From the NCBI RefSeq assembly GCF_004217415.1, contig NZ_SHLI01000001.1, positions 744,001 through 808,000 on the forward strand: 64,000 nucleotides of DNA. Direction: 5' to 3'. The stretch's first letter is position 1. Each line of letters opens with the position of its first letter. Of this stretch, positions 1 through 64,000 are shown one piece after another. Position numbers and translations under genes: made by a program. This DNA comes from Spiribacter vilamensis. GTDB taxonomy: Bacteria > Pseudomonadota > Gammaproteobacteria > Nitrococcales > Nitrococcaceae. The notes beneath the pieces were generated by a model, which was not told the DNA's origin, did not search any database, and saw nothing but the letters and a program-made list of their open reading frames with translations.

Positions 1-333
1 ATGATCGGACGCGAGGCCTACCACAACCCGTGGCTACTGGCCGAGGCCGATCGCCGTATTTTCGGCGATCTCTCGTGCGCGGCGCCTGCCCGGGACGACG
101 TTGTTCGGGCCTACCGCGATTACGTGGCCGAGCACTGGCAGCCGAGCATGCCGATCACGCGGTTTACGCGGCATCTCTCGGGGCTCTTCCAGGGCCTGCC
201 CGGGGCCCGCATCTGGCGTCGGGCGCTGAGCGAGCAGGGCGCGGTTCGCGGCGCCGGCCCCGAGGTGATTGATCAGGCGCTCGAGGCCCGCCAGGCAGCG
301 CTGGAAACGCCAGCCACGCCCTCCACCGCATAG
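1..333 (+). CDS. dusA: tRNA-dihydrouridine synthase DusA, C-terminal part
   Basis: This is the 3' end of an FMN-dependent tRNA-dihydrouridine synthase, which reduces uridines in the D-loop of tRNA. The frame is open from the first base, so the gene begins outside the window and the Met at base 1 is internal. The 110 visible residues open with MIGREAYHNPWLLAEAD, the segment that follows the TIM barrel and contacts the FMN phosphate. The small C-terminal helical domain follows. This wording is nearest the DusA (U20/U20a) subfamily rather than DusB or DusC. The gene converges on tatD with a gap of 13 bases. Confidence 0.85.
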   Translation: MIGREAYHNPWLLAEADRRIFGDLSCAAPARDDVVRAYRDYVAEHWQPSMPITRFTRHLSGLFQGLPGARIWRRALSEQGAVRGAGPEVIDQALEARQAALETPATPSTA

Positions 334-346
334 CGAGGGCGCTGCC

Positions 347-1147
347 TTACCCGGGCAGCCGGAAAAAGCGGCGGCTTGTTGCCGCGGTGGATGCGACCAG
401 GTGGCTGGCCGATTCGTCGCGAAGCGCAGCAACGGCCTCGAGGACATGGGGCAGGAAACCCGGCTCGTTACGCCGTTTTGCCGGCGGTTCCGGCAGGTTG
501 CGAGGCAACAGGAACGGGGCGTCGGTCTCGATCATCAGCCGGTCGAGCGGGATGTCGGGCACACAGCGCCGCAGCTCGGCGCCGCGCCGGTCATCCGCTA
601 CCCAGCCGGTAATGCCGATGTGGACATCGAGTGCGAGACACGCCTCGAGGAGTGTCCGGTCCCCAGTGAAGCAGTGCAGGACCACGGCGGGCAGGGCCGC
701 GCGATGCTCGCGCAGAATGGCAAGGAAGTCGGCCTCGGCATCGCGCTGATGCAGGAAGACCGGCAACTGGCTGGCGGCGGCAATCTCGAGCTGGGCGGCA
801 AAGGCTGCCCGCTGGTCCGAACGCGGTGAGAAGTCGCGGTTGTAATCGAGCCCCGTCTCACCAACGGCCACCACGGAAGGCCGCTCGATCAATGCCTGTA
901 GTGATCGGGCCGCGGGGCTCGACCACTGATCGGCGTGATGCGGGTGAACGCCGGCCGTGGCGTGCATGAGGGCCGGCCGCGTCTCTGCGAGCGTCACGGC
1001 GGATTCCGACTCCGCGAGGTTGACGCCGGTGAGGATCATGCCGGTGACACCGGCGGCCGTTGCCCGCTCGATCACCGCATCGCGATCGGCATTGAAGCGC
1101 GCATGGGTGAGGTTGACGCCGATATCGATGAGGTCGTTGTACTGCAT
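347..1147 (-). CDS. tatD: TatD-family metal-dependent DNase
   Basis: TatD is a cytoplasmic metal-dependent 3'-5' exonuclease of the amidohydrolase fold. The 266 residues align along their length with the TatD subfamily: DIGVNLT at residues 8-14 (this subfamily lacks the N-terminal HxH), GVHPHHADQW near 67, GETGLDYNRDF with Glu97, His133 in VFLHQRD, His158 in VLHCFTG and Asp209 in IETDAPFLLPR. The start at 1147 places the first beta strand at the N-terminus. A second TatD paralog, of the YcfH type, lies at 40331. The gene is divergent from the acyl-CoA ligase gene with only about 36 bases between starts, so the two promoters must overlap. Confidence 0.9.
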   Translation of the reverse strand: MQYNDLIDIGVNLTHARFNADRDAVIERATAAGVTGMILTGVNLAESESAVTLAETRPALMHATAGVHPHHADQWSSPAARSLQALIERPSVVAVGETGLDYNRDFSPRSDQRAAFAAQLEIAAASQLPVFLHQRDAEADFLAILREHRAALPAVVLHCFTGDRTLLEACLALDVHIGITGWVADDRRGAELRRCVPDIPLDRLMIETDAPFLLPRNLPEPPAKRRNEPGFLPHVLEAVAALRDESASHLVASTAATSRRFFRLPG

Positions 1148-1183
1148 GCGAATATTCTGCTGGAATTCCGAGGGATGATGAAC

Positions 1184-2758
1184 ATGGATTCAACCGGGGA
1201 TCAGCGCCCGATGAACTGGGTCGGTGACTGGAGCGGTCGCCGACGGACCCTCACGCCGACGCGAACGGCGCTGGTCGATCCGGCGACGGACCAGCGGCTG
1301 ACCTACCGTGAGCTGGATGACCGTGCGCGACGCTGGGCGCACTGGATGGTCGATGAAGCCGGGCTGACCCCGGGGCAGGTCGTCGCGCTCATTACCCGCA
1401 ATCGGCTGGAGGCGATCGAGCTCTTCCTCGCGGCGGGGAAGACCGGGGTAGTGATCGCACCGGTCAGCCATCGGCTGACATCCAGCGAGGCGGGTGAGCT
1501 TATCCAGCGGCTCGCGCCGGCATGGCTGGTATTCGACGACGCGCTGGATGATTTCGTCGATGCGCTCGGGGTCGATGACGCCGCTCTGGCACGACTGCGC
1601 TTCGGTGCGCCCGGGAGTCCGGCCGAGCAGGCGCTCGCGCGCCAGACAACGGCGCCGATCAACCGCGCGCTCGCCCTGGCAGACCCTTGTCTGCTGGTGC
1701 ATACCGGCGGTAGTACCGGTCTGCCCAAGATCTGCCGTATCAGCCACCGCCAGATGCTCTGGAATGCGATCGAGCTCCTGCTCGCCGCTGACGGTGCACT
1801 GGCGAAGCGCCGCGAGCTCGTGCTGTTCCCGCTCTTCCACATCGGTGGCTGGAACACGCTCATTCCTATCCTCTATGCAGGGGGGTGCGCGGTCGTTCCG
1901 CCGGCATTCGATCCGGACGCCGTCCTGAGCGCGATCGATGCCTACGGCATTAACCACCTGGGGGCGGTGGAGGCGATGCTGCAGGCGCTTGCCGCGCGTC
2001 CCGCGTTCGCCACGCATTCGCTGCAATCGCTCGAGGCCATTACCACCGCCGGCGCGCCCTGCGCCGAGGCGAGCATGGCGCCGTTCCTGGCGCGTGGCAT
2101 CAGCGTGCGGCAGTCCTACGGACTGACCGAGGCCGGGCCGTCGAACTTCATCAATGCCGCTCAACCGGGAGAGGCCGACGAGGCGGCCGTCGACCGGGCG
2201 AGCGTTGGCACCAGTTTTTTCCACACCGACTACCGCATCGTCGAGCCGGCGTCTCTTCGGCCCGTAGCGGTCGATGAACCCGGTGAGCTGCAGATGCGCA
2301 GTCCCCACGATTTTGACGGTTACCTGGATGATCCGGCCCGCACGGCGGAGCGCTGGAGCGAGGATGGCTGGATCCGCAGCGGGGATATCGCCCGGGAAGA
2401 TGATACCGGACGGGTCTTTATCGTCGGCCGGCTCGACAATGTCATTGTCAGCGGTGGCGAGAACATCGCCGCCGAGGAGGTCGAGACCGTCCTTCGCGGC
2501 CACCCCGATGTCACCGGCGCCCTGGTATTCGGCATCACCGATGCGCACTGGGGGGCGAGGCCGGTTGCCTGGCTGACCGGCCCCGCGCATGATGCGTCGG
2601 CGGCGCTGTCTGCCTGGCTCGAGGGGCGCCTTGCGCGTTTCAAGCATCCGGCGGTGATCGAGGTGGTCGACAGCCTGCCGCTCACCGGTGCCGGCAAGCC
2701 CGACCGGCGAGAGGCTCGTCGTCTCTACGAGCAGACTTATCACGGAGGATCGTCATGA
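1184..2758 (+). CDS. Class I adenylate-forming enzyme (acyl-CoA ligase-like)
   Basis: Members activate a carboxylate as acyl-AMP, usually to form a CoA thioester; the substrate cannot be read from sequence. The 524 residues show the ATP P-loop TGGSTGLPK at about 174-182, SYGLTEAGP in the adenine pocket, GRLDNVIVSGGENI at the hinge, and the C-terminal catalytic lysine in LTGAGKPDR. Several Met codons cluster at the start (1175, 1178, 1184, 1211). I chose 1184 because GAGGG at 1170-1174 lies about nine bases upstream. The stop overlaps the thiD start by four bases (ATGA), suggesting translational coupling. The general family is certain; long-chain fatty acid or menaquinone-type (MenE-like) substrates are both possible. 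Confidence 0.85.
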   Translation: MDSTGDQRPMNWVGDWSGRRRTLTPTRTALVDPATDQRLTYRELDDRARRWAHWMVDEAGLTPGQVVALITRNRLEAIELFLAAGKTGVVIAPVSHRLTSSEAGELIQRLAPAWLVFDDALDDFVDALGVDDAALARLRFGAPGSPAEQALARQTTAPINRALALADPCLLVHTGGSTGLPKICRISHRQMLWNAIELLLAADGALAKRRELVLFPLFHIGGWNTLIPILYAGGCAVVPPAFDPDAVLSAIDAYGINHLGAVEAMLQALAARPAFATHSLQSLEAITTAGAPCAEASMAPFLARGISVRQSYGLTEAGPSNFINAAQPGEADEAAVDRASVGTSFFHTDYRIVEPASLRPVAVDEPGELQMRSPHDFDGYLDDPARTAERWSEDGWIRSGDIAREDDTGRVFIVGRLDNVIVSGGENIAAEEVETVLRGHPDVTGALVFGITDAHWGARPVAWLTGPAHDASAALSAWLEGRLARFKHPAVIEVVDSLPLTGAGKPDRREARRLYEQTYHGGSS

Positions 2759-3585
2759 GCCCCGCACGCATTCTGATCATTGCCGGCTCCGACTCCGGCG
2801 GGGGTGCCGGCATACAGGCCGATATCAAAACGGTCACCGCACTCGGTGGCTACGCGATGACCGCCATCACCGCGCTGACGGCACAGAACACGCGGGGTGT
2901 ACAGGGCGTTGTCGGCGTCGAGCCGGCCTTCATCCGCGAGCAGATCCGCTCGGTGGTGGATGATCTGGGCGTCGATTGCGTGAAGACCGGGATGCTCCAC
3001 GACCGGGCCGTGATTGATGCCGTTGCCGATGAACTCCAGCGCTGCGCCGGCCATGTCCCCTGGGTGATTGATCCGGTGATGGTCGCGCAGAGCGGCGACC
3101 GGCTGGTAGCGGATGATGGTATGGCCTATCTCCGCGACCGACTGATTCCCCACGCCCGGCTGATTACGCCGAACATCCCGGAGGCGCAGGCACTGCTCGG
3201 CCGGCCGATCGAGTCAGCCGCCGCCATGGATGACGCGGCCCGGGCGCTGCTCGCACTCGGCTGCGAGGCCGTCCTGCTCAAGGGCGGGCATCTCGATGGC
3301 GAGACGCTGATCGATGTCCTCGCCACCGGGGAGGGTAGCCAGCGCTTCGAGCATCCCCGTATCGCGACCACCAGTGACCATGGCACGGGCTGCACACTGG
3401 CCTCGGCAATCGCCGAGGGGCTGGGCCGGGAACTCCCGCTCGATGCGGCCGTCCACCGAGGCAGGGATTATCTGCACGATGCCCTGGCGAGCGCATCACC
3501 ACTCGGTCACGGGCACGGGCCGGTCAACCATTCGCATACCGTGGCCCCTTATGGATTGAGGGGCAGCGATAACGAGCAGACGTGA
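2755..3585 (+). CDS. thiD: Hydroxymethylpyrimidine / phosphomethylpyrimidine kinase
   Basis: ThiD phosphorylates 4-amino-5-hydroxymethyl-2-methylpyrimidine twice to give the pyrophosphate used in thiamine synthesis. The 276-residue ribokinase-fold protein has the substrate motif AGSDSGGGAGIQAD near residues 9-22, KTGML in the lid region, DPVMVAQSGDRL, and the ATP/anion-hole motif DHGTGCTLASAIAEG near residue 206 with the catalytic Cys. The length is normal for the family. The gene overlaps the upstream ligase gene, and the Rrf2 regulator follows seven bases downstream. No thiamine riboswitch or other thi gene is visible, so thiD stands apart from the rest of the pathway here. Confidence 0.93.
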   Translation: MSPARILIIAGSDSGGGAGIQADIKTVTALGGYAMTAITALTAQNTRGVQGVVGVEPAFIREQIRSVVDDLGVDCVKTGMLHDRAVIDAVADELQRCAGHVPWVIDPVMVAQSGDRLVADDGMAYLRDRLIPHARLITPNIPEAQALLGRPIESAAAMDDAARALLALGCEAVLLKGGHLDGETLIDVLATGEGSQRFEHPRIATTSDHGTGCTLASAIAEGLGRELPLDAAVHRGRDYLHDALASASPLGHGHGPVNHSHTVAPYGLRGSDNEQT

Positions 3586-3592
3586 CAACGCA

Positions 3593-4078
3593 ATGATCAG
3601 ACTGTCGGCGAAGAGCCGTTATGCCGTCAGCGCCCTGCTGCACCTGGCGGTCCACAATCAGGCGGGTGCGGTTCCCCTGGCGGAGATTTCCGTTTGCCAG
3701 GGGATCTCGATGTCCTACATCGACCAGATCTTCTGGAAGCTGCGACGCGCGGGGCTCGTTCGTGGCACGCCCGGTCCCGGTGGCGGGTATCGACTCGGGC
3801 GTGACCCCGAGGCCATTTCCATGGGCGAGGTGATTACGCTCATGGACGGGCAGGGCGGGCCGCGGCGCGCGACCTCCGCCCTCGACGCGCAATTATGGGC
3901 GGGGCTTGCCGATCGGATCGAGGCGTTCCTGAACGGGATTACGCTGGCGGATTTCGCGGCGCGACCGGAGATCCGTGACGCGCTGGTCGACCAGTACAAT
4001 GGTGGTGGCTGGCGCTGCGATATCTGTGGTGCCCTGTCGACGCGGCAGCAGCCCTCGACCGGGGCGTCGGGCGCATGA
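3593..4078 (+). CDS. Rrf2-family transcriptional regulator
   Basis: A winged-helix repressor of the Rrf2 family, many of which sense Fe-S clusters, NO or redox state. The 161 residues begin MIRLSAKSRYAVSALLHLAV, the recognition helix region holds SMSYIDQIFWKLRRAG, and GPGGGYRLGRD forms the wing. The three closely spaced cysteines that bind the cluster in IscR (around residues 92-104) are absent. The only Cys residues are Cys35 and a C-terminal pair, Cys142/Cys145 (RCDIC), so it is not IscR. The stop overlaps the start of the fdxA-type ferredoxin by four bases. A role controlling that ferredoxin or sensing Fe-S status is inferred from position only. Confidence 0.88.
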   Translation: MIRLSAKSRYAVSALLHLAVHNQAGAVPLAEISVCQGISMSYIDQIFWKLRRAGLVRGTPGPGGGYRLGRDPEAISMGEVITLMDGQGGPRRATSALDAQLWAGLADRIEAFLNGITLADFAARPEIRDALVDQYNGGGWRCDICGALSTRQQPSTGASGA

Positions 4079-4398
4079 CCTACGTCGTCACCGAATCCTG
4101 CGTTCGTTGCCGGTACACGGACTGCGTGGAGGTCTGTCCGGTAGACTGCTTCCATGGTGGTCCGACCATGCTGGTAATCGACCCGGAGGAGTGCATCGAC
4201 TGCGCGGTCTGCGTGGCGGAGTGCCCGGTGGATGCGATCTATCCGGATGATGAAGTGCCCGCCGATCAGCAGGACTTTATCGCCCTCAACGCGCGTCTGG
4301 CGCAGCAGTGGCCCGTGCTCAGCCGCCGCGAGGATCCCCCCGCCGATGCGGAGGGCTGGGAATCGGTTACCGACAAGCGCGATCAGATCATCGAGTGA
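4075..4398 (+). CDS. fdxA: 7Fe ferredoxin (3Fe-4S/4Fe-4S), FdxA type
   Basis: A small cytoplasmic electron carrier with one [3Fe-4S] and one [4Fe-4S] cluster. In the 107 residues, cysteines fall at 9, 12, 17, 21 and 25 and at 40, 43, 46 and 50. This is the pattern of Azotobacter ferredoxin I shifted by one residue: Cys9, 17 and 50 would hold the 3Fe cluster and Cys21, 40, 43 and 46 the 4Fe cluster, with Cys12 and Cys25 free. The C-terminal tail (about 60-107) is the acidic helical extension typical of FdxA. The start overlaps the Rrf2 regulator stop, and the gene converges on ispG. Confidence 0.92.
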   Translation: MTYVVTESCVRCRYTDCVEVCPVDCFHGGPTMLVIDPEECIDCAVCVAECPVDAIYPDDEVPADQQDFIALNARLAQQWPVLSRREDPPADAEGWESVTDKRDQIIE

Positions 4399-4410
4399 GG
4401 TGGTGATCCG

Positions 4411-5652
4411 TCAGCGGTCGGCGCTGGCCATCCCGTAACGGCGCTCCACATAATCCTCGACGAGTGCCTTGAATTCGCCGGCGATATTATCGCCCTTGAG
4501 CGTCACGGTCTTCTCACCATCGACGTACACGGGCGCGACCGGCTTCTCGCCGGTGCCCGGCAGACTGATGCCGATATCGGCCTGGCGGCTCTCGCCGGGA
4601 CCGTTGACCACGCAGCCCATCACCGCGAGGCTCATCGACTCGACGCCGGGATAGTGCTCGCGCCATTCCGGCATGCGATCGCGGACATGGGTCTGGATCT
4701 CGTCGGCGAGCTCCTGGAAGTAGGTACTGGTGGTGCGCCCGCAGCCGGGGCAGGCCGCCACCAGGGGCGTGAAGCTGCGAAGCCCCATCGTCTGGAGGAT
4801 CTCCTGGGCGACGATGACCTCTTGGGTGCGGTCGCCACCCGGCTCCGGCGTCAGCGAGATCCGGATGGTGTCGCCGATTCCCTGCTGGAGCAGCACGGAC
4901 AACGCCGCGGTAGAGGCGACGATGCCCTTCGATCCCATCCCCGCCTCGGTGAGGCCGAGATGCAGCGGGAAGTCACAGCGTGCGCCGAGATCCTGGTAGA
5001 CGTTGATCAGATCCTGCACGCGGCTCATCTTGCAGGAGATGATGATCGCGTCATGGGGCAGACCGATCGACTCTGCGCGCTCGGCGCTCTCGAGCGAGGA
5101 GACGACCACCGCCTCGCGCATAACCGCCTCCGGCGGCTTCGGTTCGGCACGTGCGGCGTTCTCGTCCATCAGGCGCGAGAGCAGATCCTGATCCAGGCTG
5201 CCCCAGTTCACGCCGATGCGCACCGGGCGGTTCATGTCGCGGGCGAGTTCGATGATCTCGGTGAACTGCGGGTCGCGGCGGCTGCCTTTCCCCACGTTAC
5301 CGGGATTGATTCGCCACTTGCCCAGCGCCTCGCCGCACTCGGGCACGGCCCTCAGCAGGCGATGACCGTTGAAGTGGAAATCGCCGACCAGCGGCACATC
5401 CACACCCATGTCATCGAGCCGCTGACGGATCCTCGGAACCGCGCGTGCCGCTTCTTCGTTGTTGACGGTGATGCGGACCAGCTCGGATCCGGCGCGCGCC
5501 AGGTCGGCAACCTGAATCGCGGTGCGTACCTCGTCCACTGTGTCGGTATTGGTCATGGACTGCACGACCACGGGGGCATCGCCGCCCACCGTGACGTGGC
5601 CCACCTTCACCGGCACACTGGGACGTCTCTGAAAACCGGACATTTCGTTCAT
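4411..5652 (-). CDS. ispG: 4-hydroxy-3-methylbut-2-en-1-yl diphosphate synthase
   Basis: IspG converts methylerythritol cyclodiphosphate to HMBPP in the MEP isoprenoid pathway, using a [4Fe-4S] cluster. The 413-residue protein shows [11 protein letters not shown] near the N-terminus, the barrel segment INPGNVGKG, and the C-terminal cluster ligands in [14 protein letters not shown] and [10 protein letters not shown]. Two in-frame Met codons are available, at 5652 and 5643; both leave the family core intact and I chose the first. Another MEP gene, dxs, starts at the far end of this window. The gene is divergent from the glutathione transferase gene with only 27 bases between them. Confidence 0.95.
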
Positions 5653-5679
5653 AGTTCTATTATAAAGGATGGAATCCGC

Positions 5680-6372
5680 ATGATCGACGTTTACACCTGG
5701 CCAACACCGAATGGTCATAAAGTCCACATCGCCCTCGAAGAACTCGGACTCGACTACCAGGTCCACGGCATCAATATCGGCCAGGGCGACCAGTTCGGCG
5801 AGGCGTTCCTGCGCATCAGTCCCAACAACAAGATCCCGGCGATCGTTGATACGGACGGACCGGGCGGTGAGCCGATCTCGATCTTCGAGTCGGGGGCAAT
5901 CCTCCTGTACCTGGCTGAAAAGACCGGCCAACTCGTTCCGGACGATGCAAGACAACGCTATAACACACTGGAATGGTTGATGTTCCAGATGGGTGGACTG
6001 GGTCCGATGCTGGGCCAGGCGCACCACTTCCGCCAGTACGCGCCCGAGCATATCGACTATGCCTTCAACCGCTATACCAATGAAGCAAGCCGCCTCTACG
6101 CGGTCATGGATCGTCGGCTTGCCGATCACGAATGGCTTGCGGCCGATACCTATACCCTCGCCGATATCGCGAGTTATCCGTGGATTCGTCCGCATGACGA
6201 CCAGGGTCAGTCGCTCGACGACTATCCGAACCTCAAGCGCTGGTACGAGGCAATCAGTGAGCGGCCGGCCGTGCAGCGCGGTCTTCAGGTGCTCGCCGAC
6301 GCCCGCGCGCCGGCGCTGGACGATGCCGCCAAGGAGCAGCTGTTCGGCAGCAGTCAGTATCAGCGCCGATGA
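5680..6372 (+). CDS. Glutathione S-transferase, YfcG/YghU-like
   Basis: A thioredoxin-fold plus all-helical glutathione transferase of 230 residues. The N-terminal domain reads [21 protein letters not shown], with the Thr/Pro/Asn arrangement of the Nu-class (YfcG, YghU) enzymes, which act as glutathione disulfide-bond reductases. NNKIPAIVD carries the cis-Pro and [15 protein letters not shown] binds the glutathione gamma-glutamyl group. The C-terminal helical domain includes [14 protein letters not shown] chose the ATG at 5680 because it opens the thioredoxin fold. The stop overlaps mazG by four bases, so the two are probably cotranscribed. The physiological substrate is unknown. Confidence 0.88.
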
Positions 6373-7181
6373 CTGCTGTGGAGGAACTGCTCGCGGTCAT
6401 GGCGCGACTGCGCGATCCCGAGCGGGGCTGTCCGTGGGATCGTGCCCAGGATTTCCGCAGCATCGTCCCGCATACGCTCGAAGAGGCCTACGAAGTGGCG
6501 GATGCCATCGAGCGTGACGATCACCCCGCCATGCGCGACGAGCTCGGTGATCTGCTCTTCCAGGTGGTCTTCTATGCCCAGATCGGCCGCGAGGCGGGCA
6601 GCTTCGATTTCGAGGCGATTGCCCGGGCGGTGACGGACAAGCTGATCCGCCGCCACCCGCATGTCTTTGGCGATCGCGAGGAGACCACCGCCGGGTCACA
6701 GCGGGCGACCTGGGAGGCCATCAAGGCGGAAGAACGTGCCGAGCGTGCCTCCGGCGATGCCGCTCCGAGCGCGCTCGATGATGTCCCGCTGGCGCTGCCG
6801 GCACTGACCCGCAGCCGCAAGCTCCAGTCGCGGGCGGCACGGGTTGGATTCGACTGGCCGGAACCGGGTCAGGTCATCGACAAGCTGCGCGAGGAACTCG
6901 GTGAGCTCGAAGAGGCGCTGGGCGATTCACCGCGAGACCCTGCGCATGTCCACGAAGAGATGGGGGATCTACTACTCGCCTGTGTCAATCTCTCGCGCCA
7001 GATCGGTGTCGATCCCGAGCAGGCGCTGCGCGATGGCAATGCCAAATTCGAGCGCCGTTTCAGGGGCCTGGAGGCGATTATTGCCAATACGGGTCAAGAT
7101 CTCGAATCGGTAGGATTCGACCGGCTCGAGGCCGCCTATCAGCAGGCCAAGGCGCGCGACCAGGGCATTGACCCCACTTGA
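6369..7181 (+). CDS. mazG: Nucleoside triphosphate pyrophosphohydrolase MazG
   Basis: MazG hydrolyses (d)NTPs to monophosphate and pyrophosphate, a house-cleaning activity that also affects (p)ppGpp responses. The 270 residues contain two tandem MazG domains. The first holds CPWDRAQDF, the metal motif EEAYE (38-42) and [15 protein letters not shown] (about 56-70). The second holds [11 protein letters not shown] and the matching [13 protein letters not shown]. The length matches the two-domain E. coli type. The gene overlaps the upstream glutathione transferase stop by four bases. Confidence 0.93.
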
Positions 7182-7266
7182 ATACCGAACCGGATCAATG
7201 GTTTGCTAGTAATTGGTGAACCACATCGACCCCGGCCGAATCGCCGGGCGCAGAAAAGGAGCTCTC

Positions 7267-7599
7267 ATGAGTCTGACCGAAAAGAAGTGCACCCCCTGCC
7301 AGGGGGGTATCGATCCGCTGACCCGCGAAGAGGCAGAGCGTTATCTCGCGGACATCCCGGGCTGGACGCTCAACGACGATGCGACGCGGATTAGCCGGCT
7401 GTTCAAAACGGGCGACTTCGCGAAGGCCCAGGCGGTCGCGAACAAGGCAGGTGACGTCGCCGAGCAGGAGGATCATCACTCGGATATCCGCTTCGGCTAC
7501 GGCTGGTGCGAGGTCGAGATCCATACCCACGCGATCGGTGGGCTGCACGAAAACGACTTCATCTATGCCGCCAAGGTCAACCAGGCGGTGGACGGCTAG
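7267..7599 (+). CDS. phhB: Pterin-4a-carbinolamine dehydratase
   Basis: This enzyme dehydrates 4a-hydroxytetrahydropterin, recycling the cofactor of aromatic amino acid hydroxylases; homologs also act as DCoH-like factors. The 110 residues carry the family core [28 protein letters not shown] with the conserved His pair, and [20 protein letters not shown] chose the ATG at 7267 because AAAGGAG lies just upstream at 7255-7261; earlier in-frame Met codons have no such site. No phenylalanine hydroxylase gene is nearby. The gene converges on moaC, with the stop codons overlapping. Confidence 0.92.
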
Positions 7600-8069
7600 C
7601 GCCACCACTCGCCGGAACGGCCGCCACGCTTGTGGATGAGCCGGACGCCCTCGATGGTCATGCCACGATCGAGGGCCTTACACATATCGTAGACGGCGAG
7701 CAGGGCTACCTGCACCGCCGTCAGTGCTTCCATTTCGACACCGGTGGCGCCGCGGGTTGCTGTTGATGCCTCGCAGCGGACCGCCGAGCTGTCGACATCC
7801 ACGGTGAGCGTCACTTCCACCCTCGAGAGCGACAATGGGTGACACAGCGGTATTAGATCCGCGGTGCGCTTCGCGCCCATGATGCCGGCGATACGGGCGG
7901 TGCCGAGGGCGTCGCCTTTTTTCAGCTCACCGCGCTCCAGGCTCCCCAGGGCGTCCGGCGCCATGACGATCCACCCCTCGGCCACCGCAACGCGCTCGCT
8001 GTCGGGCTTCGCGCCGATATCCACCATGTGCGCCTCACCCGAGGCATTGAGATGCGGCAGCTCGCTCAA
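7596..8069 (-). CDS. moaC: Cyclic pyranopterin monophosphate synthase accessory protein MoaC
   Basis: MoaC converts 3',8-cyclo-GTP to cyclic pyranopterin monophosphate in molybdenum cofactor synthesis. The 157 residues contain [52 protein letters not shown] and [20 protein letters not shown], the complete set of family blocks. Translation most likely starts at the TTG at 8069, which overlaps the gpmA stop codon (TTGA); no in-frame ATG comes before the conserved MVDIG block. No other moa gene is in the window. Confidence 0.93.
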
Positions 8070-8764
8070 GTGTTTTCCCTCAGGGAGTATTTGCGCTCGA
8101 CGCCGAAGTCATCACCGAGCTCGTAGACCAGGGGGTCGCCGGTAGCGATTTCCACGCCGGTAATATCCTCGTCCGAAATCCCCTCGAGGTGTTTGACCAG
8201 CGCACGAAGGCTGTTGCCGTGGGCGGCGATCAGCAGCGTTGGATAGCGCTCGAGCGCCGGCACCAGGTCGCTCTCCCAGTAGGGCAGTACCCTTGCGAGG
8301 GTATCCTTGAGCGATTCGGTGGCCGGCAGCCGCGCGGGATCGAGATCGGCATAGCGTGGGTCGTGGCGCGGGTGACGGGCGTCATCGCTGTCCAGGGCCG
8401 GCGGTGGCGTGGCGAAACTGCGGCGCCAGATATGAACCTGCTCGTCGCCGTACTGGGCCGCGGTCTCGGCCTTGTCGAGGCCGGTCAGTGCGCCGTAGTG
8501 GCGCTCATTGAGCCGCCAGTCCTTGATCATCGGCACCCACAGCCGATCGAGGACATCGAGTCCCATGAATCCGGTACGGATGGCGCGGGTGAGCACCGAG
8601 GTGTAGAGCGCATCGGGGGCAATGCCGGCGGCGTGCATCAGTTCGCCGGCGGCAATCGCCTCGTCGCGGCCCTTGTCGCTCAGATCCACATCATGCCAGC
8701 CGGTGAACCGGTTCTCGAGATTCCAGACGCTCTGCCCGTGGCGCAGCAGGATCAGTCGTTTCAT
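8066..8764 (-). CDS. gpmA: 2,3-bisphosphoglycerate-dependent phosphoglycerate mutase
   Basis: GpmA interconverts 3- and 2-phosphoglycerate in glycolysis and gluconeogenesis through a phosphohistidine intermediate. The 232 residues begin [20 protein letters not shown], giving the RHG catalytic motif with His near residue 9. [16 protein letters not shown] and the second active-site motif [16 protein letters not shown] follow. The length is near that of the dPGM family. The gene is divergent from the L,D-transpeptidase gene across 54 bases and is followed directly by moaC, an unusual operon partner. Confidence 0.93.
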
Positions 8765-8818
8765 GGGCGAGTCCCCCTTCGTGGTTTTTGATTAGACGAC
8801 TAGGATAGCATTCGCCCC

Positions 8819-9328
8819 ATGAGCCACCAGAGACAGCGGATGGACGACTGGATCGCGATCTCTCTGCCCCGACAGCGACTCGACATCCGCGCGGGAGAGC
8901 GGGTGGTACAGAGCTGGCCGGTGTCGACGGCGGCGGCGGGCGCCGGCGAGCTCAACGGCAGCGGTGCCACGCCGCGGGGCTGGCACCGGATTCGGGCGAT
9001 GATCGGCGCATCGGCGCCCGCCGGCAGCGTCTTCGTGGCGCGGCGCCCGACCGGTGAGGTCTACTCCCCGGCGCTGGCCGCCGCCTACCCGCAACGCGAC
9101 TGGATCCTCACCCGAATCCTCTGGCTCTGCGGCAGCGAGCCCGGGTTCAACCGCGGCGGGGCGGTCGACAGCCAGCGACGCTTTATCTACCTCCACGGCA
9201 CCCCGGAGACCGAGCCCATGGGTATACCCCGCTCCCACGGCTGCATCCGTCTGCACAGCGCCGAGATCATCGCGCTGTTCAATGCCTGCCGACCGGGCAT
9301 GCCGGTCTGGATCGGAGCCAGCGACTGA
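8819..9328 (+). CDS. L,D-transpeptidase (YkuD-domain protein)
   Basis: YkuD enzymes make 3-3 peptidoglycan crosslinks or attach lipoproteins to the wall. The 169 residues are essentially one YkuD domain, with the catalytic block YLHGTPETEPMG (His126) and SHGCIRL (139-145, nucleophile Cys142). No signal peptide or membrane anchor is visible at the N-terminus (MSHQRQRMDDWIAISLPRQ), which is odd for a periplasmic enzyme. This resembles the short ErfK-like proteins found beside nagZ. The stop overlaps the nagZ start, consistent with a cell-wall recycling pair. Confidence 0.87.
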   Translation: MSHQRQRMDDWIAISLPRQRLDIRAGERVVQSWPVSTAAAGAGELNGSGATPRGWHRIRAMIGASAPAGSVFVARRPTGEVYSPALAAAYPQRDWILTRILWLCGSEPGFNRGGAVDSQRRFIYLHGTPETEPMGIPRSHGCIRLHSAEIIALFNACRPGMPVWIGASD

Positions 9329-10335
9329 TGCTCGGCCCACTCATGATCGGTATCGAGGGACTGGAGCTGCTCGGTGAGGAGCGCCGGCGACTGCAACACC
9401 CGGCGGTGGGCGGGGTGTTGCTGTTCGCCCGCAACTTCGAGACCCCCGCCCAGTTGCTCGCGCTGACCCGCTCCATCAAGGCGCTGCGCCAGCCCCCGTT
9501 GCTGATCGCCGTGGACCAGGAGGGCGGTCGCGTTCAGCGCTTTCGGAGCGGGCTTACGGTCCTGCCGGCGACGGGCGTGATCGGTCGCGCGGCCGCAGCG
9601 GCTCCGGCACTGGCGCGGAATACCGCCCGGGCGGCCGGCTGGGTCATGGCGGCAGAGCTCCGCGCGCTGGGCGTCGATTTCAGCTTTGCTCCGGTGCTTG
9701 ACCTCGATCGCGGCGTCAGTCGAGTCATCGGCGATCGCGCCTTCGGCAGCGATCCGGCAACAGTCGCCGCACTGGGCCTCGCCTGGCAGCGCGGGGTACG
9801 TGCGGCCGGCTCGATCTGTATCGGCAAGCATTTCCCCGGCCACGGCGGGACCGCGCCCGATTCCCACCAGCAGCGGGTAGTGGACAAGCGCGCCCTGGCG
9901 GACCTCGTCCACCAGGATCTGCTGCCGTTCCGACGGCTGATCGATAACGGCCTCGCCGGCGTGATGATGGCGCATGTGAGCTTTCCGGCGGTGGACCCTC
10001 GTCCGGCGGGATTCGCGTCCGCCTGGACCGGATATCTGCGCCGGTCGCTGGGTTTCCAGGGCGCGATTTTCAGCGATGACCTGGAGATGGCCGCGGCCGC
10101 GACCGAGGGCGATCTGGCACAGCGTGCCGACAGGGCGCTGGCAGCGGGCTGTGACATGGTGCTGTACGGCAACGCCGGCCGCCGCATCGACCCGTTTCTC
10201 GACCGGTGGGTGACACCCGATCCGCTGACGGCGTTGCGTCTGGCCCGCCTGCATGGTCGCGGCGGCTCCGGGCTCGACACCCTCCATGCCAGTAATGACT
10301 ACCGCCAGGCCCGAGCGTTACTGGATGCCTTGTAA
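9328..10335 (+). CDS. nagZ: Beta-N-acetylglucosaminidase NagZ
   Basis: NagZ is a cytoplasmic family 3 glycosidase that removes GlcNAc from anhydromuropeptides during peptidoglycan recycling. The 335 residues show AVDQEGGRVQRFRSG (61-75), CIGKHFPGHGGTAPDSH with the mobile-loop catalytic His/Asp pair (about 164-180), and the nucleophile Asp250 in FSDDLEMAAA. The length is typical. The ATG overlaps the L,D-transpeptidase stop, and hpt follows 38 bases downstream. Confidence 0.94.
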   Translation: MLGPLMIGIEGLELLGEERRRLQHPAVGGVLLFARNFETPAQLLALTRSIKALRQPPLLIAVDQEGGRVQRFRSGLTVLPATGVIGRAAAAAPALARNTARAAGWVMAAELRALGVDFSFAPVLDLDRGVSRVIGDRAFGSDPATVAALGLAWQRGVRAAGSICIGKHFPGHGGTAPDSHQQRVVDKRALADLVHQDLLPFRRLIDNGLAGVMMAHVSFPAVDPRPAGFASAWTGYLRRSLGFQGAIFSDDLEMAAAATEGDLAQRADRALAAGCDMVLYGNAGRRIDPFLDRWVTPDPLTALRLARLHGRGGSGLDTLHASNDYRQARALLDAL

Positions 10336-10373
10336 GGCGACCGCTATACTGCGCGGCTTTCGACAATGGAGCG

Positions 10374-10955
10374 ATGATCATGACCCAGGGCGTAGAACTG
10401 ACCGCCGAACAACTTGCGGGTGTTCTCGAGCGCGCGGAGTGCCTGCATGATGCCGATGCCATCGAGGCGGCTCTAAATCGGCTGGGCGAGCAGATCACCG
10501 CGGTGATGGCGGACACCCGGCCACTGGTCCTGGGGGTGATGACCGGGGCGATCGTGCCGATGGGGCGACTGCTCAATCGGCTGGATTTCCCGCTGGAAAT
10601 CGACTACATCCACGCCACTCGCTATCACAAAACCACCACCGGGCGAGAACTGGTGTGGCTGGCGCGGCCGCAGACACCGCTGCGCGATCGCCATGTCCTG
10701 ATCGTCGATGACATCCTCGATGAGGGTCATACGTTCCGTGGTCTGATCGACGAATGCCTGGAGCACGGGGCAGCTTCCGTGCATACCGCCGTTCTCGCGG
10801 ACAAGCCCAACGCCGGACGGGTACCGGGTCTCGCCGCGGATTTCGTCGGCCTCACGGTGCCGGAGCGGTACGTGTTCGGCGCGGGGATGGACTACAAGGG
10901 TTATCTACGTAATGTCGACGCGATCTACGCCGCCGACCCGGCCGACGAGGATTAA
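10374..10955 (+). CDS. hpt: Hypoxanthine-guanine phosphoribosyltransferase
   Basis: This enzyme salvages hypoxanthine and guanine to IMP and GMP using PRPP. The 193 residues carry the PRPP-binding motif HVLIVDDILDEGHTFRGL near residue 103, TGAIVPMGRLL in the pyrophosphate loop, and a C-terminal YVFGAGMDYKGYLRN that closes over the base. The N-terminal 40 residues are longer than in E. coli Hpt, which is common in the 185-195 residue relatives found beside nagZ. Starts at 10374 or 10380 are both possible. The stop codon sits in a 16-base palindrome shared with the convergent csiV stop. Confidence 0.88.
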   Translation: MIMTQGVELTAEQLAGVLERAECLHDADAIEAALNRLGEQITAVMADTRPLVLGVMTGAIVPMGRLLNRLDFPLEIDYIHATRYHKTTTGRELVWLARPQTPLRDRHVLIVDDILDEGHTFRGLIDECLEHGAASVHTAVLADKPNAGRVPGLAADFVGLTVPERYVFGAGMDYKGYLRNVDAIYAADPADED

Positions 10956-11542
10956 TCCTCGCCCAGCGGATCGACCCGAATCACGACACCGAGCACCGGA
11001 TGATCGAAATAGTGGGGCTGCTCGCCGCGTAGCCGGCGACTCGCGCTAAGCGTCCAGTGGGTGTCCGCCGACTCGGCGAGACGCAGTTCCACCCGCGCAT
11101 GACGAAAGCGCTCGCGCGAGATCTGGATCGTGCCGTCCAGCGCCGGGATCGACTCAATGGCGGGCAATGCCAACGGCTGCGCCGTACTGCGGCTTACCCC
11201 CGGCTGATTCCACGCCGCATGCCAGTGGACGTCGAATCCCGGCCGCGCATCGATGCGGCGAGCAGTGTCCGTCAACTGGTAGCTCGATACCGGGAGGCGG
11301 TCATAGCCGAGTAGACCGTCGTCTGATCCACCCAGGGGCCAGGCGAGGCGGTCGGGCAGGGGGATGGGCTCAGTGCCCGGTGCCTCCTCGACGCTCTCGC
11401 CGATGGGCGGCTGGGTAAACACGATCACTTCGACCTGATAGCGCGGCGGCGCAGCGGAGTCGTCCTGCGCCTGGCCCGACGCCGGCCCGGCAATGACCAC
11501 CAGCGCCAGGGCCAACGCCGCGGCGCGTGCGGGCCCGATCAT
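10952..11542 (-). CDS. csiV: CsiV family protein (peptidoglycan-binding cell-shape factor)
   Basis: CsiV was described as a periplasmic peptidoglycan-binding protein involved in cell shape under D-amino-acid stress. The protein has 196 residues when started at 11542: a signal peptide (MIGPARAAALALALVVIAGPASG), then YQVEVIVFTQ, the family signature, and a C-terminal RRLRGEQPHYFDHPVLGVVIRV block. The ATG at 11542 overlaps the mfd stop (ATGA), which fixes the start and places csiV in the mfd operon. Family assignment rests on the YxVEVIVF motif, the PHYFDHP end and the mfd neighbourhood; the exact function in this organism is inferred. Confidence 0.8.
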   Translation of the reverse strand: MIGPARAAALALALVVIAGPASGQAQDDSAAPPRYQVEVIVFTQPPIGESVEEAPGTEPIPLPDRLAWPLGGSDDGLLGYDRLPVSSYQLTDTARRIDARPGFDVHWHAAWNQPGVSRSTAQPLALPAIESIPALDGTIQISRERFRHARVELRLAESADTHWTLSASRRLRGEQPHYFDHPVLGVVIRVDPLGED

Positions 11543-14500
11543 GCCGCCTCCCGCAGGGCCATCCACTCGAGCAGCCGGTCGACCAGCTCGATGCGGGCCT
11601 GCGCGGTTTCGGTCTCGCGCCTGATGCGCAGGCGCTCCTGGCCTTCCAGCCGATAGACGGCCGGCTGCTCCTGGACGAGCCGCACCAGCGCGCTCGCGTC
11701 CACCTGCGGTGATTCCCCGAACTGGACCACGCCGCCCCCGGGGCCGACCTCGAAGCGCGTGATGCCCATGGCCTGGACCTGCTGGCGGATCCGGGCGATC
11801 TCGAGGAGGTTGCGGGCCGGATCGGGCAGGAGTCCGAAGCGGTCGATCATCTCGACCTGCAACTCGCGCAGTGCCCCGGCGTCGTTGGCATTCGCGATGC
11901 GCTTGTACATGACCAGCCTCGTGTGGACATCCGGCAGGTAGTCCTCCGGCAGCAATGCGGGGATATGCAGATCGACATCGGCGCTTTGCTCAAGCGGCTG
12001 CTCAAGCGCCGGCTCTTTGCCGGCTTTTAGCGATTTCACCGCGCGATCGAGCAGATCGCTGTAGAGATTGAATCCCACCTCGTAGATCTGCCCGCTCTGT
12101 CCCTCGCCGAGGAGCTCACCGGCACCGCGGATCTCGAGATCATGGCTCGCCAGCGCGAAGCCGATTCCCAGGTCTTCCAGCGACGAGATCGCGTCCAGCC
12201 GCTTGACGGCGTCCGCGGTCAGGCTGCGCCGCGGCGGCGCAACCATGTAGGCATACGCACGATGGTGCGAGCGGCCCACCCGGCCGCGCAGCTGGTGGAG
12301 CTGGGCAAGCCCGAGCCGGTCGGCGCGATTGATGACGATGGTGTTCGCCGTCGGGACGTCGATGCCGCTCTCGATAATGGTGGTGCACACGAGGATATTG
12401 AATCGCTGGTGGTAGAAATCGAGCATCACCCGCTCGAGCTCGCGCTCCGGCATCTGACCGTGAGCCGTGCCGACGCGGGCCTCGGGGAGCAGGGTCGCGA
12501 GCGATTCGGTAATCCGCTGGATGCTGTCGACGTCGTTGTGCAGGAAGTATACCTGGCCGCCCCGATGGAGCTCGCGCAGACAGGCCTCGCGAATGGTGGT
12601 GTCATCCCATTCGTTGACAAACGTCTTGACGGCCAGGCGCCGCGCCGGCGGTGTGGCGATGATCGATAGATCGCGCAGGCCGGCGAGCGACATGTTCAGC
12701 GTGCGAGGGATCGGCGTGGCGGTCAGTGTGAGCACATCGACGTTGGCACGCAGCCGCTTGAGCGCCTCTTTCTGCCGCACGCCGAAACGGTGCTCCTCGT
12801 CGATGATCATCAGCCCCAGGCGCTTGAAGCGGACCGACTGCTGGAGCAGCTTGTGGGTGCCGATGACGACATCGACCTTGCCTTCGTTGAGCGCCTCGAG
12901 CGTTTTCGACTGTTCTTTGGCGGACTGGAAGCGCGACAGCTGCTCGATCCGTACCGGCCAGTCGGCGAAGCGATCCTTGAAGTTCTGGAAATGCTGCTGG
13001 CAGAGCAGCGTCGTCGGGACGAGTACCGCCACCTGTCGCCCCGACTGGATACCGGCAAACGCCGCGCGCATGGCGACCTCGGTCTTGCCGAAGCCGACGT
13101 CGCCGCAGACAACCCGGTCCATCGGCCGGATCTGCTGGAGATCCTGCAGCACGGCATGGATGGCGGTCTGCTGATCAGGGGTTTCCTCGAACGGGAACTG
13201 GTCGGCGAAGTGGGCATAATCCTCCGCCGGGACGATGTGCGGTTCACCCTGCTGCGCCTCGCGGCGGGCGTAGATATCGAGCAGCTCGGCGGCGACGTCG
13301 CGTGCCTTCTGAGCGGCACGTTTGCGCGCCTTGTCCCACTGTCCGCTACCGAGCCGATGCATCGGTGCGCCATCATCATCGGCACCGGTGTAGCGGCTGA
13401 TCAGATGCAGCGATGCGACCGGGACGTAGAGCTTGTCACCTGCCGCGTACTCGAGGGTCAGAAACTCCGTCTCGATGCCATCCACCGCCAGCGTCTGCAG
13501 TCCCTGGTAGCGGCCGATGCCGTGCTGCTCGTGCACCACCGGGGCGCCGATGGACAGATCGGTGAGGTCACGGATGATGGCGTCCGGGTCACGGTCGGGA
13601 GACGATTTGCGGCGCCGACGCTGTTCCACGCGCTCGCCGAGCAGTGCCGACTCAGGAACCACGGCGAGCCCGGTCTCCGGCAGCCGGAACCCCGCATCCA
13701 GCGGAGCAACCGTCAGGCCGAGCGCCGGCCGATCGGCGACGAACGAGGCCCAGTCACTGACGTCGCGAACACGGATCCCCGCGGCCTGGAGACGTTCGCG
13801 GAAGGCCTCCCGGCGCCCGGCCGTCTCGGCGGTAAGCAGCACCTGCCCCTCGAACCCGTCGACAAACGAGTGAAGCGATGCAACCCCGGTGTCATCCCCC
13901 GGGGCGGTGCGCAGATCCGGCAGCGGTTCGGCCGGCAGGGCACGATCGCGATTGCGCGACGCTTCGCGGCTCGTATCCGCCGGCAGATCGATCTGCGCGC
14001 CGGCGTGGAGGTGGTGACGTACGGCATCCGGATCGAGATAGAGGACATCCGGCGGTAGCAGGGGTCGCTCGCGGTCATGGCGGCGTTGCTCGTAGCGCTC
14101 ACCGATTTGCGACCACTCGCTCGCCAGCTGGTCATCCACCGCGCCCATGCGCACAGCCAGGGTGCCGGCCGGCAGGTAGTCGAACAGTGTCGCCGTCGAT
14201 TCGAAGAAAAGCGGCAGATAGGCCTCGATGCCGTTGGGGATATGCCCGTCACTGACCGACTGATAGACCGGGCTCGCCGTGGGATCGCCCTCGAAGCGCG
14301 CCCGGTACTGGCGGCGAAAGCGCTTGATGCCCTCGTCGTCGGTGGGGAATTCGTGCGCCGGCAGCAGTTCGACCGACTCCAGCCGGTCGATGCTGCGCTG
14401 GGTTTCCGGATCGAAGCTGCGGATGGTGTCGATCTCGTTATCGAACAGATCGATCCGGAACGGCGCCTCGGCGCCCATCGGGTAGAGATCGAGGATCGCG

Positions 14501-15009
14501 CCGCGTACCGCGAACTCGCCATGCTCGAGCACCTCGGAGACACAACGGTAACCGCTGCTCTGCAACGCGCTGCGCATTGGCTCGAGGTCCAGCTGCTGAC
14601 CGGTGGCGAGCCGGATCACCGTGCCTTCGAGGAAGGACGGCGGGGCAATGCGCTGCATCAGCGTTGCCGCCGGCACGATCACGACACCGTCCCGCTTGCG
14701 TGGCAACCGGTGGAGTGCGCGCAAGCGCTCCGAGGTAATGTCCTGGTGAGGCGAGAAGACGTCGTAGGGCAGTACCTCCCAGTCGGGCATCAGTGCGATG
14801 TCCCCGACACCGAAAAAGCGCAGCCCGCGGCGCAGCTCCTCGGCCTCGGCGGTACCGGTGGTGATCACCAGCAGTGGTCCGTCGTGACGGGCGGCCGTCT
14901 CGGCGATCGCCAGCGCGCCGGCATCGCCGGGCAGACCGAACCAGTCCTGGCGGGTCCCGGCGCGGGTGGGCAGATCATGGTGGACGAGCAGGGGGGTAGT
15001 ATTCGGCAT
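11539..15009 (-). CDS. mfd: Transcription-repair coupling factor
   Basis: Mfd is an ATP-driven DNA translocase that removes RNA polymerase stalled at lesions and recruits UvrA. The 1156 residues comprise a UvrB-like N-terminal region, an RNA polymerase interaction domain with GAPVVHEQHGIGRYQGL, a superfamily 2 motor (Walker A GDVGFGKTEVAMRAAF near residue 635, Walker B IIDEEHRFGV near 733, ATPIPRTLNMSL), and a C-terminal TRCF domain ending LLEWMALREAA. The length matches E. coli Mfd. I chose the ATG at 15009 rather than an upstream TTG. The gene is divergent from sfsA. Confidence 0.96.
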   Translation of the reverse strand: MPNTTPLLVHHDLPTRAGTRQDWFGLPGDAGALAIAETAARHDGPLLVITTGTAEAEELRRGLRFFGVGDIALMPDWEVLPYDVFSPHQDITSERLRALHRLPRKRDGVVIVPAATLMQRIAPPSFLEGTVIRLATGQQLDLEPMRSALQSSGYRCVSEVLEHGEFAVRGAILDLYPMGAEAPFRIDLFDNEIDTIRSFDPETQRSIDRLESVELLPAHEFPTDDEGIKRFRRQYRARFEGDPTASPVYQSVSDGHIPNGIEAYLPLFFESTATLFDYLPAGTLAVRMGAVDDQLASEWSQIGERYEQRRHDRERPLLPPDVLYLDPDAVRHHLHAGAQIDLPADTSREASRNRDRALPAEPLPDLRTAPGDDTGVASLHSFVDGFEGQVLLTAETAGRREAFRERLQAAGIRVRDVSDWASFVADRPALGLTVAPLDAGFRLPETGLAVVPESALLGERVEQRRRRKSSPDRDPDAIIRDLTDLSIGAPVVHEQHGIGRYQGLQTLAVDGIETEFLTLEYAAGDKLYVPVASLHLISRYTGADDDGAPMHRLGSGQWDKARKRAAQKARDVAAELLDIYARREAQQGEPHIVPAEDYAHFADQFPFEETPDQQTAIHAVLQDLQQIRPMDRVVCGDVGFGKTEVAMRAAFAGIQSGRQVAVLVPTTLLCQQHFQNFKDRFADWPVRIEQLSRFQSAKEQSKTLEALNEGKVDVVIGTHKLLQQSVRFKRLGLMIIDEEHRFGVRQKEALKRLRANVDVLTLTATPIPRTLNMSLAGLRDLSIIATPPARRLAVKTFVNEWDDTTIREACLRELHRGGQVYFLHNDVDSIQRITESLATLLPEARVGTAHGQMPERELERVMLDFYHQRFNILVCTTIIESGIDVPTANTIVINRADRLGLAQLHQLRGRVGRSHHRAYAYMVAPPRRSLTADAVKRLDAISSLEDLGIGFALASHDLEIRGAGELLGEGQSGQIYEVGFNLYSDLLDRAVKSLKAGKEPALEQPLEQSADVDLHIPALLPEDYLPDVHTRLVMYKRIANANDAGALRELQVEMIDRFGLLPDPARNLLEIARIRQQVQAMGITRFEVGPGGGVVQFGESPQVDASALVRLVQEQPAVYRLEGQERLRIRRETETAQARIELVDRLLEWMALREAA

Positions 15010-15109
15010 GAACCCGGCAATCAAAATAGGTCGAGAATCGGAGTCTACCCAATGCAGCGAGCACGGGAAACGGGATGAACGCCTTTGCCGCAGCGGTTAG
15101 ACTGCGCTG

Positions 15110-15811
15110 ATGGAATACGACGCGCCGCTCACCACCGGAATCCTGCATCGTCGCTACAAGCGATTCCTGGCCGACGTGACGCTCGACAGCGGCGAGGCGG
15201 TGACCGCCCATTGCCCCAACACCGGCTCGATGCTCGGCTGCGCCGAGCCGGGAATGCGGGTCTGGCTGTCGCACAGCGACCGCCCCGGTCGCAAGTATGC
15301 CCATACCTGGGAGCAGGTCGAGGTCGAGGGCGGGATCCGGGTGGGCATCCATACCGGCCGGACCAATCGCCTTGTTGCCGAGGCCCTCGGCGATCCCGCG
15401 CTCATCCCCGAGGTGGTGGGCGCCGGCAGGCCGCGCGCCGAGGTCAACGTCCCCGATGAGCCGATGCGCGCCGATTTCCGGCTCGAGGGCGATGGCCGCT
15501 TCATCGAGGTCAAGAACGTCACCGCTGCCGTGGATACCGGTGTGGCGGTCTTCCCCGATGCCCCGAGCAGCCGCGGCGTGCGCCATCTCGAAGTCCTGCA
15601 GCGCCTCGCTGAGCGAGGGCAGGGCGCGATGCTTATCTTCTGCGCCCAGCGCCCCGATGTCGACGAGATCCGTCCGGCCGACCGGATCGATCCCGCCTAT
15701 GGTGTCGCGCTCCGTGCCGCGCGCGCCGCCGGGGTGGCCGTGATCGGCGTCGGGGCGACGCCCGTTGGCGAGGGTATTCGCGTGGATCGCCGAATCCCGG
15801 TGATCACATGA
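15110..15811 (+). CDS. sfsA: DNA/RNA nuclease SfsA
   Basis: SfsA was named as a sugar fermentation stimulation protein and is now regarded as a nuclease-fold DNA-binding protein. The 233 residues contain KRFLADVTLDSGEAVTAHCP, NTGSMLGCAEPG, HTGRTNRLVAEAL, and the nuclease-like core FIEVKNVTAAVDTGVAVFPD followed by TSRGVRHLEVL-type residues. The length is close to E. coli SfsA (234). The stop overlaps the lolC start by four bases, so the two genes are probably cotranscribed. Confidence 0.92.
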   Translation: MEYDAPLTTGILHRRYKRFLADVTLDSGEAVTAHCPNTGSMLGCAEPGMRVWLSHSDRPGRKYAHTWEQVEVEGGIRVGIHTGRTNRLVAEALGDPALIPEVVGAGRPRAEVNVPDEPMRADFRLEGDGRFIEVKNVTAAVDTGVAVFPDAPSSRGVRHLEVLQRLAERGQGAMLIFCAQRPDVDEIRPADRIDPAYGVALRAARAAGVAVIGVGATPVGEGIRVDRRIPVIT

Positions 15812-17055
15812 TCCGACCGCTTCCGCTTTTTATCGGCCTGCGCTATACGCGTGCCCGGCGCCGCAACGGCTTCGTCTCGTTCATTTCCGCGAGCTCGATG
15901 CTGGGTATTGCCGTGGGGGTGATGGCCCTTATCACCGTCCTCTCGGTGATGAACGGCTTCGAAAAGGAGCTGCGCGAGCGCATCCTCGGGATGGTTTCCC
16001 ATGCAACGGTTCAGGGCGGCAACGGCGGGCTCGAGGACTGGCAGTCGCTCCTGCCGGAGCTCAGCGAGCGCGCGTCGGTGATCGGCGCCGCCCCGTTCGT
16101 CAACGGCGAGGTCATGCTCACTCGGGGCTCGGCGGTCACCGGGGCGCTGGTCCGCGGGATCGATCCGGCCCGCGAGGGCTCGGTGTCACGGATCGCCAAT
16201 AACCTGGTCTCCGGTCGCCTCGACGATCTGGAGGATGGCGCCTGGCGCATTATCCTCGGCAAGCGCCTGGCCGCGGAACTGGGCGTGGGACGCGGTGATG
16301 CGATCAGTCTGATTACGCCCGAGGTACGCGCATCGGCCGCCGGTATCCTGCCACGCCTGCGCCGTTTCGAAGTTGCCGGGGTGTTCGAGGTGGACATGGC
16401 CCAGTACGACGGTTCGCTGGCCCTGATCCATCTCGCCGATGCACAGCGCCTCCAGCGTATGGGGGATGCGGTGACCGGCATACGGCTCGAGTTCACCGAT
16501 TTGATGGCGGCGCCGGAGCGCGTCCGCACCATCGCCAGCGAACTCCCCGGTCGCTATCGCGTCAGCGACTGGACCATGCAGCATCGCAACTTCTTTCGTG
16601 CGGTCGCGATGGAGAAAACGGTCATGTTCATCATCCTGATGCTCATCGTCGGCGTGGCGGCGTTCAACATCGTCTCGACGCTCGTCATGGCGGTGCAGGA
16701 CAAGCGCTCCGATATCGCCATCCTGCGCACGCTCGGTGCCCGACCGGCAACGGTCATGGCGATTTTCATTATCCAGGGGAGTCTGCTGGGGATTGTCGGG
16801 ACGCTGATCGGCACGGGGGCCGGTGTCGCCCTGGCCCTCAACGTCGAAACCATCGTCCCGGCCATCGAGCAGCTCTTCAACACCCAGTTCCTCTCGGGTG
16901 ATATCTACCTGATCAGCGAGCTGCCCTCGGACCTGCGCGCTGCGGATGTCTGGCGGATCAGCCTCTCGGCGGTGGGCCTGAGCCTGCTGGCGACGCTCTA
17001 TCCCGCCTGGCGGGCCGCGCGAACGGCACCGGCGGAGGCCCTGCGCCATGAATGA
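15808..17055 (+). CDS. lolC: Lipoprotein-releasing ABC transporter permease LolC/LolE
   Basis: The inner-membrane permease of the Lol system, which detaches outer-membrane lipoproteins from the inner membrane for transfer to LolA. The 415 residues have an N-terminal TM segment (about 25-50, with [20 protein letters not shown]), a periplasmic MacB-like domain (about 50-260), and three C-terminal FtsX-type TM helices (about 270-410). Only one permease gene precedes lolD here, whereas E. coli encodes both LolC and LolE. This suggests a homodimer of the LolF type, or a second copy elsewhere. The start overlaps sfsA, and the 3' end overlaps lolD by eight bases. Confidence 0.9.
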
Positions 17056-17734
17056 GCGGGCACCGGTGCTCGAATGCCGCGGCGTCGGCAAGGGATTCCA
17101 CGAAGGCGGACTCGACGTCGACGTGCTGCGCGGGCTCGACTTCCAGGTGGCACCCGGCGAGCAGATCGCGATCCTCGGACGCTCCGGGTCCGGCAAGAGC
17201 ACGCTGTTGCAACTGCTCGGCGGGCTCGAGGATCCGGACAGCGGCGAGGTGCGGATCGCCGATCAGCCGGTGAGCCGGCTGGGCGCGGCGGCACGCGGTC
17301 GGCTACGAAACCGCGCACTGGGATTCGTCTACCAGTTCCACCATCTGCTGGGTGAATTCACCGCCATCGAGAACGTCGCCATGCCACTGCTGATCCGGGG
17401 CGAGGCGATCCGCGACGCCCGCGCCGCCGCCGCGGCAATGCTGGAGTCGGTGGGGCTCGATCATCGTCTGGACCACAAACCCGGTGAGCTCTCCGGCGGC
17501 GAGCGTCAGCGGGTCGCGATCGCGCGAGCGCTCGTCACCCGTCCGGCCTGCCTGCTCGCCGACGAGCCCACCGGCAATCTCGATGATCAGACCGCCGAGT
17601 CGGTGCTGGCGCTTTTCCAGTCGCTCAACCGGGCCAACGAGACCAGCGTTGTGCTGGTGACCCATGACCTTGATGTCGCGGCCCGGATGGACCGGCGGAT
17701 GAATCTCGCCGACGGATTGCTGCGGATCGTCTGA
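17048..17734 (+). CDS. lolD: Lipoprotein-releasing ABC transporter ATP-binding protein LolD
   Basis: The ATPase that powers lipoprotein release with LolC/E. In 228 residues it has Walker [17 protein letters not shown] near residue 42, a Q-loop within [15 protein letters not shown], which is the LolD-specific stretch, the signature [15 protein letters not shown] near 150, and Walker [14 protein letters not shown]. It overlaps the permease gene and is followed by comEC 46 bases downstream. Confidence 0.94.
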
Positions 17735-17780
17735 GCCGCGTTGCTAGCCTGATCCCCTCGAGACGGGACAGGGGTGGCGC

Positions 17781-20144
17781 ATGGCGGCGGGCAGCTTTGG
17801 GGATACGCTCGCGGCGCTGCTCGCCGGACTCATGCTCGGCGCTCTCACCCCGGTGCAGTTCGCGCCCGGGCTGCTCGTCATCACCCCGTTGCTGCCGTGC
17901 CTGGCACTGTCCGCCGGCGGGCGGTGGCCGGGCTGGGTCGCCGTCGGCGTCGTCGTCGCGCTTATCGGCCAGGCCAGTGCCCTCGAGCGGCGCCCGGACA
18001 TCGATCCCACCGAGTCGGTAGAGGTCGTCGGGCGCGTCGCCTCGCTGCCCGAGCAATCCGACGGTCGCCAGCGTTTCGTACTCCGCCCCGAGCGGATCGA
18101 TGACGATACCGGGCATCTGCCGCGGCGCATCCGGATCAGCCTGTATGCCGATGCACCGGTTATCGCCGCCGGCGAGCGCTGGCGTCTGCCGTTGCGCCTG
18201 CGCCGACCGCGCGGCTTCATGAACCCGGTGCGATTCGATTACGAGAAATGGCTCGCGAGTGAGCATATCGATGCCACGGCCTATATCACCGAGCCCGCGC
18301 AGGCGCAGCGCCTGGCGCCGGCTCGCGGTCTTGTCCACTGGCGCGCCCGACTCTCGCGACACATCGCGCGTTCGAGTGCCACCGAGGGGCCCGGCGCGGC
18401 GCTCCTCAGGGGGCTCGTGACCGGTGATCGGCGCGGGTTCGATGATCGGACCTGGGCGATCCTGCGCGCGAGCGGCACCAGCCACCTGATGGCGATATCG
18501 GGTCTGCACATCGGGCTCGTCGCGGCATTTGGCTACGCCGCGGGCCGCCGGCTGTGGATGCACGCGCGACTCCCCGGGCGACGGGGCCTGACCGCCTCGC
18601 TGGTGGCGGTTGGCGCGGCGCTCGGCTATGCCGCGATGGCCGGTTTCGCACTGCCGACGCTGCGCGCACTCGTGATGTTCACGGTGCTGGCGCTGGCAGG
18701 GCTGTTCGGCCGCCGGGTCACGCCGTGGCGGGTGCTGCCGGTCGCGGCTACCGCCGTTATGCTGATCGATCCGGCAGCCGCGCTGGGCGCCGGGTTCTGG
18801 CTGTCATTCCTCGCCGTTGCCATTATCCTGCTGGCGGTGCGGGGACAGCGCCCGGGGCCGATCGCGGGCCTGTGGCGTATTCAGGTCGCGCTGCTGATCG
18901 GGCTAGCCCCGCTCTCGGGGCTTTTCTTCGGCAGCTGGAGCCCGGCGGGGCTGCTCGTCAATCTGATCGTGCTGCCGCTATTCTCTTTTTTCATCGTGCC
19001 CGCGGCGCTGATCGCAACCTTGGTCAGCCTTGGCCTGCCCGCCGCGGGCGATCCGATCCTGGGGGTGCTCGCCCGGCTGCTCGACGCCCTGATGGCCGCC
19101 GGTGGCCATATGCTCGATGCCGGCGTATCGGACTGGCCTCTCAACCCCGCGGGCGGAGTCACGACCGGGGCGCTGTGCCTGGGCCTGATTCTGCTGCTCT
19201 CACCGCGCGGGACACCCCTTCGCGTTCTGGCCATCCCGCTGATCACCGTCTTTTTCATGGCCCGTCCCGATCCGCTCGACCCTGGCTCGGCCACGATTAC
19301 CTGGCTGGAGGTAGGTCAGGGCAATGCCGCGGTCATCCGGACCCGTGCGCATACCCTGATTGTCGATACCGGACCGGCCTGGTTCGGCGGTGCGAATGCC
19401 GCGGCCTTCTCGTTGATCCCGTTCCTCGAGGCGCGGGGCATTGAGCGCATCGACCGGTTGATCGTGACCCATGCCGATCGCGATCACCGCGGGGGCGTCG
19501 CGGCACTGGACGACGCGGTTGCGATCGATCGCGTCGATGTCGGTGAACCGCTGGCCCGGTTCCCGGAGGCGCGGCGCTGCGAGGCCGGACAGACCTGGCA
19601 GATGGATGGGGTCGGATTCGAGTATCTGTGGCCCGATCACCCCGCTACTGCCAGCGGCAATGCGGCCTCCTGCGTTTTGCGACTCAGCTCGAGCGGCGGT
19701 GATGTGGTTTTTACCGGCGACATCGATCGGGCTATTGAACGCCGCATCGCGCTCCGCATCGAGACGCCGGTGGTGGCCCTCGAGGCCCCGCACCACGGCA
19801 GCCGGACGGGCACTGGCCCGGCACTTCTCGCGGCCGCCGCGCCGGCGCGGGTCATCATCTCCGCGGGCTATCGCAACGCCTATGACATGCCCCACGCGGC
19901 GGTCATCGAGCGTCTGCGCTGTCGCCGGATACCGTTGCATGACACCGGCCTGCAGGGCGCACTGCGGCTCGAGCTCAAAGGCGGGCAATCACCGCGCTGG
20001 CGGGCCTCGCGGGGCCCCGGACGCGGCCTGCTGCACGAGTCCCCGCGGCGCGGGCGCTTTCGGGACGGCCCGCGAATCCATTATGATCGACGACCTTATC
20101 CGGGGGTATCCATGGAGTCGCGCCAGTCAACGTGTGGGAACTGA
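17781..20144 (+). CDS. comEC: DNA internalization-related competence protein ComEC/Rec2
   Basis: ComEC forms the inner-membrane channel for single-stranded DNA during natural transformation. The 787 residues have N-terminal TM segments, an OB-like DUF4131 region (about 70-170), the competence domain with many TM helices (SGTSHLMAISGLHIGLVAA near 230), and a C-terminal metallo-beta-lactamase domain with THADRDHRGG near 563 and APHHGSRTGTG near 669. The last 35 residues are basic and low in conservation, and the end overlaps the exbB start by 13 bases. No other competence gene is present, so transformability cannot be judged from this window. Confidence 0.93.
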   Translation: MAAGSFGDTLAALLAGLMLGALTPVQFAPGLLVITPLLPCLALSAGGRWPGWVAVGVVVALIGQASALERRPDIDPTESVEVVGRVASLPEQSDGRQRFVLRPERIDDDTGHLPRRIRISLYADAPVIAAGERWRLPLRLRRPRGFMNPVRFDYEKWLASEHIDATAYITEPAQAQRLAPARGLVHWRARLSRHIARSSATEGPGAALLRGLVTGDRRGFDDRTWAILRASGTSHLMAISGLHIGLVAAFGYAAGRRLWMHARLPGRRGLTASLVAVGAALGYAAMAGFALPTLRALVMFTVLALAGLFGRRVTPWRVLPVAATAVMLIDPAAALGAGFWLSFLAVAIILLAVRGQRPGPIAGLWRIQVALLIGLAPLSGLFFGSWSPAGLLVNLIVLPLFSFFIVPAALIATLVSLGLPAAGDPILGVLARLLDALMAAGGHMLDAGVSDWPLNPAGGVTTGALCLGLILLLSPRGTPLRVLAIPLITVFFMARPDPLDPGSATITWLEVGQGNAAVIRTRAHTLIVDTGPAWFGGANAAAFSLIPFLEARGIERIDRLIVTHADRDHRGGVAALDDAVAIDRVDVGEPLARFPEARRCEAGQTWQMDGVGFEYLWPDHPATASGNAASCVLRLSSSGGDVVFTGDIDRAIERRIALRIETPVVALEAPHHGSRTGTGPALLAAAAPARVIISAGYRNAYDMPHAAVIERLRCRRIPLHDTGLQGALRLELKGGQSPRWRASRGPGRGLLHESPRRGRFRDGPRIHYDRRPYPGVSMESRQSTCGN

Positions 20145-20755
20145 TCGGTACCGGTGGTTGGGTCATGGCCCCCATCATCTTCTCGTCCATCCTTGCCATC
20201 GCGATCATCGTCGAGCGCGTCTGGATACTGCGAAGCCAGCGGGTGGCCCCGGCGGATCTCGTCCCCGAGGTATGGCGACTGGTGGCGACCGATGCGCTGG
20301 GCCCGGTCAATCTGCGCCGCCTGCGGGCAGGATCGCCGCTGGGGCGGGTGATCGCCGCCGGCGTCAGCCATGCAAACGGCCCGCGATCGGCGATGCTCGA
20401 GCGCATCGAGGAGACTGGCCGCGTCGAGGCCATGCAGCTCGAGCGCCATCTCAATACACTGGGGACCATCGCAGCGGTTACCCCTCTGCTGGGTCTCCTC
20501 GGGACGGTGATCGGTATGATCGATGTATTCAGCACCATCAACGCCGAGGGCCTGGGTGGTAACCGGGCCCTGGCCGGCGGCATCGGCGAGGCGCTGATCA
20601 CCACCGGGGCCGGACTGACCGTGGCGATCCCGAGTGTTGCGGCGCACCGCTACCTGCGCGGTCGTGCCAACCGATTGGTCGTGGCCATCGAGCGCGAGGC
20701 ACTGAAGCTCGCCGATGTGCTTGCCCGCAACACGACTACGGTGAGCCGGGCATGA
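20132..20755 (+). CDS. exbB: MotA/TolQ/ExbB proton channel family protein
   Basis: A cytoplasmic-membrane proton channel subunit that energises TonB/TolA-type partners. The 207 residues have TM1 at 10-30 (GGWVMAPIIFSSILAIAIIV), a cytoplasmic loop, and TM2/TM3 with LGTIAAVTPLLGLLGTVIGM and the conserved ITTGAGLTVAIPS. The most likely start is the GTG at 20132. It is followed by exbD with a four-base overlap. The pair sits just ahead of msbA-lpxK, an arrangement seen in several gammaproteobacteria; no tonB or tolA is nearby, so the partner is unknown. Confidence 0.9.
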   Translation: MWELIGTGGWVMAPIIFSSILAIAIIVERVWILRSQRVAPADLVPEVWRLVATDALGPVNLRRLRAGSPLGRVIAAGVSHANGPRSAMLERIEETGRVEAMQLERHLNTLGTIAAVTPLLGLLGTVIGMIDVFSTINAEGLGGNRALAGGIGEALITTGAGLTVAIPSVAAHRYLRGRANRLVVAIEREALKLADVLARNTTTVSRA

Positions 20756-21174
20756 GACTGAGCGACCGTGAGCCCGAGGCCCCCGAGATCAATCTCACCC
20801 CCCTCATCGATGTCGTGTTCCTCATGCTGGTGTTTTTCGTTGTCACCACCACGTTTACGGACCGCGAGGCACTCGAGATCACCTTGCCGGTGGCAGAGAC
20901 CGGCGAGCCCGTGCCGACCGCGCCCGTGGAGATCGTGATCGGTGCCGGAGGTGATCTGCGTATCGACGGAACACCCATCGCCGACACGGCGACGGCGCTT
21001 CGCCGCGCACTGGCATCGGCTCGCGCCGAGCAACCGGCGGCCACCGAGCGCCTGCTCATCCGCGCGGATCGTACCGTCTCGCATGGACGGGTGCTGCGGG
21101 TAATGGACCAGGCGGGTCGGGCCGGCTTTGCGAATGTCAGCATCGCCACTACCGGGCAGGTCGGGAAACCATGA
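20752..21174 (+). CDS. exbD: ExbD/TolR biopolymer transport protein
   Basis: The partner of the ExbB-type channel: one TM helix and a periplasmic domain. The 140 residues start with a short cytoplasmic tail (PEAPEINLTPLIDVVFLML). The TM segment carries the essential proton-path Asp in PLIDVVFLMLVFFVV (about 18-32), and the C-terminal TolR domain has LIRADRTVSHGRVLRVMDQ. It overlaps exbB by four bases and msbA by four bases, so all three are probably translated from one message. Confidence 0.9.
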   Translation: MRLSDREPEAPEINLTPLIDVVFLMLVFFVVTTTFTDREALEITLPVAETGEPVPTAPVEIVIGAGGDLRIDGTPIADTATALRRALASARAEQPAATERLLIRADRTVSHGRVLRVMDQAGRAGFANVSIATTGQVGKP

Positions 21175-22955
21175 GCCGATCATCCAGCGGCATGCAGGCG
21201 GCCACGGGGATGCAGATCTACCGCCGCCTGATCGCCTATGTCCTCGTCTACTGGCGCGTCGCGGTGGTGGCCGTGGCGGGCATGCTGGTTACCGGGGCAA
21301 GCGAGGCCGGGTTTGCATGGCTTGTCAAACCCATGCTCGATTCAGGCTTTGTCGAACGCGATCCGGCGGTGTTGCAGCTGATTCCGCTCGGCGTGCTTGC
21401 CATTTTCCTGGTGCGGGGAATCAGCAGTTTCGCCGCCCAGTACAGCACGGCGTGGATCAGTCGCCGGGTGATCGCCCGGCTGCGCGGCGAGGTGTTTGCG
21501 CGGCTGCTGACGCTGCCGCGGCGCTATTTCGATGACATCTCCTCGGGCATGTTGCTCTCGCGACTGACCTATAACGTCGAGCAGGTGGCCCAGGCCGGCA
21601 CCAATGCCATGGTGATCATCATCCGCGACAGCGCGACGGTGTTCTTCCTGCTCGCTTACATGGCCTGGCTCAGCTGGTCGCTGACGCTCACCTTCATGCT
21701 GCTCGGGCCGGTAGTAATCGGTGTCGTGCTCTATGTCAGCAAGCGTTTCCGACGCCTCAGTCATACCATCCAGCAATCGGTGGGCAGTATCGCCTACGTC
21801 GCCGAGGAGGCGATCGAGGGCAGTGACGAGGTGCGCATGCACGGCGCGCAGCGGGTCGAGCAGGCACGCTTCGAGACCGCCAACCAGCGCAACATCGACC
21901 AGTTCATGAAGTTCGCCAGCACACAGGCCCTGAGCACGCCGGTGGTGCAGTTCTGCGCGGCACTGGCGCTCTCCATCGTGGTCTGGCTGGCGACCTCGCA
22001 GGGCAGTGTCACGTCGGTCAGCGTGGGGACGTTCGTCTCGTTCATCACCGCGATGATGCTGTTGCTACAGCCACTCAAGCGGCTCACCCGCGTCCATGCC
22101 GAGATACAGCGCGGCATCGCCGCCGGCGAGAGCATATTCGAGATTATCGATGAGCCGCCCGAGACCGACAACGGCGAGTACGCGCCGGAACGTGTTGGCG
22201 GGCAGATCTCGTTCCGCGATGTGTGCTTCGCCTATGACACGGGTACCGCGGCCGTACTCGATGCCATCAATCTGGATATCCCCGCAGGCGAGACCGTCGC
22301 CATAGTGGGGCGCTCCGGGAGCGGCAAGACCACACTGGTCAACCTGCTGCCCCGCTTCTATGAACCGACGGCCGGCGAGATCCGTCTCGATGGCGTCGCG
22401 CTCGCGGACTATCGGCTGGACGCCCTGCGGCGACAGCTCGCGCTGGTGGGACAGCAAGTGGTTCTGTTCAATACCACCATTGCCGAGAACATCGCCTACG
22501 GTAAGGATCCGATGCCGTCGCGCGAGGCGATCGTCGCCGCGGCGGAAGCGGCCAACGCCCGGGATTTCATCGATGCGCTGCCGTCCGGGTTCGAGACCCT
22601 CATCGGCGCCGACGGCGTGCAACTCTCCGGCGGCCAGCGCCAGCGCCTCGCGATCGCCCGGGCGCTGCTCAAGGACGCACCGGTGCTGATTCTCGACGAG
22701 GCCACCTCGGCGCTCGACTCGGAGTCGGAACAGCACATCCAGTCGGCGCTCGAGCGCCTGATTCGTGGCCGCACGACCCTGGTCATTGCCCATCGGCTTT
22801 CGACCATCGAGCGCGCCGATCGTATCGTCGTACTCGATGCGGGCCGAGTGGTGGAGCAGGGCACGCATGCCGAACTGATCGCGAGCCGCGGGCACTACGC
22901 GGCGCTGCATCGCCTGCAATTCCGCAGCGAGTGGTCGCAGGCGGACGATGACTAG
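21171..22955 (+). CDS. msbA: Lipid A export ATP-binding/permease protein MsbA
   Basis: MsbA flips lipid A-core across the inner membrane. The 594-residue half transporter has a six-helix exporter domain (about 20-330) with FDDISSGMLLSRLTYNVEQV, a coupling region characteristic of MsbA. The nucleotide-binding domain follows: Walker A GRSGSGKTTLVNLLPRF near residue 381, signature LSGGQRQRLAIARALL near 484, Walker B VLILDEATSALD near 505, and the switch His in VIAHRLSTIE. The length is close to E. coli MsbA (582). It overlaps exbD and lpxK, which supports the lipid A assignment. Confidence 0.94.
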   Translation: MSRSSSGMQAATGMQIYRRLIAYVLVYWRVAVVAVAGMLVTGASEAGFAWLVKPMLDSGFVERDPAVLQLIPLGVLAIFLVRGISSFAAQYSTAWISRRVIARLRGEVFARLLTLPRRYFDDISSGMLLSRLTYNVEQVAQAGTNAMVIIIRDSATVFFLLAYMAWLSWSLTLTFMLLGPVVIGVVLYVSKRFRRLSHTIQQSVGSIAYVAEEAIEGSDEVRMHGAQRVEQARFETANQRNIDQFMKFASTQALSTPVVQFCAALALSIVVWLATSQGSVTSVSVGTFVSFITAMMLLLQPLKRLTRVHAEIQRGIAAGESIFEIIDEPPETDNGEYAPERVGGQISFRDVCFAYDTGTAAVLDAINLDIPAGETVAIVGRSGSGKTTLVNLLPRFYEPTAGEIRLDGVALADYRLDALRRQLALVGQQVVLFNTTIAENIAYGKDPMPSREAIVAAAEAANARDFIDALPSGFETLIGADGVQLSGGQRQRLAIARALLKDAPVLILDEATSALDSESEQHIQSALERLIRGRTTLVIAHRLSTIERADRIVVLDAGRVVEQGTHAELIASRGHYAALHRLQFRSEWSQADDD

Positions 22956-23940
22956 GCACTGGCCCGGCTTCTGGGCCGATAATGGTGTACTCGCTCGGCT
23001 GCTCGGGCCGGTGGAGTGGCTCTTCCGCTGCATTGCCTCATCCCGCCGCCGTCGACTCGAGCCGATCGCGCGGGCGATGCCGGCACCGGTGGTCGTGGTC
23101 GGCAACCTCGCCGTGGGCGGTAGCGGCAAGACTCCGCTGGTGATCTGGCTGGTCGCGGCCGCCGCGGCGCGCGGCTGGCGGCCCGGCGTGGTATTACGGG
23201 GATACGGCGGCCGCGCTCGCGGGATAACGGCGGTGACGGGCGATAGCGATCCCGCCGCGGTGGGCGACGAGGCGGTCCTCATCGCAAAGCGTACCGGGTA
23301 CCCGGTAATGACGGGGCGCGACCGGGCCGCGGCCGCCGATGCCCTGGTCGCCACCGGCGACGTTGACCTGGTGATCAGTGATGACGGCCTGCAGCATTAT
23401 CGTCTGGCACGCGATGTCGAAATCGTCGTGGTGGACGCGCGGCGCGGTCATGGCAACGCTCGCTGTCTGCCCGCCGGGCCGCTCCGCGAACCGCCGTCCC
23501 GGCTTGCGGAGGTCGACGCCGTGATCGGCCACGGCGGCGCAGTGGATGAGAATGGGTACCGCTTCATGCTGATTCCCGGTGACCTCCGGCCTGTCACTGA
23601 CTCGGCGCCGGCAGCGCCCGCCAGTGGCGACCGTGTGCACGCCGTGGCGGGGATCGGGCATCCCGAGCGCTTTTTCGATGTCCTGCGCGCGATGGGTCTC
23701 GAAGTGGTCGCGCACCCGTTGGGTGATCATCACCGATACCGGGCAGGTGATTTGCGGTTCGGCGATGACGCCGCCGTGGTCATGACCGAAAAGGATGCCG
23801 TCAAATGCCGCGCAATCGCCCCGCAGGCGAGCTGGTATCTGCCGGTGGCCGCACAACCCGATCATCCATCGGCCCGGTGTCTGGAAGGACTGCTCGATCG
23901 GGCGCAACAACGCTTCAATAACCGAAAGGGGACTTCATGA
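22948..23940 (+). CDS. lpxK: Tetraacyldisaccharide 4'-kinase
   Basis: LpxK phosphorylates the 4' position of the lipid A precursor at the inner membrane. The 330 residues include the P-loop region VGNLAVGGSGKTPLVIWL (about 51-68), an N-terminal hydrophobic anchor helix, VISDDGLQHYRLARDVEIV, and C-terminal DHHRYRAGD. The gene overlaps msbA by eight bases and kdsB by four. In many relatives a small Trm112/YcaR-type gene lies between lpxK and kdsB; it is missing here. Confidence 0.94.
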   Translation: MTRHWPGFWADNGVLARLLGPVEWLFRCIASSRRRRLEPIARAMPAPVVVVGNLAVGGSGKTPLVIWLVAAAAARGWRPGVVLRGYGGRARGITAVTGDSDPAAVGDEAVLIAKRTGYPVMTGRDRAAAADALVATGDVDLVISDDGLQHYRLARDVEIVVVDARRGHGNARCLPAGPLREPPSRLAEVDAVIGHGGAVDENGYRFMLIPGDLRPVTDSAPAAPASGDRVHAVAGIGHPERFFDVLRAMGLEVVAHPLGDHHRYRAGDLRFGDDAAVVMTEKDAVKCRAIAPQASWYLPVAAQPDHPSARCLEGLLDRAQQRFNNRKGTS

Positions 23941-24704
23941 CCGGCTTTACCGTTGTGATTCCAGCCCGCTATGCCTCCACCCGCTTGCCCGGCAAACCGC
24001 TGCTCCCGCTCGGGGGTCGGCCGGTGATCGAGCATGTCTGGCGGCGGGCGATCGAGAGCGGCGCCGAGCGGGTGATTGTTGCAACGGATCATGAGGCGAT
24101 TGCCGACCGCGTCAGCGCCTTTGGTGCCGAATGCTGCATCACGGCGCCGCACCACGCGAGCGGCACCGAGCGCATCGCCGAGGTGGTCGGATTGCACGGG
24201 TTTGCCACGGATGCCGTTGTCGTGAATCTCCAGGGCGATGAGCCGCTCATGCCGCCCGCCCTGCTGGCCCAGGTGGCGGAGACGCTGGCATCGACACCGG
24301 TCGCCTCGATGGCGACCCTCGCCACACCGATCGCGGATGGCGATGAACTGCATGATCCACACGCGGTCAAGCTGGTCACCGATCACAACGGCCGGGCGCT
24401 TTATTTCAGCCGCGCCGCCATTCCCCGCGATCGGGAAGGGACGAGCGAGATGGTCCATGCCATTGCCCGCCGGCATCTCGGGATCTATGCCTATCGGGCG
24501 GGATTCCTGCTCGATTATCCGGCGTTGCCACCGAGCCCGCTCGAGCGGATCGAGCAGCTCGAGCAGCTGCGGGCACTGCAGGCCGGAATCCACATCCAGG
24601 TCGCCGATGCCGGAGAGCGTCCCGGGCCCGGTATCGACACCGCTGCGGACCTTGCGATGGCCGAAGCCGCCATCGGTCCCGAATCACATCAGGAGAGTAG
24701 GTAA
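23937..24704 (+). CDS. kdsB: 3-deoxy-manno-octulosonate cytidylyltransferase
   Basis: KdsB makes CMP-Kdo for lipopolysaccharide inner core synthesis. The 255 residues begin MTGFTVVIPARYASTRLPGK, the nucleotidyltransferase signature. IVATDHEAIAD, VVNLQGDEPLMPP (metal-binding Asp) and FSRAAIPRDREG follow, with HLGIYAYRAGFL and IEQLEQLRAL near the C-terminus. The length matches the family. It completes the run msbA-lpxK-kdsB and overlaps the tyrosine phosphatase gene by one base. Confidence 0.95.
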   Translation: MTGFTVVIPARYASTRLPGKPLLPLGGRPVIEHVWRRAIESGAERVIVATDHEAIADRVSAFGAECCITAPHHASGTERIAEVVGLHGFATDAVVVNLQGDEPLMPPALLAQVAETLASTPVASMATLATPIADGDELHDPHAVKLVTDHNGRALYFSRAAIPRDREGTSEMVHAIARRHLGIYAYRAGFLLDYPALPPSPLERIEQLEQLRALQAGIHIQVADAGERPGPGIDTAADLAMAEAAIGPESHQESR

Positions 24705-25180
24705 TGACGCGAGTACTGTTCGTCTGCATGGGTAATATCTGTCGCTCCCCCATCGCCGAGGGGATTTTCCGTGAGCGGCTGCGTGTCGAGGGACTGACCG
24801 AACAGGTGTCCACGGACTCCGCCGGCACTCATGACTACCACGTTGGAAGGGCGCCGGATCGACGCGCGCAGGCGATGATGGCGCAGGAGGGTATCGATAT
24901 CAGCGACCTGCGTGCCCGGCAGGTGGACGGCTTCGATTTCGAATTCTTCGACTACGTCCTGGCAATGGACGAGGGCAATTACGAGTGGCTTCGGGCTGAG
25001 GCACCCAGTGACTACCAGGCAAAGATCCAGCCGATGCTGAGCTTCGCGGCGTCACCGGGAGTCCACTGGGTGCCGGATCCCTACTTCGGTGGCGATTCAG
25101 GCTTTCGCAGCGTCTACGAACTCATCGATGACGCCGCGAATGGCCTGCTCGACAGCGTGCGTCGCCGGATAACCGACTAA
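24704..25180 (+). CDS. Low molecular weight protein-tyrosine phosphatase
   Basis: A cytoplasmic phosphatase of the arsenate-reductase-like LMW fold. The 158 residues contain the P-loop [20 protein letters not shown] with nucleophile Cys at residue 9, [20 protein letters not shown], and the general acid in [23 protein letters not shown] stretch directly precedes the ATG. It may act on tyrosine kinases linked to exopolysaccharide, but no such kinase is nearby. The gene converges on rne, with overlapping stop codons. Confidence 0.92.
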
Positions 25181-27840
25181 TCCGTCTCCTCTGACGGCAG
25201 ACGGGGGCGCCCCGACCAGCGGCGCGGGTCACCCTCCGGTGTCACGGACGCCGGTGCCGCCGACTCGGGGGCCGCCGAGGACTCGTCGGTCTTCCCGGTC
25301 TTGCGGGGACGACCGCCGCCCGATCGTGAGCGGCGCCGCTGGGGCTTTTCCTTCTCCGGTTCGGGCTCAGGCGTCTGTTGAGCCTCGGGCTCGGGCTCTT
25401 GCTCGGGCTCTGGCCGGGGCTCGGGTGACGGCTTTTTCGCCGGCTCCGCCGGGGCTTGATCGGCAGGTGCCGCCTCGGTCTCCGCGGTCGCGTCAACGCC
25501 GTTTTCGTCGCCACCCTTGCCATTGCCGCCGCCGCGACGCCGACGACGGCCACCCCGGCGGCCACGCCGGCTGCGATTGCCGTTAGCGGCGTTCTCACCG
25601 TTGGACTCATCCCCGTCATCGACCGGCTCGACGGGCTCGGTGTCGTTGCCGGATGTCGTCCCCCGCGTCTCGTCCTCAGGCACGGACTCCGGTTTCGGCT
25701 CGGCCTTTTCCGTATCCTTGCTCTTGTCTTTCTTCTTTCCGGAAGGCTTCGACTTGCCCTTGCGCTTTTCGCTGCTTCGCGATTCCTCCGAACCCGATGC
25801 CCCGGAATCAGCCGTGGTCACAGGGGCCTCGTCGTTCGCTACTGACGCGTCGGTGGCGGAGTCAGCAGATGCGGTATCGGCGCCGGTGGCGCGATTGCGA
25901 CGCTGGCCGCCACGACGATTGCCCTGATTACCGCTGCCGCTGCGCCGCCGGCGACCGTTACCACTGCGCGACCGTGACGACGACTCGTCCGACGAATCGC
26001 CATCGCTTGCACCGGTCTGCGCATCCGAGGTCGTCCGCGCCGTGGACGAATACATCGGTGAGTCACGCGTGGCGTTGTCGTCGCCGCTGACGAGACGTTT
26101 CAGCCAGCCGATCAGTCCCGGCGCGCGGGGGGTGTCGCGCTCGTTTCCGGTCGCGACCGGCGATGCCGGTGCGGATGCCGGCGCGGGCGTCGGTGTCGGT
26201 TCCGGTGTCGCGGGCTGGCTGGGGGCCGGGGCGGGGCGACCGGCACTCACGCTGCTGACGGCCGGCCGCTCGGCCTGGGGCCGTTCGGCCGTGAGAAGCT
26301 CCTCGGCCCGGCTCGGTGCGGTCTCTGCCGTTCCCATCTGGTAACTGGTGCCAGTCTCCGTTTCCTCGTCGCTGCGCACTCGCTCGAGCTCGTAGTGTGG
26401 CGTCTCGAGATTGCGGTTGGGGATGAGGATCACCCCGATGCCGTTGCGCGCCTCGATGGTCTCGAGGATGCCGCGTTTTTCATTGAGCAGGAAAGTCGCG
26501 ACATCGACCGGCAGCTGGGCAACCACCTTCCCGGTCTTGTCCTTCATCGCCTCTTCTTCGATGATCCGCAGCACCGACAGGGCGAGGGACTCGACGCTGC
26601 GCACGGTGCCCTGGCCACTGCAGCGGCTGCAGACCTCGAGCGCCGATTCCCCGAGCGACGAGCGCAGACGCTGACGGGACATCTCCAGCAGCCCGAACCG
26701 CGAGATACGGCCCAGCTGGACGCGGGCACGGTCCTGCTTGACGGCGTCACGAACGCAGTTCTCCACCTCGCGCTGGTTGCGATTGGGCCCCATGTCGATG
26801 AAGTCGATGACGATCAGTCCGCCGAGATCGCGCAGCCGCAGCTGCCGGGCGATCTCCTCGGCGGCCTCGAGGTTGGTCTTGAGCGCCGTCTCCTCGATAT
26901 CGGCGCCCTTGGTCGCCCGCGCCGAGTTGATATCGATGGACACCAGGGCCTCGGTGTGGTCGATGACGATGACGCCGCCACTAGGCAGACGGACCTCTCG
27001 CTGGAAGGCCGACTCGATCTGGCTTTCGATCTGGTAGCGGCTGAACAGGGGGACCTTGTCGTCGTAGAACTTGAGCTTCTGCAGGTTGTGCGGCATTACC
27101 TGTTCGACGAATTCCCGGGCGCGCTCGTAGATCTCACGATCGTCGATCAGGATTTCGCCGATATCCGCGCGCAGGTAGTCCCGCAGGGCCCGAATGATGA
27201 CGTTGCTTTCCTGGTAGATCAGGAAGGGCGCCGACTTGGTCTCTGCGGCCTTCTGGACCGCCGTCCAGAGGTTGCGCAGGTAATCGAGATCCCACTGCAG
27301 CTCCTCGGCGTTACGACCGACACCTGCCGTGCGCACGATCAGCCCCATGCCGTCAGGCACCTCGAGAGTCTTCAGCGCATCGCGAATCTCGTTGCGCTCG
27401 TTGCCCTCGATCCGCCGCGAGACGCCGCCGGCGCGGGGGTTGTTGGGCATCAGCACCAGGTAGCGGCCGGCAAGACTGACAAACGTGGTCAGCGCCGCGC
27501 CCTTCGTCCCGCGCTCTTCCTTTTCGACCTGGACGACGACCTCGCGGCCCTCGGTAACGACATCGGCAATGGAGACACTGCCGGGGTCGATGTCGTCGCC
27601 ACCGTCAAAGTATTCCGGCGCGATTTCCTTGAATGGCAGGAAACCGTGTCGTTCGGCACCGTACTGGACGAACGCCGCCTCGAGACTGGGCTCGACGCGG
27701 GTGATCCGTCCCTTGTAGATATTGGCTTTCTTACGCTCGCGCGCAGGGGTTTCGATATCGAGGTCGTAGAGGGACTGGCCATCGACCAGTGCAACGCGCA
27801 GCTCCTCGGGCTGGGTTGCGTTGACGAGCATTCTCTTCAT
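25177..27840 (-). CDS. rne: Ribonuclease E
   Basis: RNase E initiates mRNA decay and processes rRNA and tRNA, and scaffolds the degradosome. The 887 residues start [20 protein letters not shown]. An S1 domain (about 35-120), the catalytic core with [13 protein letters not shown] and [12 protein letters not shown] (the two metal-binding Asp regions) and the zinc-link CSRCSGQG near 405 follow. From about residue 500 the tail is low-complexity, with Pro/Thr/Ala repeats, Arg-rich tracts ([13 protein letters not shown]) and acidic Glu/Pro stretches, as expected of the disordered degradosome scaffold. I chose the ATG at 27840; upstream in-frame codons are in the leader. It is divergent from rluC. 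Confidence 0.95.
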
Positions 27841-28222
27841 GCCGAATTCGTCTCCGGCGCCCCTCCGTGGCGTCCGCACACGCGCATAGCTGGCCGGCGC
27901 AGCGCCAGAGGAAACTGGCGAGCGTCAACGGCAGGCAGCTGATACGCGGGATCAATAGACCCATCATGGGGTGTCCATCTGCGGGCGCCCGGCGAGGCGC
28001 GTTGTTGGGTTGATTGTTTTGTTCCATCGGACGCCAGCCGCTTGCCGCCGCCCACTCAGCATTCTTTTCCACCCTGCGGGGAGCGCACCGTCTCGCGCCT
28101 CTCTCACCTGCCAGAGCAGTTACAGCATAGCAATCTGCCGCCAAGGCGTCCAAAAAGCCCCGGGATCTGTGGCAATCTTGGTGGCTGATCAACAACGGAG
28201 AGCCCCATTGGCGGGACCCAGC
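27841..28222. promoter_or_regulatory. rne leader and divergent rne/rluC control region
   Basis: This 382-base non-coding stretch separates the rne start from the rluC start. In E. coli the same divergent pair shares such a region, and the long rne 5' leader folds into hairpins through which RNase E regulates its own mRNA; a similar role here is inferred. Several GC-rich inverted segments are visible on the rne strand, and a TATGCT box lies near 28127 on that strand. ORFs that cross this stretch lack good ribosome-binding sites and I do not treat them as genes. Confidence 0.5.
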
Positions 28223-29140
28223 ATGCATACCGTGGCGGCGGAAATCGCGGGACAACGCATTGACAATTTCCTGCTGCGTCAGCTCAAGGGCGTGCCGAGA
28301 ACGCGGATCTACCGACTACTGCGTCGCGGTGAAGTGCGGGTTAACGGCGGTCGGATCCGGCCCACCTACCGCCTCGCCGAGGGTGACCGGGTGCGGATCC
28401 CGCCGGTCCGTCAGGCCGCACCCGGCGAGACCATGGCACCGTCGGCACGGATCATGGAGCGCCTCGAATCGGCAATCCTGCACGAGGACGATCGTCTGCT
28501 GATCCTCGATAAACCCTCCGGCATGGCGGTCCACGGCGGCTCCGGCATTGCCTATGGTGTGGTCGAGGCGGTGAGGATCATGCGCCCGCGCGCACCGTTT
28601 CTGGACCTCGCGCATCGACTCGATCGTGACACGAGCGGTTGCCTGGTCCTTGCCAAGCGTCGCTCGGCACTGCGCGCCCTGCATGCGGCGTTTCGCGACA
28701 ACGCCGTGGACAAGGACTACCTCGCGTTGATGCGCGGATCGCTCCCGCCGGGTATTCGACGAGTGGATGCCCCGCTGTGTGCCGAGGCGGGCAAGGGGGG
28801 CGAGCGGACCATGCGGGTCCATCCCCGGGGGCAATCTGCGCGAACCGATTTCACTCCGCTGACGTCCTATGAAGGGTGGAGCCTGGTCCGGGCAACCTTG
28901 CATACCGGTCGGACTCACCAGATCCGGGCGCATGCCGCATCCATCGACTGTCCCGTGGCGATGGATCGTCGTTATGGCGATGAACGCGCCGACCAGGCGC
29001 TGCGATCGAAAGGGCTCAAGCGCCTTTTCCTGCACGCCGAACGGCTGGCGTTCGATCTGCCCGGGTATGGGCGGATCGAGGCGAGCGCGCCGCTCCCGGG
29101 CGAACTGCAGGCGGTGCTCACGCGCCTCACCGAAAAATAA
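28223..29140 (+). CDS. rluC: 23S rRNA pseudouridine(955/2504/2580) synthase
   Basis: RluC makes three pseudouridines in 23S rRNA. The 305 residues have an N-terminal S4 RNA-binding domain (QRIDNFLLRQLKGVP, RRGEVRVNGGRI) and the catalytic domain with the nucleophile Asp in LAHRLDRDTSGCLVLAK (about 129-145) and TGRTHQIRAHAAS. The ATG at 28223 is a safe start. A TTG at 28208 has a better spaced GGAG at about 28197-28200 and would add five residues, so it may be the true start. The gene is divergent from rne, as in E. coli, and sppA follows 35 bases downstream. Confidence 0.92.
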   Translation: MHTVAAEIAGQRIDNFLLRQLKGVPRTRIYRLLRRGEVRVNGGRIRPTYRLAEGDRVRIPPVRQAAPGETMAPSARIMERLESAILHEDDRLLILDKPSGMAVHGGSGIAYGVVEAVRIMRPRAPFLDLAHRLDRDTSGCLVLAKRRSALRALHAAFRDNAVDKDYLALMRGSLPPGIRRVDAPLCAEAGKGGERTMRVHPRGQSARTDFTPLTSYEGWSLVRATLHTGRTHQIRAHAASIDCPVAMDRRYGDERADQALRSKGLKRLFLHAERLAFDLPGYGRIEASAPLPGELQAVLTRLTEK

Positions 29141-29175
29141 CCGGCCGTTACGGCCCCTGATGCTGGAGTGAATCG

Positions 29176-30120
29176 ATGAGTGATGATGAATCCTGGGCCC
29201 GCGAAACACTGCGTGAGGTCGCGCTCGAGGGGATTCGCGAGCGTCGCCGTTCGCGGCGCTGGAGAATATTTCTGCGGCTGGTGCTGCTATCGCTGATCGC
29301 CGTGGCGGTGTTTTCGTCACTGAGGACAGCGCTGCCCATCGGAGAGGGCGCCGGCACCGGTCCCCATACGGCGGTAGTGCAGGTGAACGGACCGATTCTG
29401 GCCGGCCAGCCCGCCAATGCCGAACGGATCATCCAGGGGCTAGAGCGCGCATTCGAGGCGGACAATGCCCGCGGCGTCATGCTCCAGATCAACAGTCCCG
29501 GTGGATCGCCGGTGGCCTCGAGTCGCATCTACCAGGCAATCAACCGACTCAGCGCCGCCCATCCGGACAAGCCGGTTCACGCGGTTGCCGGCGACGTCAT
29601 GGCCTCGGGGGCGTATTACATCGCCGCCGCCGCGGACGATATCCACGTCAATGGCGCGTCCATCATCGGGTCGATCGGGGTCATTAACCGCGGATTCGGT
29701 TTCGCCGATGCCATCGAGCGGTTGGGGATCGAGCGGCGCGTCTATGCCGCCGGGGACGAGAAGTCCGGCCTCGATCCGTTCATGCCCCCGGATGATGACC
29801 AGGTGGCTGCCATGCAGCGGATGCTCGACGACATCCATGTGCAGTTTATCGAGGCGGTCCGGGCGGGTCGTGGCGATCGGCTGAACGGGGAGCCGGATAA
29901 CCTCTTCTCGGGACGCGCATGGACCGGCGGCGAGGGTATCGAGCTGGGACTGGCCGACGCCCGCGGCAGCCCGGAAACCGTTGCCCGCGAGGTCATCGGC
30001 GCACCACAACGTGTCGACTACACGCCGCGTCGCGGCCTGTTCGACCGGGCGCTGGAGCGGTTTGGCAGCGCCGCGGCGACGACCTGGCTGCGATTGCAGG
30101 ACCCGCTGATGATGCGCTGA
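29176..30120 (+). CDS. sppA: S49 family signal peptide peptidase SppA
   Basis: SppA degrades cleaved signal peptides at the inner membrane. The 314 residues have a cytoplasmic basic N-terminus, one TM helix at about 31-50 (IFLRLVLLSLIAVAVFSSL), and the Ser-Lys protease domain: INSPGGSPVASSRIY, the nucleophile Ser144 in GDVMASGAYYIA, GSIGVINRGFGF, and the general base Lys196 in GDEKSGLDPF. This is the short single-domain form rather than the 67 kDa E. coli form. It converges on maf with adjacent stops. Confidence 0.9.
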   Translation: MSDDESWARETLREVALEGIRERRRSRRWRIFLRLVLLSLIAVAVFSSLRTALPIGEGAGTGPHTAVVQVNGPILAGQPANAERIIQGLERAFEADNARGVMLQINSPGGSPVASSRIYQAINRLSAAHPDKPVHAVAGDVMASGAYYIAAAADDIHVNGASIIGSIGVINRGFGFADAIERLGIERRVYAAGDEKSGLDPFMPPDDDQVAAMQRMLDDIHVQFIEAVRAGRGDRLNGEPDNLFSGRAWTGGEGIELGLADARGSPETVAREVIGAPQRVDYTPRRGLFDRALERFGSAAATTWLRLQDPLMMR

Positions 30121-30699
30121 TCAGGGACGGATCACGCCGATCCGGCCAAGCAGCCGATTCAGCGCGATCAGCGGAAGACCGATCAGCGCGTTGGGATCGT
30201 CGGTCTGTATCGATTCGAACAGGCTGATGCCCAGCCCCTCGGCGCGGAAGGCACCGGCGCAGTCCAGCGGCTGATCGGTGTTGACGTAGCGCTCGATGGC
30301 GCTGCGCCCGAGCCGCCGGAACTGGACGTAGGTGCCAACGCAGTCGACCTCGGTATGTCCGCTGGCGGGATCGTGAACGGCCACGGCGGTCGAGAGCGTG
30401 ACGCGCTGACCGGAGGCGTTGAGAAGTTGCTCGATGGCGCGCTCGGTAGTCCCCGGCTTGCCGAGAATCTCGCCCTGGCACTCGCTGCATTGATCCGAGC
30501 CGATGACAATGGCCTGCGGATAACGCGCGGCGATTGCCTCCGCCTTGTCGCGTGCGAGTCGCCGGACATAGGCCTCGGCGGGTTCGTCGGTGCCGCGCTG
30601 CTCATCGATGCCGGGGGCGATCGCCTCGAAGTCGATCTGTAGACGGCGCAGCAGCGCCGCGCGATAGGGGGAGCTTGACGCAAGTATGATCGAGGTCAT
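30121..30699 (-). CDS. Maf family nucleotide pyrophosphatase (YceF type)
   Basis: Maf proteins hydrolyse modified or canonical NTPs; the YceF group prefers 7-methyl-GTP. The 192 residues contain ILASSSPYRAALLRRLQIDF at the N-terminus, RLARDKAEAIAARYP, and the catalytic stretch VIGSDQCSECQGEILGKP, whose Cys-rich wording matches the YceF subfamily. IPLDCAGAF-like QPLDCAGAFRAEGLG follows. It sits divergently beside yceD, as yceF does in E. coli, which supports the subfamily call. Confidence 0.9.
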   Translation of the reverse strand: MTSIILASSSPYRAALLRRLQIDFEAIAPGIDEQRGTDEPAEAYVRRLARDKAEAIAARYPQAIVIGSDQCSECQGEILGKPGTTERAIEQLLNASGQRVTLSTAVAVHDPASGHTEVDCVGTYVQFRRLGRSAIERYVNTDQPLDCAGAFRAEGLGISLFESIQTDDPNALIGLPLIALNRLLGRIGVIRP

Positions 30700-30823
30700 T
30701 ACGGATCCTTATGCAATGTCACCAGGGCGGTTATGGTCGGCGACTGCGCGTGCAGACGCAATCACGACGGGGAGACCGGCCGTTTTTGACAGCAATCGAC
30801 CGGGCGCCTAACATCCAGCGGTT

Positions 30824-31351
30824 ATGCACGACGATGAGTTGCCGCGCTCGATCGATATTGGCCGACTCGCCGCGGGCGAGCACGCCTGGACAGGGACGCT
30901 CTCCGGTGATTCGCTACCGCGGATTCACGAGCTCGGGGGTCACGCCCGCGAGGTCGCAGGATCGATCACGCTAACGGTCGGCCCCTCGCATCCGGGGTGT
31001 CGTGGCGACTGCCAGGCGGTCGTCACCATGGACTGCGAGCGCTGCCATTCGCCGGTATCGCTGGCGGTCGAGGGTGCCTTCGATCTGATCGTCGTGGATC
31101 GCATCGCAGAGGCCGACGCCTATGACGCGGACACCCCCGTGGTGGTCGCGCCCAGAGGGTGGCTGGATGTCGCCACGGTGCTCGAGGATGAGATTATTCT
31201 CGGACTACCGCTCATCCCGATGCATGAGGATGTGAACTGCGACGGCGGGCAGCGGCAATTCGGCCCGGCGGACGAACCGACCCCGGTACGGGAAAACCCG
31301 TTCCAGGTGCTCGAATCACTCAAGCGTGACGATTCGGGCGAAACACACTGA
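30824..31351 (+). CDS. yceD: DUF177 / YceD family 23S rRNA accumulation protein
   Basis: YceD-family proteins are linked to 23S rRNA accumulation and ribosome assembly and almost always precede rpmF. The 175 residues contain the zinc-ribbon-like CERCHSPVSLAVEG near 68, the acidic EDEIILGLPLIPMHE block near 124, and a C-terminal NPFQVLESLK, all family hallmarks. A 124-base divergent region separates it from maf. rpmF begins 28 bases after its stop. Confidence 0.9.
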   Translation: MHDDELPRSIDIGRLAAGEHAWTGTLSGDSLPRIHELGGHAREVAGSITLTVGPSHPGCRGDCQAVVTMDCERCHSPVSLAVEGAFDLIVVDRIAEADAYDADTPVVVAPRGWLDVATVLEDEIILGLPLIPMHEDVNCDGGQRQFGPADEPTPVRENPFQVLESLKRDDSGETH

Positions 31352-31379
31352 CTGAACCAGCGAAACGCAGGACAATACA

Positions 31380-31559
31380 ATGGCCGTACAGAAATCGAAG
31401 AAATCGCCCTCCCGTCGCGGCATGCGCCGGAGTCACGACGCGCTCAAGAACCCGAGCCTGAGTGTCGAACCGACCACCGGCGAAACGCACCGCCGGCATC
31501 ATATCTCGGCGGACGGTTACTACCGTGGCCGCAAGGTGACCACCGGTAAGGACGACTAG
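31380..31559 (+). CDS. rpmF: 50S ribosomal protein L32
   Basis: This 59-residue protein starts [20 protein letters not shown], the invariant L32 N-terminus, and ends with [15 protein letters not shown]. It lacks the zinc-binding cysteines seen in some L32 paralogs, as is usual in gammaproteobacteria. It lies between yceD and plsX in the conserved order of the fatty-acid synthesis cluster. Confidence 0.97.
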
Positions 31560-31564
31560 CCTCG

Positions 31565-32593
31565 TTGGCTCAATCCTGCACGCTGGCCATTGATGCGATG
31601 GGCGGTGACCACGGGCCGTCGGTGACGGTCCAGGCCGCCGCCGCGGCAATCGGCCGGCACCCCTCTCTGACGCTCATCCTTGTGGGTGATCGCGACCGAC
31701 TCGAGCGCCAGATCGAGCCGCTCGACCCGCCGGTGCGCGCCCGTCTGCGCATCCATGCCGCCAGCCAGGTCGTGGATATGAACGAGTCACCCTCCCAGGC
31801 GCTGCGCTTCAAGCGCGACTCATCGATGCGGGTGGCCATCGACCTGGTCCGCTCGGGGGAGGCCGATGCCTGCGTCAGCGCCGGCAACACCGGTGCGCTG
31901 ATGGCCACGGCGCGCTACCGGCTCAAGACATTACCGGGCATCGACCGCCCGGCGATCTGCACCACCATCCCCTGTCGCGGCGGCCGGTTCCGGATGCTGG
32001 ATCTCGGTGCCAATGTAGACTGCACCGCCGAGCATCTCTTTCAGTTCGCGGTGATGGGATCGGTGCTGGTAGAAGCGCTCGGTGACAGTAACCATCCCCG
32101 GATCGGCCTGCTCAATCTCGGAGAGGAAGAGATCAAGGGCAACGATCAGGTCAAGCACGCCGCCCAGCTCCTGCAGGATAGTGACCTGCGGTACATCGGC
32201 TACGTCGAGGGTGACAGCATGTTCCGCAATGTGGCGGACCTGGTTGTCTGCGACGGTTTCACCGGCAACGTCGCGCTCAAAAGCAGTGAGGGCGTGGCGG
32301 CGATGATCTCGCAGTATCTGCGCGACGAGTTTCGTCGCAATCTGTTCACGCGGCTGGCGGGGCTGGTGGCGATGCCGGTGCTCCGCGCCCTGCGACGCCG
32401 GCTCGACCATCGACAGTACAACGGCGCCAGTCTGCTGGGGCTGCGGGGCGTGGTCGTCAAGAGCCACGGCAGCGCCGACGCCTGGGCGTTCGAGCAGGCG
32501 ATCGAGACCGGGTTTGTCGAGGCGGTCGAGGCGATTCCCCGCCGGATCGATGCCCGGCTCAGTGAAATCTTCCATGCGGAGCCGGAGCAATGA
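31565..32593 (+). CDS. plsX: Phosphate acyltransferase PlsX
   Basis: PlsX makes acyl-phosphate from acyl-ACP for phosphatidic acid synthesis, as a peripheral membrane enzyme. The 342 residues contain [62 protein letters not shown] and [13 protein letters not shown]. Translation probably starts at the TTG at 31565, because the next Met is inside the conserved IDAMGGD motif. The gene overlaps fabH by four bases. Confidence 0.95.
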
Positions 32594-33561
32594 ACCGTTC
32601 CCGTATTCGCGGTACCGGTGGTTACCTGCCGGACCGGGTGGTGACCAACGCCGAGCTCGAGACAATGGTCGACACCACCGACCGCTGGATCCTCGAGCGT
32701 ACGGGGATCGCTCAGCGGCACGTCGCCGCGCCCCACCAGATCTGCTCCGACCTCGCCGAGGCCGCCGCGGCGAGGGCCCTGACCGCGGCCGGCCTCACGG
32801 CAGACGATATCGATCTGGTGGTGGTCGCCACGTCCACGCCCGATCATGTCTTCCCGAGCACGGCCTGCCGCCTTGTCGAACGGCTCGGCATTGCCCCGGG
32901 CGCAGTCGCGTTCGACATCGGCGCGGCCTGCTCCGGCTTTGTCTATGGTCTCGACATGGCCGACCGGTTCATTCGCACCGGCGGCGCGCAGCGCGCGCTG
33001 GTGATCGGCGCGGAGGTCTTCTCGCGGATCCTCGACTGGAAGGACCGCAGTACCTGTGTGCTCTTCGGCGATGGCGCCGGGGCGGTTGTCCTCGAGGCGA
33101 GTGATACGCCGGGTGTCCTCTCCACGCATCTGCATGCCGATGGCCGGCAGACTCCGCTGCTGCATGTCCCCTGGGGCGTCTCGCAGGGCTACGAACGGCT
33201 CGAGGGCAGCCATGGCAAGGTGAGCATGCGTGGCAACGAGGTCTTCCGGGTCGCCGTGCGCACCCTTGGCGCACTCGTCGATGAGACACTCAGCGCCAAT
33301 GGCCTTGAGCGGGGCGACGTGGACTGGCTGGTCCCGCATCAGGCGAACATCCGTATCATGGCGGCGACTGCGCGCAAACTCGGGTTGCCACCGTCGAGGA
33401 TGGTGAGCACGGTGGCAGAGCACGGCAACACCTCTGCGGCCTCCATCCCGCTCGCGCTCGACACGGCCGTGCGCGATGGTCGCATCCAGCGCGACGAGCT
33501 GTTGCTTCTCGAGGCCTTCGGGGCAGGTTTTACCTGGGGCTCCGCCCTGATTCGGTATTGA
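32590..33561 (+). CDS. fabH: Beta-ketoacyl-ACP synthase III
   Basis: FabH condenses acetyl-CoA with malonyl-ACP to start fatty acid synthesis. The 323 residues carry the catalytic triad: Cys114 in [10 protein letters not shown], His250 in VPHQANIRI and Asn280 in [10 protein letters not shown]. The N-terminal [14 protein letters not shown] is also typical. The gene overlaps plsX and is followed by fabD after 12 bases. Confidence 0.96.
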
Positions 33562-33573
33562 ACGGGATGCCAC

Positions 33574-34521
33574 ATGTCAACGCGTAACGACCTCGCATTC
33601 GTATTCCCCGGCCAGGGCTCCCAGTCACTGGGCATGCTCGCCGAGCTCGCCGACCGCCACGCGGTGGTCCAGAAGACCTTCATCGAGGCATCGACCGCGA
33701 TGGGGGAGGATCTCTGGGCCCTTGCCAGCGAGGGACCGGAGTCGATGCTGAACCGTACCGATCACACCCAGCCGCTCATGCTCACGGCCGGCATCGCCGT
33801 CTGGCGCGCCTGGCGAGAGGGTGGCGGAGCGCTGCCGGCGATGATGGCCGGCCACAGCCTGGGCGAGTACACGGCGCTGGTTGCCGCCGGCGCCCTCGAT
33901 TTTCCCACCGCCGTGGAGCTGGTGCGCGATCGTGGCCGCTTCATGCAGGCAGCGGTGCCGGAGGGTGAGGGCGCCATTGCCGCGGTCCTGGGACTGGACG
34001 AGACCACTCTCGCCGCGCTCTGTGCCGAGGTGACGGAGGCCGTGGTCGAGCCAGTCAACTACAATGCACCGGGACAGACGGTGATTGCCGGCCATCGCGA
34101 GGCGGTCGAGCGGACCCTTGAGGCTGCACGTCAGGCCGGTGCCAAACGCGCGGTGATGCTCCCGATGAGTGTCCCCGCGCACTGCTCGCTGATGGCGCCG
34201 GCCGCCGATCGTCTGGCCGATCGCCTCGCCGGCGTTGACTTGCAGGCGCCGAGCGTCCCGGTCATTCACAATGTCGACCTGAGCTTTGCCACCACGCCCG
34301 CAGCGATTCGTGAGCGACTGGTTGCGCAGCTGCGCTCACCGGTGCGCTGGACCGAGTGTATCCAGCAGATCGCCGGGCATGGGATCGAGCAGGTGGTCGA
34401 GTGCGGGCCGGGCAAAGTCCTCGCGGGGCTTAACCGACGCATCAACCGGCGCATGGGCATTCAGGCGATCCACGATCCGGACTCGCTGGCGCAGGCACTC
34501 AACACACTGGAGGTGACATGA
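33574..34521 (+). CDS. fabD: Malonyl-CoA:ACP transacylase
   Basis: FabD loads malonyl groups onto ACP. The 315 residues contain VFPGQGSQSLGML at the N-terminus, the nucleophile Ser95 in GHSLGEYTALVAAG, and the catalytic His in VPAHCSLMAPAADRL near 199. PVIHNVD and ECGPGKVLAGLNRRI follow toward the C-terminus. The stop overlaps the fabG start by four bases. Confidence 0.96.
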   Translation: MSTRNDLAFVFPGQGSQSLGMLAELADRHAVVQKTFIEASTAMGEDLWALASEGPESMLNRTDHTQPLMLTAGIAVWRAWREGGGALPAMMAGHSLGEYTALVAAGALDFPTAVELVRDRGRFMQAAVPEGEGAIAAVLGLDETTLAALCAEVTEAVVEPVNYNAPGQTVIAGHREAVERTLEAARQAGAKRAVMLPMSVPAHCSLMAPAADRLADRLAGVDLQAPSVPVIHNVDLSFATTPAAIRERLVAQLRSPVRWTECIQQIAGHGIEQVVECGPGKVLAGLNRRINRRMGIQAIHDPDSLAQALNTLEVT

Positions 34522-35267
34522 ATCTGCAGCTTGATGGCGAGGTCGCGCTCGTGACCGGCGCCAGCCGGGGCATTGGCGCAGCGATCGCCGAGCAACTCGG
34601 ACGCAGCGGGGCGACCGTGATCGGGACCGCCACCCGCGATATCGGCGCCGAGCGCATCAGTGCGCATCTCGAATCGCTCGGGCTGAGTGGCCGCGGTGTC
34701 ACGCTTGATGTCCAGGATCGCGAGGGGATTACGGCCTGCGTAGGCGAGATCGCGGCGCGCGAGGGCACGCCCGGCATCCTGGTTAACAATGCCGGCATTA
34801 CCCGCGACAATCTCGCCATGCGCATGAGCGATGACGACTGGGACAGCGTGGTCGAGACCAACCTGAACGCCGTTTTCCGGGTCTCTCGCGCAGTGCTCCG
34901 CGGCATGATGAAGGCCCGACGCGGGCGGATCATCAACATCGGTTCGGTGGTGGGGCTCATGGGCAATGCCGGCCAGGCCAACTATGCCGCCGCCAAGGCC
35001 GGCCTGCTGGGCATGACCCGGTCGCTGGCGCGCGAGGTCGGCAGCCGCAACATTACCGTCAACGCCATTGCGCCCGGCTTCATCGAGACCGATATGACCG
35101 ATGCGCTTGATAACGATCAACGCGCGGCACTGACCGCGCAGACGCCACTACAGCGTCTGGGCCAGCCGGCGGACATCGCCGCGGCGGCGTGTTTCCTGGC
35201 ATCCCCCGCCGGTGGCTACATCACCGGTGAAACCCTAAACGTTAACGGCGGGCTGCTGATGCAGTAG
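34518..35267 (+). CDS. fabG: 3-oxoacyl-ACP reductase
   Basis: FabG reduces beta-ketoacyl-ACP with NADPH. This 249-residue short-chain dehydrogenase has the cofactor loop TGASRGIGAAIA (13-24), NNAGITRDNL, and the catalytic Ser143, Tyr156 and Lys160 in IGSVVGLMG and NYAAAKAGLLG. The C-terminal IAAAACFLASPAGGYITGET is standard. It lies between fabD and acpP. Confidence 0.96.
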   Translation: MNLQLDGEVALVTGASRGIGAAIAEQLGRSGATVIGTATRDIGAERISAHLESLGLSGRGVTLDVQDREGITACVGEIAAREGTPGILVNNAGITRDNLAMRMSDDDWDSVVETNLNAVFRVSRAVLRGMMKARRGRIINIGSVVGLMGNAGQANYAAAKAGLLGMTRSLAREVGSRNITVNAIAPGFIETDMTDALDNDQRAALTAQTPLQRLGQPADIAAAACFLASPAGGYITGETLNVNGGLLMQ

Positions 35268-35282
35268 CCGGTCGCTGGCGCA

Positions 35283-35358
35283 TTGTCACCGTATTCCATA
35301 GAATACGCCCCGGTTCGGGCCATAGCCCCACAATTGCAATCCGAGAGGTAGGAGCGAG
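35283..35358 (+). promoter_or_regulatory. Region upstream of acpP with an inverted repeat
   Basis: The gap between fabG and acpP holds a perfect 7-base inverted repeat with a four-base loop (CGTATTC/GAATACG, 35290-35307). A GC-rich short repeat follows near 35308-35322, and the ribosome-binding site GGAG lies just before the acpP ATG. acpP usually needs far more expression than its neighbours, so an extra promoter or mRNA-stabilising hairpin here is plausible. I saw no convincing -35/-10 pair. Confidence 0.35.
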
Positions 35359-35598
35359 ATGAGTAGCATCGAGGAAAGAGTCAAGAAGATCGTAGTCGAG
35401 CAACTCGGCGTCAAGGAAGACGAGGTGACCGCCGAGGCCTCCTTTGTCGACGATCTGGGCGCGGATTCGCTGGACACGGTCGAGCTGGTGATGGCGCTCG
35501 AGGAAGAGTTCGAGTGCGAGATCCCGGACGAGGAAGCCGAGAAGATCACGACGGTTCGGCACGCGTTCGACTACATCAATCGGCATCTCGAAGAGTAA
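35359..35598 (+). CDS. acpP: Acyl carrier protein
   Basis: The carrier of acyl intermediates in fatty acid and lipid A synthesis. The 79-residue acidic helical protein has the phosphopantetheine attachment Ser37 in [28 protein letters not shown] lies just before the ATG. It sits in the conserved fabG-acpP-fabF order. Confidence 0.98.
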
Positions 35599-35615
35599 TC
35601 GCAGGGGGTTCGCGG

Positions 35616-36860
35616 GTGATTGGACGCAGGGTCGTAGTCACCGGGCTGGGCATCGTCTCGCCGGTCGGTAATACCGTCGACGCGGCCTGGCAGAGCATCC
35701 GGGAAGGGCGCAGCGGCATCGGGCCGATCGAGCGCTTCGACACCGAACCGTTCGCCGTTCGTTTCGGCGGCGAGGTTCGGGGGTTCGATGTGACTGAGTA
35801 CCTGAGTCGCAAGGAAGCCCGCAAGATGGACCCCTTCATACATTACGGAATCGCTGCAGCGATGGATGCACTGCGGGATTCCGGCCTCACAATCGATGCG
35901 GAGAATGCCGATCGAATCGGCGTCTCCGTGGGCTCCGGGATCGGCGGTATCCACTCCATTGAAGAGGGTCACAAGACCTATCTGGAGTCGGGACCGCGGC
36001 GGATTTCGCCGTTTTTCATTCCCAGCGCCATTATCAACATGGTCTCCGGCAATCTATCGATTCTGCTCGGGGCCAAGGGGCCCAACGTCGCCACGGTAAC
36101 GGCTTGTACCAGTGCCACGCACAATATCGGCCAGAGCGCGCGGATGATCGCCTACGGCGATGCCGATGCGATGATCGCCGGCGGGGCCGAGTTCTCCACC
36201 ACGCCGACCGGCCTGGGCGGATTCGCGGCGGCGCGGGCACTGTCCACCCGAAACGACGATCCGCAGGCCGCGAGTCGTCCCTGGGACCAGGGACGTGACG
36301 GGTTTGTCCTTGGTGATGGTGCCGCCGTGCTGATTCTCGAGGAGTACGAGCAGGCAAGGCGGCGCGGCGCACCCATTTATGCGGAGATCGCCGGCTTCGG
36401 GATGAGCGGCGATGCCCACCACATGACCCTGCCGGCGGAGACCGGCGAAGGGGCGCAGCGCTGCATGACCCGGGCGCTCGAGGATGCGGAAATGAGCCCG
36501 GATCAGATCGACTACGTCAACGCCCACGGGACCTCGACCCAGGCCGGCGACCGGGCCGAGATCCGCGCCGTTCAGGGCACTTTCGGGGCGCGTGCACGGC
36601 AACTGCCAATCAGCTCCACCAAGTCCATGACCGGGCATCTGCTCGGCGCGGCCGGCGGTGTGGAGGCGGTTTTCACGCTCCTCGCGATGCGCGACGGTAT
36701 TCTGCCGCCGACGATCAACCTCGACACCCCGGACGACGATCTGGATATGGACCTGGTGCCCAACGTCGCCCGCGAGCAACCTGTTCGGGCGGCGTTGTCG
36801 AATTCGTTCGGTTTCGGCGGCACCAACGGCACGGTCATCTTCCGCGCCCTGGACGCGTGA
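35616..36860 (+). CDS. fabF: Beta-ketoacyl-ACP synthase II
   Basis: FabF elongates acyl-ACP chains by condensation with malonyl-ACP. The 414 residues from the GTG at 35616 ([19 protein letters not shown]) carry catalytic Cys164 in [12 protein letters not shown], His304 in [11 protein letters not shown] and His341 in [27 protein letters not shown] ends the fold. A longer reading from upstream would run through acpP and is not real. The stop overlaps pabC by four bases. Confidence 0.96.
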
Positions 36861-37714
36861 GCGAGAACACCGAGCCGGTTCTCGTCAACGGCGAACCGAC
36901 GCCGTCAATCGCCGTTGCGGATCGCGGGTTGAGCTACGGTGACGGGGTCTTCGAGACCATCGCCGTGGTCGAGTACAAGCCGAAGCTGTGGGACCGCCAC
37001 CTGGCCCGACTCGAAAGCGGCTGCGAGCGGCTCGGCTTTGAATCACCTCCCCGCGGGGCATGGGTTGGCGACCTTGAAAGACTCGCGCTCCCACGCTTCG
37101 GCGTCCTGCGCATCAGCGCCACGAGGGGTATCGGCGGGCAAGGTTACGCCCCACCACTTTCACCCCGGCCTACGCGCATCGTGCGCTGTCTTCCTGCTCC
37201 CGCGAGACCGGCCGAGTGGTGGACAGAGGGTGTCGCCGTCCGCTTTTGCGCGATGCGACTGTCGATCCAGCCTGCACTGGCCGGGATCAAGCATCTCAAT
37301 CGGCTCGAACAGGTCATGGCACGTCGGGAATGGCAGACGCCGGAAATCGCCGAGGGCCTGATGGAGAGCACCGATGGACGCGTGATCGAGGCGACTGCAA
37401 CCAACCTGATCGTCGATCGCGGCGATGATCTTTGTATACCGAACACCGAAGACTGCGGCGTCGATGGCGTGATGCAGACATGGCTCCTGGAGCGGGCGAA
37501 CGCGATGGGCGCAACGGTTGAGCGAGACACCCTCCGGCGGGATGATCTGCCAGGCGACCGGGGAGGCGTTATGCTGACGAACAGCCTGATCGGGCTGTGG
37601 CCGGTCCACTCCATTGCCGGGATGCCATTACCGCTCTCGCCCTGGGTCGCGCGGCTCCAGACCGAGATCGCCCGGGCAAAAACGGCGCTGATGCCGGCGG
37701 TGACGGGCGCATGA
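36857..37714 (+). CDS. pabC: Aminodeoxychorismate lyase
   Basis: PabC is a PLP-dependent enzyme that releases p-aminobenzoate and pyruvate from aminodeoxychorismate for folate synthesis. The 285 residues show [18 protein letters not shown], the PLP lysine in [16 protein letters not shown] near 142, and [17 protein letters not shown]. Fold-type IV aminotransferases share these blocks; the location between fabF and mltG, as in E. coli, makes PabC the best name. It overlaps both neighbours by four bases. Confidence 0.92.
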
Positions 37715-38730
37715 CAATCCGTCGTGTCCTTGTCGTTGCTGCACTGCTCCTGGTCGTGTTGCTCGCGGCCCTCGCGATCGCTGCGAGCCAGAAGATCCAG
37801 CAAATCGAGCAAACCCCGCTCACCGAGACCGATCGTCCTCCCGTCACGATTCCCTCGGGATCGAGCTTTGCCACGGTTGCGACGCTGCTCACGGATCGGG
37901 GGCTTATCGATCATCCGCTGCCACTGCGGCTTTATGCCCGCTGGAAGGGCGCTGCGGCGCGGATACAGGCGGGAGAATACGCGATTGACGCCGGACTCAC
38001 CGCCGCGGGACTGATGCAGCGCATGGTCGATGGCGATGTTGTGCAGTATCGATTCACGATTATCGAGGGCTGGCGGATCGAGGAGCTGATCGCCGCGATC
38101 CACGGGCATCCGGCGATTGATCGGACCCTACCGCCGGATGTCGACCACGCCGCGATCATGACCGCCATTGATCGCCCCGACGATGCCGCGGAGGGGCGTT
38201 TCCTCCCGGAGACCTACCGATTCCCGCGCGGGACCACCGATGTTGCCCTGCTGCGTCGAGCCAACCGCGACCTCGAATCCACGCTGGAGTCGGCCTGGGC
38301 CGAGCGCGCCGATGATCTGCCGCTGGCGGATGCCGACGAGGCCCTGACGCTGGCCTCGATCATCGAGAAAGAGACCGGGCAGGCGGATGAACGCCGTCGC
38401 ATCGCCGGTGTTTTCATTCGGCGACTCAACCGCGGCATGCGCCTGCAGACCGATCCCACGGTCATCTACGGCCTCGGCGAGGAATTCGACGGCGATCTGC
38501 TGCGTCGTCACCTGCGAGCCGATACGCCCTACAACACCTACACCCGCCACGGTCTGCCGCCCACGCCCATCGCGCTTGCCGGCCGTGCGGCCATCGACGC
38601 CGCGGTCAACCCGGCGGCCGGCGACAGCCTGTATTTCGTTAGCCGCGGGGATGGCAGCCACGTCTTCTCGGCAACGCTCGAGGCGCACAACCGCGCCGTG
38701 CGTCGCTACCAGCTGGGCGAGGAGGAGTAG
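37711..38730 (+). CDS. mltG: Endolytic murein transglycosylase MltG
   Basis: MltG cuts nascent glycan strands in the periplasm and so limits their length. The 339 residues have an N-terminal TM helix (VLVVAALLLVVLLAALAIAA, about 6-25), a LysM-like domain, and the YceG core with EGRFLPETYRFPRGTTD, the catalytic Glu in LASIIEKETGQ near 222, LQTDPTVIYGL and YNTYTRHGLPPTPIA. The start overlaps the pabC stop (ATGA). It is followed by tmk after four bases. Confidence 0.95.
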   Translation: MTIRRVLVVAALLLVVLLAALAIAASQKIQQIEQTPLTETDRPPVTIPSGSSFATVATLLTDRGLIDHPLPLRLYARWKGAAARIQAGEYAIDAGLTAAGLMQRMVDGDVVQYRFTIIEGWRIEELIAAIHGHPAIDRTLPPDVDHAAIMTAIDRPDDAAEGRFLPETYRFPRGTTDVALLRRANRDLESTLESAWAERADDLPLADADEALTLASIIEKETGQADERRRIAGVFIRRLNRGMRLQTDPTVIYGLGEEFDGDLLRRHLRADTPYNTYTRHGLPPTPIALAGRAAIDAAVNPAAGDSLYFVSRGDGSHVFSATLEAHNRAVRRYQLGEEE

Positions 38731-38734
38731 CGGC

Positions 38735-39361
38735 ATGGATACAAGGCGTTTCATTACCATCGAGGGCATCGAGGGAGCGGGCAAGACATCGGCGCTGACA
38801 ACGGTCAGCGACTGGATCATCGCGCGGGGTGATGACCCGCTGATTACGCGCGAACCAGGTGGTACCGCGCTCGGGGAGGAACTGCGCGCCGTTCTACTCG
38901 GCCACCGTGAGCAGGGCATGAGCGCAGAGGCCGAGGTGCTGCTGATGTTCGCGGCGCGGGCCGAGCATCTCGAGACGGTCATCAAGCCGGCGCTACAGGC
39001 CGGTCGCTGGGTGATCTGCGATCGGTTTACCGACGCCAGCCTCGCCTACCAGGGCGGCGGTCGCGGACTCGGCGTCGAGCGGGTGCGCGGGCTCGCCGAG
39101 TGGCTGATGGGCGATCTGCGGCCCGGACTGACATTGTGGCTGGATCTGCCCGTGGCAACCGGGCTGGCTCGTGCTGCCGGCCGGAGTGCCCCGGATCGTT
39201 TCGAATCGGAGCACCAGCGCTTTTTCGAGGCGGTCCGTTCGGCCTATGCACAGATCGCCCGCACCGAGCCGGACCGTATCCGCCGCGTGGATGCGTCGCC
39301 CGCACTCGAACGGGTCCAGGCGACGATCACGACGATCCTCTCGGCGCGATTCGATGACTGA
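38735..39361 (+). CDS. tmk: Thymidylate kinase
   Basis: Tmk phosphorylates dTMP to dTDP. The 208 residues have the P-loop IEGIEGAGKTSAL (9-21), REPGGTALGEELRAVLL, the DR motif in CDRFTDASLAYQGGGRGLG, and LWLDLPVATGLARA. This matches the bacterial enzyme and its position between mltG and holB. The 3' end overlaps holB by eight bases. Confidence 0.96.
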   Translation: MDTRRFITIEGIEGAGKTSALTTVSDWIIARGDDPLITREPGGTALGEELRAVLLGHREQGMSAEAEVLLMFAARAEHLETVIKPALQAGRWVICDRFTDASLAYQGGGRGLGVERVRGLAEWLMGDLRPGLTLWLDLPVATGLARAAGRSAPDRFESEHQRFFEAVRSAYAQIARTEPDRIRRVDASPALERVQATITTILSARFDD

Positions 39362-40334
39362 GACCGGGGCGCCATCCAGCTCGATGCCGTTGCCCTGGCA
39401 GGTGTCCGCCTGGTCACGCTTTCAGGCCAGCGCCGAGGCCGAGCGGATCCCGCATGCGCTCCTGCTCGGTGGTCCGGCCGGAACCGGCAAGGGTGAGTTG
39501 GCGCGGGCCATGGCGGCCCGGCTGCTCTGCCAGCAACCGATCGGGGGAGCCGCCTGCGGTACCTGTCGGGACTGTCGGCTGCGCATGGCGGGCAGTCACC
39601 CGGACCTGCACATCATCGAGCCGGCAACCGGTGGGAGCGGTATCCTCAAGATCGAATCGGCACGTGAACTCACCGAATTCAGCCATCGCACGAGCCAGCA
39701 TAACAGCCGCCGTATTGCCGTTCTCAGCCCGGCCGAGGCCATGAATCGGCATACGGCCAACGCCCTGCTGAAAACCCTCGAGGAACCCCCCGACGGCATG
39801 GTGCTGATCCTCGTCAGTCATCAGCCAGGGCGCTTGAGCGCCACCATTCGCAGCCGCTGCCAGCATTATCGTCTTGGTGTGCCGCCACGGGCCGAGGCCG
39901 TGTCGTGGCTGCAAACGCAGGGCGTTGCCGCCCCCGAGGCACTGCTCGAGCTGGCCGGTGGCAGCCCGCTGAGCGCCCGGCATCTGGCCGCGGCCGAGGG
40001 TGTCGAGCGTTTCGAAGCGCTGGCCGGTGATCTTGCGGCCGTTATCGGTGAGCGTCGGAGCCCCGTCGATGTGGCCATGGAATGGCGGTCGGTGGGCGCC
40101 CTGGAGACGACGCAGCACATGCAACGCCTCGCCATTCAGCTCATGCGCGGAGCGATTGATGCCCGCCGTCGACTGAGCGGCTATCCCGGGCTCGAGCGAC
40201 TGCAGGAAAAGCTCACCGTCGAGCGGCTGAGACGGATCCAGACAGATCTGCTGCCGCTGCGTGATGCCGCCGAACAGCCCCTCAGCCGTGAACTGTCCAT
40301 CGAAGCCCTGTTTTTGATCTGGAGTCGGCCATGA
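39354..40334 (+). CDS. holB: DNA polymerase III subunit delta'
   Basis: HolB is a clamp-loader subunit. The 326 residues contain LLGGPAGTGKGELARAMAAR (Walker A), the zinc module CGTCRDCRLRMAGSHPD, ALLKTLEEPPDGMVLILVS, and the SRC-like motif RSRCQHYRLG. The C-terminal helical domain is less conserved. It overlaps tmk and the following tatD paralog. Many gammaproteobacteria have a PilZ-domain gene between holB and this tatD; it is absent here. Confidence 0.93.
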   Translation: MTETGAPSSSMPLPWQVSAWSRFQASAEAERIPHALLLGGPAGTGKGELARAMAARLLCQQPIGGAACGTCRDCRLRMAGSHPDLHIIEPATGGSGILKIESARELTEFSHRTSQHNSRRIAVLSPAEAMNRHTANALLKTLEEPPDGMVLILVSHQPGRLSATIRSRCQHYRLGVPPRAEAVSWLQTQGVAAPEALLELAGGSPLSARHLAAAEGVERFEALAGDLAAVIGERRSPVDVAMEWRSVGALETTQHMQRLAIQLMRGAIDARRRLSGYPGLERLQEKLTVERLRRIQTDLLPLRDAAEQPLSRELSIEALFLIWSRP

Positions 40335-41110
40335 TTATCGATTCACACTGCCACTTCCACCTGCTCGAGCGCCCCGAGAGCGCCGACAACGCCCTTGCCG
40401 AGGCCCGCGCCGCGGGTGTCGACGCGTTCCTGAACGTGGCCGTCGGGGTGGAGGAGCGAGACCGGCTGATTGCCTTTAGCGAGCGCCACGACGACGTCTT
40501 CACCTCGGTAGGCGTTCACCCCTGTGGCGACGGGGAGGATCCGGAGGCCGATGCGCTGGCCGCCATGGCCGATCACCCCCGCGTGGTCGCGATCGGTGAA
40601 ACGGGACTCGATTACGGCGACGCAGCCGGCGACTACGGCTGGCAGCGGGATCGTTTTCGACGCCATATCGAGGCCGCCCGACAGTCACAACGCCCGATCA
40701 TCGTCCACAGCCGCATGGCGCCCGACGACACCCTGGCTATACTGCGCGAGAGCCGGGCCGACGAGGTCGGGGGTGTGATCCACTGTTTCGTGGAGGACGC
40801 CACGATAGCCCGCGGCATGCTTGATCTGGGCTTTTACCTGTCGTTGTCGGGGATTCTGACGTTTCGTCGGGCCGAGGCGCTGCGGGAGACCGTTCGCGGA
40901 CTGCCCATGAATCGTCTGCTCGTCGAAACCGACAGCCCCTATTTGGCGCCCGTGCCTCACCGGGGCGAGGAGAATCGCCCCGGCTGGGTCCGCGAGGTCA
41001 TCGATTGCCTGGCGGACCTGCAGGGCCTGAGCGCTGATGCCGTGGCCGAACAGACCGCGGAGAACTTTTACGCCTGCTTTCCAAGGGCGACCCCGTCCGC
41101 CGCGGGTTGA
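40331..41110 (+). CDS. TatD-family hydrolase, YcfH type
   Basis: A metal-dependent hydrolase of the TatD/YcfH group, probably acting on DNA or D-aminoacyl-tRNA-like substrates. Family studies differ. The 259 residues have the N-terminal metal motif DSHCHFH (4-10), GVHPCGDGED, Glu in AIGETGLDYGD, IVHSRMAPDDT, VIHCFVEDA and ETDSPYLAPVPHRGEENRP. Unlike the paralog at 347-1147, it keeps the HxH pair. It closes the fab-holB cluster, as ycfH does in E. coli, and converges on the TraB-family gene. Confidence 0.9.
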   Translation: MIIDSHCHFHLLERPESADNALAEARAAGVDAFLNVAVGVEERDRLIAFSERHDDVFTSVGVHPCGDGEDPEADALAAMADHPRVVAIGETGLDYGDAAGDYGWQRDRFRRHIEAARQSQRPIIVHSRMAPDDTLAILRESRADEVGGVIHCFVEDATIARGMLDLGFYLSLSGILTFRRAEALRETVRGLPMNRLLVETDSPYLAPVPHRGEENRPGWVREVIDCLADLQGLSADAVAEQTAENFYACFPRATPSAAG

Positions 41111-41113
41111 GCG

Positions 41114-42316
41114 CTAGACCAGCTGGCCGATGATGCGAAAGCCGGCTAGGTAGGTCCCCGCCGCCGAGCCGAGGGTAGCGAACAGGAAAACGAGCAGCGT
41201 CCGGGCCACCCGGTTCCGCCACCAGCCCCGCCAGTCGGCTACCGCCTCGCGCAGGCCGCGGAAGTCCTCGACCCGGGGCCTGCGGCTCATCAGTTCGATG
41301 GCCGCGGCCACAAACCCGGCGCCGATGGTGGGGTTCAGTGAGGTTAACGGCGCAGCTACGAACGAGCCGATGACCGTGAATGGATGACCGCGGGCGAGGG
41401 CGGCGCCCAGCGCACAGAGACTGCCATTGATCAGGACCCAGTCGGTCACGAGGCGCCAGCCGAGCTCGCTGCTGCGGCTGAAACCGATGGCAAAACCAGT
41501 GAGGATAATCGCGACAACTACCCAGGGAATGAGCTTCGGCCAGCGCGACCGCGCCGGGGTATGCGCGAGTCGCTCGGATTCCGCGGCGGGGTCGTCGAAG
41601 CCGGCCTCAAGCGCCTTTTCCAGGCCACTCAGGTGGCCGGCGCCCACGACCACGAGTACCGACCGTGGCGTTGCCTCCGCCGCGTCGGCGCTTGCCAGCA
41701 GGCGGGCGGCCATGTAGCGGTCGCGCTCATTGATCAGCGGCTCGAAGAGCCGCGCCGAGCCCGCGGCGAATTCACTGAAGGTCGACTCGAGCATATCCCC
41801 CTGCTTGAGCCGCTCGATATCCTCGGCACTGACCTGATCGCGCGATAGCAGGCTGCCCAGCAGTCCGGTGAACAGCATGGGTCGCTGCCACCAGGGAACA
41901 TTCCGATAGACACGCCTGAGGGTGGTACCGATATCGCGGTCGACCAGCCAGACCGGCAGGCGCCGACGCCGTGCGCCGTGGACTGCCGCCTCCAGCTCGG
42001 CGCCGGGCCGGATGTCGAACTGCTCGGCGAGGCGCTGCTGATACGCGCCGAGGGCGAGACTCGCGATGATCATCCCGGCCTTGCCGCTACGCAGGACATC
42101 GAAGAGATCGAGCTGCTCGATCGCCTGCGGATTCATCAGGTTTTGGTAGCGGCTGTCGCAGAGTTCGACCGCAACGACATCGTAGGCGCCGTTATCCACC
42201 TCCTGGCGTACGTCGGCGATACTCTGCGGTGAGACATGGGCCGTCCCGAGGAGGGTAAACGTCGTCGACCCCACCGTTACCTTCCGGATCAGCGAGCTTT
42301 CGTCGTTTTCGGTCAT
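41114..42316 (-). CDS. TraB/GumN/PrgY family membrane protein
   Basis: A protein of the TraB (TIKI-related) family, whose members may be metalloproteases; PrgY in Enterococcus limits pheromone signalling. The 400 residues have a soluble N-terminal domain with the GxxH-type motif LLGTAHVSPQS (about 22-32), VAVELCDSRYQNLM, PVWLVDRDIGTTLRR, and VVVGAGHLSGLEKAL near 216. About four TM segments lie in the C-terminal third (from about 255). The closest relatives are archaeal and bacterial TraB proteins of this 390-400 residue length. Substrate and role are unknown here. Confidence 0.85.
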   Translation of the reverse strand: MTENDESSLIRKVTVGSTTFTLLGTAHVSPQSIADVRQEVDNGAYDVVAVELCDSRYQNLMNPQAIEQLDLFDVLRSGKAGMIIASLALGAYQQRLAEQFDIRPGAELEAAVHGARRRRLPVWLVDRDIGTTLRRVYRNVPWWQRPMLFTGLLGSLLSRDQVSAEDIERLKQGDMLESTFSEFAAGSARLFEPLINERDRYMAARLLASADAAEATPRSVLVVVGAGHLSGLEKALEAGFDDPAAESERLAHTPARSRWPKLIPWVVVAIILTGFAIGFSRSSELGWRLVTDWVLINGSLCALGAALARGHPFTVIGSFVAAPLTSLNPTIGAGFVAAAIELMSRRPRVEDFRGLREAVADWRGWWRNRVARTLLVFLFATLGSAAGTYLAGFRIIGQLV

Positions 42317-42450
42317 GGATATCTTCAGGCTGCGTGGAGTCGCATTATCACGGGGTTAGGGTGCGTTGGCTACCCGGAAAGCGGGCGTAATGAACTCCCG
42401 GTTGGCAGGAATTTGACACAACGGCCGATGCAGCGCACCATCCGATTATT

Positions 42451-42478
42451 GTTATATACGCATATGCAGATATGAATG
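42451..42478. promoter_or_regulatory. AT-rich dyad upstream of the arsenite exporter (possible ArsR-type operator)
   Basis: The gap between the TraB and ACR3 genes holds an AT-rich stretch around 42451-42478 with CATATG half-sites (CGCATATGCAGATATGAA), about 20-40 bases before the GTG start of the exporter. Repeated CATATG-like half-sites are common at ArsR-family operators. No arsR gene is in the window, so regulation by arsenite is an inference. A 15-base piece of it recurs at 54529-54543. Confidence 0.3.
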
Positions 42479-42494
42479 TTACTGGAGGTTAAGC

Positions 42495-43571
42495 GTGAGC
42501 AAGACTGATAATTCCCCGGATATCAAGGAGGGCATGGGCCTCTTTGAGCGTTACCTGTCAGTCTGGGTGGCGCTGGCGATCGTGACCGGCATTGCGGTGG
42601 GTCAGTTCGCGCCCGTGGTGCCCGAGCTTCTGTCGCGTTTCGAGTACGCACAGGTGTCGATCCCGGTCGCGATCCTGATCTGGGCCATGATCTTTCCGAT
42701 GATGGTGCAGGTGGATTTCGACTCCATTGCGGGCGTACGTCGCCAGCCCAAGGGGTTGATTATCACCACGACGGTGAACTGGTTGATCAAGCCTTTCACG
42801 ATGTTCGCCATTGCGTGGTTCTTCCTGGTCGTGCTCTTCGAGCCACTGATCGAGGCGGGCCTGGCCCGGGAGTACCTGGCGGGCGCCATTCTGCTGGGGG
42901 CGGCCCCCTGTACCGCCATGGTCTTCGTCTGGAGCTATCTCACGCGGGGTGACGCCGCCTACACCCTGGTGCAGGTATCACTCAACGATCTCATCATGCT
43001 GTTCGCGTTTGCGCCGATCGTGATGTTCCTGCTGGGGCTCTCGGATATGACCGTTCCCTGGGAGACGATCGGACTGTCGGTCTTTCTCTACATCGTGATT
43101 CCGCTGACCGCCGGCTACGCCACGCGCCGCTACGTGATCGCCAGCAAGGGCATCGATTACTTCGACAACGTCTTCATGAAGCGGTTGGGCCCGGTGACAC
43201 CCGTTGGCCTGATCCTGACGCTGGTGCTGCTGTTCGCATTCCAGGGCGAGGTCATCCTGCAGAACCCGCTGCACATCGTACTGATCGCGGTGCCGCTGGT
43301 TGTTCAGACCTTCCTGATCTTTGCGATCGCCTACGGCTGGGCCAAGGCCTGGAGCGTGCCCCACAGCGTGGCGGCCCCGGGCGCGATGGTCGGTGCCAGC
43401 AACTTCTTCGAGCTGGCCGTGGCGGCGGCGATCTCGCTATTCGGGATGCAGTCCGGGGCGGCGCTGGCCACCGTGGTCGGCGTCCTGGTCGAGGTGCCAT
43501 TAATGCTGGGGCTGGTCTGGATCGCCAACCAGACGCGCGGGTACTTCCCGGTAGCGCAGGCAAGCAGCTAA
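42495..43571 (+). CDS. ACR3 family arsenite efflux transporter
   Basis: ACR3 exports arsenite (and often antimonite) across the inner membrane using the proton gradient. The 358 residues form about ten TM helices. Family marks are LLGAAPCTAMVFVWSYLT with the conserved Cys in TM4 and APGAMVGASNFFELAVAAA in TM9. The start is the GTG at 42495 with GGAGG at 42484-42488. No arsenate reductase (arsC) or arsR is adjacent. Instead it overlaps by one base a CC/Se-motif protein and then a UspA protein. Some ACR3-like proteins carry other substrates, but the motifs here are those of arsenite exporters. Confidence 0.92.
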   Translation: MSKTDNSPDIKEGMGLFERYLSVWVALAIVTGIAVGQFAPVVPELLSRFEYAQVSIPVAILIWAMIFPMMVQVDFDSIAGVRRQPKGLIITTTVNWLIKPFTMFAIAWFFLVVLFEPLIEAGLAREYLAGAILLGAAPCTAMVFVWSYLTRGDAAYTLVQVSLNDLIMLFAFAPIVMFLLGLSDMTVPWETIGLSVFLYIVIPLTAGYATRRYVIASKGIDYFDNVFMKRLGPVTPVGLILTLVLLFAFQGEVILQNPLHIVLIAVPLVVQTFLIFAIAYGWAKAWSVPHSVAAPGAMVGASNFFELAVAAAISLFGMQSGAALATVVGVLVEVPLMLGLVWIANQTRGYFPVAQASS

Positions 43572-43897
43572 TGACCGGACTCGACATCGAAATCACACCG
43601 GAGGCCAGGGACTGGGTTACGCGACTCGGCGGCAGCATGATGATTCGCGGGTCAACCCGCCATGGCTGCTGCGGTGGTTCCGCTTCGGTGCCGGTGGCGG
43701 ATCCGGGAGAACCCGGAGACCCCGCTGGCTATGTCTCGGAGATTAAGGAAGGTATCCGCGTCTATGTGGCGGATGATCTGCGGATCGAGCAACCGCTGAC
43801 GGTTCGACTGGAGGGCTTTCTGGGTTTCCGGCGGCTTTTCGTTGACGGTCTCGAGATGGCAGCGGGCAAAAGTGGACAAGGAGAGAGTGATGTTTAA
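43571..43897 (+). CDS. CC/Se motif family protein
   Basis: A small protein of 108 residues that I assign to the CC/Se-motif family, named for members in which one of a vicinal cysteine pair is replaced by selenocysteine. It reads LDIEITPEARDWVTRLGG, then RGSTRHGCCGGSASVPV with the Cys pair near 36-37, and ends VRLEGFLGFRRLFVDGLEM. The overall pattern recalls IscA/HesB-like folds. Function is not established; the vicinal Cys pair and the one-base overlap with the arsenite exporter suggest thiol chemistry or metalloid binding. No in-frame TGA is present, so this copy is the all-Cys version. Confidence 0.75.
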   Translation: MTGLDIEITPEARDWVTRLGGSMMIRGSTRHGCCGGSASVPVADPGEPGDPAGYVSEIKEGIRVYVADDLRIEQPLTVRLEGFLGFRRLFVDGLEMAAGKSGQGESDV

Positions 43898-44693
43898 GCA
43901 CGCACTGATCGGAATCGATTTTTCACCGGCCTGGCCCTGTGTTCGCCGGCGGGTGGAGGCATTACGCGATTCGGGGCTGGAGCGCGTAACCCTGGTGTAT
44001 GTACTCAGCAGCCGCTATCCATCGGTGCCCGAGGAAAGCCACAGGGCCTGGTACGAGCAGCGCCTGACGGAGGAAGCGGGTCAGCTCGCTTCACCGGGGC
44101 TCGATGTGGACTGGCAGATCCGAACCGGCGAGCCCGGGGCGGAGCTGGTCGCGGCCGCTGACGATATTGGCGCTGATCTGCTGCTGATGGGCAGTCGGGG
44201 CCAGAGTCGCTTCCATGAGTTCTTCCTCGGTAGTACCGCCCTTGATACCGCTCGACTGGCAGGAATGCCGCTGTGGCTGGAGCCTGTGGGAGAGGAATGC
44301 CTGGCAACCGATCAAACCATTCTGCTGGCAACGGACGGTTCAACAGCCGCGAAGTCGGCGGAGGCGGTTTTCGCCGATCTGGCCGGACGGGCGCAGAGGG
44401 CACTGGCGGTCACGGTGCTCGATGACGCCGGGAGCGAGAGCAGTGCCGTCGCCGAGGCGAAGTCTCATCTGGCGGAGCTCTCCGAAGGCATCGCATCGCT
44501 TGAGACCCGTATCGCGGAAGGTGATCCACGTCGCGTGCTGACCGAAATGGCCGATGCCGAAGACGTGGACCTCCTCGTGCTTGGCAAGCGGGGGCGCAAT
44601 CCTTTGCAACAGCTGCTTCTGGGGAGTGTGGCCGAGGCGGCCTGCCGCGGGCTGGATGTTCCGGTGCTTCTGGTGCCGGATCAGTCGATGTAG
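43890..44693 (+). CDS. Universal stress protein, tandem UspA domains
   Basis: A cytoplasmic nucleotide-binding stress protein with two Usp domains in 267 residues. The first ends with LLLMGSRGQSRFHEFFLGST, the ATP-binding G-x2-G-x9-GS pattern. The second ends with LLVLGKRGRNPLQQLLLGSV. I chose the ATG at 43890 (MFKHALIGIDFS), preceded by AAGGAGAG. It overlaps the end of the CC/Se gene by eight bases, so the three genes ACR3, CC/Se and usp form an apparent operon. It converges on the DUF3482 gene with overlapping ends. Confidence 0.9.
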   Translation: MFKHALIGIDFSPAWPCVRRRVEALRDSGLERVTLVYVLSSRYPSVPEESHRAWYEQRLTEEAGQLASPGLDVDWQIRTGEPGAELVAAADDIGADLLLMGSRGQSRFHEFFLGSTALDTARLAGMPLWLEPVGEECLATDQTILLATDGSTAAKSAEAVFADLAGRAQRALAVTVLDDAGSESSAVAEAKSHLAELSEGIASLETRIAEGDPRRVLTEMADAEDVDLLVLGKRGRNPLQQLLLGSVAEAACRGLDVPVLLVPDQSM

Positions 44694-46057
44694 AAATCGG
44701 GCAGGGTTGCGGCCACCTTCTCAATCACCTCGTTACGCTGGGCACTGTCCCTGAAATCCGCATTCAGGGATGACCATTCCGGGTGCTGGCGTGCCTTGTG
44801 CAACAGGGCGACCCGCTCGGTATTCTCGAAGAGCGCCGCCTGCTCCCCCTCCAGCGTCTCGGTCGTGGCATGACCACGGCGGTTGAGGGCGTTGATCAGG
44901 TGCAGTTGCCGTGCCGCCAGTCGCTCCAGCGTCTCGTCGCTGACGCAGACCGGAGGCTGTCCGTAGGATCGTTTCCACAACGGCGGCACCAAAGCGCGTG
45001 CCGCGCCCGTACTACTGCCGACCAACAGCCCCAGCAGGGTGCCTGTACCCAGTGACAGGCCTCCGGTCCCGATATCGAAGGCGGCCCCGATCCCCACGCC
45101 CGCTCCCGCATACCCGGCACCCTGCCGGCCATAGCGCTTGAGCGCATCGACGCTGAATACGTCCTCCGGCCAGTAACCACTCGCCAGCGGCCAGTCGTCG
45201 TCCTCGTAGTCCTCGTCGGCAAAGGCGTAGAGGGCGAGCAGAGTCTCGCTACACACCTGCTCACGCGCCCGAATCGCCTCCCGCAGCGCCTCGAGAGAGG
45301 GATCGGGACCATTCCGGTCGGTCTTTTTCAGGCTTCGCTGCGCGGCGGCAGCGTCTACCAACAGCGTAGCGATGGTTGAACGTGCGGCCTCGCGACACTG
45401 ATGTTCCTCGGTCTGCCGATGGGAGATCCAGGCCTCGATTGCCGGTTCGAAATCATTGAGTTGGCTCGCAACCTTCTTGTAGAGCTGTAGCTCCGTATCA
45501 AGGCTCCGTACCCGGGCATCGAAGGCGACCACGGTATGCAGCGTGACCCGGGCGAGGGCGTCGCGCCATTCCGACTCCCGACTGTCGTCCGCGGCGACAA
45601 AATTGAGCACGGCAATAATCGGCCGCGCACTGCTCGCCAGCACCGCCAACTCGTCCTTGTATTTCTCGAGCACCGGCTCGCGCACATCGACGACATAGAG
45701 CAGTACATCGCAGCCGAGGGTCAGCTCGAGGACCCGGGTTTCCTCGGGGAACTGACGTGCGATGTGGGGATCGTCGAGAAGCCGTTGAAGCGCGGCCAGA
45801 CCGTCGTGGCGCTGCGTGCTCGTCTCCTCGAGATGGTCGAGCAGGGTCGGGGCATTCTCCAGTCCGGGAGAATCCCAGAGACGCAGCCGCGTTGCGTCGC
45901 CATCGGCGAGTGTTGCCGCTGACACGCGGCGGGTGGTCCCGCCGCGATCCTCGACCTCGCCGAAGCTGCGGTTGCGGGTGAGAGTTCGAACCAATGACGT
46001 CTTGCCGGCGTTGGTGTGTCCGACAATACCGACATCAAGGATGGGTGCGTCGGTCAT
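44681..46057 (-). CDS. GTPase with DUF3482 domain
   Basis: An Era/TrmE-like GTP-binding protein of unknown role. The 458 residues start with G1 GIVGHTNAGKTSLVRTL (10-26), then a switch-like GGTTRRV and G3 RLWDSPGLE (59-67). The usual G4 NKxD is degenerate (VLNFVAAD, about 150-157). A helical DUF3482 region follows. Residues 311-355 are strikingly glycine-rich and hydrophobic (GYAGAGVGIGAAFDIG), resembling a membrane-inserting glycine zipper. The start overlaps the stop of the DUF2868 gene by four bases, the usual pairing of the two families. Together they look like a membrane protein with its dedicated GTPase. Confidence 0.85.
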   Translation of the reverse strand: MTDAPILDVGIVGHTNAGKTSLVRTLTRNRSFGEVEDRGGTTRRVSAATLADGDATRLRLWDSPGLENAPTLLDHLEETSTQRHDGLAALQRLLDDPHIARQFPEETRVLELTLGCDVLLYVVDVREPVLEKYKDELAVLASSARPIIAVLNFVAADDSRESEWRDALARVTLHTVVAFDARVRSLDTELQLYKKVASQLNDFEPAIEAWISHRQTEEHQCREAARSTIATLLVDAAAAQRSLKKTDRNGPDPSLEALREAIRAREQVCSETLLALYAFADEDYEDDDWPLASGYWPEDVFSVDALKRYGRQGAGYAGAGVGIGAAFDIGTGGLSLGTGTLLGLLVGSSTGAARALVPPLWKRSYGQPPVCVSDETLERLAARQLHLINALNRRGHATTETLEGEQAALFENTERVALLHKARQHPEWSSLNADFRDSAQRNEVIEKVAATLPDFYID

Positions 46058-47496
46058 GCTGTTTCCGCCTCGTCGGTCCATTGGCGAATCGATGCGATCG
46101 CCGCCGGATCCGGTTGTTGGTGATCGAAAACGACGTAATCGGCGCCGATTGAATCCGCAAGCCGATCCCAGTCGGCAATGCGTGCCTGCGGATCACCGCC
46201 CCTCGAGGCGAGCTCCGTTGCGTCGTGTAGTACCAGGATCAGCGGAGCATCCGCCGTTTTCGCCATGTCGCCCAGGATGTAGGCAGTTCCGGTATCCGGT
46301 GTACGAAGGAGCGAGCAGGTGGCCAGCAGCCCCGTCGTCGGATGGGGCTGCGCCTGCAGCGCCGCGATCAACTGTCGCCGGGCGGCACGTGTGTCAACCG
46401 CTCCGATGACCGGCGCGCTGAGATCCGGAATCGCCGCCAACAGGTCATCGGTGGTGCGCTCTGCGGCGATGACCAGTATCGGGCCCGTGGCGGTTTCCGC
46501 GGCCTGCCGTGGCGCGCGGGGGAGGGTGGCCATGGGTGCCTCGGATTGATTGGCTGGTGCCGACGCCGGATGAACCAGCTCGCGCAGTCGCAGATAACCA
46601 GGTAGTCCCGTGTCCAGTGCCATTCGGTTGCCCTGAAAGTGCCCGAGCAGGCCATAGACTACCGCCAGCACGAGACGCGGCAATGCCCCGTAAATGGCTA
46701 CCGCGCCCACAAGAAAGGCCGCCCAGGCGGCGCGATGCGCGGCCGTCGCCGTACCATCCCGGGCGGCGAGAACCCAGTCAGACTGCACCTCGGGCATCAG
46801 CCCCAGCGCCGCCGGCAAGCTGGCCAGGCCACTCACCAGACCAACGATAACCTCGGCGTCGAGAATCGTCGTACCCCAGCTGAGTGTGTACTCGATAATG
46901 CTGAAATAAAGCGCCATGGCGGCGATGGCGGTGCTCGTATACGCCAGCCAGAAACCATGGATGATCGCCGCGAGGCGCGATTGTCCGGCCGGTGTACGCA
47001 GTAGATAAACACAGGCGCGAACCAGACTGGGTGCCAGATCGCTGTGCAGGAATTTCGGTGCCAGCCGCTCGAGAAAGCCGCGTAGCAGCGGACCGATCAG
47101 CATCCCGTCAGAACGCCAGCCAGGACGAGCAATCATGACGATCAGCCAGCCGACCAGCGTCAGGCTTGGCAGCCCCAGCAGCGCGACCAGTACGAGCAAC
47201 GCATCGACGTCGCGTATCTCCAGTGCAGCGCGTGCGGCGAACCAGCCTGCGAGCGCTGCACCGACGAGCGCCGCCATAACGAACAGCTGAAACGCATGCT
47301 TGAGATGCTTGAGGTCAGCCGCCGCCGTGGCCGCCTCAGGCAGTGCCACTGCGCGAGCCGCCAGCTGATCGGTCAGAGAGCCGTTTGTCGACCGTGCCAC
47401 CGCGTTCGCGGTGTCATCGTCGTGGCTGCGACCGTGCTGTTGTTCATGGAGACGGACCGCTTCAGTAAGGATCCAGTCGTGGATGGTTACCGCCAT
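46054..47496 (-). CDS. DUF2868 domain-containing membrane protein
   Basis: A 480-residue membrane protein of unknown function that is nearly always encoded with a DUF3482 GTPase. After a cytoplasmic N-terminus (WILTEAVRLHEQ), hydrophobic helices lie near residues 65-90, 95-125, 170-195, 200-230 and 255-285. The C-terminal third is soluble (GPILVIAAERTTDDLL and LILVLHDATELASRGG). I chose the ATG at 47496; the Met six codons upstream lacks a better site. The 151 bases upstream are AT-rich and probably contain the promoter. Confidence 0.82.
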   Translation of the reverse strand: MAVTIHDWILTEAVRLHEQQHGRSHDDDTANAVARSTNGSLTDQLAARAVALPEAATAAADLKHLKHAFQLFVMAALVGAALAGWFAARAALEIRDVDALLVLVALLGLPSLTLVGWLIVMIARPGWRSDGMLIGPLLRGFLERLAPKFLHSDLAPSLVRACVYLLRTPAGQSRLAAIIHGFWLAYTSTAIAAMALYFSIIEYTLSWGTTILDAEVIVGLVSGLASLPAALGLMPEVQSDWVLAARDGTATAAHRAAWAAFLVGAVAIYGALPRLVLAVVYGLLGHFQGNRMALDTGLPGYLRLRELVHPASAPANQSEAPMATLPRAPRQAAETATGPILVIAAERTTDDLLAAIPDLSAPVIGAVDTRAARRQLIAALQAQPHPTTGLLATCSLLRTPDTGTAYILGDMAKTADAPLILVLHDATELASRGGDPQARIADWDRLADSIGADYVVFDHQQPDPAAIASIRQWTDEAETA

Positions 47497-47559
47497 AAGT
47501 GCACAGGTTACCAAGGTCGGGGAGCAGTCAGAAGCCGTTATGGCTTTTTCCGGGCATTA

Positions 47560-47600
47560 ATATTAGTGCGTATAATATATATTATGTTAAATAACGCAAT
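47560..47600. promoter_or_regulatory. AT-rich palindromic stretch upstream of the DUF2868 gene
   Basis: A perfect 14-base palindrome (ATAATATATATTAT, 47572-47585) lies in an AT-only island between the SDR stop and the DUF2868 start. It is very unlike the surrounding GC-rich DNA. It could hold the DUF2868 promoter or a regulator site; which of the two cannot be told from the sequence. Confidence 0.35.
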
Positions 47601-47647
47601 CGAGGCTATGCTGAGCACCATTCAACTGCCGTCATATCTCCCCGCTC

Positions 47648-48391
47648 TTATCCATCGACAACGGCATCCCAGTGTTCACGGATGTCCCACTCACCGGCGC
47701 TGAAACGATCGGCTGGCAGCTTGAGCACTGCGTCGATGAAACGCGCCACATTCTCCGGTGACGTGAGAGCATCGTTCTCCTTAAGCGCGCGGAAGTTCTC
47801 CACCGCGGGGAAATCCTCGACCGACTGTGATCGGATCAACGACTGCATCGGCGTATCCACTACGCCTGGCCGCAGGCTGCCGACGCTGATCGATGACTCG
47901 GCAAGCTCCTGATGCAGAACCTCATAAGCCATGTATAACGCCGCTTTACTAATGCAATAAGCGCCCCAGCCAGGCAGCGCTCGGTGCGCCGCGCCCGATG
48001 AGATATGCAGGATTCGGGCATCCGTGTCCATCATCGGCCGGAGCCTGCGGCTGAGCGCGATCGGCGCCTCCAGGTTGATGGCTAGGTGCTGGCGGATATC
48101 GTCGGCGGATTGATCCAGCAATGGCCCGACTGGTGCCAGGACGCCGGCGTTATGAATCAGCGCCTCGACGCCTGATTCGCCAACGGCGCCTTCGATCGCT
48201 GTCTGACCTTCATCAGTGCTCACATCCGCGGCACAGGCATGGATTGCCGGATTTTCCGCGGCCAGCGCCTCAAGCGGCTCGCTGCGACGCCCGATGGCCA
48301 GCACGGCTCGGCTCTGTTCGGCATAGCGCAACGCCAGAGCGCGCCCGATACCCGTCCCGGCACCGGTAATGATGGTTATCAAATCCGACAT
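47648..48391 (-). CDS. Short-chain dehydrogenase/reductase
   Basis: An NAD(P)-dependent oxidoreductase of the classical SDR family. The 247 residues have the cofactor loop ITGAGTGIGRALALRYA (8-24), HNAGVLAPVG, the catalytic Ser in HISSGAAHRALPG near 131, and the YxxxK pair in WGAYCISKAALYMAY near 145. PGVVDTPMQ follows the active site. The C-terminal part (AVENFRALKENDALTSPENV) resembles sepiapterin- or benzil-reductase-like SDRs. The substrate is unknown. It is the last gene of normal composition before the accessory island. Confidence 0.88.
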   Translation of the reverse strand: MSDLITIITGAGTGIGRALALRYAEQSRAVLAIGRRSEPLEALAAENPAIHACAADVSTDEGQTAIEGAVGESGVEALIHNAGVLAPVGPLLDQSADDIRQHLAINLEAPIALSRRLRPMMDTDARILHISSGAAHRALPGWGAYCISKAALYMAYEVLHQELAESSISVGSLRPGVVDTPMQSLIRSQSVEDFPAVENFRALKENDALTSPENVARFIDAVLKLPADRFSAGEWDIREHWDAVVDG

Positions 48392-48542
48392 ATCCGCTCT
48401 CCCCTACCTAAATGTCCGTACGATTTAGAGCTAATGCGTGGCGTGTAGAGCGACCCGTGGGCTTCGATTCATTTAGTCAGTTCCTTAGCCTTCATCTAGA
48501 TATGTCCATCGGATCGCTCAATTCCGCATAAAAGATAGCTGA

Positions 48543-48586
48543 GGCGCGCAAAATTGCGAGCGCCGGCTTAAGCGTATAGTTATTTG
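48543..48586 (-). other. Hairpin after the coiled-coil gene (possible degenerate attC)
   Basis: On the minus strand, the stop of the upstream gene lies in AAATAAC, which recalls the attC R'' box (RYYYAAC). A GC-rich stem (GGCGC...GCGCC) closes over an AT loop at 48543-48564. I could not find a convincing R' partner. It may be a terminator without a T-run or the remnant of a cassette end. Confidence 0.2.
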
Positions 48587-49524
48587 CCTCCGCCGATTCT
48601 ATTGAACTGAGTAATTCGATAGGTCAGCTTTGCCTCTCTGTTAAGCGGTCGCACTTCACGGACTAGACACTCCGCTTCACAATAGGTTTGTGCGGCGACC
48701 CGCCCCTCCTCAACCGCTTCTTCGAATTGTGCAGCGGCATCTTTAGTAACTGTTCCATAAAGGGTGTCTCCATCATTCACTCGTAGCTCGAATCTCCTGT
48801 GCTCAGGCAAAAGCCCCAAGAGGACCCCGGATATCGACTCCGTTTTCTCATCGATTTCGGTTGCTTCGGTTCGCATTCTGCCGCGATCGATTGCCATGGC
48901 ATCCAATGAAAATTCCGTTTTATCTTCCACAACCCGAATCGTTGCTTCCTTCGAATCCAACTCCTTAAAGAAGTCACGCATTACGACCAATGTCCGAGAA
49001 TCCAAGTCCTCTAAGACTCGCTCGAATTCACTGTCGCTCTCGACCGACGCAGTAAAGAGGAGATGCGACACATTTGATACTACTTCTTTAAGCGCCGTCT
49101 CGTGCAGTTCATCCTGATCGGAGAGCTCCTCAAGGACAAAACCAAACGATCCGTGAGTCAGTCCTGTAACCATCAAATTAGTACTTGCGCGCATCGGTAT
49201 TCGGCCCCGTTCACCCAAAGCGCCCAACTCCTGCTTCGCATACAACCTAGAAACCAACCCTTGGTAGTGCTCAAGGGCTTTTCCAGCGAAATCGGCGGCA
49301 ATTCCACGCGAACCGAATACCGGTTTACCTGAAAAAAATAGAGCGACATTGGCAAATGGTGATTCAGCGCACTTGAGTCGCTCAATTTCCGCACCGACTT
49401 CCTCGATTTTCTCGGAAAACTGAGACTCGCCAACTATGTCGCCCATTTCCTGCGCATCTGTTTGGAGTTTGCGCAGTTCGGCTAACTCTGCCTGAAGCGA
49501 ATCAATTCTTAGCTTATGGGGCAT
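48580..49524 (-). CDS. Unknown protein with N-terminal coiled coil, partner of the nucleotidyltransferase
   Basis: I do not recognise a named domain in this 314-residue protein. Residues 1-55 (LRIDSLQAELAELRKLQ and SEKIEEVGAEIERLK) are a charged coiled coil. The middle part includes FFSGKPVFGSRGIAADFAG, GLVSRLYAKQ and MVTGLTHGSFGFVLEEL. The C-terminal part is mixed alpha/beta (RFELRVNDGDTLYGTVT and RITQFNRIG). The start overlaps the 3' end of the DUF6932-like gene by 11 bases, so the two are translationally coupled. Base composition is more AT-rich than in flanking core genes. A role as antitoxin or effector partner is possible but not shown. Confidence 0.7.
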   Translation of the reverse strand: MPHKLRIDSLQAELAELRKLQTDAQEMGDIVGESQFSEKIEEVGAEIERLKCAESPFANVALFFSGKPVFGSRGIAADFAGKALEHYQGLVSRLYAKQELGALGERGRIPMRASTNLMVTGLTHGSFGFVLEELSDQDELHETALKEVVSNVSHLLFTASVESDSEFERVLEDLDSRTLVVMRDFFKELDSKEATIRVVEDKTEFSLDAMAIDRGRMRTEATEIDEKTESISGVLLGLLPEHRRFELRVNDGDTLYGTVTKDAAAQFEEAVEEGRVAAQTYCEAECLVREVRPLNREAKLTYRITQFNRIGGGK

Positions 49525-50092
49525 CAGCCGAGCCTCCAGTGACTAACTCCCGCGCTTGGCTGTCATCACCAACCAGCGGCACCTGTAGAATCCCCTTCCA
49601 CAAATAGGTCTCCCGTTGGTGGGAAAATAGTCCGAACCAAAAGCGTGAGTACGAGACGACCATCTCGGCCGGGATTTCAAGATCAATGAAGAACGCGTCA
49701 CATGAATAGTTCGCTTTTATCACAGACCTCTTGAATAGATCTGAATTCTCGCGACAGAAGGCTGCCCAATCAGAGTATTGTTTGCGCCCCGGCGGGCGCC
49801 GAGCGAAAGTGACAATATCGACATCGGCGGGCGATCGGTTTCGGTTGCTCTCGCAATCCTCGACGAAACTTCCAGCAATCCACTGGAATCCACTCTGTAT
49901 TCCCGAGCGCACAAGTTCCGCCCGGTAATCGAGCAACCCTCTCATTATCGCATCTCGCTCGGGACTGCCCGCAAAGCCGGAGACGAGATCGGTTATCGAG
50001 ACTCGAAAAGGGGCCATCGCCGCGGCATCAGTGGGGCCAATCTCCGGTAAAAAGGGCGGCAGCACGCCTGAGTGATTAAAGTTAGGGATCAT
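49514..50092 (-). CDS. DUF6932-like nucleotidyltransferase-fold protein
   Basis: The 192 residues begin MIPNFNHSGVLPPFLPEIGP, the opening of the DUF6932 family. The core carries a polymerase-beta-type nucleotidyltransferase motif: WIAGSFVEDCE (Gly75-Ser76), then RSPADVDIVTF (Asp90 and Asp92), with Asp132 in NYSCDAFFIDLE as a possible third acid. Such minimal nucleotidyltransferases include toxins and antitoxins of MNT/HEPN, AbiE and MenT type. It overlaps the downstream coiled-coil gene. GGAGAGGGA directly precedes the ATG and abuts the decayed IS481 transposase end, which may have disturbed its original promoter. Confidence 0.75.
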   Translation of the reverse strand: MIPNFNHSGVLPPFLPEIGPTDAAAMAPFRVSITDLVSGFAGSPERDAIMRGLLDYRAELVRSGIQSGFQWIAGSFVEDCESNRNRSPADVDIVTFARRPPGRKQYSDWAAFCRENSDLFKRSVIKANYSCDAFFIDLEIPAEMVVSYSRFWFGLFSHQRETYLWKGILQVPLVGDDSQARELVTGGSADAP

Positions 50093-50100
50093 TCCCTCTC

Positions 50101-50989
50101 CTAGCTACCAAGACCTGATTGTTCGTATACCTGTTTCCGGAATAAATTGGGTTTTCCCTATGCCAGCGCTTGAGCGCCTGAACCCGGGTTATGTGGCGCT
50201 GGGCCCGCTAATGCGCCCGTTGAACCGCTCTACAAGCCCATTCGTCTGGGCATGCCGACGCGGCGTCAGTCGATAGTCAATGTCCATCTTCGTACACAAC
50301 CGGTCGAGCACATGCCGCTCGGAGGGCTGGCGGTTTTTCTGGGTGAAGCGGTCGGTGAAGACCTGGTCGTTGTCAGTGAGCAGCGCATGGATATGAAACG
50401 GGGCCTTCTCGTGCAGATGCTTGGTAAAGCGCAGGGCGGCCTCTCTCGACTTCTCCCGGTGGCGCTCCAGGTAGACCCAGCGGCTGGCCCGATCGATCGC
50501 CACGAACAGATACGTACGTCCCTCCTCGTCGGCCATGGCGGGCAGGTAATTGATGTCCACGTGCACAAACTTTGGCTCGTAGTCCTTGAACGTCTTCGCG
50601 GGCTTCACCTCATCTTCAGGCTGCGCCACCAGGTCCCTGAGGTTAGAGACGCCATGGCGGACCAGCAGCCGTTGCAGCGTCGAGCGATTGAGGTCGGGTT
50701 CGATAAGCTCGCGCACCACCACCAGCAGGTCGTCGGTGGAGAGCAGCAGCGAGCGCCGCAGCTCCACCACAATCGCCTCCTGCGCCGCGGGCAGCGCCGT
50801 GTGGAGCGTGTGCGGCCGATGGCTGCGGTCGGCGCTGGTATCCCGATACTTCCACTTGCGCACCGTCGAGCGCGTGACGTTGTACTTCGTCGCCAGCGCC
50901 CGCTCGGACAGGGCCGACTGGCGGATCTCTTCCCGCAACTGTGGCGTCGTTCGGACCTGCGTGTGAATAGTCGCACCGCTCATGCTCAA
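50101..50989 (-). pseudogene. IS481-family transposase, decayed
   Basis: The first 267 codons are an IS481-type transposase: an N-terminal helix-turn-helix (LREEIRQSALSERALATKYN, RSTVRKWKYRD) and an integrase core with all three catalytic acids (VHVDINYLP, LLTDNDQVF, TNGLVERFNGRI). Directly after the Glu region the frame hits a stop at about 50191. The following bases still encode the family's C-terminus in other frames (HITRVQALKRWH, then KPNLFRKQVYEQSGLGS up to a TAG at 50101). An internal deletion after RFNGRIS and a one-base loss in an A-run near 50154 explain this. No clear terminal inverted repeats are left. It lies between the cassette array and the nucleotidyltransferase module. Confidence 0.85.
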
Positions 50990-51116
50990 CTTCCTGCGCT
51001 TTCCGCTTTCAGGCTCTCACCGAGCGCCTCAAGGGCAGCTCGACCTTGGAATAAAGCATAACTCTTTGAAGGTATATGATCACTCAGGTCGCGACACCTA
51101 GCCATGGTTCGAATAA

Positions 51117-51185
51117 CACCAACCGTGAGCCGCGCCCCAGGGAGTGCAGCGGATTGCGGCGTCTGGCTCGACGGCCTGGTTATGC
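51117..51185 (-). other. attC site following the HicAB cassette
   Basis: Read on the minus strand it runs from GCATAAC (R''-like, one mismatch to RYYYAAC) to GTTGGTG (R'-like). Inner arms GAGCC/GGCTC and CGCC/GGCG can pair. The TAA in the R'' box is where the hicB frame would end if its apparent one-base insertion were removed, which is the usual place for a cassette gene to stop. Confidence 0.6.
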
Positions 51186-51195
51186 GGCATGCACG

Positions 51196-51402
51196 TTAAC
51201 CACCTCGCTGTATGCAGTGCGGTTCGGGGACGGGCTCGCCTTGTTCCTTGAGACCCTCGAAATGGAATTCGATGGCGTTTCGGATCAGCTGGAGCGCTTC
51301 TCCTCGCGTCTCGCCCGCAGCAACGCATCCCGGCAAATCCGGGACATATGCACCCCAACTGGTGGGGCCTTCTTCTACAATGACGGTGAATTGCATGAAC
51401 AT
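51196..51402 (-). CDS. hicB: HicB-family antitoxin, apparently frameshifted at its C-terminus
   Basis: HicB neutralises the HicA mRNA interferase. The 68 residues show the partial RNase-H-like fold: FTVIVEEGPTSWGAYVPDLP, GCVAAGETRGEALQLIRNAI and LKEQGEPVPEP. The expected C-terminal strand is not in frame: the current end is HCIQRGG. Removing one base near 51217-51222 would give PEPTAYSEVVNVHAA and a TAA inside the attC R'' box, a much more family-like ending. Either the gene has a recent frameshift or the tail is a natural variant. It follows hicA by three bases. Confidence 0.8.
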   Translation of the reverse strand: MFMQFTVIVEEGPTSWGAYVPDLPGCVAAGETRGEALQLIRNAIEFHFEGLKEQGEPVPEPHCIQRGG

Positions 51403-51405
51403 CTC

Positions 51406-51594
51406 CTACTTCTTGAGGCCAGCCTGCTTCCGGACATTGTTCAGAGTGCCGGGCCGCACATCAATATTGAGCTTTCCCGGAACCGTGACGGTTCCCGAAT
51501 TGGTTGGGCACTTGAATTGCTGGTGACTCCCGCGTTGTCTGGCCTGTTGCCACCCGTCCGCCTCAAGTCGCTCGATCAAATCCCTCACTTTCAT
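51406..51594 (-). CDS. hicA: HicA-family mRNA interferase toxin
   Basis: HicA is a small double-stranded-RNA-binding-fold ribonuclease that cleaves mRNA and halts growth until bound by HicB. The 62 residues read MKVRDLIERLEADGWQQ, the catalytic-His block RQRGSHQQFKCP (His24), TVTVPGKLNIDVRPGTL, and end VRKQAGLKK, a complete family pattern. It precedes hicB in the common toxin-first order and lies in an integron-like cassette, where toxin-antitoxin pairs are frequent and stabilise arrays. Confidence 0.9.
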   Translation of the reverse strand: MKVRDLIERLEADGWQQARQRGSHQQFKCPTNSGTVTVPGKLNIDVRPGTLNNVRKQAGLKK

Positions 51595-51623
51595 TAATCC
51601 ATATCCACGATCTCGATCTAGGC

Positions 51624-51686
51624 CGCTTAATGTGGTTATCTGCGGCGGCGACTAGCCGTCCTTAGATTGGCACAGTAAGCATTAGC
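51624..51686 (-). other. Degenerate attC-like site between the DUF4760-like gene and hicAB
   Basis: On the minus strand the site runs from AGCTAAT to ATTAAGC. Both core boxes carry the same G/C to A/T change (AAC to AAT, GTT to ATT), so they still pair. The arms GTG/CAC, ATCT/AGAT and CGGC/GCCG support a hairpin. The stop codon of the upstream gene lies in the first box. The altered core would be expected to impair recombination. Confidence 0.5.
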
Positions 51687-52188
51687 TATTTGCGATATTT
51701 CCATCTGTTATTGGCCTCATTCTCTTCCGTTCTTCAAAATCTCTTACAAGGTCGCCAAATTCCGTGTAGGCAGTAGGGCGTGTTTGCTGGATCTTGTCAA
51801 TATATGAACGAAATCGTTTGTGAGTGCTAATGAGCTGCGACCCTGACATTATATAAAGGAGGTCTTTGTCGAACACGCCTGAATTCATACCTACAGATAA
51901 ATGCTCAAGAATACCAAGTAAACTGCGAATCGTACTCATAAGCTGAAAGTCGTTTTCTATTTCTTTAAGGTCTTTTGAGGCCAACGGGGCTTTCCCCCAG
52001 CGCTCATCTCGCTCGTGCCTTGCCTCCAGCCAGGCTGGTCTAATTTTCTGGACAAACTCGAAAGTTGCTTGCTTTTTCCTCCGTCCATGGTCTGCGTTTA
52101 ATGCCTTTAATGCGAACCCAACCTGAACCACGAGAACAGCAGCTGTAATAACGGCAATCATGAGGGATGCGATTTCAAATGTAGTCAT
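51682..52188 (-). CDS. DUF4760-like single-TM protein
   Basis: The 168 residues have one N-terminal TM helix (IASLMIAVITAAVLVVQVGF, about 6-25) and a cytoplasmic helical domain with RKKQATFEFVQKIRPAWLEA, LLGILEHLSVGMNSGVFD and YLVRDFEE-like GDLVRDFEERKRM. The pattern around ILEHLSVGMNSGVFDKDLL matches the DUF4760 family, whose function is unknown. Such proteins are common in integron cassettes and genomic islands. The start follows 13 bases after an attC site, typical cassette spacing. Confidence 0.7.
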   Translation of the reverse strand: MTTFEIASLMIAVITAAVLVVQVGFALKALNADHGRRKKQATFEFVQKIRPAWLEARHERDERWGKAPLASKDLKEIENDFQLMSTIRSLLGILEHLSVGMNSGVFDKDLLYIMSGSQLISTHKRFRSYIDKIQQTRPTAYTEFGDLVRDFEERKRMRPITDGNIANS

Positions 52189-52201
52189 GCTATTTCCTCG
52201 A

Positions 52202-52261
52202 CGCTAACGTTTCGCATGAGGCACGCGAGATAGCGTGTCGCCCTCGATGCAATCGTTAGAC
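52202..52261 (-). other. attC site following the 160-residue gene
   Basis: A 60-base site. On the minus strand it begins GTCTAAC (perfect R'' consensus RYYYAAC) and ends GTTAGCG. Its arms pair well: GCAT/ATGC, GAGG/CCTC and CACGC/GCGTG. The size is that of the classic 59-base element. The R'' box complements the TTAGAC found at the upstream boundary of the same cassette (52766-52771). Confidence 0.8.
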
Positions 52262-52263
52262 AT

Positions 52264-52746
52264 TTAGCCGCCACGAGTCAGCTTCAAGGCTTCCAGAATC
52301 GCTTCGACGATTCGTTGCGCCCATTTTGGCAGTTTGGCCAGTAACCGACCAATGCTCCCGTTGACCGTTTCTATGTCCTGGATAGCCTCGTCACTGAAGG
52401 CGTTTCCTGTTTCCTCGTCAAAGTCAGACGTATTTCCCGGGATTGTAATGTCAATATTAGCCATATCGGCGGAGTTCTTGTATTTGCATGCTATGTATAC
52501 GAACTCTTCAAACAATGCGCCCAATGCTAGTTCAGAATCTGCTCCGATATCCTCCATCACAATTGCCGCGTCTTCCACGCTAAATCGATCTTTGAATTCG
52601 TGCGCCAAATATTGAGCAATGTACGCCATTCTCATTGGACCAAATTCACAGCCACGATGAAATGCGACAGAGCTGACGGTCAGCATAAAAGCAATAAATG
52701 CGTCTCTAAACTCATCTGGGTTTGGAGAATAGATGTCTTGCTCCAT
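52264..52746 (-). CDS. Unknown acidic protein in an integron-like cassette
   Basis: I do not recognise this 160-residue protein. It is helical in the first 90 residues (FIAFMLTVSSVAFHRGCEFG, YIAQYLAHEFKDRFSVED, LALGALFEEFVYIACKYKN). It then has a Thr/Asp-rich linker (ANIDITIPGNTSDFDEETG) and a C-terminal amphipathic helix (IGRLLAKLPKWAQRIVEAIL). The gene fills its cassette: it starts 20 bases after one attC and stops two bases before the next. The boundary bases of this cassette match each other perfectly, so it is the best-defined cassette here. Confidence 0.7.
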   Translation of the reverse strand: MEQDIYSPNPDEFRDAFIAFMLTVSSVAFHRGCEFGPMRMAYIAQYLAHEFKDRFSVEDAAIVMEDIGADSELALGALFEEFVYIACKYKNSADMANIDITIPGNTSDFDEETGNAFSDEAIQDIETVNGSIGRLLAKLPKWAQRIVEAILEALKLTRGG

Positions 52747-52765
52747 CGTAAAGCCCTCATTTGAT

Positions 52766-52864
52766 GTCTAACGACCAAGCTCTGCGGCATTTGACGCGAT
52801 GCCTGTTTTTGCGGCACCGAAAATGGGCAGCGGGTCAAATGTCCGCTGCAGCGCCTTGTTGGGC
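52766..52864 (-). other. attC site following the PIN-domain cassette
   Basis: A 99-base site with both core boxes matching consensus on the minus strand: GCCCAAC (RYYYAAC) and GTTAGAC (GTTRRRY). Between them the arms CATTTGAC/GTCAAATG pair over eight bases, with further GCGG/CCGC and CAAG/CTTG pairing. This is the clearest attC in the window. The R'' box complements the TTGGGC at the upstream edge of the PIN cassette. Confidence 0.85.
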
Positions 52865-52873
52865 CACAGCCCG

Positions 52874-53866
52874 TCAGGACGGAAAATCATCATCCTCGTC
52901 CTCCTCGAGTTCATGGTTTTCGAGCCTCTGAATCAGCTGATCGTAGGCATCTTCCTTGATCTTGTCCTTGTATTCAGCAACGAACTTGATCATGAACTCA
53001 AATACGTCTTGATCCCCCAGGATCCAGCTGACCTGATTGTTCGTCAGAGCCGCATCTACTATTTCGCTGACTTGCGATTGACTGAAATTTTCAAACCCGG
53101 CGAGCTTGGCTATTGCGCCGTGCGTTGTCACGAATGCGCAACTTCCAACAAGCTGTTGAACGGCCATTTCCTTCTCCAGCTCACTTGCCAACTTGATATC
53201 TGGATAGTGCTCTTTGAAAAAAGGTGCCAAGCGGCGGTAGAAGACCACCCTAGCATCCTTCTTATCCTTCCACTCACGGATCAGAAATTCCTTAGGCTTG
53301 TTTTCGTCAAGCACTGAAAAGTAGTCCCGATCGTCGGCTATGAGGTAAAGATCCTCGTCGTTTGGTACGTTCTCTAGCAAAGCCTCTCAATTTATGGCAT
53401 CTCCCAGTGACCCGTTCTTTCCTGGAGGATTTCCAACGTTCATTCGGAGCTTAGCTTTCGCTATCAATTGATCTGATATTTGAATATCTTTCGCTTTCTC
53501 GAAGAGCTCGTCAATTACTTGATCCGCTTTGAGGGAGTTACTTTCTATATCTTCGGCAATTTTTCCGATTAAGGATGAATGTTGCTTCTCGAACTCTTTC
53601 TGAAGATTTCGGAGTCCTCCGTATTCACCATAGTCTTTGCAGAGAGCCGGAAACTGCAGATTCAGCTTCTGATCCTTCAAACTCTTTAATGCAGCCGCGA
53701 TCTTCGTTTCGCGGTTCCGACGATATTCGTCAACCGTTTGTCGAGGTAGATGCAGAACGACGTTCCCTTTCTCTAACAGCACCTTGAGCTTGCGCAGTTC
53801 TTCCAGATCATCGTTAGTCAGATGATAGAAAGACAAGAAAACGTTGGTGTCGATAAAAACGTTCAT
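52874..53866 (-). pseudogene. PIN-domain (DUF4935-like) protein interrupted by an in-frame TGA
   Basis: The N-terminal part (53866 to 53387, 159 residues) begins MNVFIDTNVFLSFYHL, with the first PIN acid in FIDTN. RQTVDEYRRNRETK carries the second, and the part ends GSLGDAIN just before TGA. Without any frame change the next codons read EALLENVPNDEDLYLIADDRDYFS, the continuation expected of a PIN nuclease, and run to 52874. One TGG to TGA change (Trp to stop at about residue 160) explains the break. PIN proteins are metal-dependent RNases, often toxins. A truncated first half would lack the last acidic residues (ADDRD) and is probably inactive. Confidence 0.82.
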
Positions 53867-53887
53867 TGAGGCAGCTCTCTTTCTGGG

Positions 53888-53937
53888 GCCCAACGCCGCA
53901 TTCAGCGGACTGTCCGCTGCAATGCTTTGTGATACGA
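53888..53937 (-). other. Short attC-like site upstream of the PIN cassette
   Basis: On the minus strand a strong stem (GCATT with GCAGCGGAC against GTCCGCTG with AATGC) is followed by GTTGGGC, a perfect R' box (53888-53894). The R'' side is not recognisable, and the upstream gene runs on into the stem before stopping at 53902. This suggests that the R'' box and the original stop were lost by mutation. Confidence 0.6.
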
Positions 53938-54378
53938 GCTGGCAAGAAGCGCAACTTGAATCCACAAGTTCTCGTGACTTACTTCCGCCCGATGACTTAA
54001 AATATATGGCTCCCATCGATTCCAAACGCTAGCTGCGACAGGGGAAATACAGTTCTTTATTTTTTTGGAATCATAGAAATCAGTATCAATTTCGTAACCT
54101 ACGCTTTCAACTATACTAAGTATCCCGTTAATTCTTGCTTTAGTTTCAGGATCGCTTTTGAGGCTCTCAGCGAATGTGTCTGCAACATGCAATTCTCGCT
54201 GCAAACTTCTGATCTGAGAGTCAATATCCGATAGGTACGTTCTAGTGTCTTTCTGTATCTGTCGCTCAAAAGCTTTTTCAGAGACCAGCCAAGAACGTGC
54301 TGCATATAAAATACTGGAGGCCACGAATAAGTGGCCAATGGCAGTCAATGCCAAGCTCCATTTTTCATAATCACTCAT
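53902..54378 (-). CDS. Unknown single-TM protein, first gene of the cassette array
   Basis: The 158 residues start MSDYEKWSLALTAIGHLFVA. One TM helix (about 9-30) is followed by a helical cytoplasmic part (FERQIQKDTRTYLSDIDSQI, RELHVADTFAESLKSD, ILSIVESVGYEID). The layout resembles the DUF4760-like gene two cassettes on, but sequence identity is not obvious. I chose the ATG at 54378; the longer reading from 54450 adds a stretch with no ribosome-binding site. The last codons lie inside the attC-like stem, so the native C-terminus may have been extended. Confidence 0.65.
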   Translation of the reverse strand: MSDYEKWSLALTAIGHLFVASSILYAARSWLVSEKAFERQIQKDTRTYLSDIDSQIRSLQRELHVADTFAESLKSDPETKARINGILSIVESVGYEIDTDFYDSKKIKNCISPVAASVWNRWEPYILSHRAEVSHENLWIQVALLASSYHKALQRTVR

Positions 54379-54510
54379 AATTATCTCTATTCGTATAACT
54401 ACAATTGGGCCGCCAATGTATCGGATATACGGTATGGGCAGTCGCACCACCCGCTCAAATCGCCTCTAACTCAACAGCGTAGGAACGCCTCTTTGCCTGA
54501 TTTCCGCCAA

Positions 54511-54536
54511 CATATGCGGCCAGATGGCCGCATATG
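54511..54536. repeat. Perfect 12-base inverted repeat at the edge of the cassette array
   Basis: CATATGCGGCCA and TGGCCGCATATG flank a two-base GA spacer. The dyad lies 132 bases upstream of the first cassette gene. It may be an operator, a terminator-like structure or part of a recombination site; a GTTGGCG lies next to it on the minus strand but matches the integron core consensus only weakly. Confidence 0.5.
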
Positions 54537-54590
54537 CAGATATTGAAGTAACAGCACAGCATAAGCCCAGAATCTCATCCCTGAGATGAC

Positions 54591-54689
54591 TCAAGCAGAA
54601 TCAATGACTTCGCAACCCACTCCACACTTATCACGGCAAGGTATAGATCGCCCCTTGCGCTTGGTCGTGTGCATGGCCCTCTTCACCAT
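54591..54689 (-). CDS. Small Cys-rich ORF with a strong ribosome-binding site
   Basis: A 32-codon ORF, too short for usual calling. It starts at ATG 54689, with GGAGGTG at 54694-54700 and a four-base gap, a near-perfect Shine-Dalgarno sequence. The product is strongly basic in its first half (MHTTKRKGRS) and has three cysteines in IPCRDKCGVGC, then EVIDSA. It lies 54 bases downstream of the hydroxyacid dehydrogenase gene on the same strand and could share its message. I do not recognise the family. It could also be the remnant of a longer gene. Confidence 0.45.
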   Translation of the reverse strand: MVKRAMHTTKRKGRSIPCRDKCGVGCEVIDSA

Positions 54690-54743
54690 GGTTCACCTCC
54701 AGCCTACAAGCGACAGAGGTGCCCACTGCAGCTAAAAAACCCC

Positions 54744-55703
54744 CTACGTCACACAGCGAATCGGCTCTCCACCCTGCCAGGCACGAATATTCTCCACCGT
54801 CTGCTCGATAATGCGCTGGCGTGCCGGGCGGCTGCCCCAGGCGCTGTGCGGCGTCACGATTAGATTCGGAATGCCCGGCGCCAGCAGTGCATTGCCATCC
54901 ACCGGCGGTTCCGCTGACAAACCATCAAGGCCCGCGCCGCCGATCTCGCCGGTCCGCAATGCCTGCGCCAGCGCGGGCTCGTCGATCAGGCCGCCACGCG
55001 CCGTATTGATCAGCAACGCGGTCGGCTTCATGCGCCGTAACACCGCCGGGCCGATCATCTCCTGCGTCGCGTCCGTGAGTGGACAGTGCAGCGTGAGGAT
55101 ATCCGCCCGCTCAACACCCTCGTCGAAGGTGACCCGCCCTGCCCTTGGCGTCTCGACCCCTGGCCGCTCGGCGATCAGGACCTCCATCCCCAGCGCCTGC
55201 GCCTTCTCCACCACCGCGCCGCCGAGTTCACCGTAGCCCACCACGACCAGGGTCTGCCCGGCCAGCTCGCGGATCGGATAGTCCAGCAGGCAGAAATCCG
55301 GAGACTGGGCCCAGCGTCCGCCCTGAACGGCGCGGTGATAGTCGATCAGACGAGTACATAGCACGAGCATCAGTGTGATCGCATGCTGGCTGACCGCCTC
55401 GGTGCCGTAGCCGCGGCAGTTGACCACGGTGACGCCACGCTCGCGGGCGGCATCGATATCGATGTTGTTCACCCCCGTCGCCACGACATTGATTAGCGAC
55501 AGCTGTGGACAGGCGTCGAGGGTCTCGGCACCGATGACGCACTTGTTGGTAATGACGACCGACGCGTCGCCGATCCGGTCGATGACGGCCTCCGGTGAGG
55601 TCCGGCCAAAACTCCGCAAGTGCCCGCAAACAGCCGACAGTTCATCGAGATCGAGGTCGCCTCGATCCAGGGTTTCCCGATCAAGAAACGTGGTTTGCGT
55701 CAT
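54744..55703 (-). CDS. D-2-hydroxyacid dehydrogenase
   Basis: An NAD(P)-dependent oxidoreductase of the hydroxypyruvate/glycerate dehydrogenase group. The 319 residues contain the Rossmann motif VVVGYGELGGAVVEKAQALG near 153, the substrate Arg in INTARGGLIDEPAL near 233, the Glu region GLDGLSAEPPVDG, and the catalytic His in VTPHSAWGSRPARQ near 288. The wording is nearest the glycerate dehydrogenase (HprA-like) members. The gene is isolated, with 260 non-coding bases upstream. Confidence 0.9.
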   Translation of the reverse strand: MTQTTFLDRETLDRGDLDLDELSAVCGHLRSFGRTSPEAVIDRIGDASVVITNKCVIGAETLDACPQLSLINVVATGVNNIDIDAARERGVTVVNCRGYGTEAVSQHAITLMLVLCTRLIDYHRAVQGGRWAQSPDFCLLDYPIRELAGQTLVVVGYGELGGAVVEKAQALGMEVLIAERPGVETPRAGRVTFDEGVERADILTLHCPLTDATQEMIGPAVLRRMKPTALLINTARGGLIDEPALAQALRTGEIGGAGLDGLSAEPPVDGNALLAPGIPNLIVTPHSAWGSRPARQRIIEQTVENIRAWQGGEPIRCVT

Positions 55704-55963
55704 CGTTCGTCCTCATGACATCGGGTTATGCACAGTTTCGGGGCAGCGTCAAAGCGCATAAGCAGCTCGGGCAGAACTCGGGGGTTTGCGCGAATATGAC
55801 GATGCAAATTACTAAACTTATTCTCTATACCATTGATTTTGCTGAATAAATTTTTTCTGGTGAATAATCCAGCAATCTGTCCGGACATCGCATGAGACAA
55901 GGGGTTCACGCCACTTATCGAGAAACCATCCACAGTCTTATCCACAGCTTTTGTGGACAACCG

Positions 55964-56611
55964 TCAGCGCATCAGACGACGCTGCGGTTTGATTGGCAGA
56001 CGCCCGCGCCAGTAGGTAATCACCAGGAATCCGAAGGCCATGCCGCCCAGATGAGCGAAGTGCGCGACACCCGACATGGATCCGGTAAACCCGGCGTACA
56101 GCTCGAATGCGCCGTAGAAGATCACGAAGTACTTGGCCTTGATGGGGATCGGCGGGAACAGCAGCATCAGGCGTTCCTCCGGGAACATCATCGCGAATCC
56201 CAGCAGGATGCCGAACACCGCTCCCGAGGCGCCGATGGTGGGATAGATGCTCCCGGAATCCGCCGCCATCGTGGCGACGACCAGCTGGATGACGCCGGCA
56301 CCGATCAGGCAAATCAGGTAGAACGTCAAAAATGGTCGCGATCCCCAGAACCGCTCCAGGGAGGTCCCGAACATCCACAGCGCGAACATGTTCACGAACA
56401 GATGCAGCATGCCGCCGTGCAGAAAGCCGTAGGTCAGCAGTTGCCAGAGCGAAAACCCCGGAATGCCGCCGCCGTACTGGGCGCTGATCGCGGCCGTACC
56501 GAGGGGCCAGAGCCCGAACCCCGCGACCATCGCGGGGCCGATCAAGAGATAGGCGGCGAATCCGAGCCCGTTGGCGATGAGCATCGAGAGCACGATCGGG
56601 TTATCATTCAT
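55964..56611 (-). CDS. Rhomboid family intramembrane serine protease
   Basis: A multi-pass protease that cuts substrates within the membrane. The 215 residues have about six TM helices with the family blocks LLTYGFLHGGMLHLFVNMFA (His and Asn of the oxyanion hole), GRxxLLxxF-like ERFWGSRPFLTFYL, the nucleophile Ser129 in TIGASGAVFGILLG, and the catalytic His187 in VAHFAHLGGMAFG. I chose the ATG at 56611. It is divergent from the DUF3422 gene. The substrate is unknown. Confidence 0.92.
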   Translation of the reverse strand: MNDNPIVLSMLIANGLGFAAYLLIGPAMVAGFGLWPLGTAAISAQYGGGIPGFSLWQLLTYGFLHGGMLHLFVNMFALWMFGTSLERFWGSRPFLTFYLICLIGAGVIQLVVATMAADSGSIYPTIGASGAVFGILLGFAMMFPEERLMLLFPPIPIKAKYFVIFYGAFELYAGFTGSMSGVAHFAHLGGMAFGFLVITYWRGRLPIKPQRRLMR

Positions 56612-56724
56612 GTTTATTGGTCCCATGGCAGGAGGATACGTTGGTCGGCAGGACCGACGCCACTTGCCTGACAATCCGCTCGGCGCTAGCGTGCGCCTTC
56701 CTGTACGAAAGGCCGCGATTCCTG

Positions 56725-58029
56725 ATGGTCAACAAAACGGGTATCACTACCCACACACTCCGCGAAACACTGCTGGGAGAGGCGCACGCCCGCCCCTTCG
56801 AGAGCCTCGACAGCCCGCTCCGGGTCTCGCACCTGGTCATGCACACCGGTACCAGCGGGCGCAGTGCCGAGGTCGAGCATATGACCGCGCTCTGTGAGCG
56901 CCTGCAGATCGACCCGCCCAATGCCGAGGCCGGTCATTTCACGCTGCAGGCGCGCGGATTCCGGCTTCGCTGGGAGCGCCATACCGAATTCTCCACCTAT
57001 ACGATCTTCGTGGATGGCGCCGAGTCCAGCCCGTTCGCCGACCCGGCGATCGGCAGTCTGCCCAGCCAGTGGCTGCCCGGACTCCCAGGCGAACTGCTCG
57101 CCGCCATGCACGTAACGCTGGTAGGCGCCAGCAGCGTCAGCACCGATATCGACACGCTGGGTCGCTACTTCCAGGCCGACAGCCTTGCCGGCAGCGAGTG
57201 CAGTGGCGGCGCCGCCTCCGTGTGGACCGATTTCATGGCCGACAATGACGGGTTCCTGCGCTTTCTGGTGCTCGACAAGAGCCTTAACGCCATGCAGGCC
57301 GGCCGCCTGGTCCAGCGCCTGCTCGAGCTCGAGACCTATCGATTCATGGCGCTGCTCGGTTTCCCGCTGGCCCGGGAGCTCTCCGCCGAGATCACCGATA
57401 TGGAGACCCAGCTCGGGACGCTCATGGATCGGCTCTCGACCGTCTCGAATCTCTCCGACGAGCGCGAACTGCTGACTTCACTATCGGATCTCTCCGCCCG
57501 CGTCGAGCGGTTGATGGCACGCACCAACTTCCGCTTCAGCGCCACCGAGGCCTACGGGACACTGGTGAGGCGACGGCTTAGCGTACTGCGTGAGCAGCGG
57601 ATCGAGGGTGTGAGCACGCTCGATGAATTCATGGAGCGACGCCTGGCGCCCGCCCTGGATACCTGCGTGTATATCGGCGATCGGCTCGAGCGCATCTCCA
57701 AGCGGGTCAGTCGGGGCGCCAATCTGCTGCGGACCCGGGTCGACGTGGCGCTGGAGGCACAGAATGGCGACCTCCTCGAATCCATGAACCGCCGCGCCCG
57801 GCTGCAGCTGCGGCTCCAGGAGACCGTCGAGGGCCTCTCGGTCGTTATCCTGAGTTATTACTGCGTATCGCTGGTGGGCTATGCCTTCAATGGCCTGGGC
57901 GAGGCCGGGATCGTTCCCAACGCCGGCATCGCCACGGCACTGAGTATTCCCCTTGTTATTGCCGGTGTCGCCATTGGTATCCGTCGGGGCCGGGGCCGCG
58001 TCCTTCGCGACAATGCCGACGCAGGCTGA
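56725..58029 (+). CDS. DUF3422 family protein
   Basis: A 434-residue protein of unknown function, widespread in proteobacteria. It opens with LRETLLGEAHARPFESLDSP, the DUF3422 signature, then WERHTEFSTYTIF. A long helical middle follows (about 200-370: MQAGRLVQRLLELETYR and DLSARVERLMARTNFRF). Two TM helices lie near the C-terminus (VEGLSVVILSYYCVSLVGYA and IATALSIPLVIAGVAIGI). I chose the ATG at 56725 because it directly precedes the conserved block. The stop is overlapped by the TVP38/DedA gene. Confidence 0.88.
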   Translation: MVNKTGITTHTLRETLLGEAHARPFESLDSPLRVSHLVMHTGTSGRSAEVEHMTALCERLQIDPPNAEAGHFTLQARGFRLRWERHTEFSTYTIFVDGAESSPFADPAIGSLPSQWLPGLPGELLAAMHVTLVGASSVSTDIDTLGRYFQADSLAGSECSGGAASVWTDFMADNDGFLRFLVLDKSLNAMQAGRLVQRLLELETYRFMALLGFPLARELSAEITDMETQLGTLMDRLSTVSNLSDERELLTSLSDLSARVERLMARTNFRFSATEAYGTLVRRRLSVLREQRIEGVSTLDEFMERRLAPALDTCVYIGDRLERISKRVSRGANLLRTRVDVALEAQNGDLLESMNRRARLQLRLQETVEGLSVVILSYYCVSLVGYAFNGLGEAGIVPNAGIATALSIPLVIAGVAIGIRRGRGRVLRDNADAG

Positions 58030-58756
58030 ATGGCGCGCCGCGATTCGTCGGCGCTGGCCGCTGCTGTGGCGGGGGCTGGTGATCGTCGCGATCATGATCG
58101 GTGTCGGCGTACTCTGGGAGCTCTACAACCTCGAGACCTACACCGAGCTTGATCGCCTTCTGGCCTTTGGTGCGCGTCTGCGCGCCGAACCCTGGGCCGT
58201 GCCGGCCATTATCCTGCTCTACATCGGCGCCGGCGTGGCATTCATCCCCCTGACCGTGATGGTCGTCGCGACCATCCTGATCTATGGCCCGCTGGGCGGG
58301 TTCGCGCTGGCCACGGCCGGCACGCTGGCGGCCGCACTGTTCAGCTATCTGCTCGGGCACCTGCTCGGCACCGAGCCCATGCGCCGCCTGGGCGGACGCA
58401 CGCTCAGCCGACTCAATGCCCAGGCCGGCCGCCACGGCACGATGATTGTCACCGCCCTGCGGGTGCTGCCGGTCGCGCACTTCCATGCCGTCAGCCTGAT
58501 CGCCGGTGCTTCGTCCATCGGTTTCTGGCCCTACGTAAACGGCACACTGATCGGCACCGTACCAGGTATTGCCGCAATCGCGGCGCTGGGCAACCAGGCC
58601 AAGCGGCTGTTGCTCGATCCGGATATCACCGGCCTGCTCGTGCTTGCGGCCATCGGCGCTTTTACATTACTGATGTTCGCGATAATACGTCGCTGGATGC
58701 GCCGCTATGCGAGCACCGATACCGATACCGATCGCGAATCCCCCGAGAAACGCTAG
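58013..58756 (+). CDS. TVP38/TMEM64 (DedA-like) membrane protein
   Basis: A member of the VTT/SNARE-associated domain superfamily; bacterial DedA relatives affect lipid carrier recycling. The 247 residues have an N-terminal TM helix (about 18-38), then a core with VAFIPLTVMVVATILIYGPL, FSYLLGHLLGTEPMRRLGG, TALRVLPVAHFHAVSLIAGA and IAAIAALGN. A final TM helix lies near 210-232. The gene overlaps DUF3422 and is followed 19 bases later by the aldolase gene. The role is unknown. Confidence 0.85.
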   Translation: MPTQAEWRAAIRRRWPLLWRGLVIVAIMIGVGVLWELYNLETYTELDRLLAFGARLRAEPWAVPAIILLYIGAGVAFIPLTVMVVATILIYGPLGGFALATAGTLAAALFSYLLGHLLGTEPMRRLGGRTLSRLNAQAGRHGTMIVTALRVLPVAHFHAVSLIAGASSIGFWPYVNGTLIGTVPGIAAIAALGNQAKRLLLDPDITGLLVLAAIGAFTLLMFAIIRRWMRRYASTDTDTDRESPEKR

Positions 58757-58775
58757 CAAAAGAGGAACGAGGACC

Positions 58776-59801
58776 ATGGACCGAATCGGACAGATGCAAC
58801 ACACCATTGAACGCCTGACGCGTCCCGGGCGCGGCATCCTGGCCGCCGATGAGAGCTACCCCACCATCACCAAGCGACTGTCCGACTTCGGCATCGAATC
58901 CACCGAGGAGAGCCGACGCTTCTACCGCAGCCTCCTCGCGACGACACCGGGGATCGGCGAGACCATTGGTGGCGTGATCTTCTTCGAGGAAACCCTCGGC
59001 CAGCGCACCGATGATGGCCTGACGATCCCGGCGGCCTGCGAATCACAGGATATCGTCCCGGGTATCAAGGTCGACAAGGGCCTTGTGGAGCTCTCCGGCA
59101 GCGGCGGTGAAAAGGTCACCCAGGGCCTCGATAACCTCGGCGACCGGCTCGATGGCTATCTCGAACAGGGGGCGCTGTTCACCAAGTGGCGCAACGCCTA
59201 CGCCGTCACCGATTCACTGCCGAGCCGGCAGGCCCTCGATGCCAACGCCGAGGTGCTCGCCCGTTACGCCGCCATTGTCCAGTCGCGCGGCATGGTGCCC
59301 ATCGTCGAGCCCGAGGTGCTGATGGACGGCGACCACGACATCGAGCGCTGCGCGGTGGTCACGGAAGCGGCACAGGCCGCCCTCTTCCAGGCCCTGCGCC
59401 GTCACAACGTCCTGCTCGAGTACACGGTCCTCAAACCCAACATGGTGCTGCCCGGCAAGAGCCATCCGCGGCCCAGCCCCGAGGTCTGTGCCGAGGCGAC
59501 GCTGCGCGTGCTCCGGCGGACGGTCCCGGCGGCCGTGCCGAGCATCAACTTCCTCTCCGGCGGTCAGACCAGCGAGGAGGCGACGGCCAACCTCAACGCC
59601 ATCAACCAGGCCGAGGGCGCGAAGCCCTGGGTGCTCGGTTTCTCGTTCAGCCGGGCACTGCAGAATCCGGTGCAGGCCGCCTGGGCGGGCGATGCGCAGA
59701 ACAAGGCGGCGGCCCAGCAGGCCTTCCTGCACCGGGCCAGGCTCAATTCGCTGGCAAGAGACGGTCGCTACGCCGCCTCCATGGAGAAAGACAACGCCTG
59801 A
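58776..59801 (+). CDS. Fructose-bisphosphate aldolase, class I
   Basis: This enzyme cleaves fructose-1,6-bisphosphate by way of a Schiff-base lysine, without metal. The 341 residues show GRGILAADESYPTITKRL, VIFFEETLGQRTDDG, VPIVEPEVLMDGDHD, the Schiff-base region LEYTVLKPNMVLPG, and INFLSGGQTSEEATANLNA. This is the class I type typical of animals and some bacteria, unlike the class II enzyme of many gammaproteobacteria. GAGGAACGAGGA precedes the ATG. A strong terminator follows. Confidence 0.94.
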   Translation: MDRIGQMQHTIERLTRPGRGILAADESYPTITKRLSDFGIESTEESRRFYRSLLATTPGIGETIGGVIFFEETLGQRTDDGLTIPAACESQDIVPGIKVDKGLVELSGSGGEKVTQGLDNLGDRLDGYLEQGALFTKWRNAYAVTDSLPSRQALDANAEVLARYAAIVQSRGMVPIVEPEVLMDGDHDIERCAVVTEAAQAALFQALRRHNVLLEYTVLKPNMVLPGKSHPRPSPEVCAEATLRVLRRTVPAAVPSINFLSGGQTSEEATANLNAINQAEGAKPWVLGFSFSRALQNPVQAAWAGDAQNKAAAQQAFLHRARLNSLARDGRYAASMEKDNA

Positions 59802-59825
59802 GCTCGTTGTCCTCGGGACGGGCAT

Positions 59826-59859
59826 AAAAAAGGCGGGCCCATCGGAGCCCGCCTTTTTT
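59826..59859. terminator. Bidirectional Rho-independent terminator
   Basis: A perfect seven-base stem GGCGGGC/GCCCGCC with an eight-base loop is flanked by six A on the left and six T on the right, so it works in both directions. It lies between the convergent aldolase and Do-protease genes. It is the clearest intrinsic terminator in the window. Confidence 0.93.
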
Positions 59860-59878
59860 CGCGCTTCGCCATGGGCCG

Positions 59879-61228
59879 TTAACGCACCAGCACGAAGAAC
59901 GCGCCGTTATCACGGCGGATGTTGAGCAGCAGTCGTTCGCTGCCCTCGACCCTCGAGCGGAACGTCGCCATGGAGTCCACTGCCTGGCGATTGACCGACG
60001 TGATCACGTCACCGGGCTGCAGATACTCCGCCGCCCGGCTGCCCTCGGACACGTCGGTGACGAGCACGCCCTCGACCTTGCCGAATAGCGGCGAGCGCTC
60101 ATCGAGCTCGCTGAAGGTGGCGCCAGCAAATGCCGGATGCAGCGCATCGGCGGTCATTTGCCCTTTCTGCGGATCGGCGACGGTCGCCGTGGTGGTCCGC
60201 TCCTCGCCATCACGAACGTAGGTGATATCCACCTCATCACCGATCTTGAGCAGCCCGATGGCGTTGGCCATGGCATTGGCGTCGGGAATCGCCGTGCCAT
60301 TCACACCGGTGACGATATCGCCGGCCTCGAGTCCAGCCTCGGCGGCCGGGGAGTTGGGGGTGACCTGCGCGATCAGGGCACCATCATTGCGCTCGATATC
60401 GAAGGCCTCGGCCATCTCTTTTGTCAGATCCTGAACGCGTACACCGAGGATACCTCGCTGGACTTCGCCGTACTCGATGATCTGGTTCATGACCTCGCGG
60501 GCCATATTCATGGGCACGGCAAAGCCGATTCCGATGTTGCCGCCGCTGCGGGACAGGATGGCGGTATTGATGCCGACCAGCTCACCTTTGAGGTTGACCA
60601 GTGCACCACCCGAATTACCGGGATTGATGGAGGCGTCGGTCTGGATGAAGCTCTGCAGCCGCGCGCCATTGTTGCCGGGCAGCGTTCGGTCAAGGCCGCT
60701 GACAATGCCGGTGGTCACGGTGTGATCAAGCCCGAACGGATTGCCGATCGCCATGGTGTAATCGCCCACCCGCAGCTCATCCGAGTCGGCCAGCGGAAGG
60801 GCCGTGAGGTTGTCGGAATCGACCTGCAGTACGGCGATGTCGGTTTCCGGATCCGAACCGACGATCTCCGCCGAGAGCTCCCGACCGTCATTGAAGGCGA
60901 CGGTAATCTCGTCGGCGCGGGCAATCACGTGGTGATTGGTGAGGACATAGCCCTCGCCGGCATCAACGACCACCCCCGAGCCGAGCGACTGCACCTCGCG
61001 TTGACGCGGCTCCTCGGGGACATCGAAAAAACGCCGGAAAAACGGATCGTTGAGCAGCGGATTCGACTCCGCCTCGACGGTCCCCGAGGTGGCAATGTTC
61101 ACCACCGCCGGCGAGACACGCTCGACAAGCGGGGCGAGCGTGGGGACGTTACCCTCTTCGTCGACGATCTGTGCCGGGGTGGCAAGCGGTAGCGCGACCA
61201 GGCACAGCGCCAGTATCGATCGGATCAT
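59879..61228 (-). CDS. Do-family periplasmic serine protease (DegQ/MucD)
   Basis: A periplasmic protease-chaperone of the HtrA family. The 449 residues have a signal peptide (about 1-19), a trypsin-like domain with His100 in VLTNHHVIARADE, Asp130 in ETDIAVLQ and Ser206 in NPGNSGGALVN, and two PDZ domains (ILGVRVQDLTKEMAEAF, GVLVTDVSEGSRAAEYLQPG). The length and linker suit DegQ/MucD better than DegP, which has a longer loop. In Pseudomonas MucD is tied to the envelope stress regulon; no such genes are nearby here. Confidence 0.93.
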   Translation of the reverse strand: MIRSILALCLVALPLATPAQIVDEEGNVPTLAPLVERVSPAVVNIATSGTVEAESNPLLNDPFFRRFFDVPEEPRQREVQSLGSGVVVDAGEGYVLTNHHVIARADEITVAFNDGRELSAEIVGSDPETDIAVLQVDSDNLTALPLADSDELRVGDYTMAIGNPFGLDHTVTTGIVSGLDRTLPGNNGARLQSFIQTDASINPGNSGGALVNLKGELVGINTAILSRSGGNIGIGFAVPMNMAREVMNQIIEYGEVQRGILGVRVQDLTKEMAEAFDIERNDGALIAQVTPNSPAAEAGLEAGDIVTGVNGTAIPDANAMANAIGLLKIGDEVDITYVRDGEERTTTATVADPQKGQMTADALHPAFAGATFSELDERSPLFGKVEGVLVTDVSEGSRAAEYLQPGDVITSVNRQAVDSMATFRSRVEGSERLLLNIRRDNGAFFVLVR

Positions 61229-61293
61229 TTCGAGCCTCCAGACTGCTGATATTCGTCAGGATATGGTGGCGTCCGAGAGGCTTTTTCAAGGGC

Positions 61294-62880
61294 TCAGTGC
61301 TCGCGGGTGGCACGGAACTCGATATCCGGCCAGCGCTCCTCGGTGAGCTGCAGGTTGACCCGCGATGGCGCGATGTAGGCAAGCGCCCCCGAGACGTCCT
61401 CGGCGAGATGCTCCTCCTGGCGCTCCTCGAAGCGCGCGAGCTGGCGCGGATCGTCGCTGTAGACCCAGCGCGCCGTCGACACGTTGACCGGCTCGAACTG
61501 GCAGTCGACGCCATACTCGGTGCGCAACCGGTGGGCGACGACATCGAACTGCAATGCGCCGACCGCTCCGACGATCAAATCGTTGCTCACGCGCGGCCGG
61601 AACAGCTGCGAGGCGCCCTCCTCGCAGAGCTCGACGAGCCCCTTCTGCAGCGCCTTCATGCGCATCGGGTCCTTGAGCACGGCGCGCCGGAAGAGCTCCG
61701 GCGCGAAGTTGGGAATGCCGGCGAACTTGAGCGACTCCCCCTGGGAGAAGGTATCGCCGATACGGATCGTGCCGTGGTTGTGCAGCCCGATAATGTCACC
61801 GGGATAGGCGGTTTCCACATGCTCCCGGTCGGAGGCGAGGAAGGTGATGGCGTTGGCGATCTTCACATCCTTGCCAATCCTTGCGTGATGCACCTTCATG
61901 CCGCGCTCGAACGCCCCGGAGCAGACCCGCATGAACGCGATCCGGTCACGGTGGTTGGGGTCCATGTTGGCCTGGATCTTGAACACGAAACCGGTCAGCG
62001 CCATCTCCTGCGGGGATACCTCACGACCCTCGGCCTCCCGCGGCTGCGGCGGCGGTGCGTGCTCGACGAACCGGTCGAGCAGTTCCTCGAGCCCGAAGTT
62101 GTTGACCGCCGATCCGAAGAAGACCGGTGTCAGCTCACCGGCCAGGTAGGCCTCGCGATCGAAGGTATTGCCCGCCTCGCGGACCAGCTCGACCTCGTCC
62201 CGCAGCTCCTGCGCCTGTTCACCCAGCAACTCGTCGAGCCGGGGGTTATCGATCCCCTCGATGGTCTCACCGGCCTGGATACGCCCCGCATGATGGGAGC
62301 CGAACAGGTGCACGCGATCATCGAGCAGGTTGAACACCCCCTGGAAGCGCTGTCCCATGCCGATCGGCCAGGTCACGGGCGCGCAGCGGATATTGAGGAT
62401 ACGCTCGACCTCGTCCATGAGGTCCATCGGATCGCGACCCTCGCGGTCGAGCTTGTTCATGAACGTCATGATCGGCGTGGTACGAAGCCGACACACCTCC
62501 ATGAGCTTGATCGTGCGGTCCTCGACGCCCTTCGCCGCATCGATCACCATCAACGCCGAGTCCACGGCGGTCAGCGTGCGGTAGGTATCCTCGGAGAAAT
62601 CGGCGTGCCCCGGCGTATCGAGCAGGTTGATCATCCGGTCGCGGTACTCGAACTGCATGACCGACGAGGTCACCGAGATGCCGCGCTCCTTTTCCATCTC
62701 CATCCAGTCGGAGGTGGCGTGGCGACTGGATTTGCGCCCCTTGACCGTCCCCGCGAGCTGTATGGCGCCACCGAACAGCAACAGCTTCTCGGTGACGGTT
62801 GTCTTGCCGGCGTCCGGATGCGAGATGATGGCGAAGGTGCGACGGCGGGCCGCCTGGGTGGTGATGGTGTTGTCCGACAT
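61294..62880 (-). CDS. prfC: Peptide chain release factor 3
   Basis: RF3 is a GTPase that recycles RF1 and RF2 from the ribosome. The 528 residues have G1 [19 protein letters not shown] (15-33), [20 protein letters not shown] with the switch, G3 [18 protein letters not shown] and G4 [17 protein letters not shown]-like C-terminal domains follow with [20 protein letters not shown]. The length equals E. coli PrfC. It is divergent from ycgN. Confidence 0.96.
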
Positions 62881-62959
62881 GCGATTCCGACTGAAAAGCT
62901 GTTAAAACCGCGGATTATACAGGATGTGAGTCGACTGAATGTGGGGGTATGATAGAGGC

Positions 62960-63415
62960 ATGACTTTCGATAAGCCCCCGTTCTGGCAGCGCAAGCGCCT
63001 CTCCGAGCTCTCCTGGTCGGAGTGGGAGGCCCTGTGTGATGGCTGTGGCCAGTGCTGCCGCCACAAACTCGAGGATGCCGACACCGGCGAGGTCTTTCCG
63101 ACCCGCATCGGCTGCCAGCTGCTCGACACCCACTCGTGTCAGTGCACCGACTATCCCGATCGCCATGCGAGCGTCCCGGACTGTATCCAGCTGACTGTCG
63201 AAAAAGTCGCTCAATACCACTGGCTACCCCGGACCTGCGCCTATCGCCGGCTCTACGAGGGCAAATCCCTCGAGTGGTGGCACCCGCTGGTTTCGGGAGA
63301 CCCCGAAACCGTTCACCGGGCGGGGATCTCCGTGCGGGGGCAGCTGGTCAATGAAAAGACGCTCGGGGCCGACGCGGCGCTCGAGGATTACGTGGAGGAG
63401 ACGTCATGGATATGA
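62960..63415 (+). CDS. YcgN family cysteine cluster protein
   Basis: A small protein of the UPF0260/YkgJ family, of unknown biochemical function, with a predicted zinc or Fe-S cluster. The 151 residues contain [20 protein letters not shown] with four cysteines near 27-35, [26 protein letters not shown] and [21 protein letters not shown] chose the ATG at 62960 rather than the GTG at 62939. The gene overlaps dxs by ten bases. Confidence 0.9.
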
Positions 63416-64000
63416 GTGCCTACCCGCTGCTGGAGGGCATCGACGAGCCGGCCCACCTGCGCGAGCTGCCGCAGAGTCAGCTGCCCCGGCTGACCGGGCA
63501 GCTCCGTGACTATCTGCTCAACAGCGTCGCCCGCTCCGGCGGCCATCTCGCGGCCGGCCTCGGCGCGGTGGAGCTGACTGTCGCCCTGCACTACGTGCTC
63601 GAGACACCGTTCGACCGACTGGTCTGGGATGTCGGGCATCAGTGCTATCCGCACAAGATCCTCACCGGCCGTCGCCAGGAGATCAGCCGGGTGCGCAAGA
63701 TCGACGGGCCTGCGGGCTTTCCGGTGCGCGATGAAAGCCCCTACGACACATTCGGTGTCGGGCACTCGAGCACGGCGATCAGCGCGGCACTGGGGATGGC
63801 GCTGGCAAGCCGCAACCGCAACGAGAATCGCAAGACCTGTGCGGTCATCGGCGACGGCGGGCTGACCGCGGGCGAGGCGTTCGAGGCGCTCAATCACGCC
63901 GGCGACGTCCGCCCGGACCTGCTGGTCGTGCTGAATGATAACGAGATGTCCATCTCGGAGAACGTCGGCGCGCTCAACAAGACCTTCGCGCGGCTGCTCG
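63406..64000 (+). CDS. dxs: 1-deoxy-D-xylulose-5-phosphate synthase, N-terminal part
   Basis: Dxs condenses pyruvate and glyceraldehyde-3-phosphate using thiamine diphosphate, the first step of the MEP pathway; ispG of the same pathway is at 4411. The gene runs off the window after 198 codons with no stop. Visible blocks are [56 protein letters not shown], and the thiamine-diphosphate motif [18 protein letters not shown]. The ATG at 63406 has GGAGGAG at 63394-63400 with a five-base gap. A second ATG at 63412 overlaps the ycgN stop and is less well placed. Confidence 0.95.

Follow-up and report, generated by a model that had tools for sequence, protein, structure and literature searches.

Clusters of attC sites lacking an integron integrase (CALINs) are delimited by IntegronFinder as at least two clustered attC sites with no integrase nearby; they hold few cassettes and have been proposed to be degraded integrons (PMC9024848). 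For a CALIN of Halorhodospira halochloris, the excerpted account gives 10 cassettes, along with an IS200/605 element and pieces of group IIB introns (PMC7923331). The locus reported here lies in the window, the whole 64,000-nucleotide stretch of Spiribacter vilamensis DNA that was analysed, and its integrase-less cassette array, on the minus strand, is very probably a CALIN. It corresponds essentially to the definition as excerpted, with an integrase above the cut-off missing here also genome-wide and in 13 congeners. It differs from the H. halochloris array, as far as the excerpt describes the latter, in its cassette number, which is about four, and in its IS481 remnant. An Rfam scan at gathering thresholds, through which introns were sought, gave no match of any kind in the window. 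Four loci of the same family and order (L018, L020, L021 and L028) share its attC architecture, and their sites trained our attC model. Three of them (L020, L021 and L028) also share the relation between cassette start and R'' box described below, but all four hold an integrase or an integrase fragment, whereas the window array has none above the cut-off.

Integrase-less arrays are already a known kind, and a halophile CALIN without intI has been published, according to the excerpt of that paper (PMC7923331); the present array is another example and leaves existing knowledge of integrons unchanged. It is a case of integron cassettes that reached a small genome, in a genus without an integrase above the cut-off, and are decaying there. 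An earlier note, made from the letters of the sequence, had already proposed such an array. We support that reading with four attC sites found by a model trained without them, the lack of an integrase above the cut-off in the genome, the agreement of cassette starts with R'' boxes, the insertion of the block between conserved neighbours, and a cassette with identical boundaries in an unrelated genome. The location given in the earlier note stands, while its span, 51117..53896, was slightly too short, the array extending over about 51111-54398 (minus strand). The array is horizontally acquired and comprises about four cassettes, all on the minus strand (Table 1). It is decaying, as seen in the in-frame stop of its PIN-domain gene, in one R'' box without the AAC core, and in a putative site, in the gap from the DUF4760 gene to hicA, that fails to score with the attC model.

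Table 1. Features of the insertion, with positions in the window.
Feature	Positions	Strand	Details
Whole insertion	48408..54743		6.35 kb, absent from congeners; lower boundary placed to within a few bases
Cassette 1	53894..54398	-	DUF4760 protein 53902-54378; PF15956, 33.5 bits
attC site 1	53888..53935	-	R'' GTATCAC (AAC core lost), R' GTTGGGC; 34.2 bits; hairpin z -3.3
Cassette 2	52772..53893	-	PIN-domain gene, PF16289; pieces 53390-53866 and 52874-53380; start/R'' exact
attC site 2	52766..52864	-	R'' GCCCAAC, R' GTTAGAC; 99 bases; 43.6 bits; hairpin z -2.0
Cassette 3	52208..52771	-	160-aa protein 52264-52746, family unassigned; start/R'' exact
attC site 3	52202..52261	-	R'' GTCTAAC, R' GTTAGCG; 60 bases; 19.2 bits (52203-52261); hairpin z -2.7
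Cassette 4 (or remains of two)	51117..52207	-	DUF4760 protein 51682-52188 (PF15956); HicA 51406-51594 (PF07927); HicB-like 51196-51402 (PF15919)
attC site 4	51111..51185	-	R'' GCATAAC, R' GTTATTC; 75 bases; 22.5 bits; hairpin z -1.6
IS481-family remnant	50189..51101	-	transposase ORF 50189-50989, C-terminal part missing; left end about 51096-51101
Two-gene unit beyond the array	48580..50092	-	orf314 48580-49524; DUF6932 protein 49514-50092

attC Sites

In place of IntegronFinder's model we used a covariance model trained on 31 attC sites from other genomes, which were hand-chosen by length and look from a script-made list, with longer and doubtful ones excluded. In the window the model reported four sites of 19-44 bits, the next-best match being partial and scoring 14.7 bits. 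The four are clustered as in a CALIN, within 2.83 kb and in the same (minus) orientation. Scoring by an attC model had been set as a refutation test by the earlier note, and with the model trained on the 31 other sites both elements that it had named were scored: the one credited with perfect boxes indeed starts with GCCCAAC and ends with GTTAGAC (43.6 bits), and the 60-base element runs from GTCTAAC to GTTAGCG (19.2 bits). The scores of sites 3 and 4 (19.2 and 22.5 bits) are modest, and hairpin energies are uneven among the sites, with site 4 at z -1.6. Among the matches listed for the genome-wide scan, the seven that exceed 20 bits all belong to one or other of two clusters; the 19.2-bit site (52203-52261) is absent from that list. 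A candidate fifth attC site, which would separate hicA from the DUF4760 gene at about 51620-51690, obtained 1.1 bits with the covariance model and was rejected.

Cassettes and Their Genes

An in-frame TGA at 53387-53389 breaks the PIN gene of cassette 2. Reading this region as two genes was rejected, since both pieces match locus L092 consecutively and in the same frame; among 38 further PIN relatives, 28 have an ORF that begins at the same start and is 297-332 aa long, while five were not found by the pattern, three are longer and two shorter. Cassette 2 as a unit recurs elsewhere with the same boundaries: a locus in a metagenome-assembled genome, unrelated to this one (L106), matches it with 79% DNA identity over 53895-52770, and the similarity stops at the cassette ends. 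The 160-aa protein of cassette 3 has no Pfam or NCBIfam match. In a PADLOC search of ten proteins at E 0.01, no match was obtained for the six encoded by window cassettes (with the PIN protein represented by its N-terminal piece) or for two of a second array in the same genome.

Cassette Starts and R'' Boxes

When the cassettes bounded by called sites are taken from both arrays, the start is exactly complementary to the R'' box of the same cassette in four of five, and has one mismatch to it in the remaining one, a fit equalled by 1 of 120 pairings in a permutation. The earlier note had reported exact agreement for two window cassettes and one mismatch for two more. Both exact cases hold (GTTGGGC/GCCCAAC and GTTAGAC/GTCTAAC), and so does the single mismatch of cassette 1, whose start GTTATAC, picked by eye and the best of eight GTT positions in 54379-54743, is paired with its own R'' GTATCAC. 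The second single-mismatch case, which corresponds to hicAB, fails, as it needs the unsupported 1.1-bit site at ~51620-51690; with the called sites as bounds, the cassette 4 segment has three mismatches of six and departs from the rule. The same note judged the relation hard to obtain by chance, which is true when the second array is included but not for the window cassettes by themselves (n=3, permutation p 0.17), these being too few to beat chance. Among the control arrays, exact agreement was found in 5/5 cassettes of L020, 9/11 of L021 and 12/20 of L028.

Integrase and Second Array

As the earlier note had stated, the window is without an integrase, and the same applies to the whole genome, listed as 100% complete: no match to the integron integrase profile TIGR02249 lies above the cut-off, and the array is to this extent not a complete integron. 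The sole two matches to this profile in the genome, both weak, are XerD and XerC. Across the genus, an integrase above the cut-off was found in 0 of 14 genomes (this one and 13 congeners, several of the latter being incomplete, 74-100%). The covariance model located a second array of four attC sites in the same genome, ~391 kb away, one site of which has a fold no more stable than that of shuffled sequences (z 0.07). Both arrays lie in intergenic spots. The attC scan of the congeners gave no match in 12 of 13 and one lone site in the other (G011), and two members of the family (G014 and G019) carry integrases together with attC arrays.

Insertion and Flanks

The insertion sits between an SDR gene (47648-48391) and a 2-hydroxyacid dehydrogenase gene (54744-55703). 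These two genes are adjacent in all 13 congeners, 11-33 bases apart (measured between aligned protein ends, stop codon included), so that the variability among relatives that had been set as a test of the array is borne out by an insertion missing from every congener. In 1-kb windows the GC content of the cassette region (51000-54499) is 45-52%, versus 58-67% outside the insertion. A leader of ~345 bases separates the dehydrogenase stop from the first cassette. On the other side the array is closed by the IS481 remnant, whose transposase matches NF033577 with 180.9 bits, below the cut-off of 224, over profile positions 9-239 of 284, and whose left end is conserved in congeners G012 and G004. 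When the DNA of 50100-54700 was compared with plasmids, the best 20 of 1014 matches showed similarity over the IS481 part only. The two-gene unit beyond has no attC match; it matches PF22014, and its PADLOC candidates are PDC-M63A (41.6 bits) and, weakly, PDC-M63B (15.4 bits).

Origin and Activity of the Array

It is scarcely credible that the sites are chance hairpins between ordinary genes, with no integron origin. RYYYAAC and GTTRRRY boxes are indeed common by themselves (either occurs 26-28 times on each strand of the window), but the attC model scores, the agreement of starts and R'' boxes over two arrays, the second array itself and the L106 homologue with its cassette-exact boundaries all speak against such an explanation. 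The array is also quite unlikely to descend from an integron long resident in this lineage, with intI and attI since deleted. Its decay would fit, as would the integrases and attC arrays of the two family members; against this, the congeners lack an integrase above the cut-off, subject to the incompleteness of several of their genomes, and have no attC match apart from the lone site in G011, and all of them keep the flanking genes as neighbours.

Unlikely, too, is an origin in which cassettes were inserted singly at ordinary chromosomal (attG-like) sites by a visiting, plasmid-borne integrase that was later lost. Insertion by integrases at attG sites has been described (PMC12901181, citing Loot et al. 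2024), and the occurrence of two separate arrays in intergenic spots of a genus without an integrase above the cut-off would agree with it. However, the window insertion does not start at a cassette end, as the leader precedes the first cassette, and its far side consists of the IS481 remnant and two non-cassette genes. The wider claim that both arrays are marks of visiting integrases acting in trans at ordinary sites, and not pieces of dead integrons, is unlikely; if true, a lineage without its own integrase would receive cassettes directly into its chromosome from visiting integrases.

For a horizontally acquired CALIN, the reading that we prefer, an integron integrase would have put the cassettes together in some other cell, and the block may have entered this chromosome ready-made, perhaps by transfer and a recombination that was illegitimate or IS-mediated, after which an IS481 copy would have closed off the array. 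Since the cell lacks an integrase, the cassettes are expected to be immobile. The attC hairpins could act only upon the arrival of an integrase, for example on a plasmid, in which case cassettes 2 and 3 would be the best candidates for movement, since their boxes are intact. Any expression of the cassette genes would presumably start at promoters within the cassettes themselves; a scan limited to the leader (345 bases) found no promoter-like match there.

Relatives of the Cassette Genes

The DUF4760 protein at 51682-52188 was found in 1 of 54 genomes of the order (its own), with little or nothing in genome contigs and plasmids. The 160-aa protein was found in 1 of 369 genomes of the class, again its own, and in plasmids the matches are two Acidiphilium records, weak at 32.5% identity. 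Searches with orf148 of the second array in plasmids and with attC site 2 in E. coli genomes returned little or nothing. The hicAB pair has a relative with 70% DNA identity in congener G010, in which no attC was detected.

The PIN piece was found in 1 of 54 genomes of the order (its own) and in 2 of 369 of the class (its own and G082). Among the 38 PIN relatives, the attC model finds no site adjoining the gene in 29, the two closest named species included. Eleven loci have attC matches, 26 in total, and every one of these shares its strand with the PIN gene; in seven relatives an attC match (E 0.01 or better) touches the PIN ORF or lies at most 50 bases away. Going by record titles, we take these seven to be alpha-, beta- and gammaproteobacteria, and the PIN-domain gene can thereby be named as one that adjoins attC sites in records of these three classes (7/38 relatives).

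An integrase-less cassette array in the window

The array in the window is a genuine CALIN (a cluster of attC sites lacking an integron integrase), which was horizontally acquired and is decaying; the route by which it came in we infer. On their own, boxes of the attC type are common, with 26-28 of each on either strand of the window, and we therefore trained a covariance model. The training set comprised 31 attC sites, taken in relatives outside the genus at loci that surround an integrase or a fragment of one; these were the output of a rule-based script and were then picked by hand, with the window left out. The training set supports the structure given to the model: 72 cells were changed on both sides, while 500 shuffles gave a mean of 28.4.

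An earlier note had claimed an integrase-less array between minus-strand genes at 51.1-53.9 kb, and the boxes it named are present as stated. Four sites were called there by the model, and their DNA folding gave z values of -3.3 to -1.6 relative to shuffles. The next-best match in the window was partial (14.7 bits), and with filters off the next match within 48000-55000 reached 7.2 bits. The count in that note also implied a fifth attC, at the boundary between the DUF4760 gene and hicA; this candidate obtained 1.1 bits with the covariance model and was not accepted.

attC sites called in the window by the covariance model
Feature	Position	Strand	Score	E value
attC site	52766-52864	-	43.6 bits	6.6e-8
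attC site	53888-53935	-	34.2 bits	
attC site	51111-51185	-	22.5 bits	
attC site	52203-52261	-	19.2 bits	

A second array in the same genome

The genome examined has 2,076,021 bases in 2 contigs and is listed as 100% complete. No integron integrase was found above the cut-off in the whole genome, and the two weak matches are XerD and XerC (NCBIfam). The attC model revealed a second integrase-less cassette array about 391 kb from the first, at C1:1189647-1191164 of the genome contig (locus L040:5648-7165). Its four attC sites scored 51.4, 32.7, 25.7 and 23.6 bits; three of them folded with z values of -2.8 to -4.9 and the fourth with 0.07 (vs. shuffles). The cassettes encode a HigA-like HTH protein, an 81-aa protein, a 148-aa protein and a GNAT acetyltransferase, and remains resembling the end of a HigB toxin were seen by eye upstream of the HigA-like gene. 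Among the matches listed in a whole-genome scan in which 150 of 2623 first-look candidates were scored (the weakest window site is absent from this listing), all seven above 20 bits lie inside the two arrays.

The second array is placed between der and tRNA-Arg(cct), which in the closest congener (G001) are separated by 14 bases after the stop codon. The two were close together in three of the ten congener loci read, and another gene of about 600 bases lay between them in the other seven. As this spacing differs among congeners, the site counts as variable across the genus, and a plain insertion into a conserved junction does not describe the second array.

Most cassette starts complement their own R'' boxes

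The relation between the start of each cassette and its own R'' box was evaluated by permuting the pairings of the five cassettes with a called attC on both sides, pooled from both arrays. Two window pairs were exact (GTTGGGC/GCCCAAC and GTTAGAC/GTCTAAC), as were GTTATGC/GCATAAC and GTTATAA/TTATAAC in the second array, where GTTAGCT/ATCTAAC had one mismatch. Only one of 120 pairings was as good, namely the true one. With the DUF4760-hicAB segment (three mismatches) included the figure was 2/720, with the first cassette in its place, the start of which was chosen by eye, it was 1/720, and all seven pairs together gave 2/5040. Each array by itself was not significant (p 0.17 for the window, p 0.17 for the second array). 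In control arrays the pairs were exact in 5/5 (L020), 9/11 (L021) and 12/20 (L028) cases. R'' and R' within one physical site differed by a mean of 2.25 and 2.75 mismatches here and 1.5-1.95 in controls; weaker agreement within a site is what would be expected with R' as part of the next cassette.

The insertion and its contents

The dehydrogenase and SDR genes flanking the insertion are neighbours in all 13 congeners; in two of these (G002 and G003) a contig end cuts the dehydrogenase match. Counting the stop codon, 11-33 bases separate the aligned ends of the two proteins there, as against 6.35 kb in the window. The junction reads GTGACATAG-ATAGGGGAGAGCGG in G001, and GTGACGTAG, the insert and GTAGGGGAGAGCGG in the window. 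GC content, in 1-kb windows, was 45-52% in the cassette part (51000-54499) and 58-67% in the surroundings; it was about 61% in the IS481 part and 50-56% in the two-gene part.

Besides the PIN-domain protein, the window cassettes encode two DUF4760 proteins, HicA, a HicB-like protein and a 160-aa protein of no known family. A PADLOC search with eight cassette proteins, six of the window and two of the second array, yielded no match. Past IS481, inside the insertion and outside the cassettes, is a two-gene unit (48580-50092). One of its genes resembles the PADLOC candidate PDC-M63A, with 41.6 bits; the second is a weak match to PDC-M63B (15.4 bits). The IS481 ORF scored under the family cut-off, its match ending at profile position 239 of 284, and the left end of the element is kept in two congeners (G012 and G004). 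A hicAB pair in congener G010 (L094:1504-1916) has 70% DNA identity to the window pair; the attC model found nothing there.

Relatives of the PIN cassette

When the species-genome collection was pattern-scanned with an alignment of two PIN sequences, 38 relatives emerged. The closest are from Marinobacterium sediminicola (L105, 84% identity), a Hyphomicrobiales MAG (L106, 83%) and Nitrosomonas ureae (L107, 80%). As these belong to different classes, their high identity points to horizontal transfer. The DNA of the L106 locus is 79% identical over window positions 53895-52770, the cassette limits being 53893-52772. In the global alignment, 20-base blocks within the cassette mostly had 13-20 identical bases, with four lower (minimum 7, in the attC loop), and those beyond it 10-13.

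Eleven of the 38 loci carried attC matches (E up to 1), 26 in total, and all 26 share the strand with the PIN gene. In seven (L106, L111, L122, L125, L127, L128 and L130) a match with an E value of 0.01 or lower touched the PIN ORF or lay within 50 bases of it, and two (L113 and L142) had a weaker match beside the gene. The model found no attC beside the PIN gene in the other 29, L105 and L107 among them, although in these two a CCCAACAAG box was seen by eye directly 3′ of the gene. The window PIN gene is interrupted by an in-frame TGA, and relatives without the break exist.

Distribution and known counterparts

Across the 14 genomes of the genus, this one included, attC matches at E 0.5 numbered seven in this genome, one in G011 and none in the remainder, and no integron integrase scored above the cut-off. 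In the wider set of 59 genomes, an integrase passed the cut-off in 9, and one or more attC matches at E 0.2 were present in 31; attC sites are thus common across the order. CALINs of this kind are already described, and the window array adds one more. It is like that of Halorhodospira halochloris, for which PMC7923331 describes a genome without intI, TA cassettes and an IS adjoining the last attC. PMC12901181 treats attG sites.

The lone attC of G011 (L039:1501-1559, 38.3 bits) has apparent transposase fragments nearby, as seen by eye. In the window, the leader before the first cassette contains a palindrome (54511-54536, CATATGCGGCCA-TC-TGGCCGCATATG) with arms of 12 bases. Another stretch of the leader, about 78 bases at 54654-54731, recurs in this genome (C1:1877554, 81%) and in G001 (77%), and is a repeated element.
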